From the NCBI GenBank assembly GCA_016928355.1, contig JAFGKW010000056.1, forward strand, positions 1-64,000: a stretch of 64,000 bases of DNA. Reading direction: 5' to 3'. Positions within the stretch are counted from its first letter, which is position 1. Every line of letters begins with the position of its first letter. Shown in pieces: positions 1 to 64,000 of this stretch. This DNA comes from Methanomicrobiaceae archaeon. GTDB taxonomy: Archaea; Halobacteriota; Methanomicrobia; Methanomicrobiales; Methanomicrobiaceae. A model generated the notes under the pieces. The model was not told the DNA's origin, made no database searches, and saw only the letters and a program-made list of their open reading frames with translations. The translations under genes were made by a program, and so were the position numbers.

Positions 1-238
1 TTCTCTTCGTTCTTCTGTTCGTTGATTTCTGTCATGTTTTTTTTCTCCTGTGCCCATTTCCAGGCACAAAAGAAGGATTGGGACAGTTGGGATATAAGGC
101 TGAAGAGTGCTATGTGGAATAATAAAATTCCAAAATTAAGATGGTTTTATTCGGAGCTGGCAGAATCAAAAATGATAAATCCTCCCCCCAAAAAAGCACC
201 CTAACTTTTTTTACTCACTTCAAACGAAAATATTCCCC

Positions 239-913
239 ATGAAAATCACCGAAGAAGCAATCCAAAAAGCCCTCGGACTCGGGGCAACAGTCGCGGGTTT
301 CGTTCCGGCAAAAAAGATGAACGGCTGCCTTTCGGAGATCGCCGGAGGACCACAGGGATTTTCAAAAGATAATGGAGCCTTCCTCATCCTGGGCCTCTAT
401 CATGACCCCGAAAAGCCGGAGATGGATTATTGGGAAGAGAAAAACAGCACCCCCGGCGACCGGACACTTCATAAGATTACGGATGAGATCAGCGGGTGGC
501 TGTCGGATATCCACGGGATTAGGGGCCACGACATCCCTTACCAGATCTATGACGGTGGAATATATCTCAAGGATGCCGCGGTTCTCGCCGGCCTTGGAAC
601 TATCGGAAAGAACAACCTTGTAATAGTTCCGGGTTTCGGCCCCCGGATGCGTTTTCGGGCATTATGGGCGGATCTGGAAGTCCCTGAACAGACCATCCGC
701 CAGGAGCCGCTCTTCTGTGAAAAGTGCAGCCGGTTATGCCATAAAAATTGCCCGATGGAGGCTTTTCCCGGCGGAACATACAATCGTGAGAGATGCCTGG
801 AGAGAATGAACCTGGACAAATCAGCAGCTGCGGATCTCTCTAAAAAAACCGGAAACAGCACCATAGTAGATCACTGCCGGACCTGTGAACTGGTCTGCCC
901 GATAGACAGGTAA
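239..913 (+). CDS. 4Fe-4S double-cluster protein, epoxyqueuosine reductase (QueG)-like
   Basis: Translation has CEKCSRLCHKNCP and CRTCELVCP cysteine motifs typical of QueG-like iron-sulfur proteins; ATG start. Confidence 0.75.
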   Translation: MKITEEAIQKALGLGATVAGFVPAKKMNGCLSEIAGGPQGFSKDNGAFLILGLYHDPEKPEMDYWEEKNSTPGDRTLHKITDEISGWLSDIHGIRGHDIPYQIYDGGIYLKDAAVLAGLGTIGKNNLVIVPGFGPRMRFRALWADLEVPEQTIRQEPLFCEKCSRLCHKNCPMEAFPGGTYNRERCLERMNLDKSAAADLSKKTGNSTIVDHCRTCELVCPIDR

Positions 914-941
914 GCTCTCCAGGAAGTTTGTCTGATCATAA

Positions 942-1048
942 CAGGCCATAAGCCCCTTAGGGGCAGGACAATGCTTAATTCGCTATGCGAATTTACGCAA
1001 TGCCATAGCTCGGTCCGGACGCCGCCCGGTCGGGTGACCCCGGCCGGG
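942..1048. repeat. GC-rich hairpin repeat, copy A
   Basis: Contains AATTCGC-TAT-GCGAATT hairpin (977-993), GCCCC-TTA-GGGGC, and CGGTCCGGACGCCGCCC...CCGGGAAA shared with copy B. Confidence 0.6.
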
Positions 1049-1061
1049 AAAGATTATATTA

Positions 1062-1910
1062 TCATCTAAACGACTGCTCTTTCCTTAAGATGACAACATC
1101 CGGAAAATGCTGCTTTATACCGGACTCCCAATCCTGATACCTGTCCTCTGACACCTTGACATTAAAAAGAACAACAATAAGAGAAGGATATTCCTGTAAA
1201 TACCTGTGGCATTTACCATAAATTGACTCAAGATCCTGCTTAGATGTCGGACCCTTGATTTCAATCGCTACATTATCAACAATAATATCAGGTCTCGAAT
1301 ACCCTTTTTGGACTTCAATATCAATAAAAGAATTCGGAAAATGTGATTTAAGCCATCCGGTCAATTCAACCTGATAAAATTTTTATTCATTATAATGTCT
1401 TAAAGGCTGAAATAAATTAATCGAATTAATCAGATTCTGAAATACTTCTTTTGAGTATGAAATATTCTCGAACATATCATTAATATCATTAAATTCTTCA
1501 CCCGGACCTTTCCGGTTTATTTCTTCTTTCTTTTTAAGATAATCCTCTTCTCTGGAAATCTCCATCTGCTTCTCTTCAGCTTCCAGGTCTCTTATATTAA
1601 TTTGATGACTTTTTGCATATTTCTTAATCTCATCAAGACTCAGTTTTCTTGCAGAATATTCAATCCAGTCAATTTTAGTGAGACGGACTTTAACAAAATT
1701 CCCGGTTTCAAAATTATATTTTTCATTATTTGGTTTTCCGATTTTGTAGTATTTGCAGATGTTCTGCAACATCTTTAAATCAAATCTTCTTAAAATTGAC
1801 TCCTTTAAATAAATATTATCCTTCTTTGTTTGCTTATTTAAAGAATAATTATTATGGATATTTTTCATTCCTTTGTTCATTTTTTTAAAGAAACCTTCTT
1901 TTTCTGCCAT
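1062..1910 (-). pseudogene. Nuclease-like gene (PD-(D/E)XK-like C-terminal domain) split by one in-frame TAA at 1383-1385
   Basis: ORFs 1383..1910 and 1062..1364 are in the same reverse frame. Reading through gives ...LRHYNE*KFYQVELTGWLKSHFPNSFIDIEVQKGYSRPDIIVDNVAIEIKGPT..., with an RPDI...EIK nuclease-like motif. Confidence 0.65.
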
Positions 1911-1970
1911 ACCAGTTCAACCACATTTTGTAATATGATCAATATCATCATAAAATTTATTACAACAAAA

Positions 1971-2075
1971 TTTGCGCAATCATGACAACCCGGTCCGGAC
2001 ACCACCCATCCGGGAAAATGAAACAAAGAAAAAAATCAGGAGCAAAGAGGGACGTCCCGTCCATCCCTCCCGCAA
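1971..2075. repeat. GC-rich hairpin repeat, copy B (degenerate)
   Basis: TTTGCGCAATCATGACAACCCGGTCCGGACACCACCCATCCGGGAAAATG: direct degenerate match to copy A; reverse complement resembles copy C. Confidence 0.6.
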
Positions 2076-2097
2076 CCTATCATCTTGAAGAGGAGGA

Positions 2098-3360
2098 TCA
2101 AAGGGAGGGAGATTCCTCCCCCTCCTTCCTTTGCTCCAGCTCACTCTCAATTTTTTTGATTAAAACGGAAATATTACAGGCGTCTGTGACTCTTACCAGA
2201 ATTCCGGCAGATTCGAAAACGTATTCAGCGGATTTACCGGTTAGTTTCTGTTTGGAAAATACCAGGTCGGGCTTATGTTTCAACAAAAACTCTGCAGAAC
2301 GTATTCCTTTTTGTCTCTCCAGACCGACCGCCGGATTCTGTAATATTTCTTTTCGCAGAAATTTTGCTTCATCGAAATTAAAATCCAGAATTCCAAAATA
2401 TGGAGCTTCTCCAAAATGAAGACTTAAATCGCCTTCTCTGTTCTCAAGAGGTACAGCATAGCGAATGTAGCTTCTCTCCTTTGGTTCATAGTGTATGACA
2501 ACTCTTTCAACATTGGGGACAAGGTTGCGGATCTTTGATTCGATCCTTTCACTTGCAAGATGCGCTTTTGAAAGATCTGTTTTTTTCATGTTTACAATTG
2601 CTTCAACGAAGATATATCTCCCGGAATTTCTGGCATTTAGTTCTTTGGTACAGATTACAACCGGATCTGAATTAATTGCAGATTTTATCAGGTCCCTTGT
2701 TTTATAGTCGATAGATGCATCAAGAAGAGTTTTCATACTGTCTTTTAATATTTCCCATCCCGAATAAGCAATAAAACCTGCAACTATTATCGCTCCGATG
2801 CTGTCCACCGGAATTCCGAAGTACTGGGCAAAGAGTGCAAAAAATACAACCATTGTCGAGAGAACATCGACCTTATGCTGTTTCCCGTCTGCAATTAATC
2901 CCGGGGAATTGTATTTCTTCCCGATTTTAACTTCATATGTTCCAAGAAGATAAGGAACAGATACGAGTCCTGCAACTGCCAGCAGCACCCATCCGCTAAT
3001 TGTCAGGGCTGTACTGTCTTCATATATTGCTTTGATCAGGATCTCCCAGGCTGTTAAAAAGACAAGAAACGCAATAAATATTGAAACAAAATTCTCGATT
3101 TTATACAGGCCGTATGGAAATTTACTGCTCTTTAGGCATGAAAGCCATATTCCGGCAATCAGGGCAAGGGATGCAAAAATATCTATAAAAGAATTAATTG
3201 CATCTGCCTGCAGTGCAAGGCTGCCGGATACCCATGCAAGATAGAGTTTAACAATTACAAGAAAAGCATTAACAGCAAGTGAATAACAGGCAACTTTCCT
3301 GATAATGGAATCCTCTTTTTTCCTGTCGGGGATCAGATTCTTCTCGTCTTCTTCCTGCAT
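2098..3360 (-). CDS. Cation diffusion facilitator transporter with C-terminal NifX/NifB-like (dinitrogenase Fe-Mo cofactor) domain
   Basis: Membrane-spanning CDF core (ALQADAINSFIDIFASL, DASIDYKTRDLI) followed by LSLHFGEAPYFGILDF, resembling the NifX-like domain. Confidence 0.85.
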   Translation of the reverse strand: MQEEDEKNLIPDRKKEDSIIRKVACYSLAVNAFLVIVKLYLAWVSGSLALQADAINSFIDIFASLALIAGIWLSCLKSSKFPYGLYKIENFVSIFIAFLVFLTAWEILIKAIYEDSTALTISGWVLLAVAGLVSVPYLLGTYEVKIGKKYNSPGLIADGKQHKVDVLSTMVVFFALFAQYFGIPVDSIGAIIVAGFIAYSGWEILKDSMKTLLDASIDYKTRDLIKSAINSDPVVICTKELNARNSGRYIFVEAIVNMKKTDLSKAHLASERIESKIRNLVPNVERVVIHYEPKERSYIRYAVPLENREGDLSLHFGEAPYFGILDFNFDEAKFLRKEILQNPAVGLERQKGIRSAEFLLKHKPDLVFSKQKLTGKSAEYVFESAGILVRVTDACNISVLIKKIESELEQRKEGEESPSL

Positions 3361-3428
3361 GTTTTCTTCCTTCTAATATATGTAAAAATTTCCCGGGTCA
3401 TTTCCTGGAATTTTTGATTTTTGATAAT

Positions 3429-4649
3429 CTAATCTTCTTTTGAAGCAGTAATCCTGAACAGCTTATCACCGGGCCGGACCACGAACGGGATCTTAATCCC
3501 GCAGCTCTGCCCCTTACCTACCGAATCTACCGCTTCGTGCTCGATCTGGATCTCTTCGACGATGCAGTAGTCCGCAGGCGTCGTCTTCCCGTAAATAAGG
3601 ATCTTATCGCCGGGCTTCAGGGTCCCGGCCCGGATGATGAACTCCGCAACCCCGATCTTTTTGTAATAATTTACAACGTCCCCGCAGTACTCCTTTTTCT
3701 CCTTCGAACCGGGCCCGTCGCTGATCCAGTCCTTCACGGATCCCCGGTAAAAGCCTTCGGAAAATCCCCTGTTGTAGGTCTTTTCCAGCTCTTCTTTGAG
3801 CCCTGCGGCAAGTTCCGGGGTGTAATCTCCCGCCACTATCGCATCGAGGGCCTTCCTGTAACAGGAGACGGTGTTCTTCACGTACTCCGGCGGCCTGATC
3901 CTCCCCTCGATCTTAAACGACGTTATTCCTGCATCGATCAATTCCGGGAGAAACTCTATTGAACAGAGATCCTTCGGGCTGAGAATATAATTGTGCCCGA
4001 GTATGTATTCGTTATCATCATCCTCGACATCCGTAATCCTGTACAGCCGCCGGCACGGCTGGAGGCACCTGCCGCGGTTTCCGGACATTCCGAATGTTGC
4101 TTCCGAGAGAAAACATCTTCCCGAGATGCTCACGCACATCGCACCGTGGATGAACGCCTCGATCTCGCAGTCGATTCCGTCCTCCTCCGCCCGCCTGCTG
4201 ATATCGGAGATGTCACTTAATGAACACTCTCTTGCAAGAATTATTCGCGAGACCCCGAGTTTAGAATAGAACGAAAACGCCTCGTAGTTCGAAACCCCCG
4301 CCTGTGTCGAAAGATGAACGGGAATGCCCGCTTTCTTTGCGAGATTCAGAACCGCCATATCCCAGCAGATAACTGCATCGACCCCGGCATCTTTTGCGGC
4401 TGAGACCACGCCTGAAAGCTTCTCCAGCTCATGGTTGTAGAAGATCGTATTCAGGGTAAGGTATCCCTTCCTCCCGCATTCATGCAGGCAGCGCATTACG
4501 ACCGGAAGTTCGCTGATCTCGAAATTGCCTGCCTTATCCCGCATATTCATATGCTTAATGCCGAAATAAACGGCATCGGCACCGTTTTTTATCGCGGTCT
4601 TCAGGCATGACCAGTCGCCGGCAGGTGCGAGCAGTTCGATATTCTTCAT
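3429..4649 (-). CDS. Peptidase U32 family protein
   Basis: ELLAPAGDWSCLKTAIKNGADAVYFG and HGAMCVSISGRCFLS motifs of U32 peptidases. Confidence 0.92.
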   Translation of the reverse strand: MKNIELLAPAGDWSCLKTAIKNGADAVYFGIKHMNMRDKAGNFEISELPVVMRCLHECGRKGYLTLNTIFYNHELEKLSGVVSAAKDAGVDAVICWDMAVLNLAKKAGIPVHLSTQAGVSNYEAFSFYSKLGVSRIILARECSLSDISDISRRAEEDGIDCEIEAFIHGAMCVSISGRCFLSEATFGMSGNRGRCLQPCRRLYRITDVEDDDNEYILGHNYILSPKDLCSIEFLPELIDAGITSFKIEGRIRPPEYVKNTVSCYRKALDAIVAGDYTPELAAGLKEELEKTYNRGFSEGFYRGSVKDWISDGPGSKEKKEYCGDVVNYYKKIGVAEFIIRAGTLKPGDKILIYGKTTPADYCIVEEIQIEHEAVDSVGKGQSCGIKIPFVVRPGDKLFRITASKED

Positions 4650-4780
4650 CTGTTTCAGGTATGTTGATCTCCCGGGGTGATAACATTATATTTCCAACCG
4701 AAACGCCTGCCGGCAGGAATATCGATTGATATTAATCATATCATCCGCATAATTACTGGTCAACAGGAGAAGAACCGAAA

Positions 4781-5680
4781 TTGCCACGACTTGAAGATTT
4801 CCTTGGGCCCCTGGACGAAGGAGTGTGGGAGGTCTCCGTTCCAAAAGAATCCGTCACAGAGTCCCCCGGGCCGGAATGGAAGAAGTCCGATTTAAACGTC
4901 CCCTCCCCCGGAACGATTGCGAGTTTCAGGAAAGGGCGCTTCCACGTCCACGAGACGGAGACGGAGTGGAAGGTGCATCTCGACAGGTACGACCCGGAAG
5001 AGCACCCGATAATGCACCTTCTCGACGACGCTCCCCTGCTTCTCATGATCGGGGATACGTTTGTAACTCTCATCTCAGGTATGAAGAGGGACGAGACCGC
5101 GGATACAAAAAAGATCCTTGAGACCCAGAACAGGGAGTGGCATCTCCAGGTACTTGCAGGAATCTTCCTCGCATTGATCGGGCTTGATATTGCCTTAGAT
5201 CCCCTGGCTGCATTCTCAGGCATAATCGGGTTCATAATACCAGTGATAATAATAATCCTGGGCCTGGCCGTTCTCTTTGGAAAGGCGGATCTCCAGGGAA
5301 AAGAGCCGTTTATAGAGGGGAAAATATTCAGGGGCCTCGTGATAATCGCCGCAGGAGTCTGTTCGTTTCATATACCCCCGGAATTATGGGTTCTCGTCCT
5401 TACACTCATCCTCTCGATCTGGATGTTTGCAAGTGCGATTCTTCTGTTGAAGCGTGTCCGAAAAGGAAGGAAAGCGGTTCCGGAAGGATTCGTGAGCAGA
5501 CTGGTAATCGGGGTGCTCTCTCTAGTAATTGTTGTATTGGCGTACCTGATGCCGGTATCCGTTATCGGGATATTCATCATCATAATGGGAGCCCTCATTA
5601 TCCTGATAGGAATCGTTCTGCTGGTAAACGGCCTGAGGCTCAGGGGGATTATGAAGGAAGCAGAGGCAGTTGAAGAATAA
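4781..5680 (+). CDS. Hypothetical membrane protein, HdeD/DUF308-like C-terminal half
   Basis: Several hydrophobic segments in the C-terminal two thirds; TTG start. Confidence 0.6.
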   Translation: MPRLEDFLGPLDEGVWEVSVPKESVTESPGPEWKKSDLNVPSPGTIASFRKGRFHVHETETEWKVHLDRYDPEEHPIMHLLDDAPLLLMIGDTFVTLISGMKRDETADTKKILETQNREWHLQVLAGIFLALIGLDIALDPLAAFSGIIGFIIPVIIIILGLAVLFGKADLQGKEPFIEGKIFRGLVIIAAGVCSFHIPPELWVLVLTLILSIWMFASAILLLKRVRKGRKAVPEGFVSRLVIGVLSLVIVVLAYLMPVSVIGIFIIIMGALIILIGIVLLVNGLRLRGIMKEAEAVEE

Positions 5681-5763
5681 TATAACCTTAAAATAAATTT
5701 TACATGAAAGTTTACTTGTAACTTATATGAAACAGCGCCTGAAACATCTCATTCATTCACTTT

Positions 5764-6567
5764 TTATGATATTTCACCGGTTTTAAGATGCTTTTTGGAC
5801 ATCTCCAGAAAAACGCGATCAAAAACTTCAGGCATCCCTTCTTCCACGACTTTGATACCCTCCGCAGTGATACCCCCTTCTGTCGATACCCTTGAGACAA
5901 GACTGCTGAAATCATAGTTCTTTTCGGACAACAGTTTTGCAGTCCCGATAAATGCCTCCCTTACAAGGAACTCTGCATCACTCTCCGAAAGACCGCCATT
6001 CCTGACCGCTGCCTGTGCATACTGCTGCATAATGGAGGCGAATATTGCAGGAGAACTGCTTGTCAGATCAGAGAGCAGTGAAATATTATCCTCTGTTGTC
6101 ACAAAAGGCCGGCTTATTGAGTCCAGCAGCGAGATTACCTCATCCCTTGTGCTTTGTGAAATCCCTTCGCCAAATGCAACAACGGAGACCCCGGACAGGC
6201 ATTCAGAAGTAACAGACGGGATGACTCTTACAACATCCGTTCCCGACCACTCAGATAATTTATTTATGGAAATATCAGATGCTACGGATACCAGGGTTTT
6301 ACTCTCACCAAGGCAGGCATTAATCTCCATGAGAACATCCTTTACTTCACCGGGTTTTACGCAGATAAATATCAAATCTGATTTTTCTGCAACATCCCGG
6401 TTGTTTTCACAGATCTCAACCCCGGATATTTTTACGAGGGCATTCATCTTCTCAGGAGTCCTGTTGTAAATACAGATATTATCTGGTGAAACTGCCTTTG
6501 ATTCAGTAAACTTCCTTGCAAGCATACCTCCCATGCTGCCGGTTCCGATTATTCCAACACGAGTCAT
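5764..6567 (-). CDS. Pyrroline-5-carboxylate reductase family protein
   Basis: N-terminal Rossmann motif VGIIGTGSMGGMLA and IPSVTS... typical of ProC-like enzymes. Confidence 0.8.
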   Translation of the reverse strand: MTRVGIIGTGSMGGMLARKFTESKAVSPDNICIYNRTPEKMNALVKISGVEICENNRDVAEKSDLIFICVKPGEVKDVLMEINACLGESKTLVSVASDISINKLSEWSGTDVVRVIPSVTSECLSGVSVVAFGEGISQSTRDEVISLLDSISRPFVTTEDNISLLSDLTSSSPAIFASIMQQYAQAAVRNGGLSESDAEFLVREAFIGTAKLLSEKNYDFSSLVSRVSTEGGITAEGIKVVEEGMPEVFDRVFLEMSKKHLKTGEIS

Positions 6568-6633
6568 TCTTTCATTTTATATGAATCTTCAAAAGAAAAC
6601 TTTAACGGGATTAAAAGAAATTTCCAAACAAAA

Positions 6634-7710
6634 TCAGATAAAATTCCAATAATCTGAATGAACCTTCTTCAGTTTTGAAACCATTTTTTTTGTAATCTCA
6701 AGGGCCTTATCATTGACTTCATATCTGAGAAGCGGTTCATATGATGCCGGCTCCCTTATCCCGGAAAGATCAAGTCCTGCCAGAGAAGCGATAATCGCGA
6801 GATTGACATAAGGAAGTGCCCCCTCTACCCCATACCCTCCCTCGAGAACAGCAGTAAGCCTTCCGTTGCAGAGTTTATCGGAAAGTGCTACCGCCTCCGA
6901 CATCATATCGGCATAACCTCGTGCTGTGAGTGCAAGGGAGGTAAGTGGATCGGTAAAATGATTGTCCTGTCCCGCCGATATCGCAATAAAATCAGGCCTG
7001 AACTCTTCACCGGCCGGAATTATCACCTCCTCCATAAGGTACCTGTAAACATTGTCTGAACTTCCCGGAGGAACAGGCATATTTATGTTCAGGCCTTTTC
7101 CTTCCCCGTAACCTGCATCCTTTACAGGCCCGGTGCCGGGAAACAGGGAGCTCTGGTGTACCGAGGTATAGAGAACATCGGGATCCTCATAAAATATATC
7201 CTCGGTGCCGTTCCCGTGATGGGCATCCCAGTCAATTATCATTACCCTCTTATATCCCGAATTCTGGACGGCCCTGACCATAATAGCTACATTGTTCAGG
7301 TAGCAAAATCCTCCCCCGAAACTCCTTCCGGCATGATGACCGGGAGGTCTTACCAGTGCAAATGCATTACGAACCTCACGGGAGAACACAGCTTCGGCTG
7401 CGCATACGGCTCCACCTGCTGATAAAAGAGCTCCTTTAAGAAATCCCGGAGGGCCGTAGGTATTTATATCAATATCAGCTCCCTTCTTATCAATCCCGGT
7501 AAGGTAATTGAAATATACCTCGTTATGTGCAGCTAAAACCTCATCCTCTGTTGCCATCCGGGGTTCTATCTTTTTTATTCCCGGCTCTTCCCAGATCTCC
7601 TCTTCATCAAGAAGATCAAGGGTATAAGCAATTCTCTCTCTCCTTTCAGGATGTTTAGGTCTCTGTTCATGAAGGAGATAATCGGTGTGGTATACAATGC
7701 CGGTCCTCAT
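6634..7710 (-). CDS. Histone deacetylase family protein
   Basis: RPPGHHAG, DWDAHHGNGTEDIF, SAGQDNH and EGGY motifs. Confidence 0.93.
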   Translation of the reverse strand: MRTGIVYHTDYLLHEQRPKHPERRERIAYTLDLLDEEEIWEEPGIKKIEPRMATEDEVLAAHNEVYFNYLTGIDKKGADIDINTYGPPGFLKGALLSAGGAVCAAEAVFSREVRNAFALVRPPGHHAGRSFGGGFCYLNNVAIMVRAVQNSGYKRVMIIDWDAHHGNGTEDIFYEDPDVLYTSVHQSSLFPGTGPVKDAGYGEGKGLNINMPVPPGSSDNVYRYLMEEVIIPAGEEFRPDFIAISAGQDNHFTDPLTSLALTARGYADMMSEAVALSDKLCNGRLTAVLEGGYGVEGALPYVNLAIIASLAGLDLSGIREPASYEPLLRYEVNDKALEITKKMVSKLKKVHSDYWNFI

Positions 7711-9161
7711 GGTGCCTCCGCTGAAATTCCCGGAAGTATGGATATACAGAGATCAACAATCCTTCCTGTTCCTGCCCTTTCCCGAACTACATCATATGCC
7801 CTGAAACTCTGAATCTCAATATCTTCACAATCTTCAGGAGGTGAACCCAGGCCAAGTGCGGTTTTTCTGAGTTCCGCCGCACAGAACTCAATGAGTTCTT
7901 CATCAGTTAATTTCCCTGGAGGCTGCCTTAATTCACCATTTATTGACAATTTTTTCTTCTCACTATCATAATGAACCTTCATTGACAAACTCACTCTCGA
8001 AACCGCAACACCGACTGCATTTGCCGATTCAGCATGCTCAGGGACAGATATTCTAATCCCTGTAATTGCAGATATTTCTGGCATCAATACTGGAGCAAGA
8101 TAACCGGTCCCGATTATCAGATTCGGAGAAAAGACAGAGATAGCCTTTGAAACCTCATCCAGATAACTGTTTAAGACAATCTCTGATATTTCCCTGTCAA
8201 TTACCCCTGATGACCTGAAATTCCCAATTTCGTACCCACAGACATTCAACGCATCTGTAAAGGTCCGGAACTTTCCTCCAAAAGCAAGCGACACTCCTTC
8301 CCTGAAAGGCAGAAGCCCGTCTTCGACAATCGAATCGCCTCCAAAAGGAAGAGATAAGGCACGAATCCCTTTAATATCAGTACGGCCGCCGCCAACATCT
8401 ACCATAGTCTTTTCAGGCAGACCGTTTTTCATTGGGATAAAATCCGTTGTTGTCCCACCGATATCCATCACCAGTGCATCGTCAATCCCGGTAAGATATT
8501 TCGCCCCAAGCACCACAGCCGCCTGGCTTGAACTGTAAAGCTCAGAAGGATTTTTGAATATCATATCAGGAGATGTCAGGCCCCCGTCACTCTTCATGAA
8601 GAAAAAATCCTGCTCCGGAATATATGAACCAATAATCTCCGCAATCCCAAGTGTAACCTCCTTTAATTGTGCATTGATGATAGTTGTCGCAATTCTCGAT
8701 GGAAAACCTATTTCACCAATAAAATGGCTAAGAGCAATCCTGTCGTCACAAAAATAGTCAAGAGCAACTTCGTGTACTCTCTCCTCTAAAACAGGATTTC
8801 TTGTAGAAAATTTTCCTGCAATTGCAAGGTATTCGGCGGAGGTCTCTCCAAAAATCTGCTTTATCTCATCAGGATCAATATCTTCTGCAACATCCCCCCT
8901 AATAGTAACTGCACCCTTCACCGCACCTTCACGTCTCAGGCCGGGTCCGGGAATCGTAATTATGCATATTTCCCCGGCAGACCTGACCATTAACCTGTTC
9001 AGCGGCTGAGAGGTACTGAATGCAATTTTGCCCCCTGAATGTATTTTTGAAAATGCGGATGAGATCCCCTTTTCATTGGATATCTTTTCAGTCTCAATAT
9101 TATTGTTCCTGATTACCGCAATATCAGTATTCGTGCCACCGATGTCAATACCTGTAAACAT
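7707..9161 (-). CDS. Hydantoinase/oxoprolinase family protein
   Basis: FTGIDIGGTNTDIAV and MDIGGTTTDFIP ATPase-fold motifs; 4-nt overlap with downstream HDAC gene. Confidence 0.85.
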   Translation of the reverse strand: MFTGIDIGGTNTDIAVIRNNNIETEKISNEKGISSAFSKIHSGGKIAFSTSQPLNRLMVRSAGEICIITIPGPGLRREGAVKGAVTIRGDVAEDIDPDEIKQIFGETSAEYLAIAGKFSTRNPVLEERVHEVALDYFCDDRIALSHFIGEIGFPSRIATTIINAQLKEVTLGIAEIIGSYIPEQDFFFMKSDGGLTSPDMIFKNPSELYSSSQAAVVLGAKYLTGIDDALVMDIGGTTTDFIPMKNGLPEKTMVDVGGGRTDIKGIRALSLPFGGDSIVEDGLLPFREGVSLAFGGKFRTFTDALNVCGYEIGNFRSSGVIDREISEIVLNSYLDEVSKAISVFSPNLIIGTGYLAPVLMPEISAITGIRISVPEHAESANAVGVAVSRVSLSMKVHYDSEKKKLSINGELRQPPGKLTDEELIEFCAAELRKTALGLGSPPEDCEDIEIQSFRAYDVVRERAGTGRIVDLCISILPGISAEAP

Positions 9162-9213
9162 TACTATCTAATGATGGACATGTGAATTTATCAATACTTA
9201 CCATCTGCCACTG

Positions 9214-11151
9214 TCACCCAACATAATACGTGTGAATCCTGACCATTGGCTGAACACCTGCACCTTCAAGGTTCCCCTGGGCCCAGGAATACCGTTCCCG
9301 GATTCCTTCAGGCAATTCATTTAATGAGATCTCATTAAACCCATACCTCCTGTAGAAACCGGTCAGGTGGCTGACTGAGAACATATAGAGATCATCATTA
9401 TGGCAGGCCTCCGCAAGAGCACCGACAACAAGATGTGCATATCCCTTTTTACGAAAACCTTCAGGCGTATATACTCCGTCTACTTCATATCCGTCAATAT
9501 GACGCCTGCATCTTGCGACTGAAACTAATTCCTCTCCCAAAAAAACACCGAATATGCGATCAATTTCCGGATCACCCCTGGTATTATGGTAATCCACCCA
9601 GATATTATCTGCTTTATAAAATTCTTCTCCTTTAAGTTCACGAACAGCAGATACGGCTTCCCCCGAAAGTTTGTCTACGGATGAAATAGTTGAATCTGTG
9701 GATTCCTGTTCTAATTTGCTCCTATCTTTCTCATCCTCTTCTCCTTCATCTATTCTAAAACCCCCTGAAGGTACAATCAGTTCAAATCTTGCACCCTTTC
9801 CGGCAATACCCGTTTCACGAATTTCAATGCCGGTAATAGAGAGAATTTCATGCGACAGAAACAGGCCGTGCCCGTAACCCTCTTCACCACTCTGGTTAAA
9901 CAAAGTTTTTTTATCCGAATCAACGATTCCCGGCCCGTCATCCTCCACTATTATGTAGCATTTATCATCCCGGATATTATAGTTCACAATTATTCCGGTC
10001 ACTTCTCCCTTGAACTTGAGTGGATTTTCGAATAGATGGTAAAAGACAGTGGAAAGGTATGGATCAGCGAAAATTTCCAGTCTCTCTGTCCACGGGTGAA
10101 AATCAACCTTACCCATATCAAGTTTCCCGGCGGCTTTTTTCACTTCATCCTGTACAGATAACCATGCCGGAGATTTAGTACCGAGATCTCGGAAATCCCG
10201 TGAAATTTCAAGTCTCCTGTGTACATTTTTTATCACATCTTTTAATTTTTTTATGAAAATGTGAAAATCCGGTTCAGTAAACTTTCCTTCTTCGGTCTCG
10301 CGAATGAAACCGGAAATTACATTCAGATTGTTTGAAATGTCCGTCCTGATAATCCCTGTCAGTGTATTGAGCTTTCGGGTTGTATTTGAGAGTGCAGACT
10401 CCGTCATCACCATATCGGTCACATTCCTTATAGTCTCAATTGCTCCGTTTGTGTTTCCAAAAGGATCCTTTAATGCAGTGGCAGAAAAATGAAGATACAC
10501 TCCGCTTTGTCCTTTGAAATGGGGAATTAATAGATCAGCAATATAATTGTCAGATTCCTTTATCAGATTCGGGTATTTAGATTTTGTTGCAGGATCTTCA
10601 TTTAATGCCAGATCAATCAGAATCGGACGCCTCTTACCATAAAATGGGATTGCATATTCATAATTTCCTTTATTAAGAATTTCAGACTTTTTTATACCTG
10701 TCAAATCCTCAATTGCCTTATTCCAGGCAATAACAAATCCGTCCTTATTGATGGCAAAGGTTGCATCAGGCAGAAATTCGATAATTTCATTTAACTGCTG
10801 CTCCGATTTTCTTAATTTGAATGAAAGGAGAGATACAATTACTCCTATCAGAGTAAAGATCAATACCCTGGATATTGTTGAAACAATCAGGGTGATATCA
10901 GGTGGATAATATACAGAAGTAATTAGCAGACCATATATCATTGCAATAAAAATAAGGAACGGGTAGCAGCGTTTAGGATACCAGTACGCTGCCAGAATAA
11001 TTGGAAAATACATTAAATGCGCCAAAACAATTGTAATTCCCATCAATATTCCGGCAAGATTGATTCCAATAGTTAATATAGTTAATATCAACAGAATCAG
11101 AATACGTCTTCTTTGAAAGACAATATTTTTTAAAAAATTATTCTGTTTCAT
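9214..11151 (-). CDS. Membrane PAS/histidine-kinase-like protein fused to C-terminal GNAT acetyltransferase domain
   Basis: N-terminal hydrophobic helices, PAS (NEIIEFLPDATFAINKDGFVIAWN), HATPase (LFENPLKF, DDGPGI, GHGLFL), C-terminal GNAT-like GVYTPEGFRKKGYAHLVVGALAE. Confidence 0.88.
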   Translation of the reverse strand: MKQNNFLKNIVFQRRRILILLILTILTIGINLAGILMGITIVLAHLMYFPIILAAYWYPKRCYPFLIFIAMIYGLLITSVYYPPDITLIVSTISRVLIFTLIGVIVSLLSFKLRKSEQQLNEIIEFLPDATFAINKDGFVIAWNKAIEDLTGIKKSEILNKGNYEYAIPFYGKRRPILIDLALNEDPATKSKYPNLIKESDNYIADLLIPHFKGQSGVYLHFSATALKDPFGNTNGAIETIRNVTDMVMTESALSNTTRKLNTLTGIIRTDISNNLNVISGFIRETEEGKFTEPDFHIFIKKLKDVIKNVHRRLEISRDFRDLGTKSPAWLSVQDEVKKAAGKLDMGKVDFHPWTERLEIFADPYLSTVFYHLFENPLKFKGEVTGIIVNYNIRDDKCYIIVEDDGPGIVDSDKKTLFNQSGEEGYGHGLFLSHEILSITGIEIRETGIAGKGARFELIVPSGGFRIDEGEEDEKDRSKLEQESTDSTISSVDKLSGEAVSAVRELKGEEFYKADNIWVDYHNTRGDPEIDRIFGVFLGEELVSVARCRRHIDGYEVDGVYTPEGFRKKGYAHLVVGALAEACHNDDLYMFSVSHLTGFYRRYGFNEISLNELPEGIRERYSWAQGNLEGAGVQPMVRIHTYYVG

Positions 11152-11308
11152 GTTTTGGATCAGTCTCTCTATATGACTGTAATTTGAAAAACATTCCTGT
11201 TGTACAAGTCAGTATCACGAATAAGCCTAAACCTGACAGATAAAACGGACATATTCTGGTAAATCCACTCCCCAAAAAATACAAATCAATAGATTTTCTA
11301 TATTAAAT

Positions 11309-11908
11309 ATGAAAATACTCGGCATAAGCGGAAGTCCAAGGAAGAATGGAAATACAGATACAATACTAAAAGAGATCCTAAGAGGTGCCGGGGAATCTGA
11401 CATCCCTAATATAGAAACAGAAGCATTATTTCTCAGGGATTATGTTATCAGTCCCTGTACCGGTTGCGAATTATGCCGGAAGGATCTTACGTGCTCCCGC
11501 TTCAACGACGGAATGAATCTTATATATCCGAAGATAGAGGAAGCCGAAATACTGGTACTCGGTTCACCGGTATACAACTACAATGTAACCAGCCAGATGA
11601 AATCGTTCATCGACCGGCTGTATCCCTATTACATCTTCTCAGATGGCCGTCCAGGGAGTTATGGTTCAAGGCTAGCCGGCAAAGGGAAAAAGGCTCTGGT
11701 TTTTTCAGTCTGCGAACAGACCGATCCGGAAGAGACAGGATTCGCAACAGAGGCCATGGCCAGACCTCTTAAGGCGCTGGGTTACCATATCTGTCGATCC
11801 TTTCCAATATGCGGCTTTTTTGATAAAGGAGCTGTTCTTAAAGATAAAAATATCCTCCATAAGGTATACTCCCTTGGAATGGAACTTGCCGGATGCAGCG
11901 ACAAATGA
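11309..11908 (+). CDS. Iron-sulfur flavoprotein / NADPH-dependent FMN reductase family
   Basis: MKILGISGSPRKNGNTDTIL, CTGCELCRKDLTC, GSPVYNYNVTSQMKSFIDR. Confidence 0.9.
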   Translation: MKILGISGSPRKNGNTDTILKEILRGAGESDIPNIETEALFLRDYVISPCTGCELCRKDLTCSRFNDGMNLIYPKIEEAEILVLGSPVYNYNVTSQMKSFIDRLYPYYIFSDGRPGSYGSRLAGKGKKALVFSVCEQTDPEETGFATEAMARPLKALGYHICRSFPICGFFDKGAVLKDKNILHKVYSLGMELAGCSDK

Positions 11909-12049
11909 AATGTGTTTCGATCAGATTCCAGAAATGGTAACAATAATTAAGAATATTATGATAATTATTTAACAATAGTTACAGACAGTATCAATTTTTT
12001 TCATAAATAACGGCAAATTCTCTTTATTTTGGATATATTTAAGTAACCT

Positions 12050-12712
12050 GTGATCTCATTGTCTTTGTGGCTTAAAATGCAGAACGTCGCCGAAATGTCA
12101 CTGGAAAATTCTTCCTCAGATATAGGAATTGAGAAGAAAAGAAAGGAAATTATTCAGAAACTTATCAGTTACCTGAAAAGCGATGAGCTTACATTCAGGT
12201 GGAAATCAGCAGAGATGCTGGGGGATATGCATGCCGCAGAGGCCGTTGAACCATTAATAGAAGCCCTTTCTGATGAATATGTTGATGTAAGCTGGATCGC
12301 TGCAAAATCACTTGGAAAAATCGGCGACAAGAGGGCAACCCTCCCCCTGATAAGATGCCTTGGAAGTGATAAACAGTGGCTGAGAAAAGGTGCTGCAATT
12401 GGCCTTGGCATGCTTGGTGATAAAAGAGCGGTTAAACCTTTGATAATGCTCCTTGAAGATAAAAAGGAGAAAGTCAGAATTGCAGTAATAAAAGCACTTG
12501 AAGAGATCGGAGATGAACGTGCTGTTTTACCTGTTATCAAAAGACTTACGGACAAGAGTAAAAAGGTGAAAATTGAGGCAGTTAATACACTTATAGGCTT
12601 TGGAGGAGAAGAAGCGCTCAACGCCATAAAAGAGCACGCCGGCGATCCGGACATTAAAAATAAAATTGAAGAAGCAATAAAAATTCTGGAAAAAGTTAAT
12701 AGCAATTCATAA
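12050..12712 (+). CDS. HEAT-repeat (PBS lyase-like) protein
   Basis: Repeated ~31-residue units AVEPLIEALSDEYVDVSWIAAKSLGKIGDKRA etc.; ORF starts GTG, an ATG is available at 12077. Confidence 0.88.
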   Translation: MISLSLWLKMQNVAEMSLENSSSDIGIEKKRKEIIQKLISYLKSDELTFRWKSAEMLGDMHAAEAVEPLIEALSDEYVDVSWIAAKSLGKIGDKRATLPLIRCLGSDKQWLRKGAAIGLGMLGDKRAVKPLIMLLEDKKEKVRIAVIKALEEIGDERAVLPVIKRLTDKSKKVKIEAVNTLIGFGGEEALNAIKEHAGDPDIKNKIEEAIKILEKVNSNS

Positions 12713-12821
12713 TCTTCTGCAAGAAAAGAAATTTATCCGGATCTTTTTGGGATCATATTCCAGCACATTATTCGACAGATATTTATATAGCTATTCTAAT
12801 ATCAATCGCTGGGAGGTATTT

Positions 12822-14309
12822 ATGTCCTTTTATCGATGCAACATATGTAATGTTTTCGAATATGATACTGAAAGAGGCGACTCCGTCACCGATATTCATC
12901 CTCATACAAATCCCTTTGAATTTCCTGATGACTGGAGATGCCCAATATGTCATTCAGACAGGAGTCATTTAATAGAGATTACAGTTCACAAACACCCTTC
13001 TTTGACTAAACAGGAATTTACCTGTCCGGTCTGCGGGGCAAAAAGTGAGATCAGTCTTACGGAAATTGTGAAAACAGAAAGAACAGGTTATCTTGAAAAA
13101 TGGGAAAGAGAATCTGATGATACCGAGATAACAATGCATATAATCCATAAAATATCTGCATCAGGAAAGCCGGTTATCGAACCGATGAGAACCAAAAAAA
13201 ATGTTCCTTCATGGGATGAGATATTAATTGCAGGGGCACAGCTTGCAAAAATCCCGAAAAATAGTGCTGATCCGGTAAATACAAGAACAATTATTGGTCC
13301 GAATGCAAAAATTCCACTTATTATTGAAACTCCGCTATATATTACACATATGTCGTTTGGAGCTTTATCAAGGGAGATGAAGATTGCACTTGCAAAGGGA
13401 AGTTCAGCCGTAAAAACCGCTATCGGCTCGGGAGAGGGAGGAATTCTTGAAGAAGAAAGAAATGAGGCATATAGATACATTTTTGAATATGTTCCTAATC
13501 GTTACAGTGTAACAAGGGAAAACATGCAATCTGCCGATGCGATTGAAATAAAGATAGGCCAGTCCTCAAAACCTGGAATGGGTGGGGAAATCCCGGCTGA
13601 AAAAGCGACAAAAGAGATTGCATCAATCAGAGGTTTTCCTGAAGGAACAGACATTATTAGTCCTGCATCCTTTGAAGATATCAGGAACAGCGAAGATCTT
13701 AAGAAAAAAGTAAACTGGCTCCGCCAGGAATCGGGTGGAAAGCCTATAGGAATAAAATTAGCTGCAGGGAATATCGAAGCTGATATGGAGGTTGCTGTAT
13801 ATGCAAATCCCGATTTCATTACGATCGACGGAAGACCGGGCGGAACGGGAGCCGGAGATATAATAATTAAGGACGCGACATCTATCCCTACAATCTACGC
13901 ACTTCACAGGGCCCGGAGATATCTTGATGAAAACGGTAGAAAGGATATTTCTCTTGTAATAACCGGAGGACTTAGGCTCGCCTCCGATTTCACCAAAGCA
14001 ATCGCTATGGGTGCAGATGCAGTTGCAATAGGGACAGCTGCACTTATGGCAGCCGCATGCCAGCAGTACAGGATGTGCAATACGGGAAAATGTCCTGTTG
14101 GAGTTACAACCCAGAATCCGAATCTCAGAAAACGACTGAAAACAGATATTTCAGCAAAAAAGCTCGAAAATTTTTTACAAGTCTCAACAGAAGAATTAAA
14201 AGATTTTGCACGGCTTACAGGACATAGTTCTGTTCATGAACTATCAACGAATGATCTCTTCACTACCAGTTCGGAGATATCGGATTATACTTCAATAAGA
14301 CACGTATAA
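12822..14309 (+). CDS. Glutamate synthase (FMN-binding, GltB-like) with N-terminal rubredoxin-like/zinc-ribbon region
   Basis: ATG at 12822 preceded by GGGAGGT; N-terminal CNIC...CPIC and CPVCG; C-terminal GRPGGTGAGDIIIKDATSIPTIYALHRAR and CNTGKCPVGVTTQNP. Confidence 0.9.
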   Translation: MSFYRCNICNVFEYDTERGDSVTDIHPHTNPFEFPDDWRCPICHSDRSHLIEITVHKHPSLTKQEFTCPVCGAKSEISLTEIVKTERTGYLEKWERESDDTEITMHIIHKISASGKPVIEPMRTKKNVPSWDEILIAGAQLAKIPKNSADPVNTRTIIGPNAKIPLIIETPLYITHMSFGALSREMKIALAKGSSAVKTAIGSGEGGILEEERNEAYRYIFEYVPNRYSVTRENMQSADAIEIKIGQSSKPGMGGEIPAEKATKEIASIRGFPEGTDIISPASFEDIRNSEDLKKKVNWLRQESGGKPIGIKLAAGNIEADMEVAVYANPDFITIDGRPGGTGAGDIIIKDATSIPTIYALHRARRYLDENGRKDISLVITGGLRLASDFTKAIAMGADAVAIGTAALMAAACQQYRMCNTGKCPVGVTTQNPNLRKRLKTDISAKKLENFLQVSTEELKDFARLTGHSSVHELSTNDLFTTSSEISDYTSIRHV

Positions 14310-14322
14310 AAAAAAAGGCTTT

Positions 14323-14802
14323 TCAGGCCTGATCATCATCCTCTTCTTCATCAGAGGCTGTAATGATCTGGACACTGGATATATCATGCTGTCTTTCTGC
14401 AAGCTTGTTCGCCTTGAAGATATTTTTACCGCCTTTTCCAATGGCAATACCCATATCCTCCTCTTCCACATCGATAAGAGCTTCGAACTCCCCTTCCTCG
14501 TTTTCACTGATATCAACAGATATTACCCTTGCAGGAAGGAAACAGTTCTTAATAAACTGAACAGGATCATTTGAAAATTCGACTACCTCAATCTTCTTTC
14601 CCAGCTCATCTGAAGCTTTCTTGATGCTGACGCCGCTTTTACCTATTGCACGGCCCATATCACCAGGATTAATTACGAAGATCAGGCGTTCATTCTTTTC
14701 ATCAATAACACAGTCACGGCTTCCCGCACCTGTAATATCCTCAAAGCTTTTCATCAACTGAAGTGATCTTTCATTAAGAACAATCTCTGACATAATTATC
14801 AT
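14323..14802 (-). CDS. nusA: NusA-like transcription termination signal-binding factor
   Basis: Two KH-type motifs (GRAIGKSGVSIKKA, GIAIGKGGKNIFKA); position downstream of L30e/RNAP genes. Confidence 0.92.
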   Translation of the reverse strand: MIIMSEIVLNERSLQLMKSFEDITGAGSRDCVIDEKNERLIFVINPGDMGRAIGKSGVSIKKASDELGKKIEVVEFSNDPVQFIKNCFLPARVISVDISENEEGEFEALIDVEEEDMGIAIGKGGKNIFKANKLAERQHDISSVQIITASDEEEDDDQA

Positions 14803-15086
14803 TCCTTTATTAATGTAAGGATGTCAGACTCGCCTGCATCCTCAATCGAAAGAGCACTTACCATAAACGGGTTACCGCATGCCTTACCAAGCTGCATACT
14901 TGAATCAGAAGATTTGTATACGAAAATATCCTTTTCTGTAAGATAATTTACGAACTCCTCAGGACAGTTGGATGCAACAACAACCATCTTTGATCTTCCG
15001 CTGTCTATTGAATTTTTAGTTTCATTTTGGCCGAAAATTACATTTCCGGATTTAATTGCGCGTCTGAGCGATGTTTCAAAATCCAT
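14799..15086 (-). CDS. rpl30e: Ribosomal protein L30e (eL30)
   Basis: L7Ae/L30e fold sequence FETSLRRAIKSGNVIFGQNETKNSI; conserved context. Confidence 0.92.
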   Translation of the reverse strand: MDFETSLRRAIKSGNVIFGQNETKNSIDSGRSKMVVVASNCPEEFVNYLTEKDIFVYKSSDSSMQLGKACGNPFMVSALSIEDAGESDILTLIKE

Positions 15087-15141
15087 TTGATTTCACCTGA
15101 ATTTAATAAATTTTTTCTTAATTATTATTACCATCATAAAT

Positions 15142-18953
<3,812 letters not shown>

Positions 18954-18965
18954 ATTTTTTACCCC

Positions 18966-20795
18966 CTATACCTGGTCCTCCAGGTGAAGCCTGGGCGCAA
19001 TACCCATACTCTTCATCTCGTCGAGGAGCAGTTTGAATGCATAACTCATCTCGACCGAGTAGATATCGGTTTCGTTGCCGCATGCAAGGCAGCGTGTGAC
19101 ATTGCGGTTGTGATCGAGGAAAGCGATCATTCCGCACTTGGCGCAGACATACTGGTTGACTTTATCAGATTCATCTAAAAGACGTTCCTTTAAAGCCATT
19201 GCAGCACCATGGCCGATTAACACATCACGCTCCATCTCTCCAAATCTCAGACCTCCTTCACGGGCACGACCCTCTGTCGGCTGGCGTGTAAGTACCTGAA
19301 CAGGTCCGCGTGAACGTGCGTGCATCTTTGAAGATACCATGTGGTAGAGCTTCTGGTAATAGATAACTCCTACGTAGATATCCGCCTTGAACTGCCTTCC
19401 TGTGATACCATCATACATTACCTCACGGCCGTTATGGGCAAATCCAAGTGCCTGAAGAGAATCCCTGAGGTTCTCCTCTTCCTCGCCGGAGAAAGCTGTT
19501 GCCTCGATCCTTCTTCCCTCAAGGGAGGCAACCTTTCCTCCAATCATTTCGAGCATGTGCCCGACTGTCATACGTGAAGGGATTGCATGAGGGTTGATAA
19601 CAAGATCAGGTGCGATTCCCGATTCTGTAAAGGGCATGTTCTCCTGCGGGATGATGAGGCCGACAACACCTTTCTGACCGTGTCTTGATGCAAACTTGTC
19701 ACCAACTTCAGGTACACGAAGATCACGTGTCCTGACCTTTACAAGACGTGAAGAGTTCTCACCTTCGGTTATTATTACAGTATCGACGATTCCGCGTTCG
19801 TTGCTCCTCATTGTAACGGATGTATCGCGGCGCTTTTCGACTGCAATCAGCTCTCCGCTCGGTTCCTCAAGGAAACGCGGGGGGGAAGTCTTTCCAATGA
19901 GGACATCTTTTTCATGGACAACTGTCTCGGGGTTGATTACACCGTCAGAATCAAGACTCTGGTATGATTCGGTACCATGTGCACCTGAGACTTCCTCATC
20001 GGGCACCTCTATCTTGTCGATCTGTCCGCCGGGGTAGCGTCTCTCTTCCCCGTCATATGTCCTGAAGAAGTGCGACCTGCCGACTCCACGCTCAATTGAG
20101 GCCTTATTGAAGATCAATGCATCCTCAATATTGAAACCTTCATATGAGAGAACAGCAACGACAAGGTTCTGTCCTGCGGCACGGTCATCGGACCCGATAA
20201 CCTTTGAGGTCTGGGTATGAACAATCGGTTTCTGGACATAATGTAAAAGATGACCTCTTGTATCCGGCCTCAGTTTCATATTTGAAGCCCCGAATCCAAG
20301 TGCCTGTTTAATCATACCTGCACCCATCGTAACACGGGGAGATGCATTGTGTTCCGGGAAGGGAACATGTGCAGCACCGATTCCAAGAATAAGAGATGCA
20401 TCTATTTCCATATGAGTATGCTCGGGAGTGAGATCCTCTTCCCTTATTGCGATAAAAAGATCCTCTTCCTCTTCCGCGTCAATGAACTCAATCAGTCCAT
20501 CAGTTATAAGATCATTAAACTCAATTTCAGAAGAATCAAGCCTTCTTATATCCTCATTGGTAATGAGCGGTCTTCCATTCTCCACAACAACGAGAGGCCG
20601 CCGTGCACGCCCTCTGTCGGTATGAACAATGATATCCCCGTTAAATTCCTTGTGTGATATATTGATTTCAGTGGATATTTCCCCGCGCCTGCGCATCTTA
20701 CGGACATCACGGACCAGAGCAACAGGGTCCTCACAAAGTCCGATAAGAGCCCCGTCTATAAATACCCTTGATTTTTTAATGATGTTTGCGCTCAT
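18966..20795 (-). CDS. rpoB1: DNA-directed RNA polymerase subunit B'
   Basis: [67 protein letters not shown]. Confidence 0.98.
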
Positions 20796-22360
20796 AACAA
20801 CTCCTGGTTTAATTCTTCTACACCGAGATTATACAGCACTCTCATAACCACCTGTTCATCCTTTACACCCTTGGAAATTTCCACCATCTGGGCAAAGTTC
20901 TTTACAAGACCACAATTTGGACCTTCAGGAGTCTCTGAAGGACATATCCTGCCCCATTGTGTAGGATGAAGATCACGTGCCTCGAAATGCGGCTGTGAAC
21001 GGGAGAGAGGAGATATTACACGTCTCAGATGTGATATTACAGCCATATGGTCCACGCGATCGAGAAGTTGTGATACACCAGTCCTTCCACCAACCCAGTT
21101 TCCTGTTGCAAGAGGATGTAGAAGGCGTTCTGTAAGGACATCTGCACGCACAGCCGTGCTTATTGAAAGATCACGATGCCTCATACTCGCACGTTCGAGC
21201 TGATACTTTACATCTCTTGTAAGCCTGTTGAGAGAGATACGGAAGAGATCCTCCATAAGGTCTCCTGCAAGTTTCAGGCGCTTGTTGGAATAATGATCCT
21301 TATCATCGATCTTTCTCTTTTCCAGGACAAGATCAAAGCATGCCTCTGCCATTCTTCCAAGGAAATGAGCCTTTGCAAGCCTGACTGTATGCACATGTGC
21401 GGAATAACCGGGGTCTTCCTCCTTAATTCCGGCAGGCATTAGTTCATTGAGATGTGGGAGAAGATAATTGTCAAGAACAAACTCTGCGCGCTTTTTCTGG
21501 TAATCGCGCGTCTGATTGGGTGCAAGCTTCTTTCCGACATACATAACACCCTCTTCAACAGTATCACATTCGCCTTCTTCGAGATTCTGAAGCATAAACG
21601 TCAGAATATCCTCATCTGTTGAAACTGCATTGACGATGTCATGATCACTGGTCAGTCCCAGCGCCCTCATAAGGTCTACGAATTTAAGGTGACCGGCAAC
21701 TGACGGGAAGGAGACTTCGAGAAGATTCCTCTTGTTACGCTCGACAATTACCAGTGCGCGATAACCTCGATACTGGGAGAATACCTTTGCGACATAGATC
21801 TTTTCATTGTATCGCTCAGTCGACTCTGTCATAATCTTGTTTGATGCAAGATCCTCAAGGGTCATCAAAACGCGTTCAGAACCGTTTACAATGAAATATC
21901 CACCTGGATCGTGGGAGTCCTCCCCCTGCTCGATTCTCTCTTCATCAGACATCCCGGCGAGATTGCAGACTTGTGAGCCAACCATTACAGGAAGTTGACC
22001 GATTGTTGTTGTAACAGGATCATGGCGTACATCACCCTGAACAAGGATCATGTCGAGCATAATCGGAGCTGCGTAAGTCAGGTTCCTAAGTCTTGCCTCA
22101 CTTGGGAAAAGACTTGACTGGGAACCATCTGCCTCACGAACAACCGGTTTTTCAACCCTTATATTCCCTAATTCCACCCATACAGGATCATTGTCCTTGC
22201 CCCTCTGGGCAATATCGGTTTCAATAACCCTCTGTTCATCAACCACTTTCTGAAGATTAAATTCAAGAAAGTGGTTATATGAATCAAGCTGATGTCTTGC
22301 GACATGTTCTCTTGAAAAGTAAGATTTTGATAATGTCTTTCTATCTAACAAAAAGACCAC
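20792..22360 (-). CDS. rpoB2: DNA-directed RNA polymerase subunit B''
   Basis: [22 protein letters not shown] and [27 protein letters not shown]; 4-nt overlap with rpoB1. Confidence 0.98.
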
Positions 22361-22372
22361 CCGGATAGTGAT

Positions 22373-22624
22373 TTATTTTTTAGGTCTTTTAACGACCTGA
22401 CGATACGCTTCAGCACGCCCCGCAGTCTGACTGTTGCGAACAATTCTGATTACATCATTGATCTTTGCGCCAATTTCCTTTACCGACGGATCATCGTGGT
22501 AAACTTTTGGAAGCTGGTCGCGGGTGATCTTGTAGGAGGTCAGTAAATCATCGACTTCCTCCACACTCATAATCTGATGGTCTGGGACCATCATATGCCC
22601 TATAACAGAAAATTTGGTGCTCAT
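22373..22624 (-). CDS. rpoH: DNA-directed RNA polymerase subunit H
   Basis: [19 protein letters not shown]...[28 protein letters not shown]. Confidence 0.96.
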
Positions 22625-22714
22625 CTTCTTTTGCCCCTGCCAAATCTATCAATTGTTTTCAGATGTATCACCGCTAAAAAAACATGTACTCAGCACACGA
22701 GATTATCGTGTCAA

Positions 22715-22788
22715 CGGGCCCGGAGGGATTTGAACCCCCGACCACCTGGTTAAAAGCCAGGCGCTCTGCCTAACTGAGCTACAGGCCC
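22715..22788 (-). tRNA. tRNA-Lys (UUU)
   Basis: Reverse complement GGGCCTGTAGCTCAGTTAGGCAGAGCGCCTGGCTTTTAACCAGGTGGTCGGGGGTTCAAATCCCTCCGGGCCCG folds as a complete cloverleaf; anticodon TTT. Confidence 0.96.
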
Positions 22789-22992
22789 ATCAGTATCTCT
22801 AATCAGCATTATTACAACGCATTGAATACACTTAAACTTATCCCATACATAAAAACCAGATAAACAATATCATCCGGTTATCCCAATTATTCCGCGCAAG
22901 AAAAGAATCAGACAATAAAACCTAAAAAAGGTAAAAGATGACCGTTTTCGTAAAAAAAATACAATCTGGAAAAATATCTGACTATGCAGACT

Positions 22993-23613
22993 TTAGGGAA
23001 TAAATGACTTTTTGATCTGTTTTAGCCTTTCTTCCTGGAGATTAATGGACATTTCCATACTCTTTATTGCCTGCGCGATATTCTCGCCCACCTTAAATTC
23101 ATCATTGCTGATATTGTAAGTGGATTCAAGAATCTTTAATAGGCGGCGTGAAACATCCACACTTTTACTGAGACGTTCATATTCTTCGATGATCTTATCT
23201 TCAATCCCTGCTTCCTTTGCCTCTTCAATCTTCTGGGAGATCTCATCTTTTCTTTTGAGGATGTACTCAATCGCTTCATATAACTGGCGATGAGTGGTCG
23301 GCTTCATAACATAATCTTCGATATATGCCCCGTATTCCTGCGCTTCCTCGGGAGTGAGTTGTTTTGCAGTAAGCATCATCACGGGAATTTCCCTTGTATT
23401 GTTATTCGATTTTATATTTTCAAGAGTCTCCCACCCATCCATCGGCTCCATCATTATATCAAGGAGGATCAGATCAGGCTTCAGATCTTTAAGGATCTCA
23501 AGACACTCCGGTCCGCTATAGGCCGCCGTAGGCCTGTATCCCCCACGCTCCAGCATTGCGACAAAAACATCAACAATCATCGGGCTGTCATCAACCACAA
23601 GAATATCATACAT
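22993..23613 (-). CDS. Response regulator (REC domain) with C-terminal helical extension
   Basis: MYDILVVDDSPMIVDVFVAML, DLILLDIMMEPMDGWE, PVMMLTAKQ; ~85-residue predicted helical tail. Confidence 0.93.
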   Translation of the reverse strand: MYDILVVDDSPMIVDVFVAMLERGGYRPTAAYSGPECLEILKDLKPDLILLDIMMEPMDGWETLENIKSNNNTREIPVMMLTAKQLTPEEAQEYGAYIEDYVMKPTTHRQLYEAIEYILKRKDEISQKIEEAKEAGIEDKIIEEYERLSKSVDVSRRLLKILESTYNISNDEFKVGENIAQAIKSMEMSINLQEERLKQIKKSFIP

Positions 23614-23614
23614 G

Positions 23615-24001
23615 TCAGAGATCCTCCCCTATTCTATCAGATATTAAGGCAAGTTTGTTTTTGAATGAAGATATATCTACGGATTGATTAATAACTGTGG
23701 CGATTATATTTCTTTTGCCGGCCCTCTTGATTACCATTAATCCATCATTTTCCATCGTTTCAATCACAATAAAATCAGGGCGGCTCATATGAAATGTTCC
23801 ACAGGCCGCTTCGGATGAGGCAAATATAGTCGCCCCAGTAATTCCAAGAAAAGGGGAAGGAAAATCAGTATTATTTGATTTCCCAATAATTTTCCCGTCA
23901 GTAGAAACTATCACACTTGCAACCACGCCGCCAAGCGATTGTATTTCATCTATATATCCTCTGATTTTAGCCTTCAAAGGGTTTTCTTCAGTCATCTCCA
24001 A
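23615..24001 (-). CDS. Roadblock/LC7-like protein
   Basis: VASVIVSTDGKIIGKSN and TIFASSEAACGTFHM pattern of Roadblock/LC7; one base separates it from the downstream response regulator gene. Confidence 0.8.
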   Translation of the reverse strand: MEMTEENPLKAKIRGYIDEIQSLGGVVASVIVSTDGKIIGKSNNTDFPSPFLGITGATIFASSEAACGTFHMSRPDFIVIETMENDGLMVIKRAGKRNIIATVINQSVDISSFKNKLALISDRIGEDL

Positions 24002-24216
24002 AATACCTCAGCAACAATATAATGATTGTTAATAATTATCTTTAATGTATTTATCAGATACTAAAATTTCATTCGGTTCGATAATAAACAGATTCATTTC
24101 ATATTTTCATTTTCCCCGATAACATCATTTTAGAGATGAAGATTAGCATTATATATGAAATTTACCTCGTTTTATGAATCTATATATATTCAAAACATAA
24201 ATTCTAGAATATACTT

Positions 24217-24708
24217 ATGAAACTTCCAGAAGGCAGGGAAAGAGCGACTATTTACAATACTAAATATTCATTTATCCTTCACAATATCAAAAAATTTGGT
24301 TTTACCGGAAGGTGTTGTGCAACAGTTTCAGAAATAAAATTTATTACGGTCTATCAGGATGGCATTTGCACGATGGCAGATTATCCCCCGTATAAAGCAA
24401 AAAATGCATATGAAAAAACACTTGATCTCATCAATAAAAAAGGAGATTTCATGCTTTATGAATACCTGCCGGAAGAAATCATTCTTGCTGAGAACAACAA
24501 TCCAGAATATCACATCAGTTTTGACTCTGAAGTGACTGACATTAAAAAGAGGGCAAATCCCTTTGAAAAGGTCCTGACAGATCTGAAAAGTGATGATATC
24601 ATAAATATGAAAGCCGAGATACACAATGAAATCGAAGACTTCCTAATAAAAACCGATATGAATCATCTTATCAAGGAAAATAAGATAAAAGACGTTTTAG
24701 TTGAATAA
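24217..24708 (+). CDS. Hypothetical protein
   Basis: 163-aa ORF upstream of a MinD-like gene; no motif recognised. Confidence 0.65.
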   Translation: MKLPEGRERATIYNTKYSFILHNIKKFGFTGRCCATVSEIKFITVYQDGICTMADYPPYKAKNAYEKTLDLINKKGDFMLYEYLPEEIILAENNNPEYHISFDSEVTDIKKRANPFEKVLTDLKSDDIINMKAEIHNEIEDFLIKTDMNHLIKENKIKDVLVE

Positions 24709-24796
24709 TTTTTTATATTAAACGAACGCTCAATCAAATAAAATATATAAAGTAAAAAAAATATCAAAAATAGAAGAAAATTTATTCTGCAGTATT

Positions 24797-25588
24797 ATGG
24801 TTACTACTTACACGATAGCATCGGGAAAGGGCGGTACGGGGAAGACCACATTATCCGTAAATCTCGGGACCGCCCTTGCAGCACTTGGTAAAGAGACATT
24901 CATCATGGATGCAGACATGGGTATGGCCAATATGGGAATCATCCTGGGCCTTGAAAATGTACCTGTTACACTCCATGAGGTTCTCGCAGGAAAGGCAAAG
25001 GTCTCAGAAGCCATATATGAAGGTCCTGAAGGTGTAAAGGTCGTACCGAGCGGTATATCATTACAGGGGTTTCAGAATGCCGAACCTGAAAGACTGCGGG
25101 ATGTGATGAAAGAGATTATCAATCACTGCGAGATTCTGATTATGGACGCACCTGCAGGAATAAGCCGGGACGGTGTAGTCCCCCTTGCAATTGCCGACGA
25201 GGTGATACTGGTGATTAATCCTGAACTCTCATCGATGATAGATGCACTGAAAACAAAGATACTGACCGAACTTATTGGAGGAAAAGTAAAAGGATTCATA
25301 TTAAACCGTGCTACTTTCGAAAATACGGATGTAAGCGTAAAAAAGATCCAGGAGGTTCTTGATCTCGAAATTCTGGGACTGATACCTGAGGATCCGAATG
25401 TCAGAAGATCTGCTGCGTATCGTCAGCCGATCATAATCAGGTATCCGGATTCTCCTGCATCAGTTGAGATTAAGAAAATAGCGGCTCAAATTGCGGGTGT
25501 TGAATTTGAGAAAGGAAAAGAGGTTCGAAAAAATGATGATAAGTTTTTGGACAAACTAGCCCGTTCATTAACAAAAGGAGGGGATTGA
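24797..25588 (+). CDS. MinD/ParA-family ATPase
   Basis: Deviant Walker A SGKGGTGKTTLSVNLG; LIMDAPAG; LVINPELSSMIDALKT. Confidence 0.93.
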   Translation: MVTTYTIASGKGGTGKTTLSVNLGTALAALGKETFIMDADMGMANMGIILGLENVPVTLHEVLAGKAKVSEAIYEGPEGVKVVPSGISLQGFQNAEPERLRDVMKEIINHCEILIMDAPAGISRDGVVPLAIADEVILVINPELSSMIDALKTKILTELIGGKVKGFILNRATFENTDVSVKKIQEVLDLEILGLIPEDPNVRRSAAYRQPIIIRYPDSPASVEIKKIAAQIAGVEFEKGKEVRKNDDKFLDKLARSLTKGGD

Positions 25589-25591
25589 TCA

Positions 25592-25795
25592 ATGGAGTTA
25601 AATTTTGATTCACTTTTAATTGTTCTTTTTGGAATTGTAATTGTATTCCTGCTTTTTCTGCTTTATTTAATGCAAAGGAGAATTTCTCAGTTGCTAAATG
25701 AAGTGGATGATCTGAATAATACAATGAATGTAACCTGTGTGGAGATTGAAGAACTCACTAAAAATGTGAATGATTTCAAGAAAAATAAATTTTAA
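25592..25795 (+). CDS. Small single-pass membrane/coiled-coil protein
   Basis: 67-aa ORF 3 nt after the minD-like gene; one hydrophobic helix then a heptad-like charged tail. Confidence 0.7.
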   Translation: MELNFDSLLIVLFGIVIVFLLFLLYLMQRRISQLLNEVDDLNNTMNVTCVEIEELTKNVNDFKKNKF

Positions 25796-25867
25796 TTCTT
25801 TTATCGCTTCAGTTAAAAAAGATAAGTTAAATAAAGGATTTCATCCAATATGTAATGTCAAACATTA

Positions 25868-25942
25868 GGGGCCATAGGGTAGCCTGGACCATCCTAGGAG
25901 ACTGGGGGTCTTCTGACCTGCGTTCGAATCGCAGTGGCCCCA
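25868..25942 (+). tRNA. tRNA-Pro (GGG)
   Basis: GGGGCCATAGGGTAGCCTGGACCATCCTAGGAGACTGGGGGTCTTCTGACCTGCGTTCGAATCGCAGTGGCCCCA; paired acceptor, D, anticodon (loop CTGGGGG) and T stems. Confidence 0.93.
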
Positions 25943-26008
25943 TTCTTTTTTAAGTAAATTCAATTGTAAAACAGTAAATACAACGTATCAAAAATTAAAG
26001 GAATAAAA

Positions 26009-26875
26009 ATGCTGATTACAAAAAGATGCTCCGAATGCCTGATGAGCAGGATAGAATATGAATGCAGACTTGTAACTGATGATGAAAAAACCATTGAAAG
26101 AGCAGTTAAAGAGTGCAGACAAATGCTTGAAGATACAAAAGATCTTTCAAGGCCTGCACCCGAGATCTCAAGTGGTCTCCACAGGCATGCCTGTGAAGTA
26201 ATAGGAAATTCCAACCCTTATGAAGAAATCAGGATATTAAATAATAAAGACGCTCTTGAACTTGAAGTGAAGGTTAAAGATCAATTAAAATGTCTTCATG
26301 ATTATTGTCTTGCAGCTTCTATCGGGAACACACTCGATTACGGATCCCTTGAACATGAGGTTACTGAGGACCTGCAAAACTTTTTCCGAAGTGAATTTTC
26401 TAAAGGCTTCACTGTAGAAGATATCGGCGATTTCGAGCATCTTTGCAATAATGTTGTATATTTGTGTGATAATTCCGGAGAAATTGTCTTTGACAGGCTT
26501 CTGATTAATTTCCTAAAGGAGAGAGGGGCAAGAGTCGTGGTAGTCGTAAAGAAAAAACCAATAATAAACGATGCAACCATGGAGGATGCCGTAGAACTCG
26601 GGCTGGAGAGTATAGCAGACAGGTTACTGACTAACACTGAAAACCAGGCTGAACTTGGACTTAACATATCAATAATGCCTGATGAACTCAGGGAAGAGAT
26701 TGACATGGCGGATCTGATAATATCAAAGGGAATGGCAAATTATGAATCATTGAGTGAGTATAAAAGGTCACATAAACTCCCACCTGTCGCTTTTCTGATG
26801 ATGGTCAAATGTGAACCCATTGCTGAGGATATTGGAATTCCTAAAGGTTCAAGGATTGCTTACCTTATGAAATAA
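26009..26875 (+). CDS. DUF89/ARMT1-like damage-control phosphatase family protein
   Basis: YLCDNSGEIVFDRLLINFL, VVVKKKPIINDATMEDA, ISKGMANYESLSE; N-terminal Cys pair (KRCSECL). Confidence 0.9.
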   Translation: MLITKRCSECLMSRIEYECRLVTDDEKTIERAVKECRQMLEDTKDLSRPAPEISSGLHRHACEVIGNSNPYEEIRILNNKDALELEVKVKDQLKCLHDYCLAASIGNTLDYGSLEHEVTEDLQNFFRSEFSKGFTVEDIGDFEHLCNNVVYLCDNSGEIVFDRLLINFLKERGARVVVVVKKKPIINDATMEDAVELGLESIADRLLTNTENQAELGLNISIMPDELREEIDMADLIISKGMANYESLSEYKRSHKLPPVAFLMMVKCEPIAEDIGIPKGSRIAYLMK

Positions 26876-26910
26876 AAACCAGATGAAACGATAGTTAATA
26901 TATCGGTATA

Positions 26911-27384
26911 ATGCATTATTCTTTAATGATGGTGGATATTGGTATCATAGGATGGACCATTATATCGATTGGCCTGATATTGTTATTAATTGAGGCATAT
27001 AATCCAGGTTTTTTCCTTGCAGTCCCGGGAACTACATTGATAATACTCGGCATCATAGCCCTTGTTTTTCCGGCAATATTCGAATCGCAGATGATTATTA
27101 TTATCGGAATAATCATGGTTGTTATCTCAACAGGCATATCCATATGGATATATAGTCGTCTTACGCCGGAAGGAAGCATTCCACTGACAATGAGTAAGGA
27201 TTCGCTTGAGGGTAAAACAGGTCTCGTAAGGGAGACGGTGAACCCGGATTCAATCTCAGGAAAAGTCTTAATCGACAATGTAGAATGGAGTGCAAAAAGC
27301 GAGGATCGAATTATTCAAAAAGGAAAGAAAATCCGTGTTACATCCTCCGAAGGAGTACACGTGACTGTAACAGAGGAAGATTAA
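26911..27384 (+). CDS. NfeD family protein
   Basis: N-terminal membrane helices and C-terminal OB-like region (GKTGLVRETVNP...GKVLIDNVEWSAKS); adjacent to an SPFH gene. Confidence 0.9.
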   Translation: MHYSLMMVDIGIIGWTIISIGLILLLIEAYNPGFFLAVPGTTLIILGIIALVFPAIFESQMIIIIGIIMVVISTGISIWIYSRLTPEGSIPLTMSKDSLEGKTGLVRETVNPDSISGKVLIDNVEWSAKSEDRIIQKGKKIRVTSSEGVHVTVTEED

Positions 27385-28467
27385 ATGTTAGATAATATTT
27401 TATTCGTTGTAATTTTTACACTTATTATAATCCTGATTGCAGCAAAAGGTGTTGTTATTGTGCAGCCTTATGAACAGGCGCTGCAGATAAGGCTGGGGCA
27501 GTATATCGGTCGGCTGAATCCAGGATTCAGGTGGGTCATTCCGTTTATCACCGAAATTATAAAGGTCGATTTAAGGACACAGGTTATGGATGTTCCCCAG
27601 CAGGAAGTCATTACAAAGGACAACTCGCCGACAAATGTCGATGCAATTGTATATGTCAGAGTAGTCGACCCGGAAAAATCCTTTTTCGAGGTTTCAAATT
27701 ATAAGATGGCCACAGTTGCTCTTGCCCAAACCAGCCTTAGGGGGATCATTGGAGATCTTGAACTTGATGAAATCCTGTACAACAGGGAACTGATCAATAA
27801 CAGACTCCGGGATTCTCTTGACAGGGAAACGGACCAGTGGGGAGTCAAGGTCGAAAGAGTGGAGATCAGGGAAGTTGATCCTGTTGGGGCGGTCAAACAG
27901 GCAATGACAGAACAGACTGCAGCGGAAAGAGAGCGGAGAGCTGCAATATTAAGGGCTGACGGAGAGAAAAAGGCTGCCATTCTTAGCGCCGAGGGAATGA
28001 GGCAGTCAATGATTCTGGAAGCTGAAGGTGAGCGGCAGAGTAAAATACTCAGGGCAGAAGGAGAGAGAAAATCAAAAATCCTTGAAGCCCAGGGTCAGGC
28101 ACAGGGTCTGAGAATCCTTGCCCTAGGATCACGTCCGCTGGATAAGAAAGCTGTTACCGTTCTTTCACTGGATGCACTTAAACAGATGGCAGACGGACAG
28201 GCTACAAAGATAATATTCCCCTTTGAAATCTCAAGCCTGATTAAGCAAAGCGCGAAATTCCTGGGTGCTGAGGAAGAGGAATTTAGTGATGAAATATGGA
28301 AGGATTATGGGCTTGATGAATCCATCCTGGGTAAGCCACCATCTGACGAAGAAGTTGAGGATGCAACAGAATTTGTAAAAACAATAGAGAGTACGATAAA
28401 AGAGATCCGTACATCATCAACTCCCGGGATTGAAAAATCTGAAGATGTCCTGGGACCAGAAAACTGA
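27385..28467 (+). CDS. SPFH/stomatin-like protein
   Basis: GVVIVQPYEQALQIRLGQY...VDLRTQVMDVPQQEVITKDN and Glu/Ala-rich coiled coil. Confidence 0.95.
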   Translation: MLDNILFVVIFTLIIILIAAKGVVIVQPYEQALQIRLGQYIGRLNPGFRWVIPFITEIIKVDLRTQVMDVPQQEVITKDNSPTNVDAIVYVRVVDPEKSFFEVSNYKMATVALAQTSLRGIIGDLELDEILYNRELINNRLRDSLDRETDQWGVKVERVEIREVDPVGAVKQAMTEQTAAERERRAAILRADGEKKAAILSAEGMRQSMILEAEGERQSKILRAEGERKSKILEAQGQAQGLRILALGSRPLDKKAVTVLSLDALKQMADGQATKIIFPFEISSLIKQSAKFLGAEEEEFSDEIWKDYGLDESILGKPPSDEEVEDATEFVKTIESTIKEIRTSSTPGIEKSEDVLGPEN

Positions 28468-28600
28468 GAGAAAAATAATTTTTTTAACTAACAGTTTTTT
28501 TAAAACAAATTTTTTTCATCTCTTTTAATTCTCAATGTTCGCTGTACCCCAGATGCGGAAAATGAATGAAATCAAATCAATAATATCAGGAATAAAAAAA

Positions 28601-29938
28601 TTAAAATGATAACGATATCCCTGCATCAGCCAGAACACCGATAACTATCGTTCCGAGCAATGCGAAGAGAACCAGGAATATAACAATTCCTGAAAGAATC
28701 TTTCCAAGACCCGGCCGTCCAATCTTCTCGGCAAATCTGTCGGCACCTTCCCGGAGAATATAGCCACCGTCAAGTGGAACAAGCGGAAGTGCATTGAATG
28801 TTCCAAGAACAAAGTTCCACCAGAATACCCAGTAGACGATCTGTAGTACCTGCCAGTAGCCGGGGAAGGGTTCATTCCATGCAATGTTATACGGCCTGTC
28901 AATGAGAAGGAAACCGAGACCTGATGTATCATCATTCATAAACACATTAATCGGAATATAACTCAGGAACATCGGACCTAGTGGATTCAGTGTATATGCA
29001 GTGAAATAATCCTTAATATTCTGATTATTGTAATATGAAATGCCCATGAATTCTGATTCTTTTGCACCCTCTATATCCGGCCATTTTGAGAGCGTAATAT
29101 TATGGACAGATTCCCTGCCATCATTAAGTATAGACAGTGCAACGATATCGCCGGGTTTAGAATTATTCAGGATTCTGCTCACCTCCATAGATGAAGATAC
29201 AGCCTCTCCGTTTATTCCCAGAATTATTGAATCGGGAGGAACTGATGCATTATAGGCAGGATACCCGGTATGAACACCATAGATATAGGCTGAATCTGAC
29301 GGAGTCAGCATTCCCACAAGCCCTGCAAGCAGGATCATACAGATGAGAGATACAGCCAGATTGTTTGCAATCCCGGCACCAAACATCCTGATCTTGGGCA
29401 TACCTTTAGACCTTTCAACATCTTCTTCATCCGGTTCAACGAAAGCTCCAAGAGGAATGACAAAAAAGATCAGACCCGCACTTTTAACCCTCATATCCTC
29501 AACACGGGCAAGTATTCCGTGGCCTAACTCATGGATCGCCATTGCAAAGACAAGTCCGAGTATCACGGCAAAAGTAAGAGGGATAAAATCATTGACTCCC
29601 GGGATTGCAAGGAGATTGGAAGCCCTGAATATCTCGGTATTCGGCGGAGTCTCCTTAAGGAAAAAAAGAAATGAAAAGATCATCAGTACTGAAAAAAATA
29701 CAGATACCACTACCACCAGAATTGCACCGAGGGTCCCATAGATCCTGAAAAATCCGGAAAATTTTTTAAAATAATCAAGAAAACGAACGTTTTCCGTCTT
29801 CAATGCAAGAACAGGTCCAAAAAAAGTGACATGCCTCTCCCATAAATTATTGGATTTGATATACGATATTATCGCAAGATATAGTGCCACCAGAAATAAT
29901 ATTATAAAAATCCATTTTATTGTTATCAGACTGCTCAT
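28601..29938 (-). CDS. Site-2 protease family (M50) membrane metalloprotease
   Basis: HELGHGILAR, PDZ-like GVHTGYPAYNASVPPDSIILGINGEAV, NALPLVPLDGGYILRE. Confidence 0.95.
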   Translation of the reverse strand: MSSLITIKWIFIILFLVALYLAIISYIKSNNLWERHVTFFGPVLALKTENVRFLDYFKKFSGFFRIYGTLGAILVVVVSVFFSVLMIFSFLFFLKETPPNTEIFRASNLLAIPGVNDFIPLTFAVILGLVFAMAIHELGHGILARVEDMRVKSAGLIFFVIPLGAFVEPDEEDVERSKGMPKIRMFGAGIANNLAVSLICMILLAGLVGMLTPSDSAYIYGVHTGYPAYNASVPPDSIILGINGEAVSSSMEVSRILNNSKPGDIVALSILNDGRESVHNITLSKWPDIEGAKESEFMGISYYNNQNIKDYFTAYTLNPLGPMFLSYIPINVFMNDDTSGLGFLLIDRPYNIAWNEPFPGYWQVLQIVYWVFWWNFVLGTFNALPLVPLDGGYILREGADRFAEKIGRPGLGKILSGIVIFLVLFALLGTIVIGVLADAGISLSF

Positions 29939-30044
29939 CTTCCTATAGTTTTTCTAAATAAATATTGAAGTAGTTTGGCTAAAACATATCTGAAATATGC
30001 TCTTTGGATGACTTTTAATAGTATCCGGTACGGACAGGCCACTG

Positions 30045-30683
30045 TCAAAATTCAAGCAGACTCCTCTGACTGCTCTCTGACATCATATTTGAAACAGTCT
30101 TCCAGCTCACCCGGGCAATAGAAGGAGGTTTCCCGTTATCATCAATATATTTCTTTAAAAAAGAAATGGTCATGGGATCAGACGGGTAACCGCTGCCGAT
30201 GTCTCCCCATTCCTCTTTAAGAGAATCTATCATCCTGTCACGTGTAACCTTTGCAACAATACTCGCCGCACTGACAACAGGGTAGAGATCATCAGCCTTA
30301 TGCCTTGATACGACCCTGATATCATTCTTAAGAAGTCCTGATATGGTTACAGCGTACCTCCCTTCATTAACATCACATGCATCAACATAGGCCGTCTCCG
30401 GCATAAGGTCCATGATTGCACGGGCATGAGATCGTGCCACAATGTCATTCATTGTTATGGAACTACGAAGTTCGTCGATCATAGCCGCCGATAAAATTAC
30501 AGTAGTTGTTTTAAATTCAGATACAATCTCCTCATAATATTTTTCACGACGGTTGTTAGAGAGGGTCTTGGAATCGGCAAATCCCTTCTCCTTAAATTCC
30601 TCCATGTTATTCCCGGCAACTCCACCGATTACCATCGGACCCAGTACTGATCCTTTTCCTGCCTCATCTATCCCACAAATCAC
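30045..30683 (-). CDS. rnhB: Ribonuclease HII
   Basis: MICGIDEAGKGSVLGPMVIGGV and AASIVAKVTRDRMI...GSGYPSDP. Confidence 0.96.
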   Translation of the reverse strand: MICGIDEAGKGSVLGPMVIGGVAGNNMEEFKEKGFADSKTLSNNRREKYYEEIVSEFKTTTVILSAAMIDELRSSITMNDIVARSHARAIMDLMPETAYVDACDVNEGRYAVTISGLLKNDIRVVSRHKADDLYPVVSAASIVAKVTRDRMIDSLKEEWGDIGSGYPSDPMTISFLKKYIDDNGKPPSIARVSWKTVSNMMSESSQRSLLEF

Positions 30684-30743
30684 TTGGAAATATATTCGAT
30701 TTCATAGATTATATCTATGGTTATGGAGAATATGTGAATTAAG

Positions 30744-31409
30744 ATGTATATCATAATTATCGGCCTTGGAGGAATTGGGAAAAACCTTGTCGCAACTGCA
30801 GCGGAACATGGCGACAGTGTAGTTGTAATTGACAAAGATGAAGAAAGATGCAACGAAATCCTTGAACACTACGACATTCTGGTAATAACAGGAAATTCTA
30901 CAAACAGATCTATTCTTGAAGATGCGGGAATAGACCGTGCCGATGCGGTTGTTACAACCACAAGCGACGATGCTGTTAACCTGATGACATGCTGGCTTGC
31001 CAAAAGGTTCAATGTAAAAAGTCTGGTATCCATCGTAAACGATATAGAGCATTCAGAACTTTTTAAGGAGGTAGGTGTTATCATAAGCGAAAACCCGGAC
31101 GAACTGGTGGCAAAAAGACTATATTACTGGTCAGAAAACCCGGATATGCAGCAACTTGCATCAATACCCGGAGGAACGATCTTTGAGATAACTGTAGACA
31201 GGACTGCACCTTTCGTAGATCATGAAATAAAAGAGCTTGAAGTAAAGGATTTTGTTTTTATTGCAATCAAACGAAAAGGAAAAGGACTGATAATTCCAAG
31301 CGGAACGATAAAAATTCAACCTGATGATATCATCATGGTATTTACAAAGAAGGATACCGAAGAGCATTGCATGAAGACTCTTAATAAACAATTAAAAGCG
31401 CCGAAATAA
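30744..31409 (+). CDS. TrkA family potassium uptake regulatory protein
   Basis: IIIGLGGIGKNLVATAAEHGDSVVVIDKDEE (TrkA-N) plus TrkA-C tail. Confidence 0.93.
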   Translation: MYIIIIGLGGIGKNLVATAAEHGDSVVVIDKDEERCNEILEHYDILVITGNSTNRSILEDAGIDRADAVVTTTSDDAVNLMTCWLAKRFNVKSLVSIVNDIEHSELFKEVGVIISENPDELVAKRLYYWSENPDMQQLASIPGGTIFEITVDRTAPFVDHEIKELEVKDFVFIAIKRKGKGLIIPSGTIKIQPDDIIMVFTKKDTEEHCMKTLNKQLKAPK

Positions 31410-31442
31410 ACTATAAATTAAAATATTTTTTTGAGAAAAAAA

Positions 31443-32663
31443 TTAATCAAAATATTTCTTTACACCTGCAAGATCTTTTAATATCTTGGGATTAAGCTTT
31501 ATTAATTCCTTTATCAGTGAAAGGGTGGAGAACTCCTTCATTGCAAGATTATTGACCGAATTCAGGATTGCATTCAGCTGTTTATCCTCAAGTTTTACAA
31601 ATATCTCCTTTATCTGATAATTGCGATCGAGGGCCTTACCCATTCTTGAGCCACGCCATGTTTCATCATAGATCATGAGTGCTTTTTTACTGCAGTCTTC
31701 CTTTCCTATACATTCCACTGCCACTTCTGCTGCAAGCTTTCCCGTATACATGGCGTTGTATATACCGCCGCCGGTTATCGGATCACTGAGTCTTGCCGCA
31801 TCACCGACAATTATCAGGCCGTCTCCCACCGTACATTCAAGGGGCTGGCATACAGAGACACCTCCAATGATTAACTCGATGGTCTTCCCTTCGGGGAAAT
31901 TCTCCTGAACATATTTGTCAAGATAATCCTTTGCTCTCTTGCCGTCTTTTGACTGGGTACCTGAGATACCTATACCGACATTTGCCGACCTTTCACCCTT
32001 CGGGAATATCCAGATATATCCCTCAGGCGCCACATCTCTACCCACATAGAATACGGTTACACCGGGCTCTATGTCAATATCGGTCATCAGATACTGTGCA
32101 CATGTCTCAAGCTCCCTGAGCGGAACTGTCGTATCGATACCACAATAGCGGGAAAATTTGGATTCAACTCCATCTGCTGCAATAACTATCTTTGCGCGAA
32201 CCTCCTGCTGCTTTCCGGCATATTCTATTATGGCACCCTTTACAACGCCATCCTCCACAATGGCATCGACTGCACGGGTTCTTACATAACATTCGGCACC
32301 TGCATCAACGGCCTGCCAAATCAGATCACGGTCAAAGAATTTCCGGTCGAGAACATATCCCACTTCATTTCCGGCCATTGCAGGATCGAGATAAAATGAT
32401 GAGCCATCCGGAGCGATGAGTTTTGCCCTTTCAATTTTGGCAGAAATCCATTTAGGATCGACCTCATCAAAAAATTCACCGATCAAATCTTCACCTATTC
32501 CTTCAGCGCACCTTACGGGCACTCCTATTGCCGGCCTTTTTTCAACAATACATGCTGAAAGACCGGCCTCTGCAGCTGTTTTTGCTGCTAGTGCGCCACC
32601 AGGCCCTCCTCCAATAATCAGGATATCATACTCACTCTTCATCCGACACCTCCAGAGCACCAA
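31443..32663 (-). CDS. Geranylgeranyl reductase family (digeranylgeranylglycerophospholipid reductase-like) flavoprotein
   Basis: [58 protein letters not shown]. Confidence 0.93.
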
Positions 32664-32826
32664 GAGGGCAGACCCTTACACAGATCCTGCAGTTTTTACA
32701 TTTTTCCGCATCGACTTCAAGATAAGCGTCAACAAGTTCAAGTGCTGCTTCAGGGCAAACTGATACGCAGGCTCCGCAGTATCCGCAAATCTCCCTACGA
32801 ATTACGATCATTCTTATATTATACAC
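32632..32826 (-). CDS. 2[4Fe-4S] ferredoxin
   Basis: [12 protein letters not shown] and [12 protein letters not shown]; overlaps the downstream reductase gene. Confidence 0.93.
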
Positions 32827-32943
32827 CTGATAATGCCTTTAACTTTTACCAATTGATTGAATTACACAGCATGATATAAATCGGAAAACGGTTCAGACGA
32901 ACAGCCATTAATTTAACACAGCCGGACCAATATTATATTATCT

Positions 32944-33474
32944 ATGGAACTGAAAGGCGGACCTACGCAGGACGAGATAATGGCAGTATCTCTGCTTAAA
33001 CTCCGGATAAAAAAGGGGGATGTCATGGCCGATATAGGATGCGGCACTGCTAAGATCTCAATTGAAGCCTCAGAAAAATGCAGCAGTATATACGCAATAG
33101 ACAGAAGGGCAGAGGCGGTGGAATACGCAAAACGGGAGATCGAGAGTGCAGGAAAGGAGAACATAATCCTCATACACGGGGAGGCTTCATCGGTTCTTGA
33201 CGAAATAGGAACAGATGCATTTGACTGTGCCTTTGTCGGTGGTTCGGGAGAGATCGAACTCGTTCTTGAAAAATTAAAAAACATGGTGTCGGGCAGAGTA
33301 GTAGTAAATGCCGTACTACTCAATACAGTATCAAGAACTGTAAACAAGATGAAGGAACTCGGAATATTCAGAGAAGTTATCCATATTCAGGTATCGCGCT
33401 CATATGAACTTGTTGGAGATATTATGTTCAAACCTGTAAATCCTGTATACATCATTGTAGGAGAGGTGGAATAG
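32944..33474 (+). CDS. cbiT: Cobalt-precorrin C15-methyltransferase (decarboxylating) CbiT
   Basis: GGPTQDEIMAVSLLKLRIKKGDVMADIGCGTAKISIEA; first gene of cbi cluster. Confidence 0.93.
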   Translation: MELKGGPTQDEIMAVSLLKLRIKKGDVMADIGCGTAKISIEASEKCSSIYAIDRRAEAVEYAKREIESAGKENIILIHGEASSVLDEIGTDAFDCAFVGGSGEIELVLEKLKNMVSGRVVVNAVLLNTVSRTVNKMKELGIFREVIHIQVSRSYELVGDIMFKPVNPVYIIVGEVE

Positions 33475-34083
33475 ATGCTCGTTGCAGTTGGAATAGGGCC
33501 GGGAGACCCGGAACTACTTACGGTAAAGGCTGTCAGGCTCATCAGGGAAGCGGATCAGGTTTTTGTTCCAGGAAACGTTGCAAAGGAGATAATATCGCCA
33601 TACAGAGAAGACCCGGAAGTCCTCTCCTTTCCCATGACAGATGATGAGGATTATATTAAAAAATGCATTGAAGATAATGCTGATAAGATCGCCCCTGTAG
33701 CAAAAGACGGGCTGGCTGTATTCTGCATCCTCGGTGATCCGAACTTCTACGGAACCTTCGGGAGACTCTGTGAAATACTTGATAAAAAGCACCCGGAGAT
33801 CGAATATGGTTCTGTTCCCGGGGTGAGTTCAATCACGGCCTTTGCTTCAGCTGCCGGAATCTCCTTAAACGGGGGAATAGAGATATCAGACGGATCAGAA
33901 AACAACTGTAAAATACTTCTCAAAGTGAGAAAACCCAAACAAAAGGCCGAAGAATTGAAAAGAGAAGGTTACCGGAATTTTATTCTGGCTGAAAAGATGT
34001 ACATGGAAGATCAGAAGATCTACCAAAACGGGGACCTTCCGGAAGAAAGCGCATATTTCAGCATATTGTTTGCCGGGAAGTGA
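33475..34083 (+). CDS. cbiL: Cobalt-factor II C20-methyltransferase CbiL
   Basis: LVAVGIGPGDPELLTVKAVRLIREADQVFVPG. Confidence 0.9.
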   Translation: MLVAVGIGPGDPELLTVKAVRLIREADQVFVPGNVAKEIISPYREDPEVLSFPMTDDEDYIKKCIEDNADKIAPVAKDGLAVFCILGDPNFYGTFGRLCEILDKKHPEIEYGSVPGVSSITAFASAAGISLNGGIEISDGSENNCKILLKVRKPKQKAEELKREGYRNFILAEKMYMEDQKIYQNGDLPEESAYFSILFAGK

Positions 34084-34088
34084 AAGGA

Positions 34089-34805
34089 ATGTCAAAGGTA
34101 TTTATTGTAGGTGCGGGGTGCGGCGATCCCGGCCTGATAACGGTTAAAGGAAAAGAACTACTGGATAATGCCGATCTGCTTATTTATGCAGGATCTCTTG
34201 TCAACTCTAAACTCGTGGATGAATGTCCTGCCCCTGAAAAGTATGACAGCTGGGGGATGAAACTTGAAGTTATGACAGACATCATGATCAGGGCGGCAAA
34301 AGAAGGGAAGAATGTAGTAAGGCTGCATTCCGGGGACCCGGCGCTTTATGGTGCCATTATCGAGCAGGTTGAAATCCTGAAGAAGGCTGGAATCGAGACA
34401 GAAAGAGTCCCGGGGGTCTCTTCCATGTTTGGAGCGGCTGCATCCCTGGGAATCCAGTACACTCTGAAGGGAGTCTCGGAATCGGTTATAATTACTCGTC
34501 CTGCCGGAAAGACGCTTGACTACGACCAGATAGCAGAAATGTCAAGACTCGGCCAGACAATGGTAATATTCCTGGGTACAGAACATATGGAAACTATCTT
34601 TAATAAGGTTGAATGTCCCCCCGAAACTCCTGCAGCTGTTATATATCATGCAACATGGCCTGACGAGAAGATCGTCAGGGGAACAGTGGCGGATATCGCA
34701 CAAAAAGCAAGGGAAGCCGGAATCGAGAAGACCGCCCTCATTATAATCGGAGAGGTTGTAAACGCGTCCGGACCGGAATATATAAACTCTCACCTCTACG
34801 GATGA
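34089..34805 (+). CDS. cbiF: Cobalt-precorrin-4 C11-methyltransferase CbiF
   Basis: KVFIVGAGCGDPGLITVKGKELLDNADLLIYAGSLVN; VRLHSGDPALYGAI. Confidence 0.93.
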   Translation: MSKVFIVGAGCGDPGLITVKGKELLDNADLLIYAGSLVNSKLVDECPAPEKYDSWGMKLEVMTDIMIRAAKEGKNVVRLHSGDPALYGAIIEQVEILKKAGIETERVPGVSSMFGAAASLGIQYTLKGVSESVIITRPAGKTLDYDQIAEMSRLGQTMVIFLGTEHMETIFNKVECPPETPAAVIYHATWPDEKIVRGTVADIAQKAREAGIEKTALIIIGEVVNASGPEYINSHLYG

Positions 34806-35677
34806 AGGACACTGTAGTAATATCACTGGAGAGATTCGCACCTGATGCGAAAAAACTGGCAGCAGGATTGAATGCCGATTTTGAGCTATATTCAAAGGAG
34901 GTCTTCGCAGATGTTTTTTGTAACTATCAAAGAGTAATTGCGGTCATGTCAGCGGGAATAGCAGTCCGATCTGCCGCCCGGCACCTGAAAGACAAATGGA
35001 CCGACCCCTGTCTGGTTGTGGTAAGCCCTGACTTCAGGTACTCCATCCCCGTTACCGGCGGCCACCACGGGGGAAACGACCTTGCAAGGGATCTTGAAAA
35101 ATTCGGAATCCTTCCCGTCATTACAACTGCAACAGAGACAAAATGGCTTCCTTCTGTTGAAGGAATCGCAAAGGAAAGGGATCTTGAGATAATTAACAAG
35201 GACTCAACAAGGGCGGTCAATTCTTCGATACTTGACGGTGAAGTGGCAGTTCACATCATAGAATCCCCTGCAATCGCAATTGTTCCTCCGGGTGTATCGG
35301 TCATGCTGAAAAGAGGTGAATATATTGTAGGCATAGGGTGCAGGAAAGGAATATCAAAGGAGGATGTTCTTACTGCACTTGATTCTGCTTTTGCGGAGGC
35401 AGGCATCCAAAAAAAGGATGTTCTTGCATATGCAACCGCAGAACTGAAAAAGAATGAGAAGGGCCTGAGAGAGGCAATAGATGAGCTCAACGGGAATCTG
35501 ATCTTTCCGGATGACGATATGATTAAAGAACAAATTCCATTGTCACCATCCAGAGCTCTTGATAAACTGGGCCTACCCGGAGTCGCAGAACCTGCGGCTC
35601 TTGCACTGTCGAAGAAAAAAGATATAATCATGGAAAAACGAAAATACGGAGGAGTAACAATTGCAATCATCAGGTAG
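34802..35677 (+). CDS. cbiG: Cobalt-precorrin-5A hydrolase CbiG
   Basis: SAGIAVRSAARHLKDKWTDPCLVVVSPD and GHHGGNDLARDL; C-terminal VGIGCRKGISKEDV. Confidence 0.93.
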   Translation: MKDTVVISLERFAPDAKKLAAGLNADFELYSKEVFADVFCNYQRVIAVMSAGIAVRSAARHLKDKWTDPCLVVVSPDFRYSIPVTGGHHGGNDLARDLEKFGILPVITTATETKWLPSVEGIAKERDLEIINKDSTRAVNSSILDGEVAVHIIESPAIAIVPPGVSVMLKRGEYIVGIGCRKGISKEDVLTALDSAFAEAGIQKKDVLAYATAELKKNEKGLREAIDELNGNLIFPDDDMIKEQIPLSPSRALDKLGLPGVAEPAALALSKKKDIIMEKRKYGGVTIAIIR

Positions 35678-36437
35678 ATTGGGTAAATTATTTATTGTAG
35701 GTACAGGGCCGGGAAAGAATATTCAGCTTACAGGAAGAGCTGTAGAAGCCATAACTGAATCCGAAATAATAATTGGGAATGATTTTTATCTGAACCAGAT
35801 TCCCGAATACATTGAAGGAAAGGAAGTGATCAGGAGTTCAATGGGAAAGGAGGTTGAAAGGGCGAAGAGATGTGTTGAGCTTGCGAAGGAGAAGAAGGTG
35901 TGCATGGTCAGTGGAGGAGATCCGGGGGTTTACGGGATGGCAGGCATAGTGCTTGAGGTAATCGACCATGAAAACTCGTGTATTGATTATGAAATTGTCC
36001 CTGGTGTGACAGCAGCCACTGCTGCAGCTTCAATTGCCGGATCCCCTCTTTCAGGAGATTATGTAACCATATCGCTTTCAGATCTTCTGACCCCTCTTGA
36101 AATTATTGAAATGAGGCTCAACCACGCATTTCAGATGGGGATTCCCGTAGCCCTGTATAATCCTAAAAGCAGGGGGAGACCTGACAACCTGTCGCTTGCA
36201 CTTTCGATCGCAATGAAACATAAAAATAATGATACACCGGTTGCAGTTGTAAAAAATGCATACAGGGAAGAACAGGATATGAAATTCTTCACACTCAAAT
36301 CGTTGTTTGATGATGACAACTTCGTAGATATGAGTTCAATAGTTATTATCGGCGGTGAAGAAACCAGAATAGCAAAGGTATGTGGAAAAGAGATACTGAT
36401 TACTCCGAGGGGTTATGACAGGAAATACATATATTGA
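35661..36437 (+). CDS. cbiH: Cobalt-factor III C17-methyltransferase CbiH
   Basis: KLFIVGTGPGKNIQLTGRAVEAITESEIIIGNDFYL; VSGGDPGVYGMAG. Confidence 0.92.
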   Translation: MQSSGRLGKLFIVGTGPGKNIQLTGRAVEAITESEIIIGNDFYLNQIPEYIEGKEVIRSSMGKEVERAKRCVELAKEKKVCMVSGGDPGVYGMAGIVLEVIDHENSCIDYEIVPGVTAATAAASIAGSPLSGDYVTISLSDLLTPLEIIEMRLNHAFQMGIPVALYNPKSRGRPDNLSLALSIAMKHKNNDTPVAVVKNAYREEQDMKFFTLKSLFDDDNFVDMSSIVIIGGEETRIAKVCGKEILITPRGYDRKYIY

Positions 36438-37050
36438 TCCAGGTGCGGACACGAAGGAAGGTTACCTCATCTCTTCTACCAGCAGGGGGCTTGCACGGAT
36501 GGTTGTGGGAGACGAAACTCCTGAAGACAGGATACGCCAGCGCTGCGCAATTTCGGTTGGCGACTTCATAATGGCAGATCTTATGGCCTTTAATAATAAT
36601 CCTGTAGAAGCCGGCCTGAAAGCCCTCTCGGCAGGAGCTCCGGTAATCACCGATATCAGAATGGTGCAGACAGGAATCAGGAAGAAAGAGCATAAATCTG
36701 AGGTTCTCTGTGCACTTGATTACGAAATTGAAATATCTAAAGATAAAGAAATAACAAGAAGTTCTGCAGGTTTTATCGCATTAAAAGACAGGATTGAAGG
36801 TTCAATCATTGTGATCGGCAACGCTCCCTCTGCCCTCCTTGTTGTATGTGACCTGATCGATAAAGGGGTGAAGCCCGCACTCGTTATTGGAACCCCGGTT
36901 GGCTTTGTCAACGCAAAGGAATCCAAGGATTTGCTCCGTACAAAGAATGTTGCGTCCATCTCCAATGTAGGGACACGGGGTGGAACACCCCCTGCAGTAG
37001 CCTCTATGAACGAGATAATCACGATGTATATCGAGAATCAGCGGAATTAA
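36415..37050 (+). CDS. cbiC: Cobalt-precorrin-8 methylmutase CbiC
   Basis: RQRCAISVGDFIMADLMAF, ITDIRMVQTGI, GTPVGFVNAKESK, GTRGGTPPAVASMN; 23-nt overlap with cbiH. Confidence 0.94.
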   Translation: MTGNTYIDPGADTKEGYLISSTSRGLARMVVGDETPEDRIRQRCAISVGDFIMADLMAFNNNPVEAGLKALSAGAPVITDIRMVQTGIRKKEHKSEVLCALDYEIEISKDKEITRSSAGFIALKDRIEGSIIVIGNAPSALLVVCDLIDKGVKPALVIGTPVGFVNAKESKDLLRTKNVASISNVGTRGGTPPAVASMNEIITMYIENQRN

Positions 37051-38061
37051 ATGAAGATAGTAGATCCGGTAACAGACTTTGAATACCCGGAAGACTGGGT
37101 CAGCCTCTGTGATGATGAAGAAGCCCTGGAACTTGTTGTAAGTGGTCTTGCAATACTGACCTCTAAAGGAGAGATCCTTAGAAGAGGCTTTACTACAGGA
37201 ACTACTGCCGCTGCTGCATGCAAAGCAGCTGTATTATCATTAAAAAAACCGGTATCATCTGTAGAGATCAGGCTCTCATGCGGCCTGAGGTTTGAGGTTC
37301 GCGCTGAAGGAAAAGACGGCGGAGGTTCGGCCGCTAAATATTCCGGCGATTACCGCAATGACATAACTGCCGGCCTCCTGTTCTATGCAGAAGCATCTGA
37401 AAATGAAACAGGGATTGCTTTCTGTCCTGAGGAAGGTATCGGCCGTTTCGAAAGAGACACACCAAGGTACAGAAACGGCGATTTTGCGATAAGTCCTCCT
37501 GCAATGTATATGATACTTGGTGCAATTACTGAGGCAGCTGAAGAATTGAAACTGAAAGGAGTGACTGTAAGCCTCGGTATCCCGAAAGGAAGAGAGATCG
37601 GCGAAAAGACTCTCAATCCGAAGATTGGGGTTATTGGGGGAGTCTCCGTTCTTGGATCGACCGGACTTGTCGAACCATGGGACGATCATCTATCGGAAGA
37701 CGTATTTGAAAGGATAAAGAATTCAGAGAGACCCGTCCTTACAACTGGAAGGGTTGGCCTGAGGTTTTCAAGAATGCTCTTCCCTGACAGAGAGGTCATT
37801 CTGGTGGGCAAATTCATGGGAAGAGCAATAGAAGCAGCCGGAGGAGAGGCTGTTCTCTGCGGACTTCCGGCCCTTATCCTCAAGTTTATAAATCCACAAA
37901 TACTTGAAGGAACAGGATACCGGACTGTTGAAGAGCTGACAATGTCTGGAGAATGGATCTCAGTGCTTGAAAAAAGTCTTAAGGAATACAAAGAAAAAAT
38001 GCCTAAAATGAGAGTGGTAATCATCGGGCGTGATGGCGAAATTATCGGAGATTCAGAATGA
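37051..38061 (+). CDS. cbiD: Cobalt-precorrin-5B C1-methyltransferase CbiD
   Basis: RRGFTTGTTAAAACKAAVL; STGLVEPWDDHL. Confidence 0.94.
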   Translation: MKIVDPVTDFEYPEDWVSLCDDEEALELVVSGLAILTSKGEILRRGFTTGTTAAAACKAAVLSLKKPVSSVEIRLSCGLRFEVRAEGKDGGGSAAKYSGDYRNDITAGLLFYAEASENETGIAFCPEEGIGRFERDTPRYRNGDFAISPPAMYMILGAITEAAEELKLKGVTVSLGIPKGREIGEKTLNPKIGVIGGVSVLGSTGLVEPWDDHLSEDVFERIKNSERPVLTTGRVGLRFSRMLFPDREVILVGKFMGRAIEAAGGEAVLCGLPALILKFINPQILEGTGYRTVEELTMSGEWISVLEKSLKEYKEKMPKMRVVIIGRDGEIIGDSE

Positions 38062-38639
38062 ATATCGTTGGTGTCGGGTGCGGGCCTGGAATGCTCACGG
38101 AAGATGCAATCTCTGCGATTGAAAACGCAGATATAATCTACGGGTCCGAACGGGCTATAGAGCTTGCATCGGCTCATATCAGAAAGGACTGTGATGCAAG
38201 GATAATTACGGATTACAAGGCTCTCCGTACCCTTCCCGACAATGCAGTCATTCTTTCGACAGGAGACCCGATGCTCGCCGGTCTCGGATACCTTGAAGGA
38301 GAGATTATCTCCGGTATTTCCTCATACCAGTATGCATGCGCAAAACTCAAAATCCCGATGATAAAAACAGCAATTGTCAACGCTCATGCAAAGGACCATG
38401 AAAAAGCCCTGGAAGATATCTCTTTTGAGATCTCAAGGGAGAAGATCGTCTTTGTCATTGCAGACCCGGAATTTGACATCCTAAGACTTGCAAAGAGCCT
38501 TCCTGCCGAATCACAGGACTGTAAAATAGCAGCCTGCGAACGACTCGGATACCCTGACGAAAGGATAGCCATCGGCGATTTAAACGAACCCCCGGTTGCC
38601 GAGTCAGGGTTGTTTGTTCTCTTTGTCGGGATGTTTTAG
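38058..38639 (+). CDS. cbiE: Cobalt-precorrin-7 C5-methyltransferase CbiE
   Basis: MNIVGVGCGPGMLTEDAISAIENADIIYGSERAIEL; VILSTGDPMLAGLGYL. Confidence 0.93.
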   Translation: MNIVGVGCGPGMLTEDAISAIENADIIYGSERAIELASAHIRKDCDARIITDYKALRTLPDNAVILSTGDPMLAGLGYLEGEIISGISSYQYACAKLKIPMIKTAIVNAHAKDHEKALEDISFEISREKIVFVIADPEFDILRLAKSLPAESQDCKIAACERLGYPDERIAIGDLNEPPVAESGLFVLFVGMF

Positions 38640-38683
38640 GGTTTTTTTTCGAATGCCCATTTTTCGATTTTGAGGCTTTTTAT

Positions 38684-38820
38684 GGGCCTAAGTCGCCTTC
38701 GGGATGGACAAGCACCACTCCTGCTCCTTTTTCTTTGTTTTTTTATCTCAATCTCTAAAACTTCATTCTCCCCGACCGGGGCTATCCGGGAGGATAGCGT
38801 CCAGGCCGGGTTATCATCTT
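38684..38820. repeat. GC-rich hairpin repeat, copy C (degenerate, opposite orientation)
   Basis: TGCTCCTTTTTCTTTGTTT...TTCATTCTCCCCGACC...GTCCAGGCCGGGTTATCAT aligns by eye with the reverse complement of copy B. Confidence 0.5.
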
Positions 38821-38847
38821 TACACCGGTTTGCCTGCAAACCGGTGT
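38770..38847. repeat. Three successive short hairpins in the convergent cbiE/cbiO intergenic region
   Basis: CCCC-GACC-GGGG (38770-38781), CTATCC-GGGA-GGATAG (38782-38797), ACACCGGTTTG-CCTG-CAAACCGGTGT (38822-38847); all stems perfect. Confidence 0.85.
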
Positions 38848-38911
38848 CCGGGTCGCCCCGTCAGGAGTTTACACCCACCATAGAGATCAATTAGAGAAAA
38901 AAGAAAAAATA

Positions 38912-40090
38912 TCAAAACATTACCACAAAATCATCGTGAGAGACGACATTGACGAACTTTCCGCTTTCGTCCCTGAATTCGTCAACCCGGTCGGTTACTC
39001 TCTTCACCATACCACCGGTCGTAATTATCAGGGAGTTTCTGCCGGAGATAGCCTTCAGCAGGCATTTGTCGATCACACCGTATGTGAAGTTCAGGTCGAC
39101 TCCGTCATTCTCAGCCCTTTTCTTGGCATAAGAGCCCATGGCACCAACGAAGTCGATCCGGTCGCCTTCCAGATATTTTTTCAGGGATTCATCACCTAGA
39201 CGATCGGCATCGATTAGGTAGATCGATCCACATTCCTCACAGCAGTTCACCCCGGGGTTTATCTTATTCTCGATCATATGAACAAAATCAAGAACCGATT
39301 TAGGGAGTTTTTCCGATTCGGGCATACCCATCTCAAAGAGCGAATCATAGAGCTCGAGAAGAACGGGCTTTGATAATTTTGCATCCCGCAGCACCTTCCC
39401 GTCGGAAAATGCTCCGGCCGGTCTGCTGCATGTGATGATCTTTCCATTGTTCATCAGGATGACCCGGTCGGCCCACGGATATGCAAGCTCTACATCATGT
39501 GTAGATATTATCACGGTCTTTCCTTCCTGATTAAGCTCATCAAGAAGCTCCATGATACTCTCGGAACTTGCAGGATCAAGAGCGCTTGTCGGCTCGTCAA
39601 AGACAAGTACAGCAGGATTCATGGCAAGAATTCCTGCTATTGCGACTTTCTTCTTCTCGCCACCGGAGAGATGATGAGGAGGTCTGCGTTCAAACCCTGA
39701 AAGCCCGACATACATCAGGCCTTCCGAAACCGACCTACTGACCTCGTCCTCACTATAATCCAAATTGACAGGGCCAAAAGCAACATCCTGAAAGACCGTC
39801 GGAGCAATAATCTGGTGATCCGGATTCTGGAATACAAAACCAACCCTCTTCCGAAGTTCCCTCAGGGCATCGCGACTGTATGAAACGGGTTTTTCCCTGT
39901 ATACAACACTTCCCTTATCAGGCTTCAGCATACCGTTAAACATCAGGAGGAGGGTCGATTTCCCTGCACCGTTCGATCCGACGAGCGCAATCTTTTCACC
40001 CTCGTATATCTCCAGGTTTATCCCCTTAATGGCCTTCTGTCCACTGGGATAGCTGTATTCAATATTATTCAACCGGATTATCGGATTCAC
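38912..40090 (-). CDS. cbiO: ECF/cobalt transporter ATPase CbiO with ~130-aa C-terminal extension
   Basis: Walker A GSNGAGKSTLLLMFNG, signature HLSGGEKKKVAIAGIL; extension contains NCCEECGSIYLID. Confidence 0.93.
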   Translation of the reverse strand: MNPIIRLNNIEYSYPSGQKAIKGINLEIYEGEKIALVGSNGAGKSTLLLMFNGMLKPDKGSVVYREKPVSYSRDALRELRKRVGFVFQNPDHQIIAPTVFQDVAFGPVNLDYSEDEVSRSVSEGLMYVGLSGFERRPPHHLSGGEKKKVAIAGILAMNPAVLVFDEPTSALDPASSESIMELLDELNQEGKTVIISTHDVELAYPWADRVILMNNGKIITCSRPAGAFSDGKVLRDAKLSKPVLLELYDSLFEMGMPESEKLPKSVLDFVHMIENKINPGVNCCEECGSIYLIDADRLGDESLKKYLEGDRIDFVGAMGSYAKKRAENDGVDLNFTYGVIDKCLLKAISGRNSLIITTGGMVKRVTDRVDEFRDESGKFVNVVSHDDFVVMF

Positions 40091-40890
40091 TGGATTATTC
40101 CTCCATAAAGATCAATATCCCCGGTAAAAAACATGACACCCAGGAAGACTATCAGGTATAGAACCGATAAGATCAGGGGAGAACCGAAAACCGCTTTCTG
40201 TTCTCCAAGCATTGCAAATTTTCCGTTATAGCATCTCGCATCCATGGCACCGATCAGCCTCTCGCCTGATTCCCACGAATTGATGAAGAGCGCCCCGGAC
40301 ATCATCCCGAAGGATTCAATCGATCCCTTCTTCCTTCCGTATCCAAGCCGCATCAGCTGTGCGGTATAGATCATCTCAGCCTCCTCGATGAGGATGAAGA
40401 TATACCTGTATACAATCATCGCAAGTTCGATTATGAAATCCGGAATCCTGCATTTTTTTGCCAGTGTAAACGTCTCTGTCGCAGGAGTCGTCAGGGAGAT
40501 AAAAAACAGCGAACACATACCACCAAAGACGCGAGAGAATATCAAAACTCCCTCATTGATGCTGCCTTTCGTAACGGTCAGGGTCAAAAGCCCGAAGAGA
40601 TCCAATGAAAATATTACATCGCCGCTATTCCTGATAAAGATTATAACAAGAACACTGAATATGGCAAATCCAAGAGGAATCAGCAGTAGTTTCAGGTAAA
40701 ATCTCGGATTAATACCACCAAGAACAATAGTTATAAGACTTATCGACAGAGCTATTGCAAGTGGAGTCAGAAAACCGTCGGAAGATATGCAGATCAGTAT
40801 ACAGCCAAGACCAAGTATCAGTTTAACTGCAGGATTTACATCCCTTATTTTGCTCTCCTGCGCAATATCTTCCAGCAATTCGTAATACAT
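40087..40890 (-). CDS. cbiQ: Cobalt ECF transporter T component CbiQ
   Basis: Multi-TM protein with AQLMRLGYGRKKG and GERLIGAMDARCYNG coupling-helix motifs. Confidence 0.93.
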   Translation of the reverse strand: MYYELLEDIAQESKIRDVNPAVKLILGLGCILICISSDGFLTPLAIALSISLITIVLGGINPRFYLKLLLIPLGFAIFSVLVIIFIRNSGDVIFSLDLFGLLTLTVTKGSINEGVLIFSRVFGGMCSLFFISLTTPATETFTLAKKCRIPDFIIELAMIVYRYIFILIEEAEMIYTAQLMRLGYGRKKGSIESFGMMSGALFINSWESGERLIGAMDARCYNGKFAMLGEQKAVFGSPLILSVLYLIVFLGVMFFTGDIDLYGGIIQ

Positions 40891-40912
40891 CAGTTCACAG
40901 TTCTAAAAATAG

Positions 40913-41224
40913 TTAATTTGTATTCTTTTTAATTTTTCTCTCCGTGTACCAGGATCCAAATATCCATCCGATCAAAAGACCTCCTATTGTAGCCTGAAGT
41001 GCAAAGAGACAGGATTCAATTTCGCCTGATGGAGGAGTGAATGTATAATCAGAGTTGTCGATCCATGGCTCATAGCCGAGCTCTTCAACCATCTCTGAAC
41101 CTATACCGTCTGTTCCTCCCCAGCCTTCAACTCCGGAAGCCTGAACCATGGCGTCCGTATACAGGAATATCCCGATAAATATGATAATTGCGATTACAGT
41201 AATTATCTCGTACAGATATTTCAT
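40913..41224 (-). CDS. cbiN: Cobalt transport protein CbiN
   Basis: Two-TM protein with GGTDGIGSEMVEELGYEPWID; between cbiM and cbiQ. Confidence 0.93.
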   Translation of the reverse strand: MKYLYEIITVIAIIIFIGIFLYTDAMVQASGVEGWGGTDGIGSEMVEELGYEPWIDNSDYTFTPPSGEIESCLFALQATIGGLLIGWIFGSWYTERKIKKNTN

Positions 41225-41919
41225 TCCTCAATTCCTCCTTTGACCTTCTCCATCTTTTCTTCTGTCATAACTTTCATCTTCAGCAGAAGTTCAGGTTTGA
41301 GCATAATTATATATTTGAATATCACGACAAATACAAGACCTTCAACTATAGCAAGCGGGATCTGCGTTATTGCAAAAACACCAAGGAAAGCTGCAAATGA
41401 TGGTAGGAAGCCTCCGGCGGTTGCAGGGAATGCAAGTGCCAGTTCAAGTGCGGTTACGCAATACGTTACAAGGTCGCATAAAAATGCAGCAATGAACACA
41501 ATTGCAAAGAAATTTACATTCAGTTTATCAAGACCCTTATACGCGTAGTAACCAACGAAAGGACCGACTATTGCCATCGAGAACATATTGGCACCAAGTG
41601 TTGTAAGGCCACCATGTGCAAGAAAAAGCGACTGGAATAAAAGAACGATAAAACCAAGTACTGCAGTAATCCAAGGTCCGAATGTAATAGCCGATAATGC
41701 TGTTCCTGTCGGATGTGAGCAGCTCCCGGTAACAGACGGCAGTTTAAGGGCCGAAAGAACGAATATGAAACCCCCTGCGACTCCAAGAAGCGGAAGAACC
41801 TCACGGTTCTCATCCATAATTTTCTTCAGTTTGTAAAAACCATATATAAGGCACGGCAGTGCCAGAATCCACCATATCTGCCACCAGGGGCTGGGCAGAA
41901 AACCTTCCATAATATGCAT
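41221..41919 (-). CDS. cbiM: Cobalt ECF transporter S component CbiM
   Basis: MHIMEGFLPSPWWQIWW N-terminus; TGSCSHPTGTALSAITFGPW. Confidence 0.96.
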   Translation of the reverse strand: MHIMEGFLPSPWWQIWWILALPCLIYGFYKLKKIMDENREVLPLLGVAGGFIFVLSALKLPSVTGSCSHPTGTALSAITFGPWITAVLGFIVLLFQSLFLAHGGLTTLGANMFSMAIVGPFVGYYAYKGLDKLNVNFFAIVFIAAFLCDLVTYCVTALELALAFPATAGGFLPSFAAFLGVFAITQIPLAIVEGLVFVVIFKYIIMLKPELLLKMKVMTEEKMEKVKGGIEE

Positions 41920-41948
41920 TTTTTATACCTCCACAAATTAAAATGACT

Positions 41949-41969
41949 AAACCCAAATGTTTTGGATTT
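41949..41969. promoter_or_regulatory. Candidate operator palindrome upstream of cbiM
   Basis: AAACCCAAA-TGT-TTTGGATTT: 9-nt arms, 8/9 complementary, about 30 nt upstream of the cbiM ATG. Confidence 0.45.
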
Positions 41970-42089
41970 AACAAAATAATTTTAGAGTTATAACTATTTA
42001 TTTTTAATTTTTTTATAAGTCGTCGAGTAACAGAAAAATTGCTTAAAAAAACGCAAAATAATAATACTTGCCGGCAATAACTGATCTTA

Positions 42090-43424
42090 ATGATTCCCGC
42101 AATAATTGTCGCAGGTACCCACAGCGGATGCGGAAAAACCACTATCTCAGGAGCCCTGATGGCTGCTCTTGTAAAAAGAGGACTCACCGTCCAGCCATTT
42201 AAAGTGGGACCGGATTTCATTGATCCAACCCACCATACAGCAATATGCGGGAGGTACTCAAGAAATCTAGACCCGTACATGATGGGGAAAGAAGGATTAA
42301 TAGACACATTCTCAAGAGCCTGCAAAGGAGCTGACATTGCAGTTATTGAAGGTGTCATGGGCCTTTATGACGGACTTGACGGGGGAGATACAGGAAGCAC
42401 AGCTCATGTCTCAAAAATACTGGGGATACCCGTGGTACTTATTGCTGATGCAAAAGGAAGTTCAAGAAGCATCAACGCGGTTGTGAAGGGATTTGAATCA
42501 TTTGACAGGGAAGTCAATATTACCGGTGTTATATTCAACAGGATCGGAAGCGAAAGACACAGAAGGATGATCGAATGCTCTATTGTTAAAAAGGCATACG
42601 GATGGATACCGTACGAAAAAGATAAAACAGTTGAAAGCCGTCATCTTGGAATTCAGATGGCATACGAAACCAGCACAATCTCTGAATTCGCAGGAGTCCT
42701 GGAGGATAATTGTAATATTGATGCAATTCTGGATGATGCCGGGAGCAGTATCAATAACAAGGATTCAGTGTTAATAGAGAAAGTTAAAGAAAAAAAAATA
42801 AAAATTGGTATTGCTCATGATATGGCATTCAATTTCTATTATTCAGATAATCTGGATATATTAAGGAGATATGGTGCGGAACTGGTCTTTTTCAGCCCCA
42901 TTGCCGACAGAATGCCCAAAGTGGATGCCCTTTATCTCGGCGGGGGTTATCCCGAACTTTTCGGAGAGCAGCTTGAAAGATCAAAATGCAGGGATGATAT
43001 CAAAAGGGCTGCAGATTCCGGACTGCCTGTTTATGCAGAATGCGGTGGACTCACATACCTTACCGAAAGAATAGAGATCGACAATATAAAATCTGAAATG
43101 TGCGGGCTTATTCCGGCAGAGACCATAAAGATGGACAGATTTCAGGCCCTGGGTTATATAGATGCCGAATGCACTGCAGGAGGGTGCATAATACCGAGAA
43201 ATACATGCTTCAGAGGGCATGAATTTCACTATACAAAACTCACAGGACTGGGAGATGTTAAATTTGCATTAAAACTGAGAAGAGGGAATGGAATTGAAAA
43301 TGGAAAAGACGGGATCTATGTCAAAAATATATTAGCAGGATATACTCATGCCTATTTTACTGAAAATTTCGCAAAAGGTTTTATCGATAATGTACTCCTT
43401 AAAAAAAGGGCTTCTACCATCTAA
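42090..43424 (+). CDS. Cobyrinate a,c-diamide synthase (CbiA) or Ni-sirohydrochlorin a,c-diamide synthase (CfbB)
   Basis: IIVAGTHSGCGKTTISGALMAALVKRGLTVQPFKVGPDFIDPTHH; glutamine amidotransferase motif PVYAECGGLTYL. Confidence 0.9.
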   Translation: MIPAIIVAGTHSGCGKTTISGALMAALVKRGLTVQPFKVGPDFIDPTHHTAICGRYSRNLDPYMMGKEGLIDTFSRACKGADIAVIEGVMGLYDGLDGGDTGSTAHVSKILGIPVVLIADAKGSSRSINAVVKGFESFDREVNITGVIFNRIGSERHRRMIECSIVKKAYGWIPYEKDKTVESRHLGIQMAYETSTISEFAGVLEDNCNIDAILDDAGSSINNKDSVLIEKVKEKKIKIGIAHDMAFNFYYSDNLDILRRYGAELVFFSPIADRMPKVDALYLGGGYPELFGEQLERSKCRDDIKRAADSGLPVYAECGGLTYLTERIEIDNIKSEMCGLIPAETIKMDRFQALGYIDAECTAGGCIIPRNTCFRGHEFHYTKLTGLGDVKFALKLRRGNGIENGKDGIYVKNILAGYTHAYFTENFAKGFIDNVLLKKRASTI

Positions 43425-43461
43425 TATATAAACCTGAAAAGGGCAAAATTAAGCAGGAAAT

Positions 43462-43647
43462 ATGATCTCGAAAAAGATCCTTGAAAACAGTGAGACATTC
43501 TCACTAATAATCCAACTGACGGATATTGCCACTGCAGCACATGAGCGGGGCGACTCTGAAACAAGGGACAAGGCACTTGAAGAGATAAAAGAGATCAGAA
43601 GGCAGCTCCTTGGCCAGAAAGTCGAAAGCACTCATGATAAAGAATGA
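43462..43647 (+). CDS. UPF0147 family protein
   Basis: Small helical protein with LTDIATAAHERGDSETRDKALEEIKEIRRQLL. Confidence 0.75.
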   Translation: MISKKILENSETFSLIIQLTDIATAAHERGDSETRDKALEEIKEIRRQLLGQKVESTHDKE

Positions 43648-43685
43648 AAATCATCCTTTTTAGAAAAAAATAATTGTATTTCTGA

Positions 43686-44807
43686 TTAAAGATCGAAGCT
43701 CCCATAACTCCCACCGCCTCCGGGATGAAGCGTAATCTTTCCTTTTCTGAATTTAATTATCGCTTCAGCTATTCTTACATCCACATATGATAGTTCCTCA
43801 TATGGGAGATCGATTAAAATCGAAATCTCGTTACCCAGCGTATTGATAAATGACCAGTATAAATCCATACATTTCTTTGTACATGGTGATGATGTGCCCA
43901 GAATCTTCTGGATTATCTCTCCAAGAGGGACTATATGACAATATGGAGGCCTCTCTTCAGACCGCAGACCCTCTTTACTGTGACCCAGGGTCCTGTCACG
44001 CACACCCATCTTGATGCTGCCCCCGTCATGAGGACACTTCCATGAGAAATTTTCCGCCTCTGATAATGAATACTGAGTATAGCACCGAGTACATGCGGTC
44101 CGGTTATACTTCCCTTCTTCGGGGAAAAAACCCGCATTCAACAAAATCTTTCCTCCCACAACCGCTTCAAGGACAGACTTTACGCTCAGGTCCTTAATGT
44201 CAATCCTGTTGAACTCCCGCCCGAGTTTATGAAGTTGCGGGCTGTGGGCATCTGAATTTGAGAGGAAAGATATACCTGAAAGCTCCGGAATATTCTCTCC
44301 ATATGAAGTATCCGCACTCAGACCCAGTTCAAGAAAGTCAACACGCTCATCTCCATAGCAGTCGTGGAGTGAATCAAACCTGCCATAAAGACCGGTCCAT
44401 GGAGTGAATGCATGGGCAGGACCGATATATGCTCCTGCATTATGAACTATCTCTGCAATCCCTTCGCCACTGAGATTTACATGAGGGCGGCCGTCCTTAT
44501 CTATATTCTTACTGAAGGGCCTGAGTTGATCAGCAATAATCTCCGCCTGCTCAAAATTTTTCATTAGAATCAGGTGGTGAACCCTTCCTTCAGCCTGGAC
44601 TTCAGCCGTTGGAATCACAGTTACATCCTGGTCTTCCCGAATATATTCAGTCCACATCTTCCTCCACACCGGGTGGAGTGCATCACCGGAACCAAGGACT
44701 TCCAGTCCTTTTATCACGCAGGAATTCAGAAGATTTTCAGGAGTTGTATTTTTTGATGAAGCCATCGAGAAAAGAGAGTGAATATGTAAATCCGCATTGC
44801 AGATCAT
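43686..44807 (-). CDS. PHP-domain endonuclease Q-like protein
   Basis: CNADLHIHSLFSMA PHP motif, SNSDAHSPQLHKLGREF, CTRCYTQYS...WKCPHDGG zinc-finger-like region. Confidence 0.85.
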   Translation of the reverse strand: MICNADLHIHSLFSMASSKNTTPENLLNSCVIKGLEVLGSGDALHPVWRKMWTEYIREDQDVTVIPTAEVQAEGRVHHLILMKNFEQAEIIADQLRPFSKNIDKDGRPHVNLSGEGIAEIVHNAGAYIGPAHAFTPWTGLYGRFDSLHDCYGDERVDFLELGLSADTSYGENIPELSGISFLSNSDAHSPQLHKLGREFNRIDIKDLSVKSVLEAVVGGKILLNAGFFPEEGKYNRTACTRCYTQYSLSEAENFSWKCPHDGGSIKMGVRDRTLGHSKEGLRSEERPPYCHIVPLGEIIQKILGTSSPCTKKCMDLYWSFINTLGNEISILIDLPYEELSYVDVRIAEAIIKFRKGKITLHPGGGGSYGSFDL

Positions 44808-44811
44808 AATA

Positions 44812-45567
44812 TCACCCGATATAGCTCAATTCCTCTTCAGTCTTTGATTGGTCCAGGGATTTCAGCCTTTCCAAAAAGACCTCCATCTCAACGGCTCTTT
44901 CCTGAAGTTTCGTAGAATCAACATCTATACCGATCATCTTCGATAATACTTCAAGAAGGCTGTTGGAACTTTTGGGATCGACGATATAGCCGGAAGTCTC
45001 TCCCATAAGACATATACCTTCAATTCCACGTTTTGCACCAAGACCAAGGAGAAGTCCGGAAGCCCCTATAATGCCTCCGCCAGGTTCATCCTGGGCAAAG
45101 ACTGCTCCCGCACCTGTAACCTCATCCTTAAGTTTTTCATCATTCACGGCAGCCAGTACACGGATATCCTGGATTAGATGGCCAACACCGTATCCCCCAA
45201 GAGTATAGATTCTCTTTACACCCATTTTCTCAGCTATGTCAAGGTAGGTGTCAGCAAGAATGTAATGCCCTTCTGCGGATCCACTCTGAAAGTCGCCGAT
45301 GAGAAACATTATGCTTCTTTCACCGTCACAGTATCTGTAGATCTCGTTTTTAGGCAGATGTGCCACTCCGGTTTCGTCAATGAGGACCTGGGGAGGGAAA
45401 AAAATGGATCTGATCTCCGCAATCTTCTCTGCACCCAGCTCTTCCATAATATGTTCAGCTGCAAGTTTTCCAACCTGACCTACACCGGGAAGCCCTTCTA
45501 TCATTATTTCACAGGAAAAGTCATCAGAATCTTTTCCAAAAAAGTCTATTGAGATCTCTTCAATCAT
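44812..45567 (-). CDS. Proteasome assembly chaperone (PAC2) family protein
   Basis: MIEGLPGVGQVGKLAAEHIMEELGAEKIAEI; YTLGGYGVGHL. Confidence 0.92.
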   Translation of the reverse strand: MIEEISIDFFGKDSDDFSCEIMIEGLPGVGQVGKLAAEHIMEELGAEKIAEIRSIFFPPQVLIDETGVAHLPKNEIYRYCDGERSIMFLIGDFQSGSAEGHYILADTYLDIAEKMGVKRIYTLGGYGVGHLIQDIRVLAAVNDEKLKDEVTGAGAVFAQDEPGGGIIGASGLLLGLGAKRGIEGICLMGETSGYIVDPKSSNSLLEVLSKMIGIDVDSTKLQERAVEMEVFLERLKSLDQSKTEEELSYIG

Positions 45568-45715
45568 TTTTCATCTCCCTCCTGTATCTCCCATAACTGT
45601 CCTGCGGAGAGTACCGGGGAGGGTGAGAATTACAGGTACTGTTTCCACAGACAGGGCAAATAGATAAGAGTGTATAACGCCCGTCATCAGGGCATTTTCT
45701 GATTTTTTTGGTCAT
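45560..45715 (-). CDS. nop10: H/ACA RNP component Nop10 (missing from the supplied ORF track because short)
   Basis: Hand translation: MTKKIRKCPDDGRYTLLSICPVCGNSTCNSHPPRYSPQDSYGRYRREMKND; TGATG overlap with the aIF2alpha stop; 8-nt overlap with the PAC2 start. Confidence 0.93.
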   Translation of the reverse strand: MTKKIRKCPDDGRYTLLSICPVCGNSTCNSHPPRYSPQDSYGRYRREMKND

Positions 45716-46500
45716 CAGTTCTTTCCGGATTTTTGTTTCCGGACAAATTCACCATAGCCGTCAGCTCTCTCCACAACCCCTATGGCAGCAGTGGCAACTT
45801 TGTTGATGGCCTTTTCAGCAGACTTATAGTCGGGAGCTGTTACCTTGACCCTGTATTTGGGCGCACCGACATAGAAGAGTTCAATTTCAACGTCATCAAC
45901 CTTGGGTTGTGCACTCCTGAGAGCTCTGCGGATAACATTTACCCCGTCAGGTTTATTGGAAGTCAGAATTAATGTGCCTGAAATTGTTACTTTTGAAAGT
46001 TTTACATTTTCATTTGCAATGGACACCAATGAATCCGATACCTTTTTTTCCAAGCCCAGTTTCTTTAGTGTCACTTCCTCATCAGTCAGAATATCTTCAA
46101 AGACGGGAAAGAGAGCCCCATATTCTCTATAGAAGATCTTTTCGATCTCATCCCCTGGAAAACCGCTAGCTTCGGATATGAATTCGATCCATTTCCTTGC
46201 TTTCTGCTCGTTCTTCCATTCATTGATCTTTTCTTTCCGCTGATGATCATTGACATCCTTTAAAGAGAGATCAATATGCCCACGGCTGGTATTAACATGA
46301 AGAACCTTACAGACAACCTTCTGTCCTTCCCTTACAAAATCACGGATATGCTTAATCCAGCCACGCGCAACTTCTGCTATAGGGATAAGACCTTCGCGGT
46401 TATTGTACTCATCCAGAGTGACAAATGCAACAAAATCCTTTACGTTTGTCACTGTGCATACTACAAGTTCCCCTTCGTCCGGCCACTCTCTCTCGTACAT
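45715..46500 (-). CDS. eif2a: Translation initiation factor aIF2 subunit alpha
   Basis: WPDEGELVVCTVTNVKDFVAFVTLDEYNNREGLIPIAEVARGWIKHIRDFVREGQKVVCKVL (S1 domain). Confidence 0.96.
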   Translation of the reverse strand: MYEREWPDEGELVVCTVTNVKDFVAFVTLDEYNNREGLIPIAEVARGWIKHIRDFVREGQKVVCKVLHVNTSRGHIDLSLKDVNDHQRKEKINEWKNEQKARKWIEFISEASGFPGDEIEKIFYREYGALFPVFEDILTDEEVTLKKLGLEKKVSDSLVSIANENVKLSKVTISGTLILTSNKPDGVNVIRRALRSAQPKVDDVEIELFYVGAPKYRVKVTAPDYKSAEKAINKVATAAIGVVERADGYGEFVRKQKSGKN

Positions 46501-46508
46501 ATGAATTA

Positions 46509-46697
46509 TTACTCGTTAGCAGCAATAATGTCTGCCTTGATTTCCGCATTGCCGCCGCTTGGTTCAGCCAGAACCTTGCCGCAGACAACACAGTTGACTA
46601 CAGTGCTGGCTCTCTGGAAAATAACCTGCTCGTTCTCACAATCCGGACACTTTACTGTATAAAACTTCGTCCTGTTTTCTCTGTTTACTCTGACCAT
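46509..46697 (-). CDS. rps27e: Ribosomal protein S27e (eS27)
   Basis: VKCPDCENEQVIFQRASTVVNCVVCGKVLAEPSGG. Confidence 0.96.
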   Translation of the reverse strand: MVRVNRENRTKFYTVKCPDCENEQVIFQRASTVVNCVVCGKVLAEPSGGNAEIKADIIAANE

Positions 46698-46702
46698 TTA
46701 AT

Positions 46703-46981
46703 TCACTCCGTAAGTTCAAATTTACCTGCTTTAACACCGGATCTAAGGTGAGCCTTGCCGCACTTTGAGCACCTGTATCTTACATTGATCCTCTTTGTCG
46801 GTTTATCCCCACCAGGAACCTTGGAGAACTTCCCCATGTTGCCTACCTTACTTCTGCGTGCTTTCTGTCGATCGATCCAATGCAGGTGAAGATCACGGCC
46901 TTTCTTTACTTTCTCGACCTCGTGAACTTCGTGTGTTCTGCAATACGGACAATATGTCTTGAACTTCGTTGGCATTTTCAT
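46703..46981 (-). CDS. rpl44e: Ribosomal protein L44e (eL42)
   Basis: [27 protein letters not shown]...[21 protein letters not shown]. Confidence 0.96.
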
Positions 46982-47077
46982 AAAATCTCAAGCCCCTTAT
47001 ACTGGAATATTCATCCGGATCACAAAGACCCGGCGATCCCGGAAATCAGGTAATGATTTACCGATTAAATCTCATTA

Positions 47078-47737
47078 TTATTTGCCAACCCTTATATTTA
47101 AGGCTATGTTGCGACTGAATAAAACTGACGCATTTTTTTCCGGCAGCATAACAATATCTTCTCTCGAGAGCGTATAGATCCTTCCGTCAAGCCCCATAAA
47201 TGAATCGATATCCTCAGAAAGATATACAGGCTTATATTCCGGTGATTCATCCTCTGAATCGGATACATTCTCTGGAAAATGTTCATTTTCTGCAGGCATT
47301 CTCTCTTCAGCCAGGGAAGGGGGAGATAACTCCTCAGCAGTTATTGGAATAGAAACAGTCTGCATTTCGGACTCTATCATGAGGTTTCTGCATTTTTTTA
47401 CGGATTTTAAGATATCCTCATACATCTCCCTCTCTGCCGGAAGCATTCTTTTCATCTCCTCTTTCGCCGTTTTTCCGCCCTGAACCGTCACCAGAGCAAG
47501 TTTGATAATTTTGTTAAGGCGGAGAGAGGAGATGTCCTGAAGAGTTGAAACGACACTCTCTATCTCGTCTATCAGTTCGCTCCCGCGCCGGGTCATGAAA
47601 TGATCAATCGATTTTGCCTCGGAATAAAGATCCTGGAGATACTTTGCTGAGTCTGTAAAGGTCTCAGAACTGATCTCTGCGAGCCTGCCGCTTTCTCTTT
47701 CTTCAAGGATAATTAATCGAAGATAATCCAGATCCAT
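47078..47737 (-). CDS. Archaeal GINS complex-like protein (Gins51-like)
   Basis: MDLDYLRLIILEERESGRLAEISSETFTDSAKYLQDLYSEA; adjacent to primase small subunit. Start chosen at the internal ATG 47737. Confidence 0.8.
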   Translation of the reverse strand: MDLDYLRLIILEERESGRLAEISSETFTDSAKYLQDLYSEAKSIDHFMTRRGSELIDEIESVVSTLQDISSLRLNKIIKLALVTVQGGKTAKEEMKRMLPAEREMYEDILKSVKKCRNLMIESEMQTVSIPITAEELSPPSLAEERMPAENEHFPENVSDSEDESPEYKPVYLSEDIDSFMGLDGRIYTLSREDIVMLPEKNASVLFSRNIALNIRVGK

Positions 47738-47739
47738 AC

Positions 47740-48870
47740 CTATCTCACACTGCCAGCATACCTTGCCGCACCTCTTGCGCAAAGAAAAACTGCAAGGGCT
47801 TCCGGTACATTATTTATTCCTTTTTCAAGCGAATATTTGTTTCCAAGAACAGGCATCGTCAGGCTGAATGCCAGATCAATCCTTACAGGTGATTCCCCGA
47901 ACACAACTGCATCGACAAGCGGATCAAAGTTGTCAAGATCACGGACCGTAAGGGGCACGACTCTGAATCCGCTGCCGCCGTGAAGTGATCCTGGCATCCT
48001 GATCAGTCTCTTAATATCGGTCGTTACAGGTTCATCGGTCAGTGCAGCCCTCTCCCGGATCTTATCAATAAGGGGACCTCCATCCTGCTCCAGAACCTTC
48101 TTAAGAGTCCCTGTCACCGGTACATCCTTTTTTGTACTTTTAACCTTTCTGGAAGTCTCCTTCAATGAATCGACAAAAGACCCGGCTGAAGGATCTCCCA
48201 CACCCCTTATTGAACCCACCGCCTTAACGGCAGATTCACGGTCTGTTTTCATAAGTTCGTCAAAATATTCGGAAACGGCAGATCTGTATCTTGCAGACCA
48301 GCCTGAATCGCGACCTTTGCCAAGCATAAATTCAGGATCTATCCCTATACCACAGACATAATCAACAAGTTCACGTCTCTCCGTACTGCCCCACTGCCGG
48401 GTTTCGAGGTTCCGAACGTGTATATGATATCCACGACCCCCGGAGAAAACTATGCTGACATCCCGGTCAATAAACCCAAGCTCCCCGGTCAGCATATCCA
48501 GCAATTTATAGGTCTCCTCCTTTACCCGTTCAAGCATTACGTCATATGCACCCCTCATGATGTGATCCGCATCAAGATCAAATATCAGATCCGCACCCAA
48601 CCACACCTTCTCCGGCATTGTAGAAGCTGAAGGGAGTTTGTAATAGGCTGTTGAGTGGTAGGCATGCCTTGGGACCATGGAGCGCATATAGGTCTCAACC
48701 TCATTTTTCGAGCTGAAACCTATGTGCCTTTTCATACGCACCTCGCCCGAGGGGTCAAAAAAAATAAAGCCCCACTCACGCTGCTCAACTGCAGGAGGCA
48801 TCATGAAAGTGGCGGTCATGTAATACTCCTCAAACCGTTTTTTCATGTACTCGAAGGTTGCAGCATCCAT
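47740..48870 (-). CDS. priS: DNA primase small subunit PriS
   Basis: LIFDLDADH, SGGRGYHIHV, RLIRMPGSLHGGSGFRV. Confidence 0.96.
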   Translation of the reverse strand: MDAATFEYMKKRFEEYYMTATFMMPPAVEQREWGFIFFDPSGEVRMKRHIGFSSKNEVETYMRSMVPRHAYHSTAYYKLPSASTMPEKVWLGADLIFDLDADHIMRGAYDVMLERVKEETYKLLDMLTGELGFIDRDVSIVFSGGRGYHIHVRNLETRQWGSTERRELVDYVCGIGIDPEFMLGKGRDSGWSARYRSAVSEYFDELMKTDRESAVKAVGSIRGVGDPSAGSFVDSLKETSRKVKSTKKDVPVTGTLKKVLEQDGGPLIDKIRERAALTDEPVTTDIKRLIRMPGSLHGGSGFRVVPLTVRDLDNFDPLVDAVVFGESPVRIDLAFSLTMPVLGNKYSLEKGINNVPEALAVFLCARGAARYAGSVR

Positions 48871-50516
48871 TATAATTCCTTAACCATATATGGACCGTCT
48901 CTATGGTATCCCTTTTTCCTGTAATAAGGTCTGACACCTATTCCGCTCATGATCCCAACACTCCCGTATCCTGATTCTCCGGCAATTCTTTCAGCTTCTT
49001 TCAAAAGACTGTCTCCAAAATTTCTGTGCTGCCATTCCCCCGGACCGGCTCTTTCAGATATCGGAACAACCGAACCGTAGACATGCAGTTCCCTCACAAG
49101 AGCCGAGTCGGAGATTTCATCCCGCCAGGGATCATAAGGGAATCTCAGGCGTATAAAACCAATTAGAGACTCTCCAGAAATATATCTGATGAAAAATTCA
49201 TCACCACCACAGCATTTGTAATGGATTACATCAATTTCAGGAGGCTCACGGATGACATTTCTTCCGGCCTCACTACACCTGATGCACCTGCATCTGCCCC
49301 CCGAACTCTCAAGCCTTTCCTTTGCCAGCTGACGGAAATTGCTGAAATGCGACCCACGCACTATAAGTTTTGCAGGGATGTCCCTCTGGATCCTCTGGAG
49401 CCTGACATAAGGTGGAAGACGGGATTTTCCATAGGCCACAAGATCTATAAGCTCATCTTCATCATAGACATCATATTCGCCTGACATCCAAAGCTCTTCG
49501 ATCTCCGAACCGGGTGTAACAAGAGTGGGATAGATCTTCAAAAAATCAGGACAGAATCTTTCATCTGAAAAAAGAAGATCAAACATCCGCTTATCGTCTT
49601 CAACCGTCGCCGACGGCAGATTGGGCATGACATGAAAACCGACCTTCAGGCCCGCATCCCTGAGAAGACGGTTCGCCTCTTCTGTTGCCTCAACACCATG
49701 CCCGCGCCTGTTAAATTCCAGAATTGTATTGTCAAGCTGCTGAACTCCAAGTTCAACTTTTGTTACACCAAGCCTGAGCATATCATCAATGTGTTCTCTC
49801 CCGCACCAGTCGGGCCTTGTTTCAAATGTAGCAGCAATGCATCTGACCTTTGCTGTTTCATTTTGCAGAGATAATTGTTCGAAATTATAGATATCGCCTG
49901 GATCTCCACCGCCGTACTCATTCATCGCCCGTATACAGGATCTCATAAACCAGTCCCTGTATTCAGGATCACGTGCCGTTATGGTTCCGCCCATAACAAT
50001 GAGCTCGGCTTTGTCGACATGATGACCGAGTTCCTCAAACTGCCTAAGCCTTGCCTGAACCTGGGCGTACGGATCATATTCATGCTGCCGGGCACGTAAT
50101 GCTGCAGGCTCTTCACCTGTATAGCTCTGTGGGGAACCAAAAGGATGCTCGGGACCGCCGGGACAAGGAAGACATTTCCCATGAGGACATGGATGCGGGG
50201 AAGTCATTACAGCCACAGGTGCAACCCCGGAAATGGTTCTCGCAGGCTTAACCTGAAGAAATCCCCTGAGCCTCTCTCTCTCATCTTCTTTAGCTAATGC
50301 AAAGATCTCCGAATTTCTGGGCATCCGCTCAAGAGAATATTTTCGGCATACAGACGCCTTGATCTTCTGGACATCTGACGGATCTCCGGCTTCAGATAGA
50401 ATCCGGGATATTATCTCCTTTAAAAATAAATTAGAGTCTTCGGATTGCTTAGTGTTCAACGGCAACCTCTTCGGTACCAGTTCCCGGAGCATATCCAACA
50501 GACTGGATCTGCCCAT
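48870..50516 (-). CDS. Elp3-family tRNA U34 carboxymethyltransferase (radical SAM + GNAT)
   Basis: CPHGKCLPCPGGPE, QYDPYAQVQARLRQFEELGHHVDKAELIVMGGT-like region, C-terminal GNAT region. Confidence 0.95.
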   Translation of the reverse strand: MGRSSLLDMLRELVPKRLPLNTKQSEDSNLFLKEIISRILSEAGDPSDVQKIKASVCRKYSLERMPRNSEIFALAKEDERERLRGFLQVKPARTISGVAPVAVMTSPHPCPHGKCLPCPGGPEHPFGSPQSYTGEEPAALRARQHEYDPYAQVQARLRQFEELGHHVDKAELIVMGGTITARDPEYRDWFMRSCIRAMNEYGGGDPGDIYNFEQLSLQNETAKVRCIAATFETRPDWCGREHIDDMLRLGVTKVELGVQQLDNTILEFNRRGHGVEATEEANRLLRDAGLKVGFHVMPNLPSATVEDDKRMFDLLFSDERFCPDFLKIYPTLVTPGSEIEELWMSGEYDVYDEDELIDLVAYGKSRLPPYVRLQRIQRDIPAKLIVRGSHFSNFRQLAKERLESSGGRCRCIRCSEAGRNVIREPPEIDVIHYKCCGGDEFFIRYISGESLIGFIRLRFPYDPWRDEISDSALVRELHVYGSVVPISERAGPGEWQHRNFGDSLLKEAERIAGESGYGSVGIMSGIGVRPYYRKKGYHRDGPYMVKEL

Positions 50517-50715
50517 CCTGAATATATCCTACCAGTTCTCTTCCAAGCGTCAGAATTGCCTCTTTATGGCAGACTTTATTCTTGTGAATATGAACAGGAG
50601 AGATGTTTAACTCATTATAATGACTCGTAAGCACATCTTCGTTTTTAATCGATTCATAGTACTTCTTTACATGCACCAGAAGCATGTGTAAATGTAATAA
50701 TTCTTCCTTCTGCAC
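50449..50715 (-). CDS. UPF0058-like small helical protein
   Basis: MQKEELLHLHMLLVHVKKYYE...ISPVHIHKNKVCHKEAILTLGRELV; overlaps the elp3 start. Confidence 0.8.
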   Translation of the reverse strand: MQKEELLHLHMLLVHVKKYYESIKNEDVLTSHYNELNISPVHIHKNKVCHKEAILTLGRELVGYIQDGQIQSVGYAPGTGTEEVAVEH

Positions 50716-51168
50716 TAGATCACCAATCCTTAAAAATTACTTCAGCCAAAACAAGATATAATTTATTGATGATCTTTATATCTGACTTCCTGAAGCCTGT
50801 TCAAACAGGGACTGGTTTAAGAACCGGGGATATTCACATTAAGACCAAAAAGAACTACAAACCCCGGTTTAGACATATAATACAGGAGTATTTCAATGCC
50901 TGCCGATATATGCGCCCCAATAAGTCTATAAATGACAGATTTCAGGACATTGGATGTAAGTCGGGATCAAATCAGGGCAAATATAAAAAAAAGAGCTGTA
51001 TTTAGAGAATATATAACAAAATCCAGGATTTTCAGGAGATTATCAGGATAATTCACGAGAATATATATCCCGAAATTAAGGGAAATAAAAATATTCATTG
51101 ACTGGCTGAGAACAGAGAATTATTGTAAAATGAATTTTAGGGTTGATACAACCGGAATTTTTATGATT

Positions 51169-51654
51169 TCAGGCTTGTTTTGGAGTGAGTTCGACATTTT
51201 TCAGGTTTTTCCCTCTCTCACATGACTCTTTTTCTGAATTGATTATCCGGGTAACAATATATTTGCCGTTTTCGACAAGACCCTCGGGGAAACATCGATC
51301 ATAATTTGGGCACCCTATCTCGGGGCATAGAAAATCCATTGTGATCTCTGAGTTCAAAATTGCTCTTTTTGCATCAATTAAGACAATAACGGGCGAATCA
51401 ATAACTTCTACAGCACAAACACCGTTATGATGAATATTGCATGGATGCACAGCGCTGTTTCTTATCCCAACTATCCTGTAACTTTTTTTGGGAGTCAGGT
51501 TGTTGCAGACTTTATGCATCCTGCAACCTTCACATTCCTCAAGCTCACCCCTGTAAACAAATTCAAGTCCATCTATCGCGAGGTCACTTCCAATAAGAGT
51601 AATTTTCACCGTTTCTCCATCCATATAATCACTCCCTGTAAAGCATGGATACAA
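51169..51654 (-). CDS. UPF0179 family protein
   Basis: Cys-rich protein with ECEGCRMHKVCNNLTPKKSYRIVGIR and CPEIGCPNYDRCFPEGL. Confidence 0.88.
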   Translation of the reverse strand: MYPCFTGSDYMDGETVKITLIGSDLAIDGLEFVYRGELEECEGCRMHKVCNNLTPKKSYRIVGIRNSAVHPCNIHHNGVCAVEVIDSPVIVLIDAKRAILNSEITMDFLCPEIGCPNYDRCFPEGLVENGKYIVTRIINSEKESCERGKNLKNVELTPKQA

Positions 51655-52711
51655 GTTTTTCAGCGCAATCCCTCTCTATGCCGGCATCAAGAATTGTGAA
51701 TCTTTCCGGTCTGATCTTTCTTGCCATAAGCAGAGCTTCAACTGCAGTATCATCATCAATTCCAATCTTTGCAGGTGTCACGGGTGCTCCGATAGCACTG
51801 AGGGAATCCCTGATGCCACGCCAGTCCCCGCCATGCATGTACATTGTCATAATCGAACCAATACCACACTGCTCTCCGTGGAGTCCTCTCCCGGGTGCAA
51901 GAATATCAAGTGCGTGGCTGAATTTATGCTCACCGCCACTTGCCGGGCGTGATGATCCTGCTATGCTCATGGCAACTCCTGAAGAGACCAGTGCCTTGAT
52001 TACAATCCAGGCAGCTTCTTCGGAACCGGGTTTTATGAGTCCTGCATTTTCAAGAAGAATATCCGCCGTCATTGCAGACAACGCTGCGGCATACTCGCTG
52101 ATCGCCTCTCCCCTGAGCCTGTGTGACAGTTCCCAGTCAAGTATCGCTGTCCTGTTTGAGATTATATCAGCACAACCTGATGCAAGCAGCCTGAAAGGTG
52201 CCTTTGCAATAATCCCCGTATCGGCAATTACAGCAGAAGGGGGATGCGCATCCAGTGATACTGCTCCCTTCTCGGTAGGAACAGAAGCCCTCGATGATGC
52301 AATGCCGTCATGAGAAGCAGCTGTCGGTACGCTGATAAAATGGAGACCAAGATTATATGATACCACTTTTGCCATATCTATGGCCTTCCCTCCACCGACA
52401 CCGATTATGAAGTCATGTCCTTTGGCAATCTCCTCGGCTTCATTTATTGTTTCAAGCGAGATCGTTTCGGATGTGAAGACTTCCGCACCCCCGCCGCCTG
52501 TGCCGACAAGATCCAGAACACGGTCTCCCGCCGCCTTCATGGTATGCCTTCCGGATATTATCAGCGCAGACCTGCCAATCCGCAAATCCCTGCATACATC
52601 CGGCAGCTGTTCTATCGCATCATGCCCGATGATAATATCCCTTGGCATCTGAAGCCATTTTGATTTGTCAAATTGAAGGTTTTTGAGTACTTTTATACTA
52701 TCTGCGCTCAT
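51629..52711 (-). CDS. egsA: NAD(P)-dependent glycerol-1-phosphate dehydrogenase
   Basis: IGVGGGKAIDMAKVVSYNLGLHFISVPTAASHDGIASSRAS; GLHGEQCGIGSIMTMYMHGGDW. Confidence 0.95.
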   Translation of the reverse strand: MSADSIKVLKNLQFDKSKWLQMPRDIIIGHDAIEQLPDVCRDLRIGRSALIISGRHTMKAAGDRVLDLVGTGGGGAEVFTSETISLETINEAEEIAKGHDFIIGVGGGKAIDMAKVVSYNLGLHFISVPTAASHDGIASSRASVPTEKGAVSLDAHPPSAVIADTGIIAKAPFRLLASGCADIISNRTAILDWELSHRLRGEAISEYAAALSAMTADILLENAGLIKPGSEEAAWIVIKALVSSGVAMSIAGSSRPASGGEHKFSHALDILAPGRGLHGEQCGIGSIMTMYMHGGDWRGIRDSLSAIGAPVTPAKIGIDDDTAVEALLMARKIRPERFTILDAGIERDCAEKLVSMLYRE

Positions 52712-52725
52712 TATTTTATCAATAA

Positions 52726-53571
52726 ATGATTGGGGATTTTATATACAAATATTACGTTGATCCAATCGTCAACGGTGGGGCCTATACAATTGTTGATACG
52801 CTCACGTATGCCCTCATATTGATTATATCAGTCTATCTGGTTTACAAATGGCTGAATAAAGCAGGAATCGCTATTAATCAGGAGTTTATTCTGGCAATTA
52901 TTCCTTATGTGGTTCTGGGAGGATTTCTGCGTGTAGTCGAGGATACAGGAATAATACCTTATCCATACTACGTTCTCTTAATCACACCGCTGATATTTTT
53001 CTCGATTTTTTTCTATGCAATATTTGTACTTGTAATTTCCAGATTCCTTGAACAGAAGAAATTTATAAAAAATTATCACAAAGGTTTTGCAGCCGGCGGC
53101 ATAATTGCATGCGCGATCACTCTTGTACCACTGGTCTGGTACGGAATAGTATATACACAGATCAATCTTTTCGTAATGTTTGCCATACTTGGAGTCGCCT
53201 GTGTTTCAGCTCTTTCGGTCTGGGCATTCATCAAATATGCCCTCAGATGGGATTATGTTGACGATATCCTGTACAAACTGCTCATCTTCGGCCATATGCT
53301 GGATGCAAGCGCAACAAGTTTTGGCATAGACCTGCATGAAATGGCATATGTCGAGCAGCATGTGGTAGGATCCGCACTCATAGAAGCCACAGGCACTGCA
53401 TTCTCAATGTTCGGACTGAAACTGGTAGTTGTGATACCTGCCATATACATCCTCCAGATTTACAGACAGGAGGGCAATAAGGAACTATTCCACCTGATAA
53501 TTCTTGCAATGATAATGGTGGGACTTGCTCCGGGAATCAGGGATATGGTGAGGATGATACTCTATGTTTAA
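52726..53571 (+). CDS. DUF63-like membrane protein
   Basis: Polytopic protein with GGFLRVVEDTGIIPYPYYVLLITPLIFF and LDASATSFGIDLHEMAYVEQHVVGSALIE. Confidence 0.88.
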   Translation: MIGDFIYKYYVDPIVNGGAYTIVDTLTYALILIISVYLVYKWLNKAGIAINQEFILAIIPYVVLGGFLRVVEDTGIIPYPYYVLLITPLIFFSIFFYAIFVLVISRFLEQKKFIKNYHKGFAAGGIIACAITLVPLVWYGIVYTQINLFVMFAILGVACVSALSVWAFIKYALRWDYVDDILYKLLIFGHMLDASATSFGIDLHEMAYVEQHVVGSALIEATGTAFSMFGLKLVVVIPAIYILQIYRQEGNKELFHLIILAMIMVGLAPGIRDMVRMILYV

Positions 53572-54139
53572 TAAAAAACTCTCATACAGCATCTCTCTGT
53601 CACTTATTCTCTTTTTGATTTTTTTTTCAATAGGAGCATTTACGATCAACCAGAATTCAGAAAGCGCTGAAATTCTTCTGCAAACCCTAAATGAGGATCT
53701 CTTCAATTTTATAAATGAACAGAGCCCGCCTTTTATGGCACTAACCCTTTTTATCAATAATTTTGAGGCATCACTTCTGCTTTTTGCCGGCGGTGCAACG
53801 TTTGGCGTTCTCACCCTGCTGGTCCTTCTGGCAAACGGAGTTATAATCGGATTTGTCGTAGAATATGCTATTGAATTACAGGGAACGGCAGCAGTCGCCG
53901 CAGGAATAATCCCTCACGGGATATTTGAGATCCCGGCATTTATTATCTCATCGGGACTCGGGTTTCTCCTCGCCGAATCGTTATGGCTCGAATACAAAGG
54001 TAAGGATGATGCTGCTGAGTACGCAATGAAACTATCAAAGATCTACCTTATGACCGTTGTCCCCCTCCTCGCCGCTGCGGCGATTATAGAGGCTTTTATT
54101 ACGCCGCAAATCATAAATATAGTAGTTCAGGGAGTCTGA
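53564..54139 (+). CDS. SpoIIM-like stage II sporulation protein M family membrane protein
   Basis: GATFGVLTLLVLLANGVIIGFVVEYA...GIIPHGIFEIPAFIISSGLGFLLA. Confidence 0.9.
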   Translation: MFNKKLSYSISLSLILFLIFFSIGAFTINQNSESAEILLQTLNEDLFNFINEQSPPFMALTLFINNFEASLLLFAGGATFGVLTLLVLLANGVIIGFVVEYAIELQGTAAVAAGIIPHGIFEIPAFIISSGLGFLLAESLWLEYKGKDDAAEYAMKLSKIYLMTVVPLLAAAAIIEAFITPQIINIVVQGV

Positions 54140-54142
54140 TAA

Positions 54143-55576
54143 ATGTCTGAAGACAGCGGTTCATTGCCCTCAAAAAATAATTTTAGCGAATGGTATAACG
54201 AAATACTCTGGCGTGCCGAAATAATGGATGTCAGGTACCCCGTAAAGGGTCTTTACGTCTGGTATCCGCACGGGTTTGCAATCCGAAAGGCTACATACGG
54301 CATCCTCAGGGAACTTCTCGACAGGGACCATGAAGAGACTCTCTTTCCGCTTTTAATACCGGAGCACGAGTTCATGAAGGAGGCGGAGCATATCAAGGGA
54401 TTCGAGGAGGAGGTCTACTGGGTTACACACGGCGGTCTCTCCAAACTCGACGTCCCGCTGGCGCTCCGCCCGACGAGCGAGACCGCGATTTACCCGATGT
54501 ATGCACTATGGGTCAGGTCGCATGCAGATCTTCCCCTGAAATATTACCAGATCGTCAACACGTTCAGGTACGAGACGAAGCATACAAGACCGCTTATCCG
54601 GCTTCGCGAGATAACCTCCTTCAAGGAGGCCCACACCGTCCATGCGACATGGGAGGATGCAAATAACCAGGTGGAAGAGGCCGCTGTATTATATCGCGAG
54701 TTCTACGACCGGCTCTGTGTTCCGATCGTCATGTCGAAGAGGCCGGACTGGGACAAGTTCCCCGGTGCGGATTTCACGCTTGCGGCCGATGTCATTATGC
54801 CGGACGGAAGGACGCTCCAGGCAGGAACGATCCATCACCTTGGCGATAATTTCGCAAAGACCTTTGATATCACATACGAGGACGAGAACGGCGGGCAGCA
54901 GCTTGCGTTCCAGACATGCTACGGGATCTCGGAGAGGTGCATTGCGGCATTAATCTCGGTTCATGGCGATGATAAGGGACTTGTTCTTCCGCCCGCTCTC
55001 GCCCCGGTCCAGATAGTAATCGTCCCGATCATCATGAAGAAGATGGCCGAAGAGGTCGCACAGGCTGCAAAGGATATCGAGGCCGAGATGAAGACCGCAG
55101 GTTACAGAGTCAAAATCGACGACAGACCGCTTCGCCCGGGTGCAAAATACTATCATTGGGAGATGAGAGGCGTTCCGCTCAGGCTGGAGATCGGACCGAG
55201 GGATATCGAGAACGGCGTTGTTATGGCTGTAAACAGACTCGGGGAGAAGACGACGCTCCCGCGTGAGAACCTTGCAGACGGAGTCAGCTCGCTTCTCGAC
55301 GCCTTTAAGGACCAGCTGATGGCTTCGGCGGTCGGGAAGGTCAAAGAGAAGATACATATCGTCAATTCTCTCGACGAGGCGAAAGAGGCCGTCGAGACAG
55401 GAATCGCCGTCGTCCAGTGGTGCGGTTGCGAGGAATGTGCGGACGAGATCGAGAAGGTTCTCGACGTCAGCCTACTCGGCGACGACATCAGGTCGGAATA
55501 TATTGAGAAGGCCGAAGGAAAGTGCATCGTCTGCGGCAGGCCCGGGAAACAGGCTGTTGTTGGAAGAAGTTACTGA
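54143..55576 (+). CDS. proS: Prolyl-tRNA synthetase (archaeal/eukaryotic type)
   Basis: [49 protein letters not shown]; zinc-binding C-terminus. Confidence 0.97.
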
Positions 55577-55591
55577 TTTTTTTGCTTTTTT

Positions 55592-55646
55592 TTAGAGCAC
55601 GTCCTTGGTAAGGATGCGGTTGGGGGTTTGGATCTCGGCCGGACTG
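55592..55646 (+). pseudogene. Decayed tRNA-Thr(GGU)-like 3' fragment
   Basis: TTAGAGCACGTCCTTGGTAAGGATGCGGTTGGGGGTTTGGATCTCGG...: end of D-arm, 5-bp anticodon stem CGTCC/GGATG with loop TTGGTAA, and a degenerate T-arm; no 5' acceptor. Confidence 0.6.
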
Positions 55647-55788
55647 TTGTTTTTTGTATTTCTTAGCTCTATATTCTGATGTTTTTTAAAAATTGATTTA
55701 TGGTGTGAGCTGAGAACGGAAGCGAGATGGTTTCCAGGAAAAAGACCAGACGGAAGAAATAAACCGAATAGTTAACAAACTCTGAAAA

Positions 55789-56172
55789 ATGGGAGATTCA
55801 AAAGATCCAGATTCACAGGAAAATCTCAAATGGATTATGTACCATCTTGTAGCCTTAGATTATAGTCATGAAAAATATTCAAAAAAAATCAATGAATTGA
55901 CCGAACAAAAAAAGCTAAAAGATGCGAACTCTTCTGAACTAAGATCAATAATTCAGGAAATAAAGAAAATCAGTAGTTGGTATCAGGATTCTCTCCAAAC
56001 ACATCAAACCAAAGCAATCAATCATATCCCTGAAGGTAAAAGGAAAAAATGGGAGAAAGAATTTCGTGATAAAGAAAATAAATCGTGTTTTAATCTCTAT
56101 GTCGAAGATCAAAAACCTGATTTTGATCTCTCAATAAATGCATTCAAAAAAGGAAGCGAACTAAAAAAATAA
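55789..56172 (+). CDS. Hypothetical protein (accessory)
   Basis: 127-aa AT-rich, Lys/Glu-rich ORF between two tRNA remnants; no motif recognised. Confidence 0.6.
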   Translation: MGDSKDPDSQENLKWIMYHLVALDYSHEKYSKKINELTEQKKLKDANSSELRSIIQEIKKISSWYQDSLQTHQTKAINHIPEGKRKKWEKEFRDKENKSCFNLYVEDQKPDFDLSINAFKKGSELKK

Positions 56173-56190
56173 TTGATTCATCAATGCATT

Positions 56191-56259
56191 TAGCCAAAGT
56201 GATAGGATCTTAAGATCCTGTCTTGTAAGAGTTCGAAGGTTCGAAACCTGCCGGTCTCA
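56191..56259 (+). pseudogene. Decayed tRNA-Leu(UAA)-like remnant
   Basis: TAGCCAAAGTGATAGGATCTTAAGATCCTGTCTTGTAAGAGTTCGAAGGTTCGAAACCTGCCGGTCTCA: anticodon arm AGGAT-CTTAAG-ATCCT, class II variable arm and T-loop present; D-arm collapsed, no matching 5' acceptor strand. Confidence 0.75.
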
Positions 56260-56308
56260 TTTTTGTTTTAGTTTGTAGCATCATATTATAATGAATTGTC
56301 AATAACTG

Positions 56309-58444
56309 TTGGATGAAAGAAAGGAATCTGATAACATGGCCAATGACGAATCCTCATCAAAACCATTTTTTGATGAATTTATTGAAGGAAGTAAAATAAA
56401 TTGTTCAAAAGCATTGAATGATATTGAAGAGAAGCTAAAGAGACTAAACAAATTAGAAATCATCTCTAGATTATCGATTCTTACTAAGACCGAAATTGGA
56501 AAGTATTACATAGCAGATCATAGTATTTTTGATTTACCTTGCCTAAATTTTGTAATTGGTCTTGCATTGAAAAATGAATTCTGTAGTGACGTAAAACCTT
56601 CCAATGAAGATATTGATTTAATTCTAAAGGATTTGCAATTATATTTTTTACACTTTCTTCCGTCAATGATGCCAACATCTGGCAATAAAGAAAATATTGA
56701 CGATGTAATCTTCCATGCTCAAATGCATGCATTAATCAAGCAACTAAATCCTGAAAAGTATCCATTCCAAATGAAGGAATTACTTCTTGAAACATTTGGA
56801 AAGTTTGAAGAATATTTCTCTAAAAATTTTGGTTTCACGATCACCGATGTTATTATATTCAGTGAAAAAATAATCCAACAATATGAAAATTTGATAATTC
56901 AGAGAATAAGTAAAATAAATCATGCAAATACAGAACCTGGGATTGATTTTTTTTCAAAAACAGGAGATCTGTTAGCGATTGATCCTGAAGATTTTTGTAA
57001 ATCCAACTGTTGTGATATAATTAAATTTAAAAGGTATCTTGATGTTTTTTCATGTCACTTTGGTGAAGGGTCACCCACATACAACTCACCTCTTGATGAG
57101 AATATCTTCCTTAAAAAACCAATATTATGTTATAATGGACGATATTTTGCACCAATTCCCCAGGATTTATTCCAAAATTTACCCTTAATATTTGAAGGAA
57201 TATTAGAGGAAGAAAAACGTAAGAATTCAAAAGTTTGGCAAAAATATCAGGGAATTAAAGCTAAGTTTACTGAGAAAAAAGTAACAGAATATCTTGGGCG
57301 AGTTTTTGAAAAAGAAAAGGTTCATGAAAATTTATTTTATCCTATTGGGGAGGATAAGACTGCAGAAGTTGATCACATTATCCCATATTCCAATTATATC
57401 ATAATCGCCGAATCAAAGTCTGGAAACTTTACAATTACTCCAAAAAAAGAGGGTATTAATAGAATTTCTACAAACCTTAAAAAATTAGTCTGTGAGGCGC
57501 ACAATCAAGGATTAAGGGCTAAAGAATATATAAAAACCACGATTCCTGCGACATTTACAAATTCAAGAGGGAAAAAAATATTGGAAATTGAATATAAAGA
57601 AGATATTACCAGGTTTATTCTTATAAATGTGACATTAGAACCTTTGTTAAGTTTTTCAAGTAGCCTTAAAAATATCGAATCACTGGGACTTTTTTCTCAA
57701 TCTGAACTCCCATGGTCAGTTAATTTATTTGAATTAGATATCCTTACAAGGTGTATCGATTCACCTGCTGTTTTCCTTCATTACATAGAGAGACGACTAA
57801 GTACGCAAGAGACAGGTTTGTTTGCGGCATTTGATGAATTATCTTTCCTAGGTTTATATTTAGACAGGGGGAATTTCAACATTTATTTAGATGATGGTTC
57901 GATACCAACACAAATTCACTTAGATACTGAATTTTTAGAAGCTTTCGATGAACATTATTTACATGGAGGTGAACTTCCAAAATTAACGATTGAAAAAGAA
58001 ATTAGCGATATTATTCACGAATTAGAACAATTGCATCCTGAAAGATTCATAAATATTACAAATACAATTTTAGATTTAAGCCATGAAACGAGGAAGAGTC
58101 TGATTGAATATATAAATAAGATAATCTTCCTATCGACTACAGATGGGAAAAGGCATGATTTTTCTTTAATGACAGAAGTAAAAAAAACCGGAATTACTGT
58201 TTTTGCGCAAATAGGGACCGAAAATCTATATGATCATTTATCCTCATTTTGTTTGTTAAAAAAATATCAGTCGAAAGCCGACTGCTGGATTGGTCTTGGT
58301 ATTGACGTTTTAGATACAAAAAGATTCATCAATACCTATCTTTTTTATGATGAGAAATGGAAACGCGATAAAAGAATGGATAAAACAATAAAATTTAGTC
58401 TTGAAAAAGGGATTATTAAGGCGAAACCAGATTTTCAAAATTAA
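56309..58444 (+). CDS. Large accessory protein with PD-(D/E)XK/NERD-like nuclease motif
   Basis: 711-aa ORF in AT-rich DNA; AEVDHIIPYSNYIIIAESKSGNF fits D...ExK. TTG start in track; ATG available at 56336. Confidence 0.75.
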   Translation: MDERKESDNMANDESSSKPFFDEFIEGSKINCSKALNDIEEKLKRLNKLEIISRLSILTKTEIGKYYIADHSIFDLPCLNFVIGLALKNEFCSDVKPSNEDIDLILKDLQLYFLHFLPSMMPTSGNKENIDDVIFHAQMHALIKQLNPEKYPFQMKELLLETFGKFEEYFSKNFGFTITDVIIFSEKIIQQYENLIIQRISKINHANTEPGIDFFSKTGDLLAIDPEDFCKSNCCDIIKFKRYLDVFSCHFGEGSPTYNSPLDENIFLKKPILCYNGRYFAPIPQDLFQNLPLIFEGILEEEKRKNSKVWQKYQGIKAKFTEKKVTEYLGRVFEKEKVHENLFYPIGEDKTAEVDHIIPYSNYIIIAESKSGNFTITPKKEGINRISTNLKKLVCEAHNQGLRAKEYIKTTIPATFTNSRGKKILEIEYKEDITRFILINVTLEPLLSFSSSLKNIESLGLFSQSELPWSVNLFELDILTRCIDSPAVFLHYIERRLSTQETGLFAAFDELSFLGLYLDRGNFNIYLDDGSIPTQIHLDTEFLEAFDEHYLHGGELPKLTIEKEISDIIHELEQLHPERFINITNTILDLSHETRKSLIEYINKIIFLSTTDGKRHDFSLMTEVKKTGITVFAQIGTENLYDHLSSFCLLKKYQSKADCWIGLGIDVLDTKRFINTYLFYDEKWKRDKRMDKTIKFSLEKGIIKAKPDFQN

Positions 58445-58517
58445 TAGATCTTTTATTAATGTGGCTCATTCCTTTCCGTGAATGCTACAAAATATTCATT
58501 TAAACAGATTTCAATAA

Positions 58518-58817
58518 TCACGAGGACCTGTATCCAAATATCTTATCATACTCCTTATGATCCATCCAGTCGATCAGCAGGGTTATCCGGCCTTCATCAT
58601 CTGATGCTATCCAGTATATCAGTCTCCATGATCTGTTGAGATCATACTTCCAGAGATTGTCCGGTTTGAAAACCTTATTGTATCTCTTTGGGATCAGGCG
58701 TTTTGGGATCTGAATCCCGGAAAAAGGATCTTTTTCTATATTATCAATCGCTTTATTCAGAGCCTTTAAAATGCGTTTGTCTTCCGAATACAAGGATGGT
58801 GCCTGATAAGACAACAA
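58518..58817 (-). pseudogene. RelE-like toxin-family protein, probably N-terminally truncated
   Basis: EDKRILKALNKAIDNIEKDPFSGIQIPKRLIPKRYNKVFKPDNLWKYDLNRSWRLIYWI...IDWMDHKEYDKIFGY resembles archaeal RelE-like proteins; N-terminus is encoded by MFS-derived DNA. Confidence 0.65.
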
Positions 58818-58986
58818 GATAGATTACCAGCGCCCAGGATACCGTACTAAGGTTCGAATCGAAATATCTTGCAATTGTCGGAAGCGATACATTGAGAAGG
58901 CTGATGTTGAACGATCCGATGAAGACTCCGATGCCGACTGTGAAAATTATCCATTTTACCGGCAGATGCGGACTGCTATCCTCCAT
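58753..58986 (-). pseudogene. Truncated MFS transporter N-terminal fragment
   Basis: VKWIIFTVGIGVFIGSFNISLLNVSLPTIARYFDSNLSTVSWALVIYLVVLSGTILVFGR then off-frame QTHFKGSE*; resembles only the first TM helices of DHA2-type MFS proteins. Confidence 0.8.
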
Positions 58987-59038
58987 ATTATCATATTAAA
59001 AAGGGGGGGTTATAAAATATTTGAATTGATCCGGACAA

Positions 59039-59575
59039 TTACTGCTGTCCAGGGGCCATTCCCGGCTGAAGAGGCGTATATACTCTTGTTCCAAGCTCTT
59101 TGTCCAGCATGAAAAGCATCTGTTTGCCGCCGCCCTCTTCTATCATCCTGAGCTTATCCACGATCTCTCCTGCATCCTCTTCCTCCTCGATCTGCTCGTC
59201 GACGAACCACTGGAGCATGTTATGAGTCGCATGGTCCTTCAGGTCGATTGAGAGATCGACGAGATTGTTGATCATGGAGGTTACTTTTTGTTCGTGCTCA
59301 AGGGAAACCTGAAAAGCGTCAAGCGGGGATGCCCATTCCGACGGCGGGGCGTCTATCGGGTGCAGTATGACCCTCCCGCCTCTTGATATGACATACCGAA
59401 ATATCTTCATTGCATGATCTTTTTCTTCCTGGGCCTGGATAAATTCCCAGTTTGCAAATCCCTTAAGGCCGGCGGACTCGTACCATGACGACATCGAAAG
59501 GTAGAGGTATGAAGAATATAGTTCCCACTTGATCTGTTCGTTCAGTGCAGCTTCCATTCTCTTGTCAATTGTCAT
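59039..59575 (-). CDS. Ferritin
   Basis: MTIDKRMEAALNEQIKWELYSSYLYLSMSSWYESAGLKGFANWEFIQAQEEKDHAMKIF; internal ATG start chosen. Confidence 0.95.
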   Translation of the reverse strand: MTIDKRMEAALNEQIKWELYSSYLYLSMSSWYESAGLKGFANWEFIQAQEEKDHAMKIFRYVISRGGRVILHPIDAPPSEWASPLDAFQVSLEHEQKVTSMINNLVDLSIDLKDHATHNMLQWFVDEQIEEEEDAGEIVDKLRMIEEGGGKQMLFMLDKELGTRVYTPLQPGMAPGQQ

Positions 59576-59642
59576 TTTTTTCTCCTCCTGACATTCGAGA
59601 ATAAACTTATAATTATATAAAATCACCTGTCATCTCAGGAAT

Positions 59643-60476
59643 CTATAGACCAAAATATTCAATAACAGCCTTCCTGCGACTTTTTAAATCAGTAGTTTCA
59701 TACTCGAACCTCTCTTCAAATATCTGGCGAATTTCTTCATATATAATTCCGGCAGGAATATCGGAATCGCTGTTATAATCCCATTCCCCGGCAAGGATAA
59801 AAGCCTCATTAATATCCCCGGAATCACCCTGATATTCATAGATATGCCTATCATAAAATGATGATTTGTCATAAAAACTTGCACAGACCTGAAGCACTTC
59901 TATCAGGGCAAATCCCTTGTGGGACATTCCGGACCATATCAGTTTCTGGAGCTGATCCATTCTTCCGGTATATCCTCTTGCAAGAAAGGTCGCACCTGAA
60001 CATAAAAGAAGTTTCAACGGGTTGAAAGGCTTCTCCTTTCCATCTCCGGGATTTGTTTTTCCATGATAACTGTCAGGAGAGGTTGGAGTATATTGTCCCA
60101 TAGTAAGTCCATATACACGGTTATCATGGACTATAACGGTTATATCGACATTTCTTTTTGCAGCAAAGAGGAGGTGTTCAAGCCCCTCTGCATATGAATC
60201 GCCGTCACCTACACAGCAGATCACTTTAAGATCAGGATTTGCAATTTTGATTCCCGTGGCAAACGGGATGGCACGCCCGTGAAGAGAATATACAGTATTT
60301 ATATTCAGGTAGTCAGCAATCTTTCCATGGCAGCCGATTCCTGCTACAAGTACAATCTCATCTTTTTTTGAACCGTTTTTCTCATATTCCTCGATTATTC
60401 TCCTTATAGAATGAAGGATCGCAAAATTTCCGCAACCCTCACACCATGTATTTGGGGCATCTGTAATATAAGACAA
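59643..60476 (-). CDS. 2-oxoacid:ferredoxin oxidoreductase beta subunit (TPP-binding)
   Basis: WCEGCGNFAILHSI, GIGCHGKIADYLNINTVYSLHGRAIPFATGIKIANPDLKVICCVGDGDSYAEG. Confidence 0.93.
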   Translation of the reverse strand: MSYITDAPNTWCEGCGNFAILHSIRRIIEEYEKNGSKKDEIVLVAGIGCHGKIADYLNINTVYSLHGRAIPFATGIKIANPDLKVICCVGDGDSYAEGLEHLLFAAKRNVDITVIVHDNRVYGLTMGQYTPTSPDSYHGKTNPGDGKEKPFNPLKLLLCSGATFLARGYTGRMDQLQKLIWSGMSHKGFALIEVLQVCASFYDKSSFYDRHIYEYQGDSGDINEAFILAGEWDYNSDSDIPAGIIYEEIRQIFEERFEYETTDLKSRRKAVIEYFGL

Positions 60477-62141
60477 TTAAATCACCTCCATTAAACGTTT
60501 TTCAAGAGTTTCCAGGCTAATCTGCCTCCCGCTGTAATTGAGAATCCTGTTATCTGAGAAAAAACCATAACTTTTCATCAGTTCTGAAAGCTGTCCCGTG
60601 GAATTATCCTCGACAACAATAATTTTAGAAGATTCTGAAATTGCAGTTTCAAACTGTTTTTCCGGGAAAGGGTGCAGAACAATCGGCTGAACGGATCGTA
60701 TTTTTAATCTCGAGCACAATTCACTGCAAAGGGGTCCATTGGACCCCCAGGATACCACCGTGGTTCCGGAATTTGAATTTCCTGACCTTAAAACACATTT
60801 TTCACCTTCCATATCTCTTTTAATTATTGATGCTTTCCTTATCCTCTTCTCAGCCAGTTTCTCAAGAATTCGAGGATTTTCGGTAGAGATTCCCGATTCA
60901 TCATGTGTTTTCCCGTTAATCTTTACCGGCCCGGAATTCCCATTGAAAAATCCCAGTGGCGATATCCCGTCCCCAGTAAACCGGTATCTCAGATAAGGCC
61001 CTTCATCAACTTCCTTGTAACCATAATCATAATCCTCGTTTATGACAGTTTCAGGACTTAGACTGTATAGAGAGTCATTCAGCGTAACATCAGTCAGTAT
61101 TATTACCGGGACCTGATACTTCCATGCAAGTCCGGGAGCCTTTGCCGACCACATAAATGCCTGTTCAGCATTTCCAGGAGATATTACAATCCTTGGGAAT
61201 TCACCATGTCCTGCACTTATTGCATATGGGAGATCACTCTGTGCAGTATATGTCGGAGCCCCGGTAGAGGGGGACTGCCTCTGTGAATTAATTATTACTA
61301 TTGGAATTTCTGCAAGACCTGAATAGGAAATACCCTCATTCATGAGACAGAACCCACCGCCAGATGTCCCTACAGCAGCTCTGCACCCGCAGCATGCCAT
61401 CCCCTCAGCCATCAGAATTGCAGCAATCTCTCCTTCAGGCTGGAAAACCTTAAGGTTAAATTCATCCTTTTTTGATGATAAAAAATGAAGTATGCCTGAA
61501 GCAGGAGACATCGGGTAGGCAATATATCCTTCAATCCCGCCATAACAAAGACCGAGCCCGAGTGACTCACTACCAGTAATTAACTTAGCCCTGTTTTCTC
61601 CTGCTCGTATAAGCTGAAATTTTACCTCGGAAATATCATATCCTTTTCTGGCAATATCCAGATTAAGAGCGCTTCTCACTGGAAATTTATCAAGAAGGAT
61701 TTGTTCTACATCCGACCATTCCAGACCTGCAGTTTTACAGAAAGCACCAATAAGGCATGAATTGATCATTATAGGAACTCCTCCCGCACTATCTACGATA
61801 GATACAGCAGGGATTCCTATACCTTCTGCATTTTTAACTTTATCAGAATTGAATATAACAACTGTATGAGGAGATAATTCAGCCTCGTGCAATTTAATAG
61901 TATTTTTGTCGAGAGCAAGAACAATATCCGGTTTTCGTTTTATTCCACCCACCGGATGCTCAGAAGCCCTGATTATGGAATAATTATGACCGCCTTTTAT
62001 CAGGGATGGATGATCAAATATCATGAAAATATAATAACCCATTTCAGACAGAATTTCTGCAATTACCTGCCCGGCCCTGTTTATTCCTTCACCTGCTTTC
62101 CCTCCGATTAAAATTTCTATCTCAGATCCTTTTTCTCCCAT
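60477..62141 (-). CDS. 2-oxoacid:ferredoxin oxidoreductase alpha subunit (fused gamma-alpha)
   Basis: N-terminal gamma domain IGGKAGEGINRAGQVIAEILSEMGYYIF; alpha domain YPMSPASGILHFLS, GTSGGGFCLMNEGISYSGLAEIPIVIINSQR. Confidence 0.93.
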   Translation of the reverse strand: MGEKGSEIEILIGGKAGEGINRAGQVIAEILSEMGYYIFMIFDHPSLIKGGHNYSIIRASEHPVGGIKRKPDIVLALDKNTIKLHEAELSPHTVVIFNSDKVKNAEGIGIPAVSIVDSAGGVPIMINSCLIGAFCKTAGLEWSDVEQILLDKFPVRSALNLDIARKGYDISEVKFQLIRAGENRAKLITGSESLGLGLCYGGIEGYIAYPMSPASGILHFLSSKKDEFNLKVFQPEGEIAAILMAEGMACCGCRAAVGTSGGGFCLMNEGISYSGLAEIPIVIINSQRQSPSTGAPTYTAQSDLPYAISAGHGEFPRIVISPGNAEQAFMWSAKAPGLAWKYQVPVIILTDVTLNDSLYSLSPETVINEDYDYGYKEVDEGPYLRYRFTGDGISPLGFFNGNSGPVKINGKTHDESGISTENPRILEKLAEKRIRKASIIKRDMEGEKCVLRSGNSNSGTTVVSWGSNGPLCSELCSRLKIRSVQPIVLHPFPEKQFETAISESSKIIVVEDNSTGQLSELMKSYGFFSDNRILNYSGRQISLETLEKRLMEVI

Positions 62142-62189
62142 GAAAACTGGAAAGGAAAGGAGTGAATAAAATCCTTTCTGTCAAAGTAA

Positions 62190-62933
62190 TCATTTTGTTA
62201 CAACGGGGCATGCATCGGCATCGAAAGGGTTTATTCTCATCTGGAGGGAGAACAGATACGGAAAATTCTCATAAAGATATTCCATATAGTCAATCCAGCT
62301 TACCACAATCCGTCCATAAACACGATTTATATCACCATTAAGATGTATGATATCACTCTCTGGAAGTGTATTGAAATCATCTCTGTAACCAAGTTCTTCA
62401 GCAAGATGGAAAACAGAGCGGAGAAGTTCAGTGAACGATTCATTTTCAAGAAGTACCGGGTTTTCTAAAAGACGAAGCAAAAAATCCCTTTTTACTGTAA
62501 GATATCTTTCGAGACTTATAAGACCATCCGGAGAGATTTCAGCAGAATAATCAAAACTTTCAGCTTTCTTCTTCGCCTCTGAAAAAGTTTTTAAATTCCA
62601 TTCATTGGTAATATTAAGATTATCTGATATTCTCCCGCATTCGGGATCACATCCTGTAAACAATGATATAAGCTCATTACCTGCTTCAGAAAAGAAAGTG
62701 CCTATCACCATATTCATTTTTCTTAATTTTTCTCTCTGGGAACGGATAGTTAACAACCTGTTTATTACAAGAGTGACTAAAAGGACATTTATCGGGAGAA
62801 AACCCAGAGAATTGAAAACATAATTCAGGGTATCTCCGGGATTTTTTAAAAAGATAAATTTTAGGGAATATATTACAACTGTTGTCAGTATAAGAATAAC
62901 TCCAAGCTTCACTTCCCAGTTAAGCCATTTCAT
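62190..62933 (-). CDS. Hypothetical membrane-anchored protein
   Basis: 247 aa with two N-terminal hydrophobic helices; no family recognised. Confidence 0.65.
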   Translation of the reverse strand: MKWLNWEVKLGVILILTTVVIYSLKFIFLKNPGDTLNYVFNSLGFLPINVLLVTLVINRLLTIRSQREKLRKMNMVIGTFFSEAGNELISLFTGCDPECGRISDNLNITNEWNLKTFSEAKKKAESFDYSAEISPDGLISLERYLTVKRDFLLRLLENPVLLENESFTELLRSVFHLAEELGYRDDFNTLPESDIIHLNGDINRVYGRIVVSWIDYMEYLYENFPYLFSLQMRINPFDADACPVVTK

Positions 62934-63023
62934 GATTCAATACTATTATTTAGTATAATTATAATTCTATTCTTTTTTTTATCAAAGCAAAAAAATAAAA
63001 TAGCTTATACTCTAAGAAATGCT

Positions 63024-63482
63024 ATGAATAAAATCACTTTATCGATTGTATTTTTAATAATTGTATCTCTTACTCTTACAGCAGGGTGTTCCGACTACGG
63101 CAGCCCCTCATCTCCTGCTGAAGGAACAGCCACCACAGCTCCGACGTCTTCACAGCAATCAGGATTCTCACTCGTTCCTACTCCTAACGATAAGATGCCT
63201 TCCGGTCATGAGGTCGGAGCCAAAGCATTCAAGGATCCAATCAATGCTGTGTTAAATGTTGAATTTACCGGCGGAGCAGGATTATATATGGTTGATTCTG
63301 TAGTTTCGACAGTTTACCTCTCAGACGGACGTATTGTAACAGAGAGCATTGAACCACAGATGGGAGGAGATGTTGAAATTCAGGGCACAAAGGGAGAAGA
63401 CAGGGTTACAGTAACAGTAAATATGGTCGATGGCCAGTCATACAAAATATTTGATGAAATAGTGACATACAGAGATAAATAA
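63024..63482 (+). CDS. Putative secreted lipoprotein
   Basis: Signal peptide ending LTLTAGCSDYGS lipobox; Thr/Ser/Pro-rich linker. Confidence 0.75.
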   Translation: MNKITLSIVFLIIVSLTLTAGCSDYGSPSSPAEGTATTAPTSSQQSGFSLVPTPNDKMPSGHEVGAKAFKDPINAVLNVEFTGGAGLYMVDSVVSTVYLSDGRIVTESIEPQMGGDVEIQGTKGEDRVTVTVNMVDGQSYKIFDEIVTYRDK

Positions 63483-63485
63483 TCA

Positions 63486-64000
63486 TCACTTTTTTACTTT
63501 CCATTTTAACAGGACGCCTTCATCAATCATCTCCATATCTGCAAGTTCAAGTTTAATGAAATCCTGCTCTTTAATAAAACCAGTACCATCTGCAGGTGTA
63601 GGAGCTGATGAGCCTCCAATTATAATATTTCCTATACAGGTATAATATTCATTGACAAGATTATTTTCAAATAGAGACCATATAAGACTCCCGCCTCCTT
63701 CGACCATCAAAGATCTTATTCCTCTGGCCGAAAGTTCTTCCAAAAGAAGCTTGAGATCCACTCTTCCTGTACCGGCTATAATAAGATCAGCATATTTCCC
63801 CAGTTCCTTCAACTTTTCCGGATCTGCCGATTCGGACACTGCAATTATCCTTTTCCCGGGACCTTTATGTAATATCTCTGCATTGCAGGGAGTCCTTGCA
63901 TTGCTGTCTACAATTATCCGGACAGGATTTTCATCTCTTCCTCCTGAAAGACGATTTTTCTTTAATTCAGGAGACTTTACAGTAAGAGAGGGGTCATCTG
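63486..64000 (-). CDS. RibD C-terminal-like reductase (2,5-diamino-6-ribosylamino-pyrimidinone 5'-phosphate reductase), 5' end beyond window
   Basis: ORF track stops at GTG 63839, but the frame stays open to 64000: DDPSLTVKSPELKKNRLSGGRDENPVRIIVDSNARTPCNAEILHKGPGKRIIAV...; then RSLMVEGGGSLIWSL. Confidence 0.88.
   Translation of the reverse strand, partial: DDPSLTVKSPELKKNRLSGGRDENPVRIIVDSNARTPCNAEILHKGPGKRIIAVSESADPEKLKELGKYADLIIAGTGRVDLKLLLEELSARGIRSLMVEGGGSLIWSLFENNLVNEYYTCIGNIIIGGSSAPTPADGTGFIKEQDFIKLELADMEMIDEGVLLKWKVKK

What the first reader, a model, noticed from the sequence alone, without database searches (positions are those of the whole stretch)
55592..56259. Two decayed tRNA remnants (Thr-GGU then Leu-UAA) flank an orphan gene at the edge of an AT-rich island after proS
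Sixteen nt after the proS stop, TAGAGCACGTCCTTGGTAAGGATG... matches the tRNA-Thr D-arm end plus anticodon arm. About 600 nt later TAGCCAAAG...GGATCTTAAGATCC...GTTCGAAGGTTCGAAACC retains the anticodon, variable and T arms of tRNA-Leu(UAA) with a collapsed D-arm and no 5' acceptor. tRNA 3' fragments are typical scars of tRNA-targeted integration (established for archaeal and bacterial integrative elements). Two different isoacceptor scars bracketing one ORF suggests a repeatedly used insertion site, or relics carried in by elements.
Basis: partly seen in the sequence, partly recalled or inferred. Interest (0 to 1): 0.72.

Follow-up and report, generated by a model that had tools for sequence, protein, structure and literature searches.

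The report
Fossil tRNA pieces from integrating elements
Two broken transfer-RNA gene pieces in a methane-producing archaeon are real scars in a replaced stretch of chromosome, and following them led to a family of mobile elements in related archaea that cut a leucine tRNA gene in half and carry their own complete copy, apparently to make up for the loss.

Summary
A tRNA-Thr(GGU) relic (55593-55645) and a tRNA-Leu relic (about 56190-56259) both score with purpose-built covariance models (E 0.001 and 2e-5 in 64 kb) and against controls. The Thr relic starts where homology to congeners stops after proS. The block 55594-58778 replaced a decarboxylase gene (pdaD) and most of an MFS gene, so it is a replacement, not a clean insertion. 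The Leu relic reads UAA, but its closest relatives are element-borne tRNA-Leu(CAA) genes; with about 73 nt of 3' flank it matches this genome's own tRNA-Leu(CAA) at another locus. Of 37 tRNA genes shared with a congener, only Leu-CAA and Thr-GGU are badly divergent. In relatives I found the likely source: elements whose integrase sits beside a tRNA-Leu 3' half. In 10 of 10 elements with both ends in hand, the native tRNA-Leu is split in or near the anticodon loop and an intact replacement tRNA-Leu starts 73-156 nt from the start of the native 5' half. This matches 'tRNA-dependent lysogeny' of mycobacteriophages; I found no archaeal report. Linking the window's relics to it is inference: likely for Leu, open for Thr.

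The parts
54143..55576 (+). proS, conserved left neighbour
   Evidence: 84% identical protein in congeners G001 and G002; gene order DUF63-SpoIIM-proS conserved
55593..55645 (+). tRNA-Thr(GGU) relic, D-loop to 3' end, at the left edge of the replaced block
   Evidence: BLAST to tRNA-Thr genes, shuffle control, covariance model R2 E=0.001; nucleotide homology to G001/G002 ends at 55593-55594
55594..58778 (.). AT-rich (about 30% GC) replacement block; in congeners this interval holds pdaD and an intact 473-aa MFS gene
55789..56172 (+). orphan ORF, 127 aa, no family; only relative found is 56% identical in a Methanofollis MAG contig
56190..56259 (+). tRNA-Leu relic: D-arm remnant, anticodon loop with 1-nt insertion, variable and T arms, decayed 3' acceptor; 5' acceptor lost
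   Evidence: covariance model R1 E=2e-5 over 56184-56251; best match element-borne CAA of G003; matches own CAA copy on C30
56261..56333 (+). 3' flank of the Leu relic, homologous to the 3' flank of the genome's own tRNA-Leu(CAA) on contig C30
   Evidence: 73-nt ungapped match, score 27.0; 0 of 1000 shuffles and 0 of 500 genomic pairs reach it
56309..58444 (+). 711-aa ORF with a weak NERD nuclease-related match; rare: one other genome of 199 searched in the order (32% identity)
58518..58817 (-). YoeB/RelE-like toxin ORF overlapping the right edge, no antitoxin seen
   Evidence: PF06769 E=8.5e-6, just under the cut-off
58753..58986 (-). truncated MFS gene; DNA homology to congeners resumes at 58779
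59039..59626 (-). ferritin, conserved right neighbour

Best explanation
Both fragments are fossils of tRNA-targeted mobile elements, left in a block that replaced pdaD and most of an MFS gene after proS. The Leu relic with its 3' flank is most likely a decayed copy of the replacement ('cargo') tRNA-Leu carried near the left end of elements of a family described here. Their tyrosine integrase recombines a short core at the anticodon loop of a host tRNA-Leu gene. This splits the gene (5' half at one end, 3' half beside the integrase at the other) and, unlike classical tRNA-targeting islands, does not rebuild it. A complete tRNA-Leu gene just inside the element presumably supplies the lost function. 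The Thr relic is a 3' fragment of the congeners' tRNA-Thr type whose element I could not identify. Shown: the relics, the replacement, the split genes with intact replacements in relatives, and the two divergent tRNA genes in this genome. Inferred: integrase action at these cores, function of the replacement tRNA, and the link from this family to the window.
For: Relics real. Block edges and lost genes. Leu relic plus flank matches the C30 tRNA-Leu(CAA), 139 nt, E 1.3e-9; it scores higher with cargo CAA genes (33.5 G003, 29.5 own C30) than with native CAA genes (17.5 and 15.5). The own CAA locus keeps promoter plus a decayed native 5' half ending in the anticodon loop, then an intact divergent CAA (0 of 2000 shuffles, 0 of 1964 genomic segments). 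Of 37 tRNAs shared with G002 only Leu-CAA (75%) and Thr-GGU (82%) are below 90%. Element family: integrase in 25 of 199 order genomes; 25 of 29 integrase loci have a tRNA-Leu 3' half next to the gene, the other 4 being hits that lack the integrase start; 10 of 10 elements with both ends show native 5' half, intact replacement tRNA, integrase, native 3' half; joined halves give a full tRNA-Leu with the replacement's anticodon in 9 of 10.
Against: The window block has no integrase and no native tRNA-Leu half, and no PF00589 match was found in this draft genome. Its proteins do not match the elements examined. The Thr relic starts in the D-loop, not at the anticodon, so it does not look like a product of the Leu-type integrase; its 3' flank does not match native tRNA-Thr flanks. 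The relic's anticodon reads UAA, and the split native UAA gene of the genus scores 27.5, not far below the cargo CAA genes. No integrase was seen with the C30 copy either; that contig ends about 10 kb downstream.
Confidence: 0.6

Rival explanations
1. Classical scars: both are displaced 3' fragments (attR) of ordinary tRNA-targeting islands that rebuilt the tRNA at the other end, later moved here by rearrangement.
For: The Thr relic runs from the D-loop to the 3' end and sits at the block edge. The own tRNA-Thr gene keeps the native upstream region and first 11 nt, then differs, and its contig ends 1 nt past the gene, so the two could be complementary halves. G040 has a Thr relic with the same D-loop start.
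Against: No native 3' flank next to the Thr relic; no integrase and no intact cognate tRNA on this window; the Leu relic contains D-arm sequence 5' of the anticodon core and shares flank with the C30 copy.
Confidence: 0.25
2. The Leu relic is the displaced 3' half of this genome's native tRNA-Leu(UAA), which is split at contig C6 as in G001 and G002.
For: Same anticodon letters; native UAA scores 27.5; the own UAA locus shows native 5' half plus intact replacement.
Against: The relic matches cargo CAA better (33.5; 29.5 plus flank), and keeps GCCAAAGTGAT upstream of the core, which 3' halves lack.
Confidence: 0.1
3. Ordinary decayed tRNA gene duplicates without any mobile element.
For: tRNA pseudogenes occur; G002 has two Leu relics 110-125 nt downstream of intact tRNA-Leu genes.
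Against: Relics lie at or inside an AT-rich block of rare genes that replaced host genes, and match the only two divergent tRNA identities of 37 (1 in 666 for a random pair).
Confidence: 0.08
4. Chance matches or assembly artefact.
For: Draft genome, 60 contigs, 84% complete.
Against: Covariance models, shuffles and genomic controls; both outer edges join to the conserved gene order.
Confidence: 0.03

Closest known systems
tRNA-dependent lysogeny (Guerrero-Bustamante and Hatfull 2024, PMC10865867)
   Same: Tyrosine integrase; short core shared by attP and attB in a host tRNA gene (about 8-11 bp in most of theirs, 9-15 nt here in 9 of 10); tRNA not rebuilt; [quoted passage not shown] One of their phages (Gaia) also targets tRNA-Leu-CAA.
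   Different: Theirs are actinobacterial phages, tested by experiment. Here: archaea, 12 genera of one order, 25 of 29 integrase loci beside a tRNA-Leu 3' half, replacement tRNA next to the split 5' end. No experiment.
tRNA-gene islands in the Islander sense (PMC4383910) and archaeal tyrosine recombinases (PMC8371274)
   Same: Displaced tRNA 3' half beside the integrase marks one end; anticodon-loop crossover is a known subsite.
   Different: There attP carries enough of the tRNA to restore it; PMC8371274 describes restoration as the rule. Here the host gene stays split.
tRNA(Thr-GGU) disruption and scattered fragment in Caldiarchaeum (Sugahara 2012, PMC3293823)
   Same: A tRNA-Thr(GGU) fragment far from its gene, explained by an element and recombination.
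   Different: That case gained an intron; I saw no replacement tRNA in the passages read.
tRNA gene fragments from integration (PMC9897764)
   Same: Partial tRNA genes as scars of element integration in archaea.
   Different: The Leu relic here looks like a decayed element-borne tRNA, not a displaced host end.

Membership tests
tRNA-dependent integration: element family in relatives | Short core at the tRNA, host tRNA not rebuilt | tested here: met
   Cores of 9-15 nt at the anticodon loop in 9 of 10 elements; native halves remain at the two ends. G081 core unclear
[quoted passage not shown]
   Intact tRNA-Leu in 10 of 10; same anticodon as the rejoined native gene in 9 of 10
tRNA-dependent integration: element family in relatives | Tyrosine integrase | tested here: met
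   PF00589 E=2.5e-20; PHROG integrase 1.5e-29 for the G001 protein; the other loci found by similarity to it
tRNA-dependent integration: element family in relatives | Element tRNA required for survival of the integrated state | not testable with these tools
   Needs genetics
tRNA-dependent integration: the window block itself | Integrase, native tRNA halves at the ends, intact replacement tRNA | tested here: not met
   None in the block; only a decayed cargo-type tRNA-Leu. It is at most a remnant
Classical tRNA island (Islander) | Intact tRNA and displaced fragment flank an island with an integrase | tested here: not met
   No intact cognate tRNA on this window; no integrase found in the draft genome
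Classical tRNA island (Islander) | Fragment reaches the 3' end of the tRNA | tested here: met
   Both relics reach the 3' end, with decayed acceptor parts
Split (trans-spliced) tRNA genes | Bulge-helix-bulge at the junction and no other gene for that tRNA | not tested
   Motif not searched; intact replacement tRNAs are present in all 10 elements

The most novel reading that the evidence does not exclude
Archaea have their own tRNA-dependent integrative elements: a tRNA-Leu-specific family in Methanomicrobiales that breaks host tRNA-Leu genes at the anticodon loop and supplies complete replacements, so that successive elements replace the host's leucine tRNA genes with foreign ones and leave tRNA fossils such as those in this window.
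Probability: 0.75. Interest if true: 0.78.

Novelty: new variant of a known kind. Interest (0 to 1): 0.62.

Why it matters
If right, essential tRNA genes of these archaea are being replaced by element-borne copies, which makes the host dependent on the element, since losing it other than by precise excision would leave a split essential gene. It extends tRNA-dependent integration from phages of one bacterial group to archaea, is an exception to the rule that archaeal integration restores the tRNA, and gives a source for scattered tRNA fragments and for divergent tRNA genes that would otherwise be read as fast evolution.

Tried and rejected
Rfam at gathering and permissive thresholds found neither relic; family-specific models were needed. 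The idea that proS was followed by a tRNA in relatives was rejected. Viral contigs held no relative of the 711-aa or 127-aa proteins. Matches of the Leu relic in G042 and G034 (L086, L087) showed no tRNA around them and were set aside as chance. Many 3'-only Leu matches in G007 and G012 turned out to be other intact isoacceptors, and G016:C68 is a gene cut by a contig end. The Thr relic's 3' flank gave no match to native flanks. The island's proteins do not match the elements. Structure prediction was not used: with one relative each, the alignments would be too shallow.

Full report
THE OBSERVATION. The window is contig C12 of an unnamed draft genome (1.93 Mb, 60 contigs, 84% complete), probably a Methanomicrobiales methanogen (inferred from gene content and the one named relative of the orphan ORF, a Methanofollis MAG). 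ARAGORN and the general Rfam tRNA model call neither fragment. Models built from tRNA-Leu and tRNA-Thr genes of this order do: Leu 30.6 bits, E=2e-5 (56184-56251), Thr 22.9 bits, E=0.001 (55575-55645, the first 18 nt being the proS tail and a T-run), and in each case the only other match in 64 kb is a real tRNA-Lys. Local alignment against 82 tRNA genes gives 33.5 (Leu) and 29.5 (Thr), against at most 17.5 and 16.5 for shuffles and 16.5 and 15.0 for random window segments. By BLAST the Thr fragment matches intact tRNA-Thr(GGU) in about 20 relatives.

WHAT THE BLOCK IS. Gene order DUF63-SpoIIM-proS-(interval)-ferritin-porB-porA is conserved in close relatives. In congener G001 the interval holds pyruvoyl-dependent arginine decarboxylase (pdaD, PF01862 E=1.6e-57) and an intact 473-aa MFS gene; a homologous pdaD also lies there in G002, G003, G007, G012 and G019. 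In the window pdaD is missing, was not found in the rest of the draft genome either, and the MFS gene is cut to about 65 codons. DNA homology to G001 and G002 stops at 55593-55594, where the Thr relic begins, and resumes at 58779. So 55594-58778 (about 30% GC against 49-57% in proS) is a replacement. G002 has a different insert in the same interval, an AAA_15 ATPase and a RelB-like antitoxin. The 711-aa gene is rare (one other genome of 199 searched in the order, 32% identity), and the orphan ORF has one known relative.

TWO DIVERGENT tRNA GENES. I compared all tRNA genes found in this draft with those of congener G002. Of 37 shared identities, 35 are at least 90% identical; Thr-GGU is 82% and Leu-CAA 75%. 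These are the identities of the two relics if the Leu relic is CAA-derived. A random pair of identities would coincide with probability 1/666, though I made this comparison after seeing the relics. The own tRNA-Thr gene keeps the native upstream region and first 11 nt and then differs from the congener's gene; the contig ends 1 nt past it. At the own Leu-CAA locus the native promoter and a decayed native 5' half ending in the anticodon loop (L145 9383-9412) are followed about 60 nt later by the intact divergent CAA gene (0 of 2000 shuffles and 0 of 1964 genomic segments reach the match).

THE LEU RELIC. With its 3' flank it aligns to that intact CAA gene and its flank over 139 nt (70.5%, E 1.3e-9); the flank alone gives a 73-nt ungapped match, reached by 0 of 1000 shuffles and 0 of 500 genomic pairs. 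Among intact genes it scores best with the CAA gene of G003 and a UAG gene of G014 (33.5 each). The next section shows that the G003 gene is an element's replacement tRNA. Native CAA genes score 15.5-17.5.

THE ELEMENT FAMILY. In G001 the native tRNA-Leu(CAG), letter for letter that of G002, is split: positions 1-45 at C41:122367-122323 and positions 31-85 at about C41:89000-88946, next to a tyrosine integrase (C41:89056-90201); an intact, different tRNA-Leu(CAG) starts about 105 nt from the start of the 5' half. The integrase occurs in 25 of 199 genomes of the order, 12 genera, 29 loci. In 25 loci a tRNA-Leu 3' half (matched from position 28-61 on) lies beside it; the other 4 hits lack the start of the integrase. 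For ten elements I could read both ends (G001 twice, G002, G003, G034, G060, G081, G099, G123, G165). All ten have native 5' half, intact replacement tRNA-Leu starting 73-156 nt from the start of that half, then 4-38 kb with the integrase, then native 3' half. Rejoining the halves at a 9-15 nt core (5 nt and unclear in G081) gives a full tRNA-Leu with the replacement's anticodon in 9 of 10; native and replacement are 72-93% identical in those nine. Upstream 5' halves are otherwise rare: of 73 tRNA loci of this genome and G002, three had one, all Leu. In G001 the reconstructed attP is a perfect inverted repeat around the anticodon loop (TATGTAATAGG-TTCAGGG-CCTATTACATA).

HOW IT WOULD WORK (inferred). 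The integrase recognises the anticodon stem-loop, whose dyad and 7-nt loop resemble a tyrosine recombinase core site (PMC8371274). The shared core is too short to rebuild the gene, so the host tRNA is cut in two; the element's own complete tRNA-Leu supplies the lost function. When such elements decay or recombine they would leave native halves and decaying replacement tRNAs. The window's Leu relic fits the last kind. Two more CAA-like relics of this sort lie in G002 downstream of its CAG and GAG genes.

WHAT IS NOT SHOWN. The window block has no integrase and no native half, and none of its proteins match the elements. I cannot say which element brought the Leu relic, nor that the Thr relic belongs to the same history; the Thr relic's D-loop start and one parallel in G040 point to a different integrase. 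Function of the replacement tRNAs is untested. The literature library is open-access only; within it I found tRNA-dependent lysogeny for actinobacterial phages (PMC10865867) and no archaeal case.

VERDICT. Observation confirmed, interpretation partly supported. The relics themselves are modest; the element family they led to is the more interesting result and can be tested by experiment.

Noticed in passing
window 55577-59039, compared with L075 12010-12513: pdaD (pyruvoyl-dependent arginine decarboxylase) is lost from a conserved position and was not found elsewhere in this draft genome; how the organism makes agmatine is then unclear.
   Followed up: partly
L076 3032-5387 (G002): The same interval in G002 carries an AAA_15/OLD-like ATPase and a RelB-like antitoxin between proS and pdaD, so the site after proS has been used more than once.
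   Followed up: partly
window 58518-58817: YoeB/RelE-like toxin without an adjacent antitoxin, overlapping the right edge of the replaced block.
   Followed up: no
window 25868-25942: ARAGORN calls a tRNA-Pro(GGG) that Rfam does not confirm and for which G002 has no counterpart; it may be a relic or a false call.
   Followed up: no
L146 17429-17501 (own contig C24): The contig ends 1 nt after the 3' end of tRNA-Thr(GGU), a place where an element or repeat may have broken the assembly.
   Followed up: partly
L089 1482-1554 (G040:C10): A tRNA-Thr(GGU) relic about 2 kb downstream of an intact tRNA-Thr(UGU), starting in the D-loop like the one in the window.
   Followed up: partly
L153, L216 (G001 element ends): The attP inverted repeat gives the split tRNA halves complementary element-borne flanks, as in trans-spliced split tRNA genes; a possible evolutionary route, not tested.
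   Followed up: no
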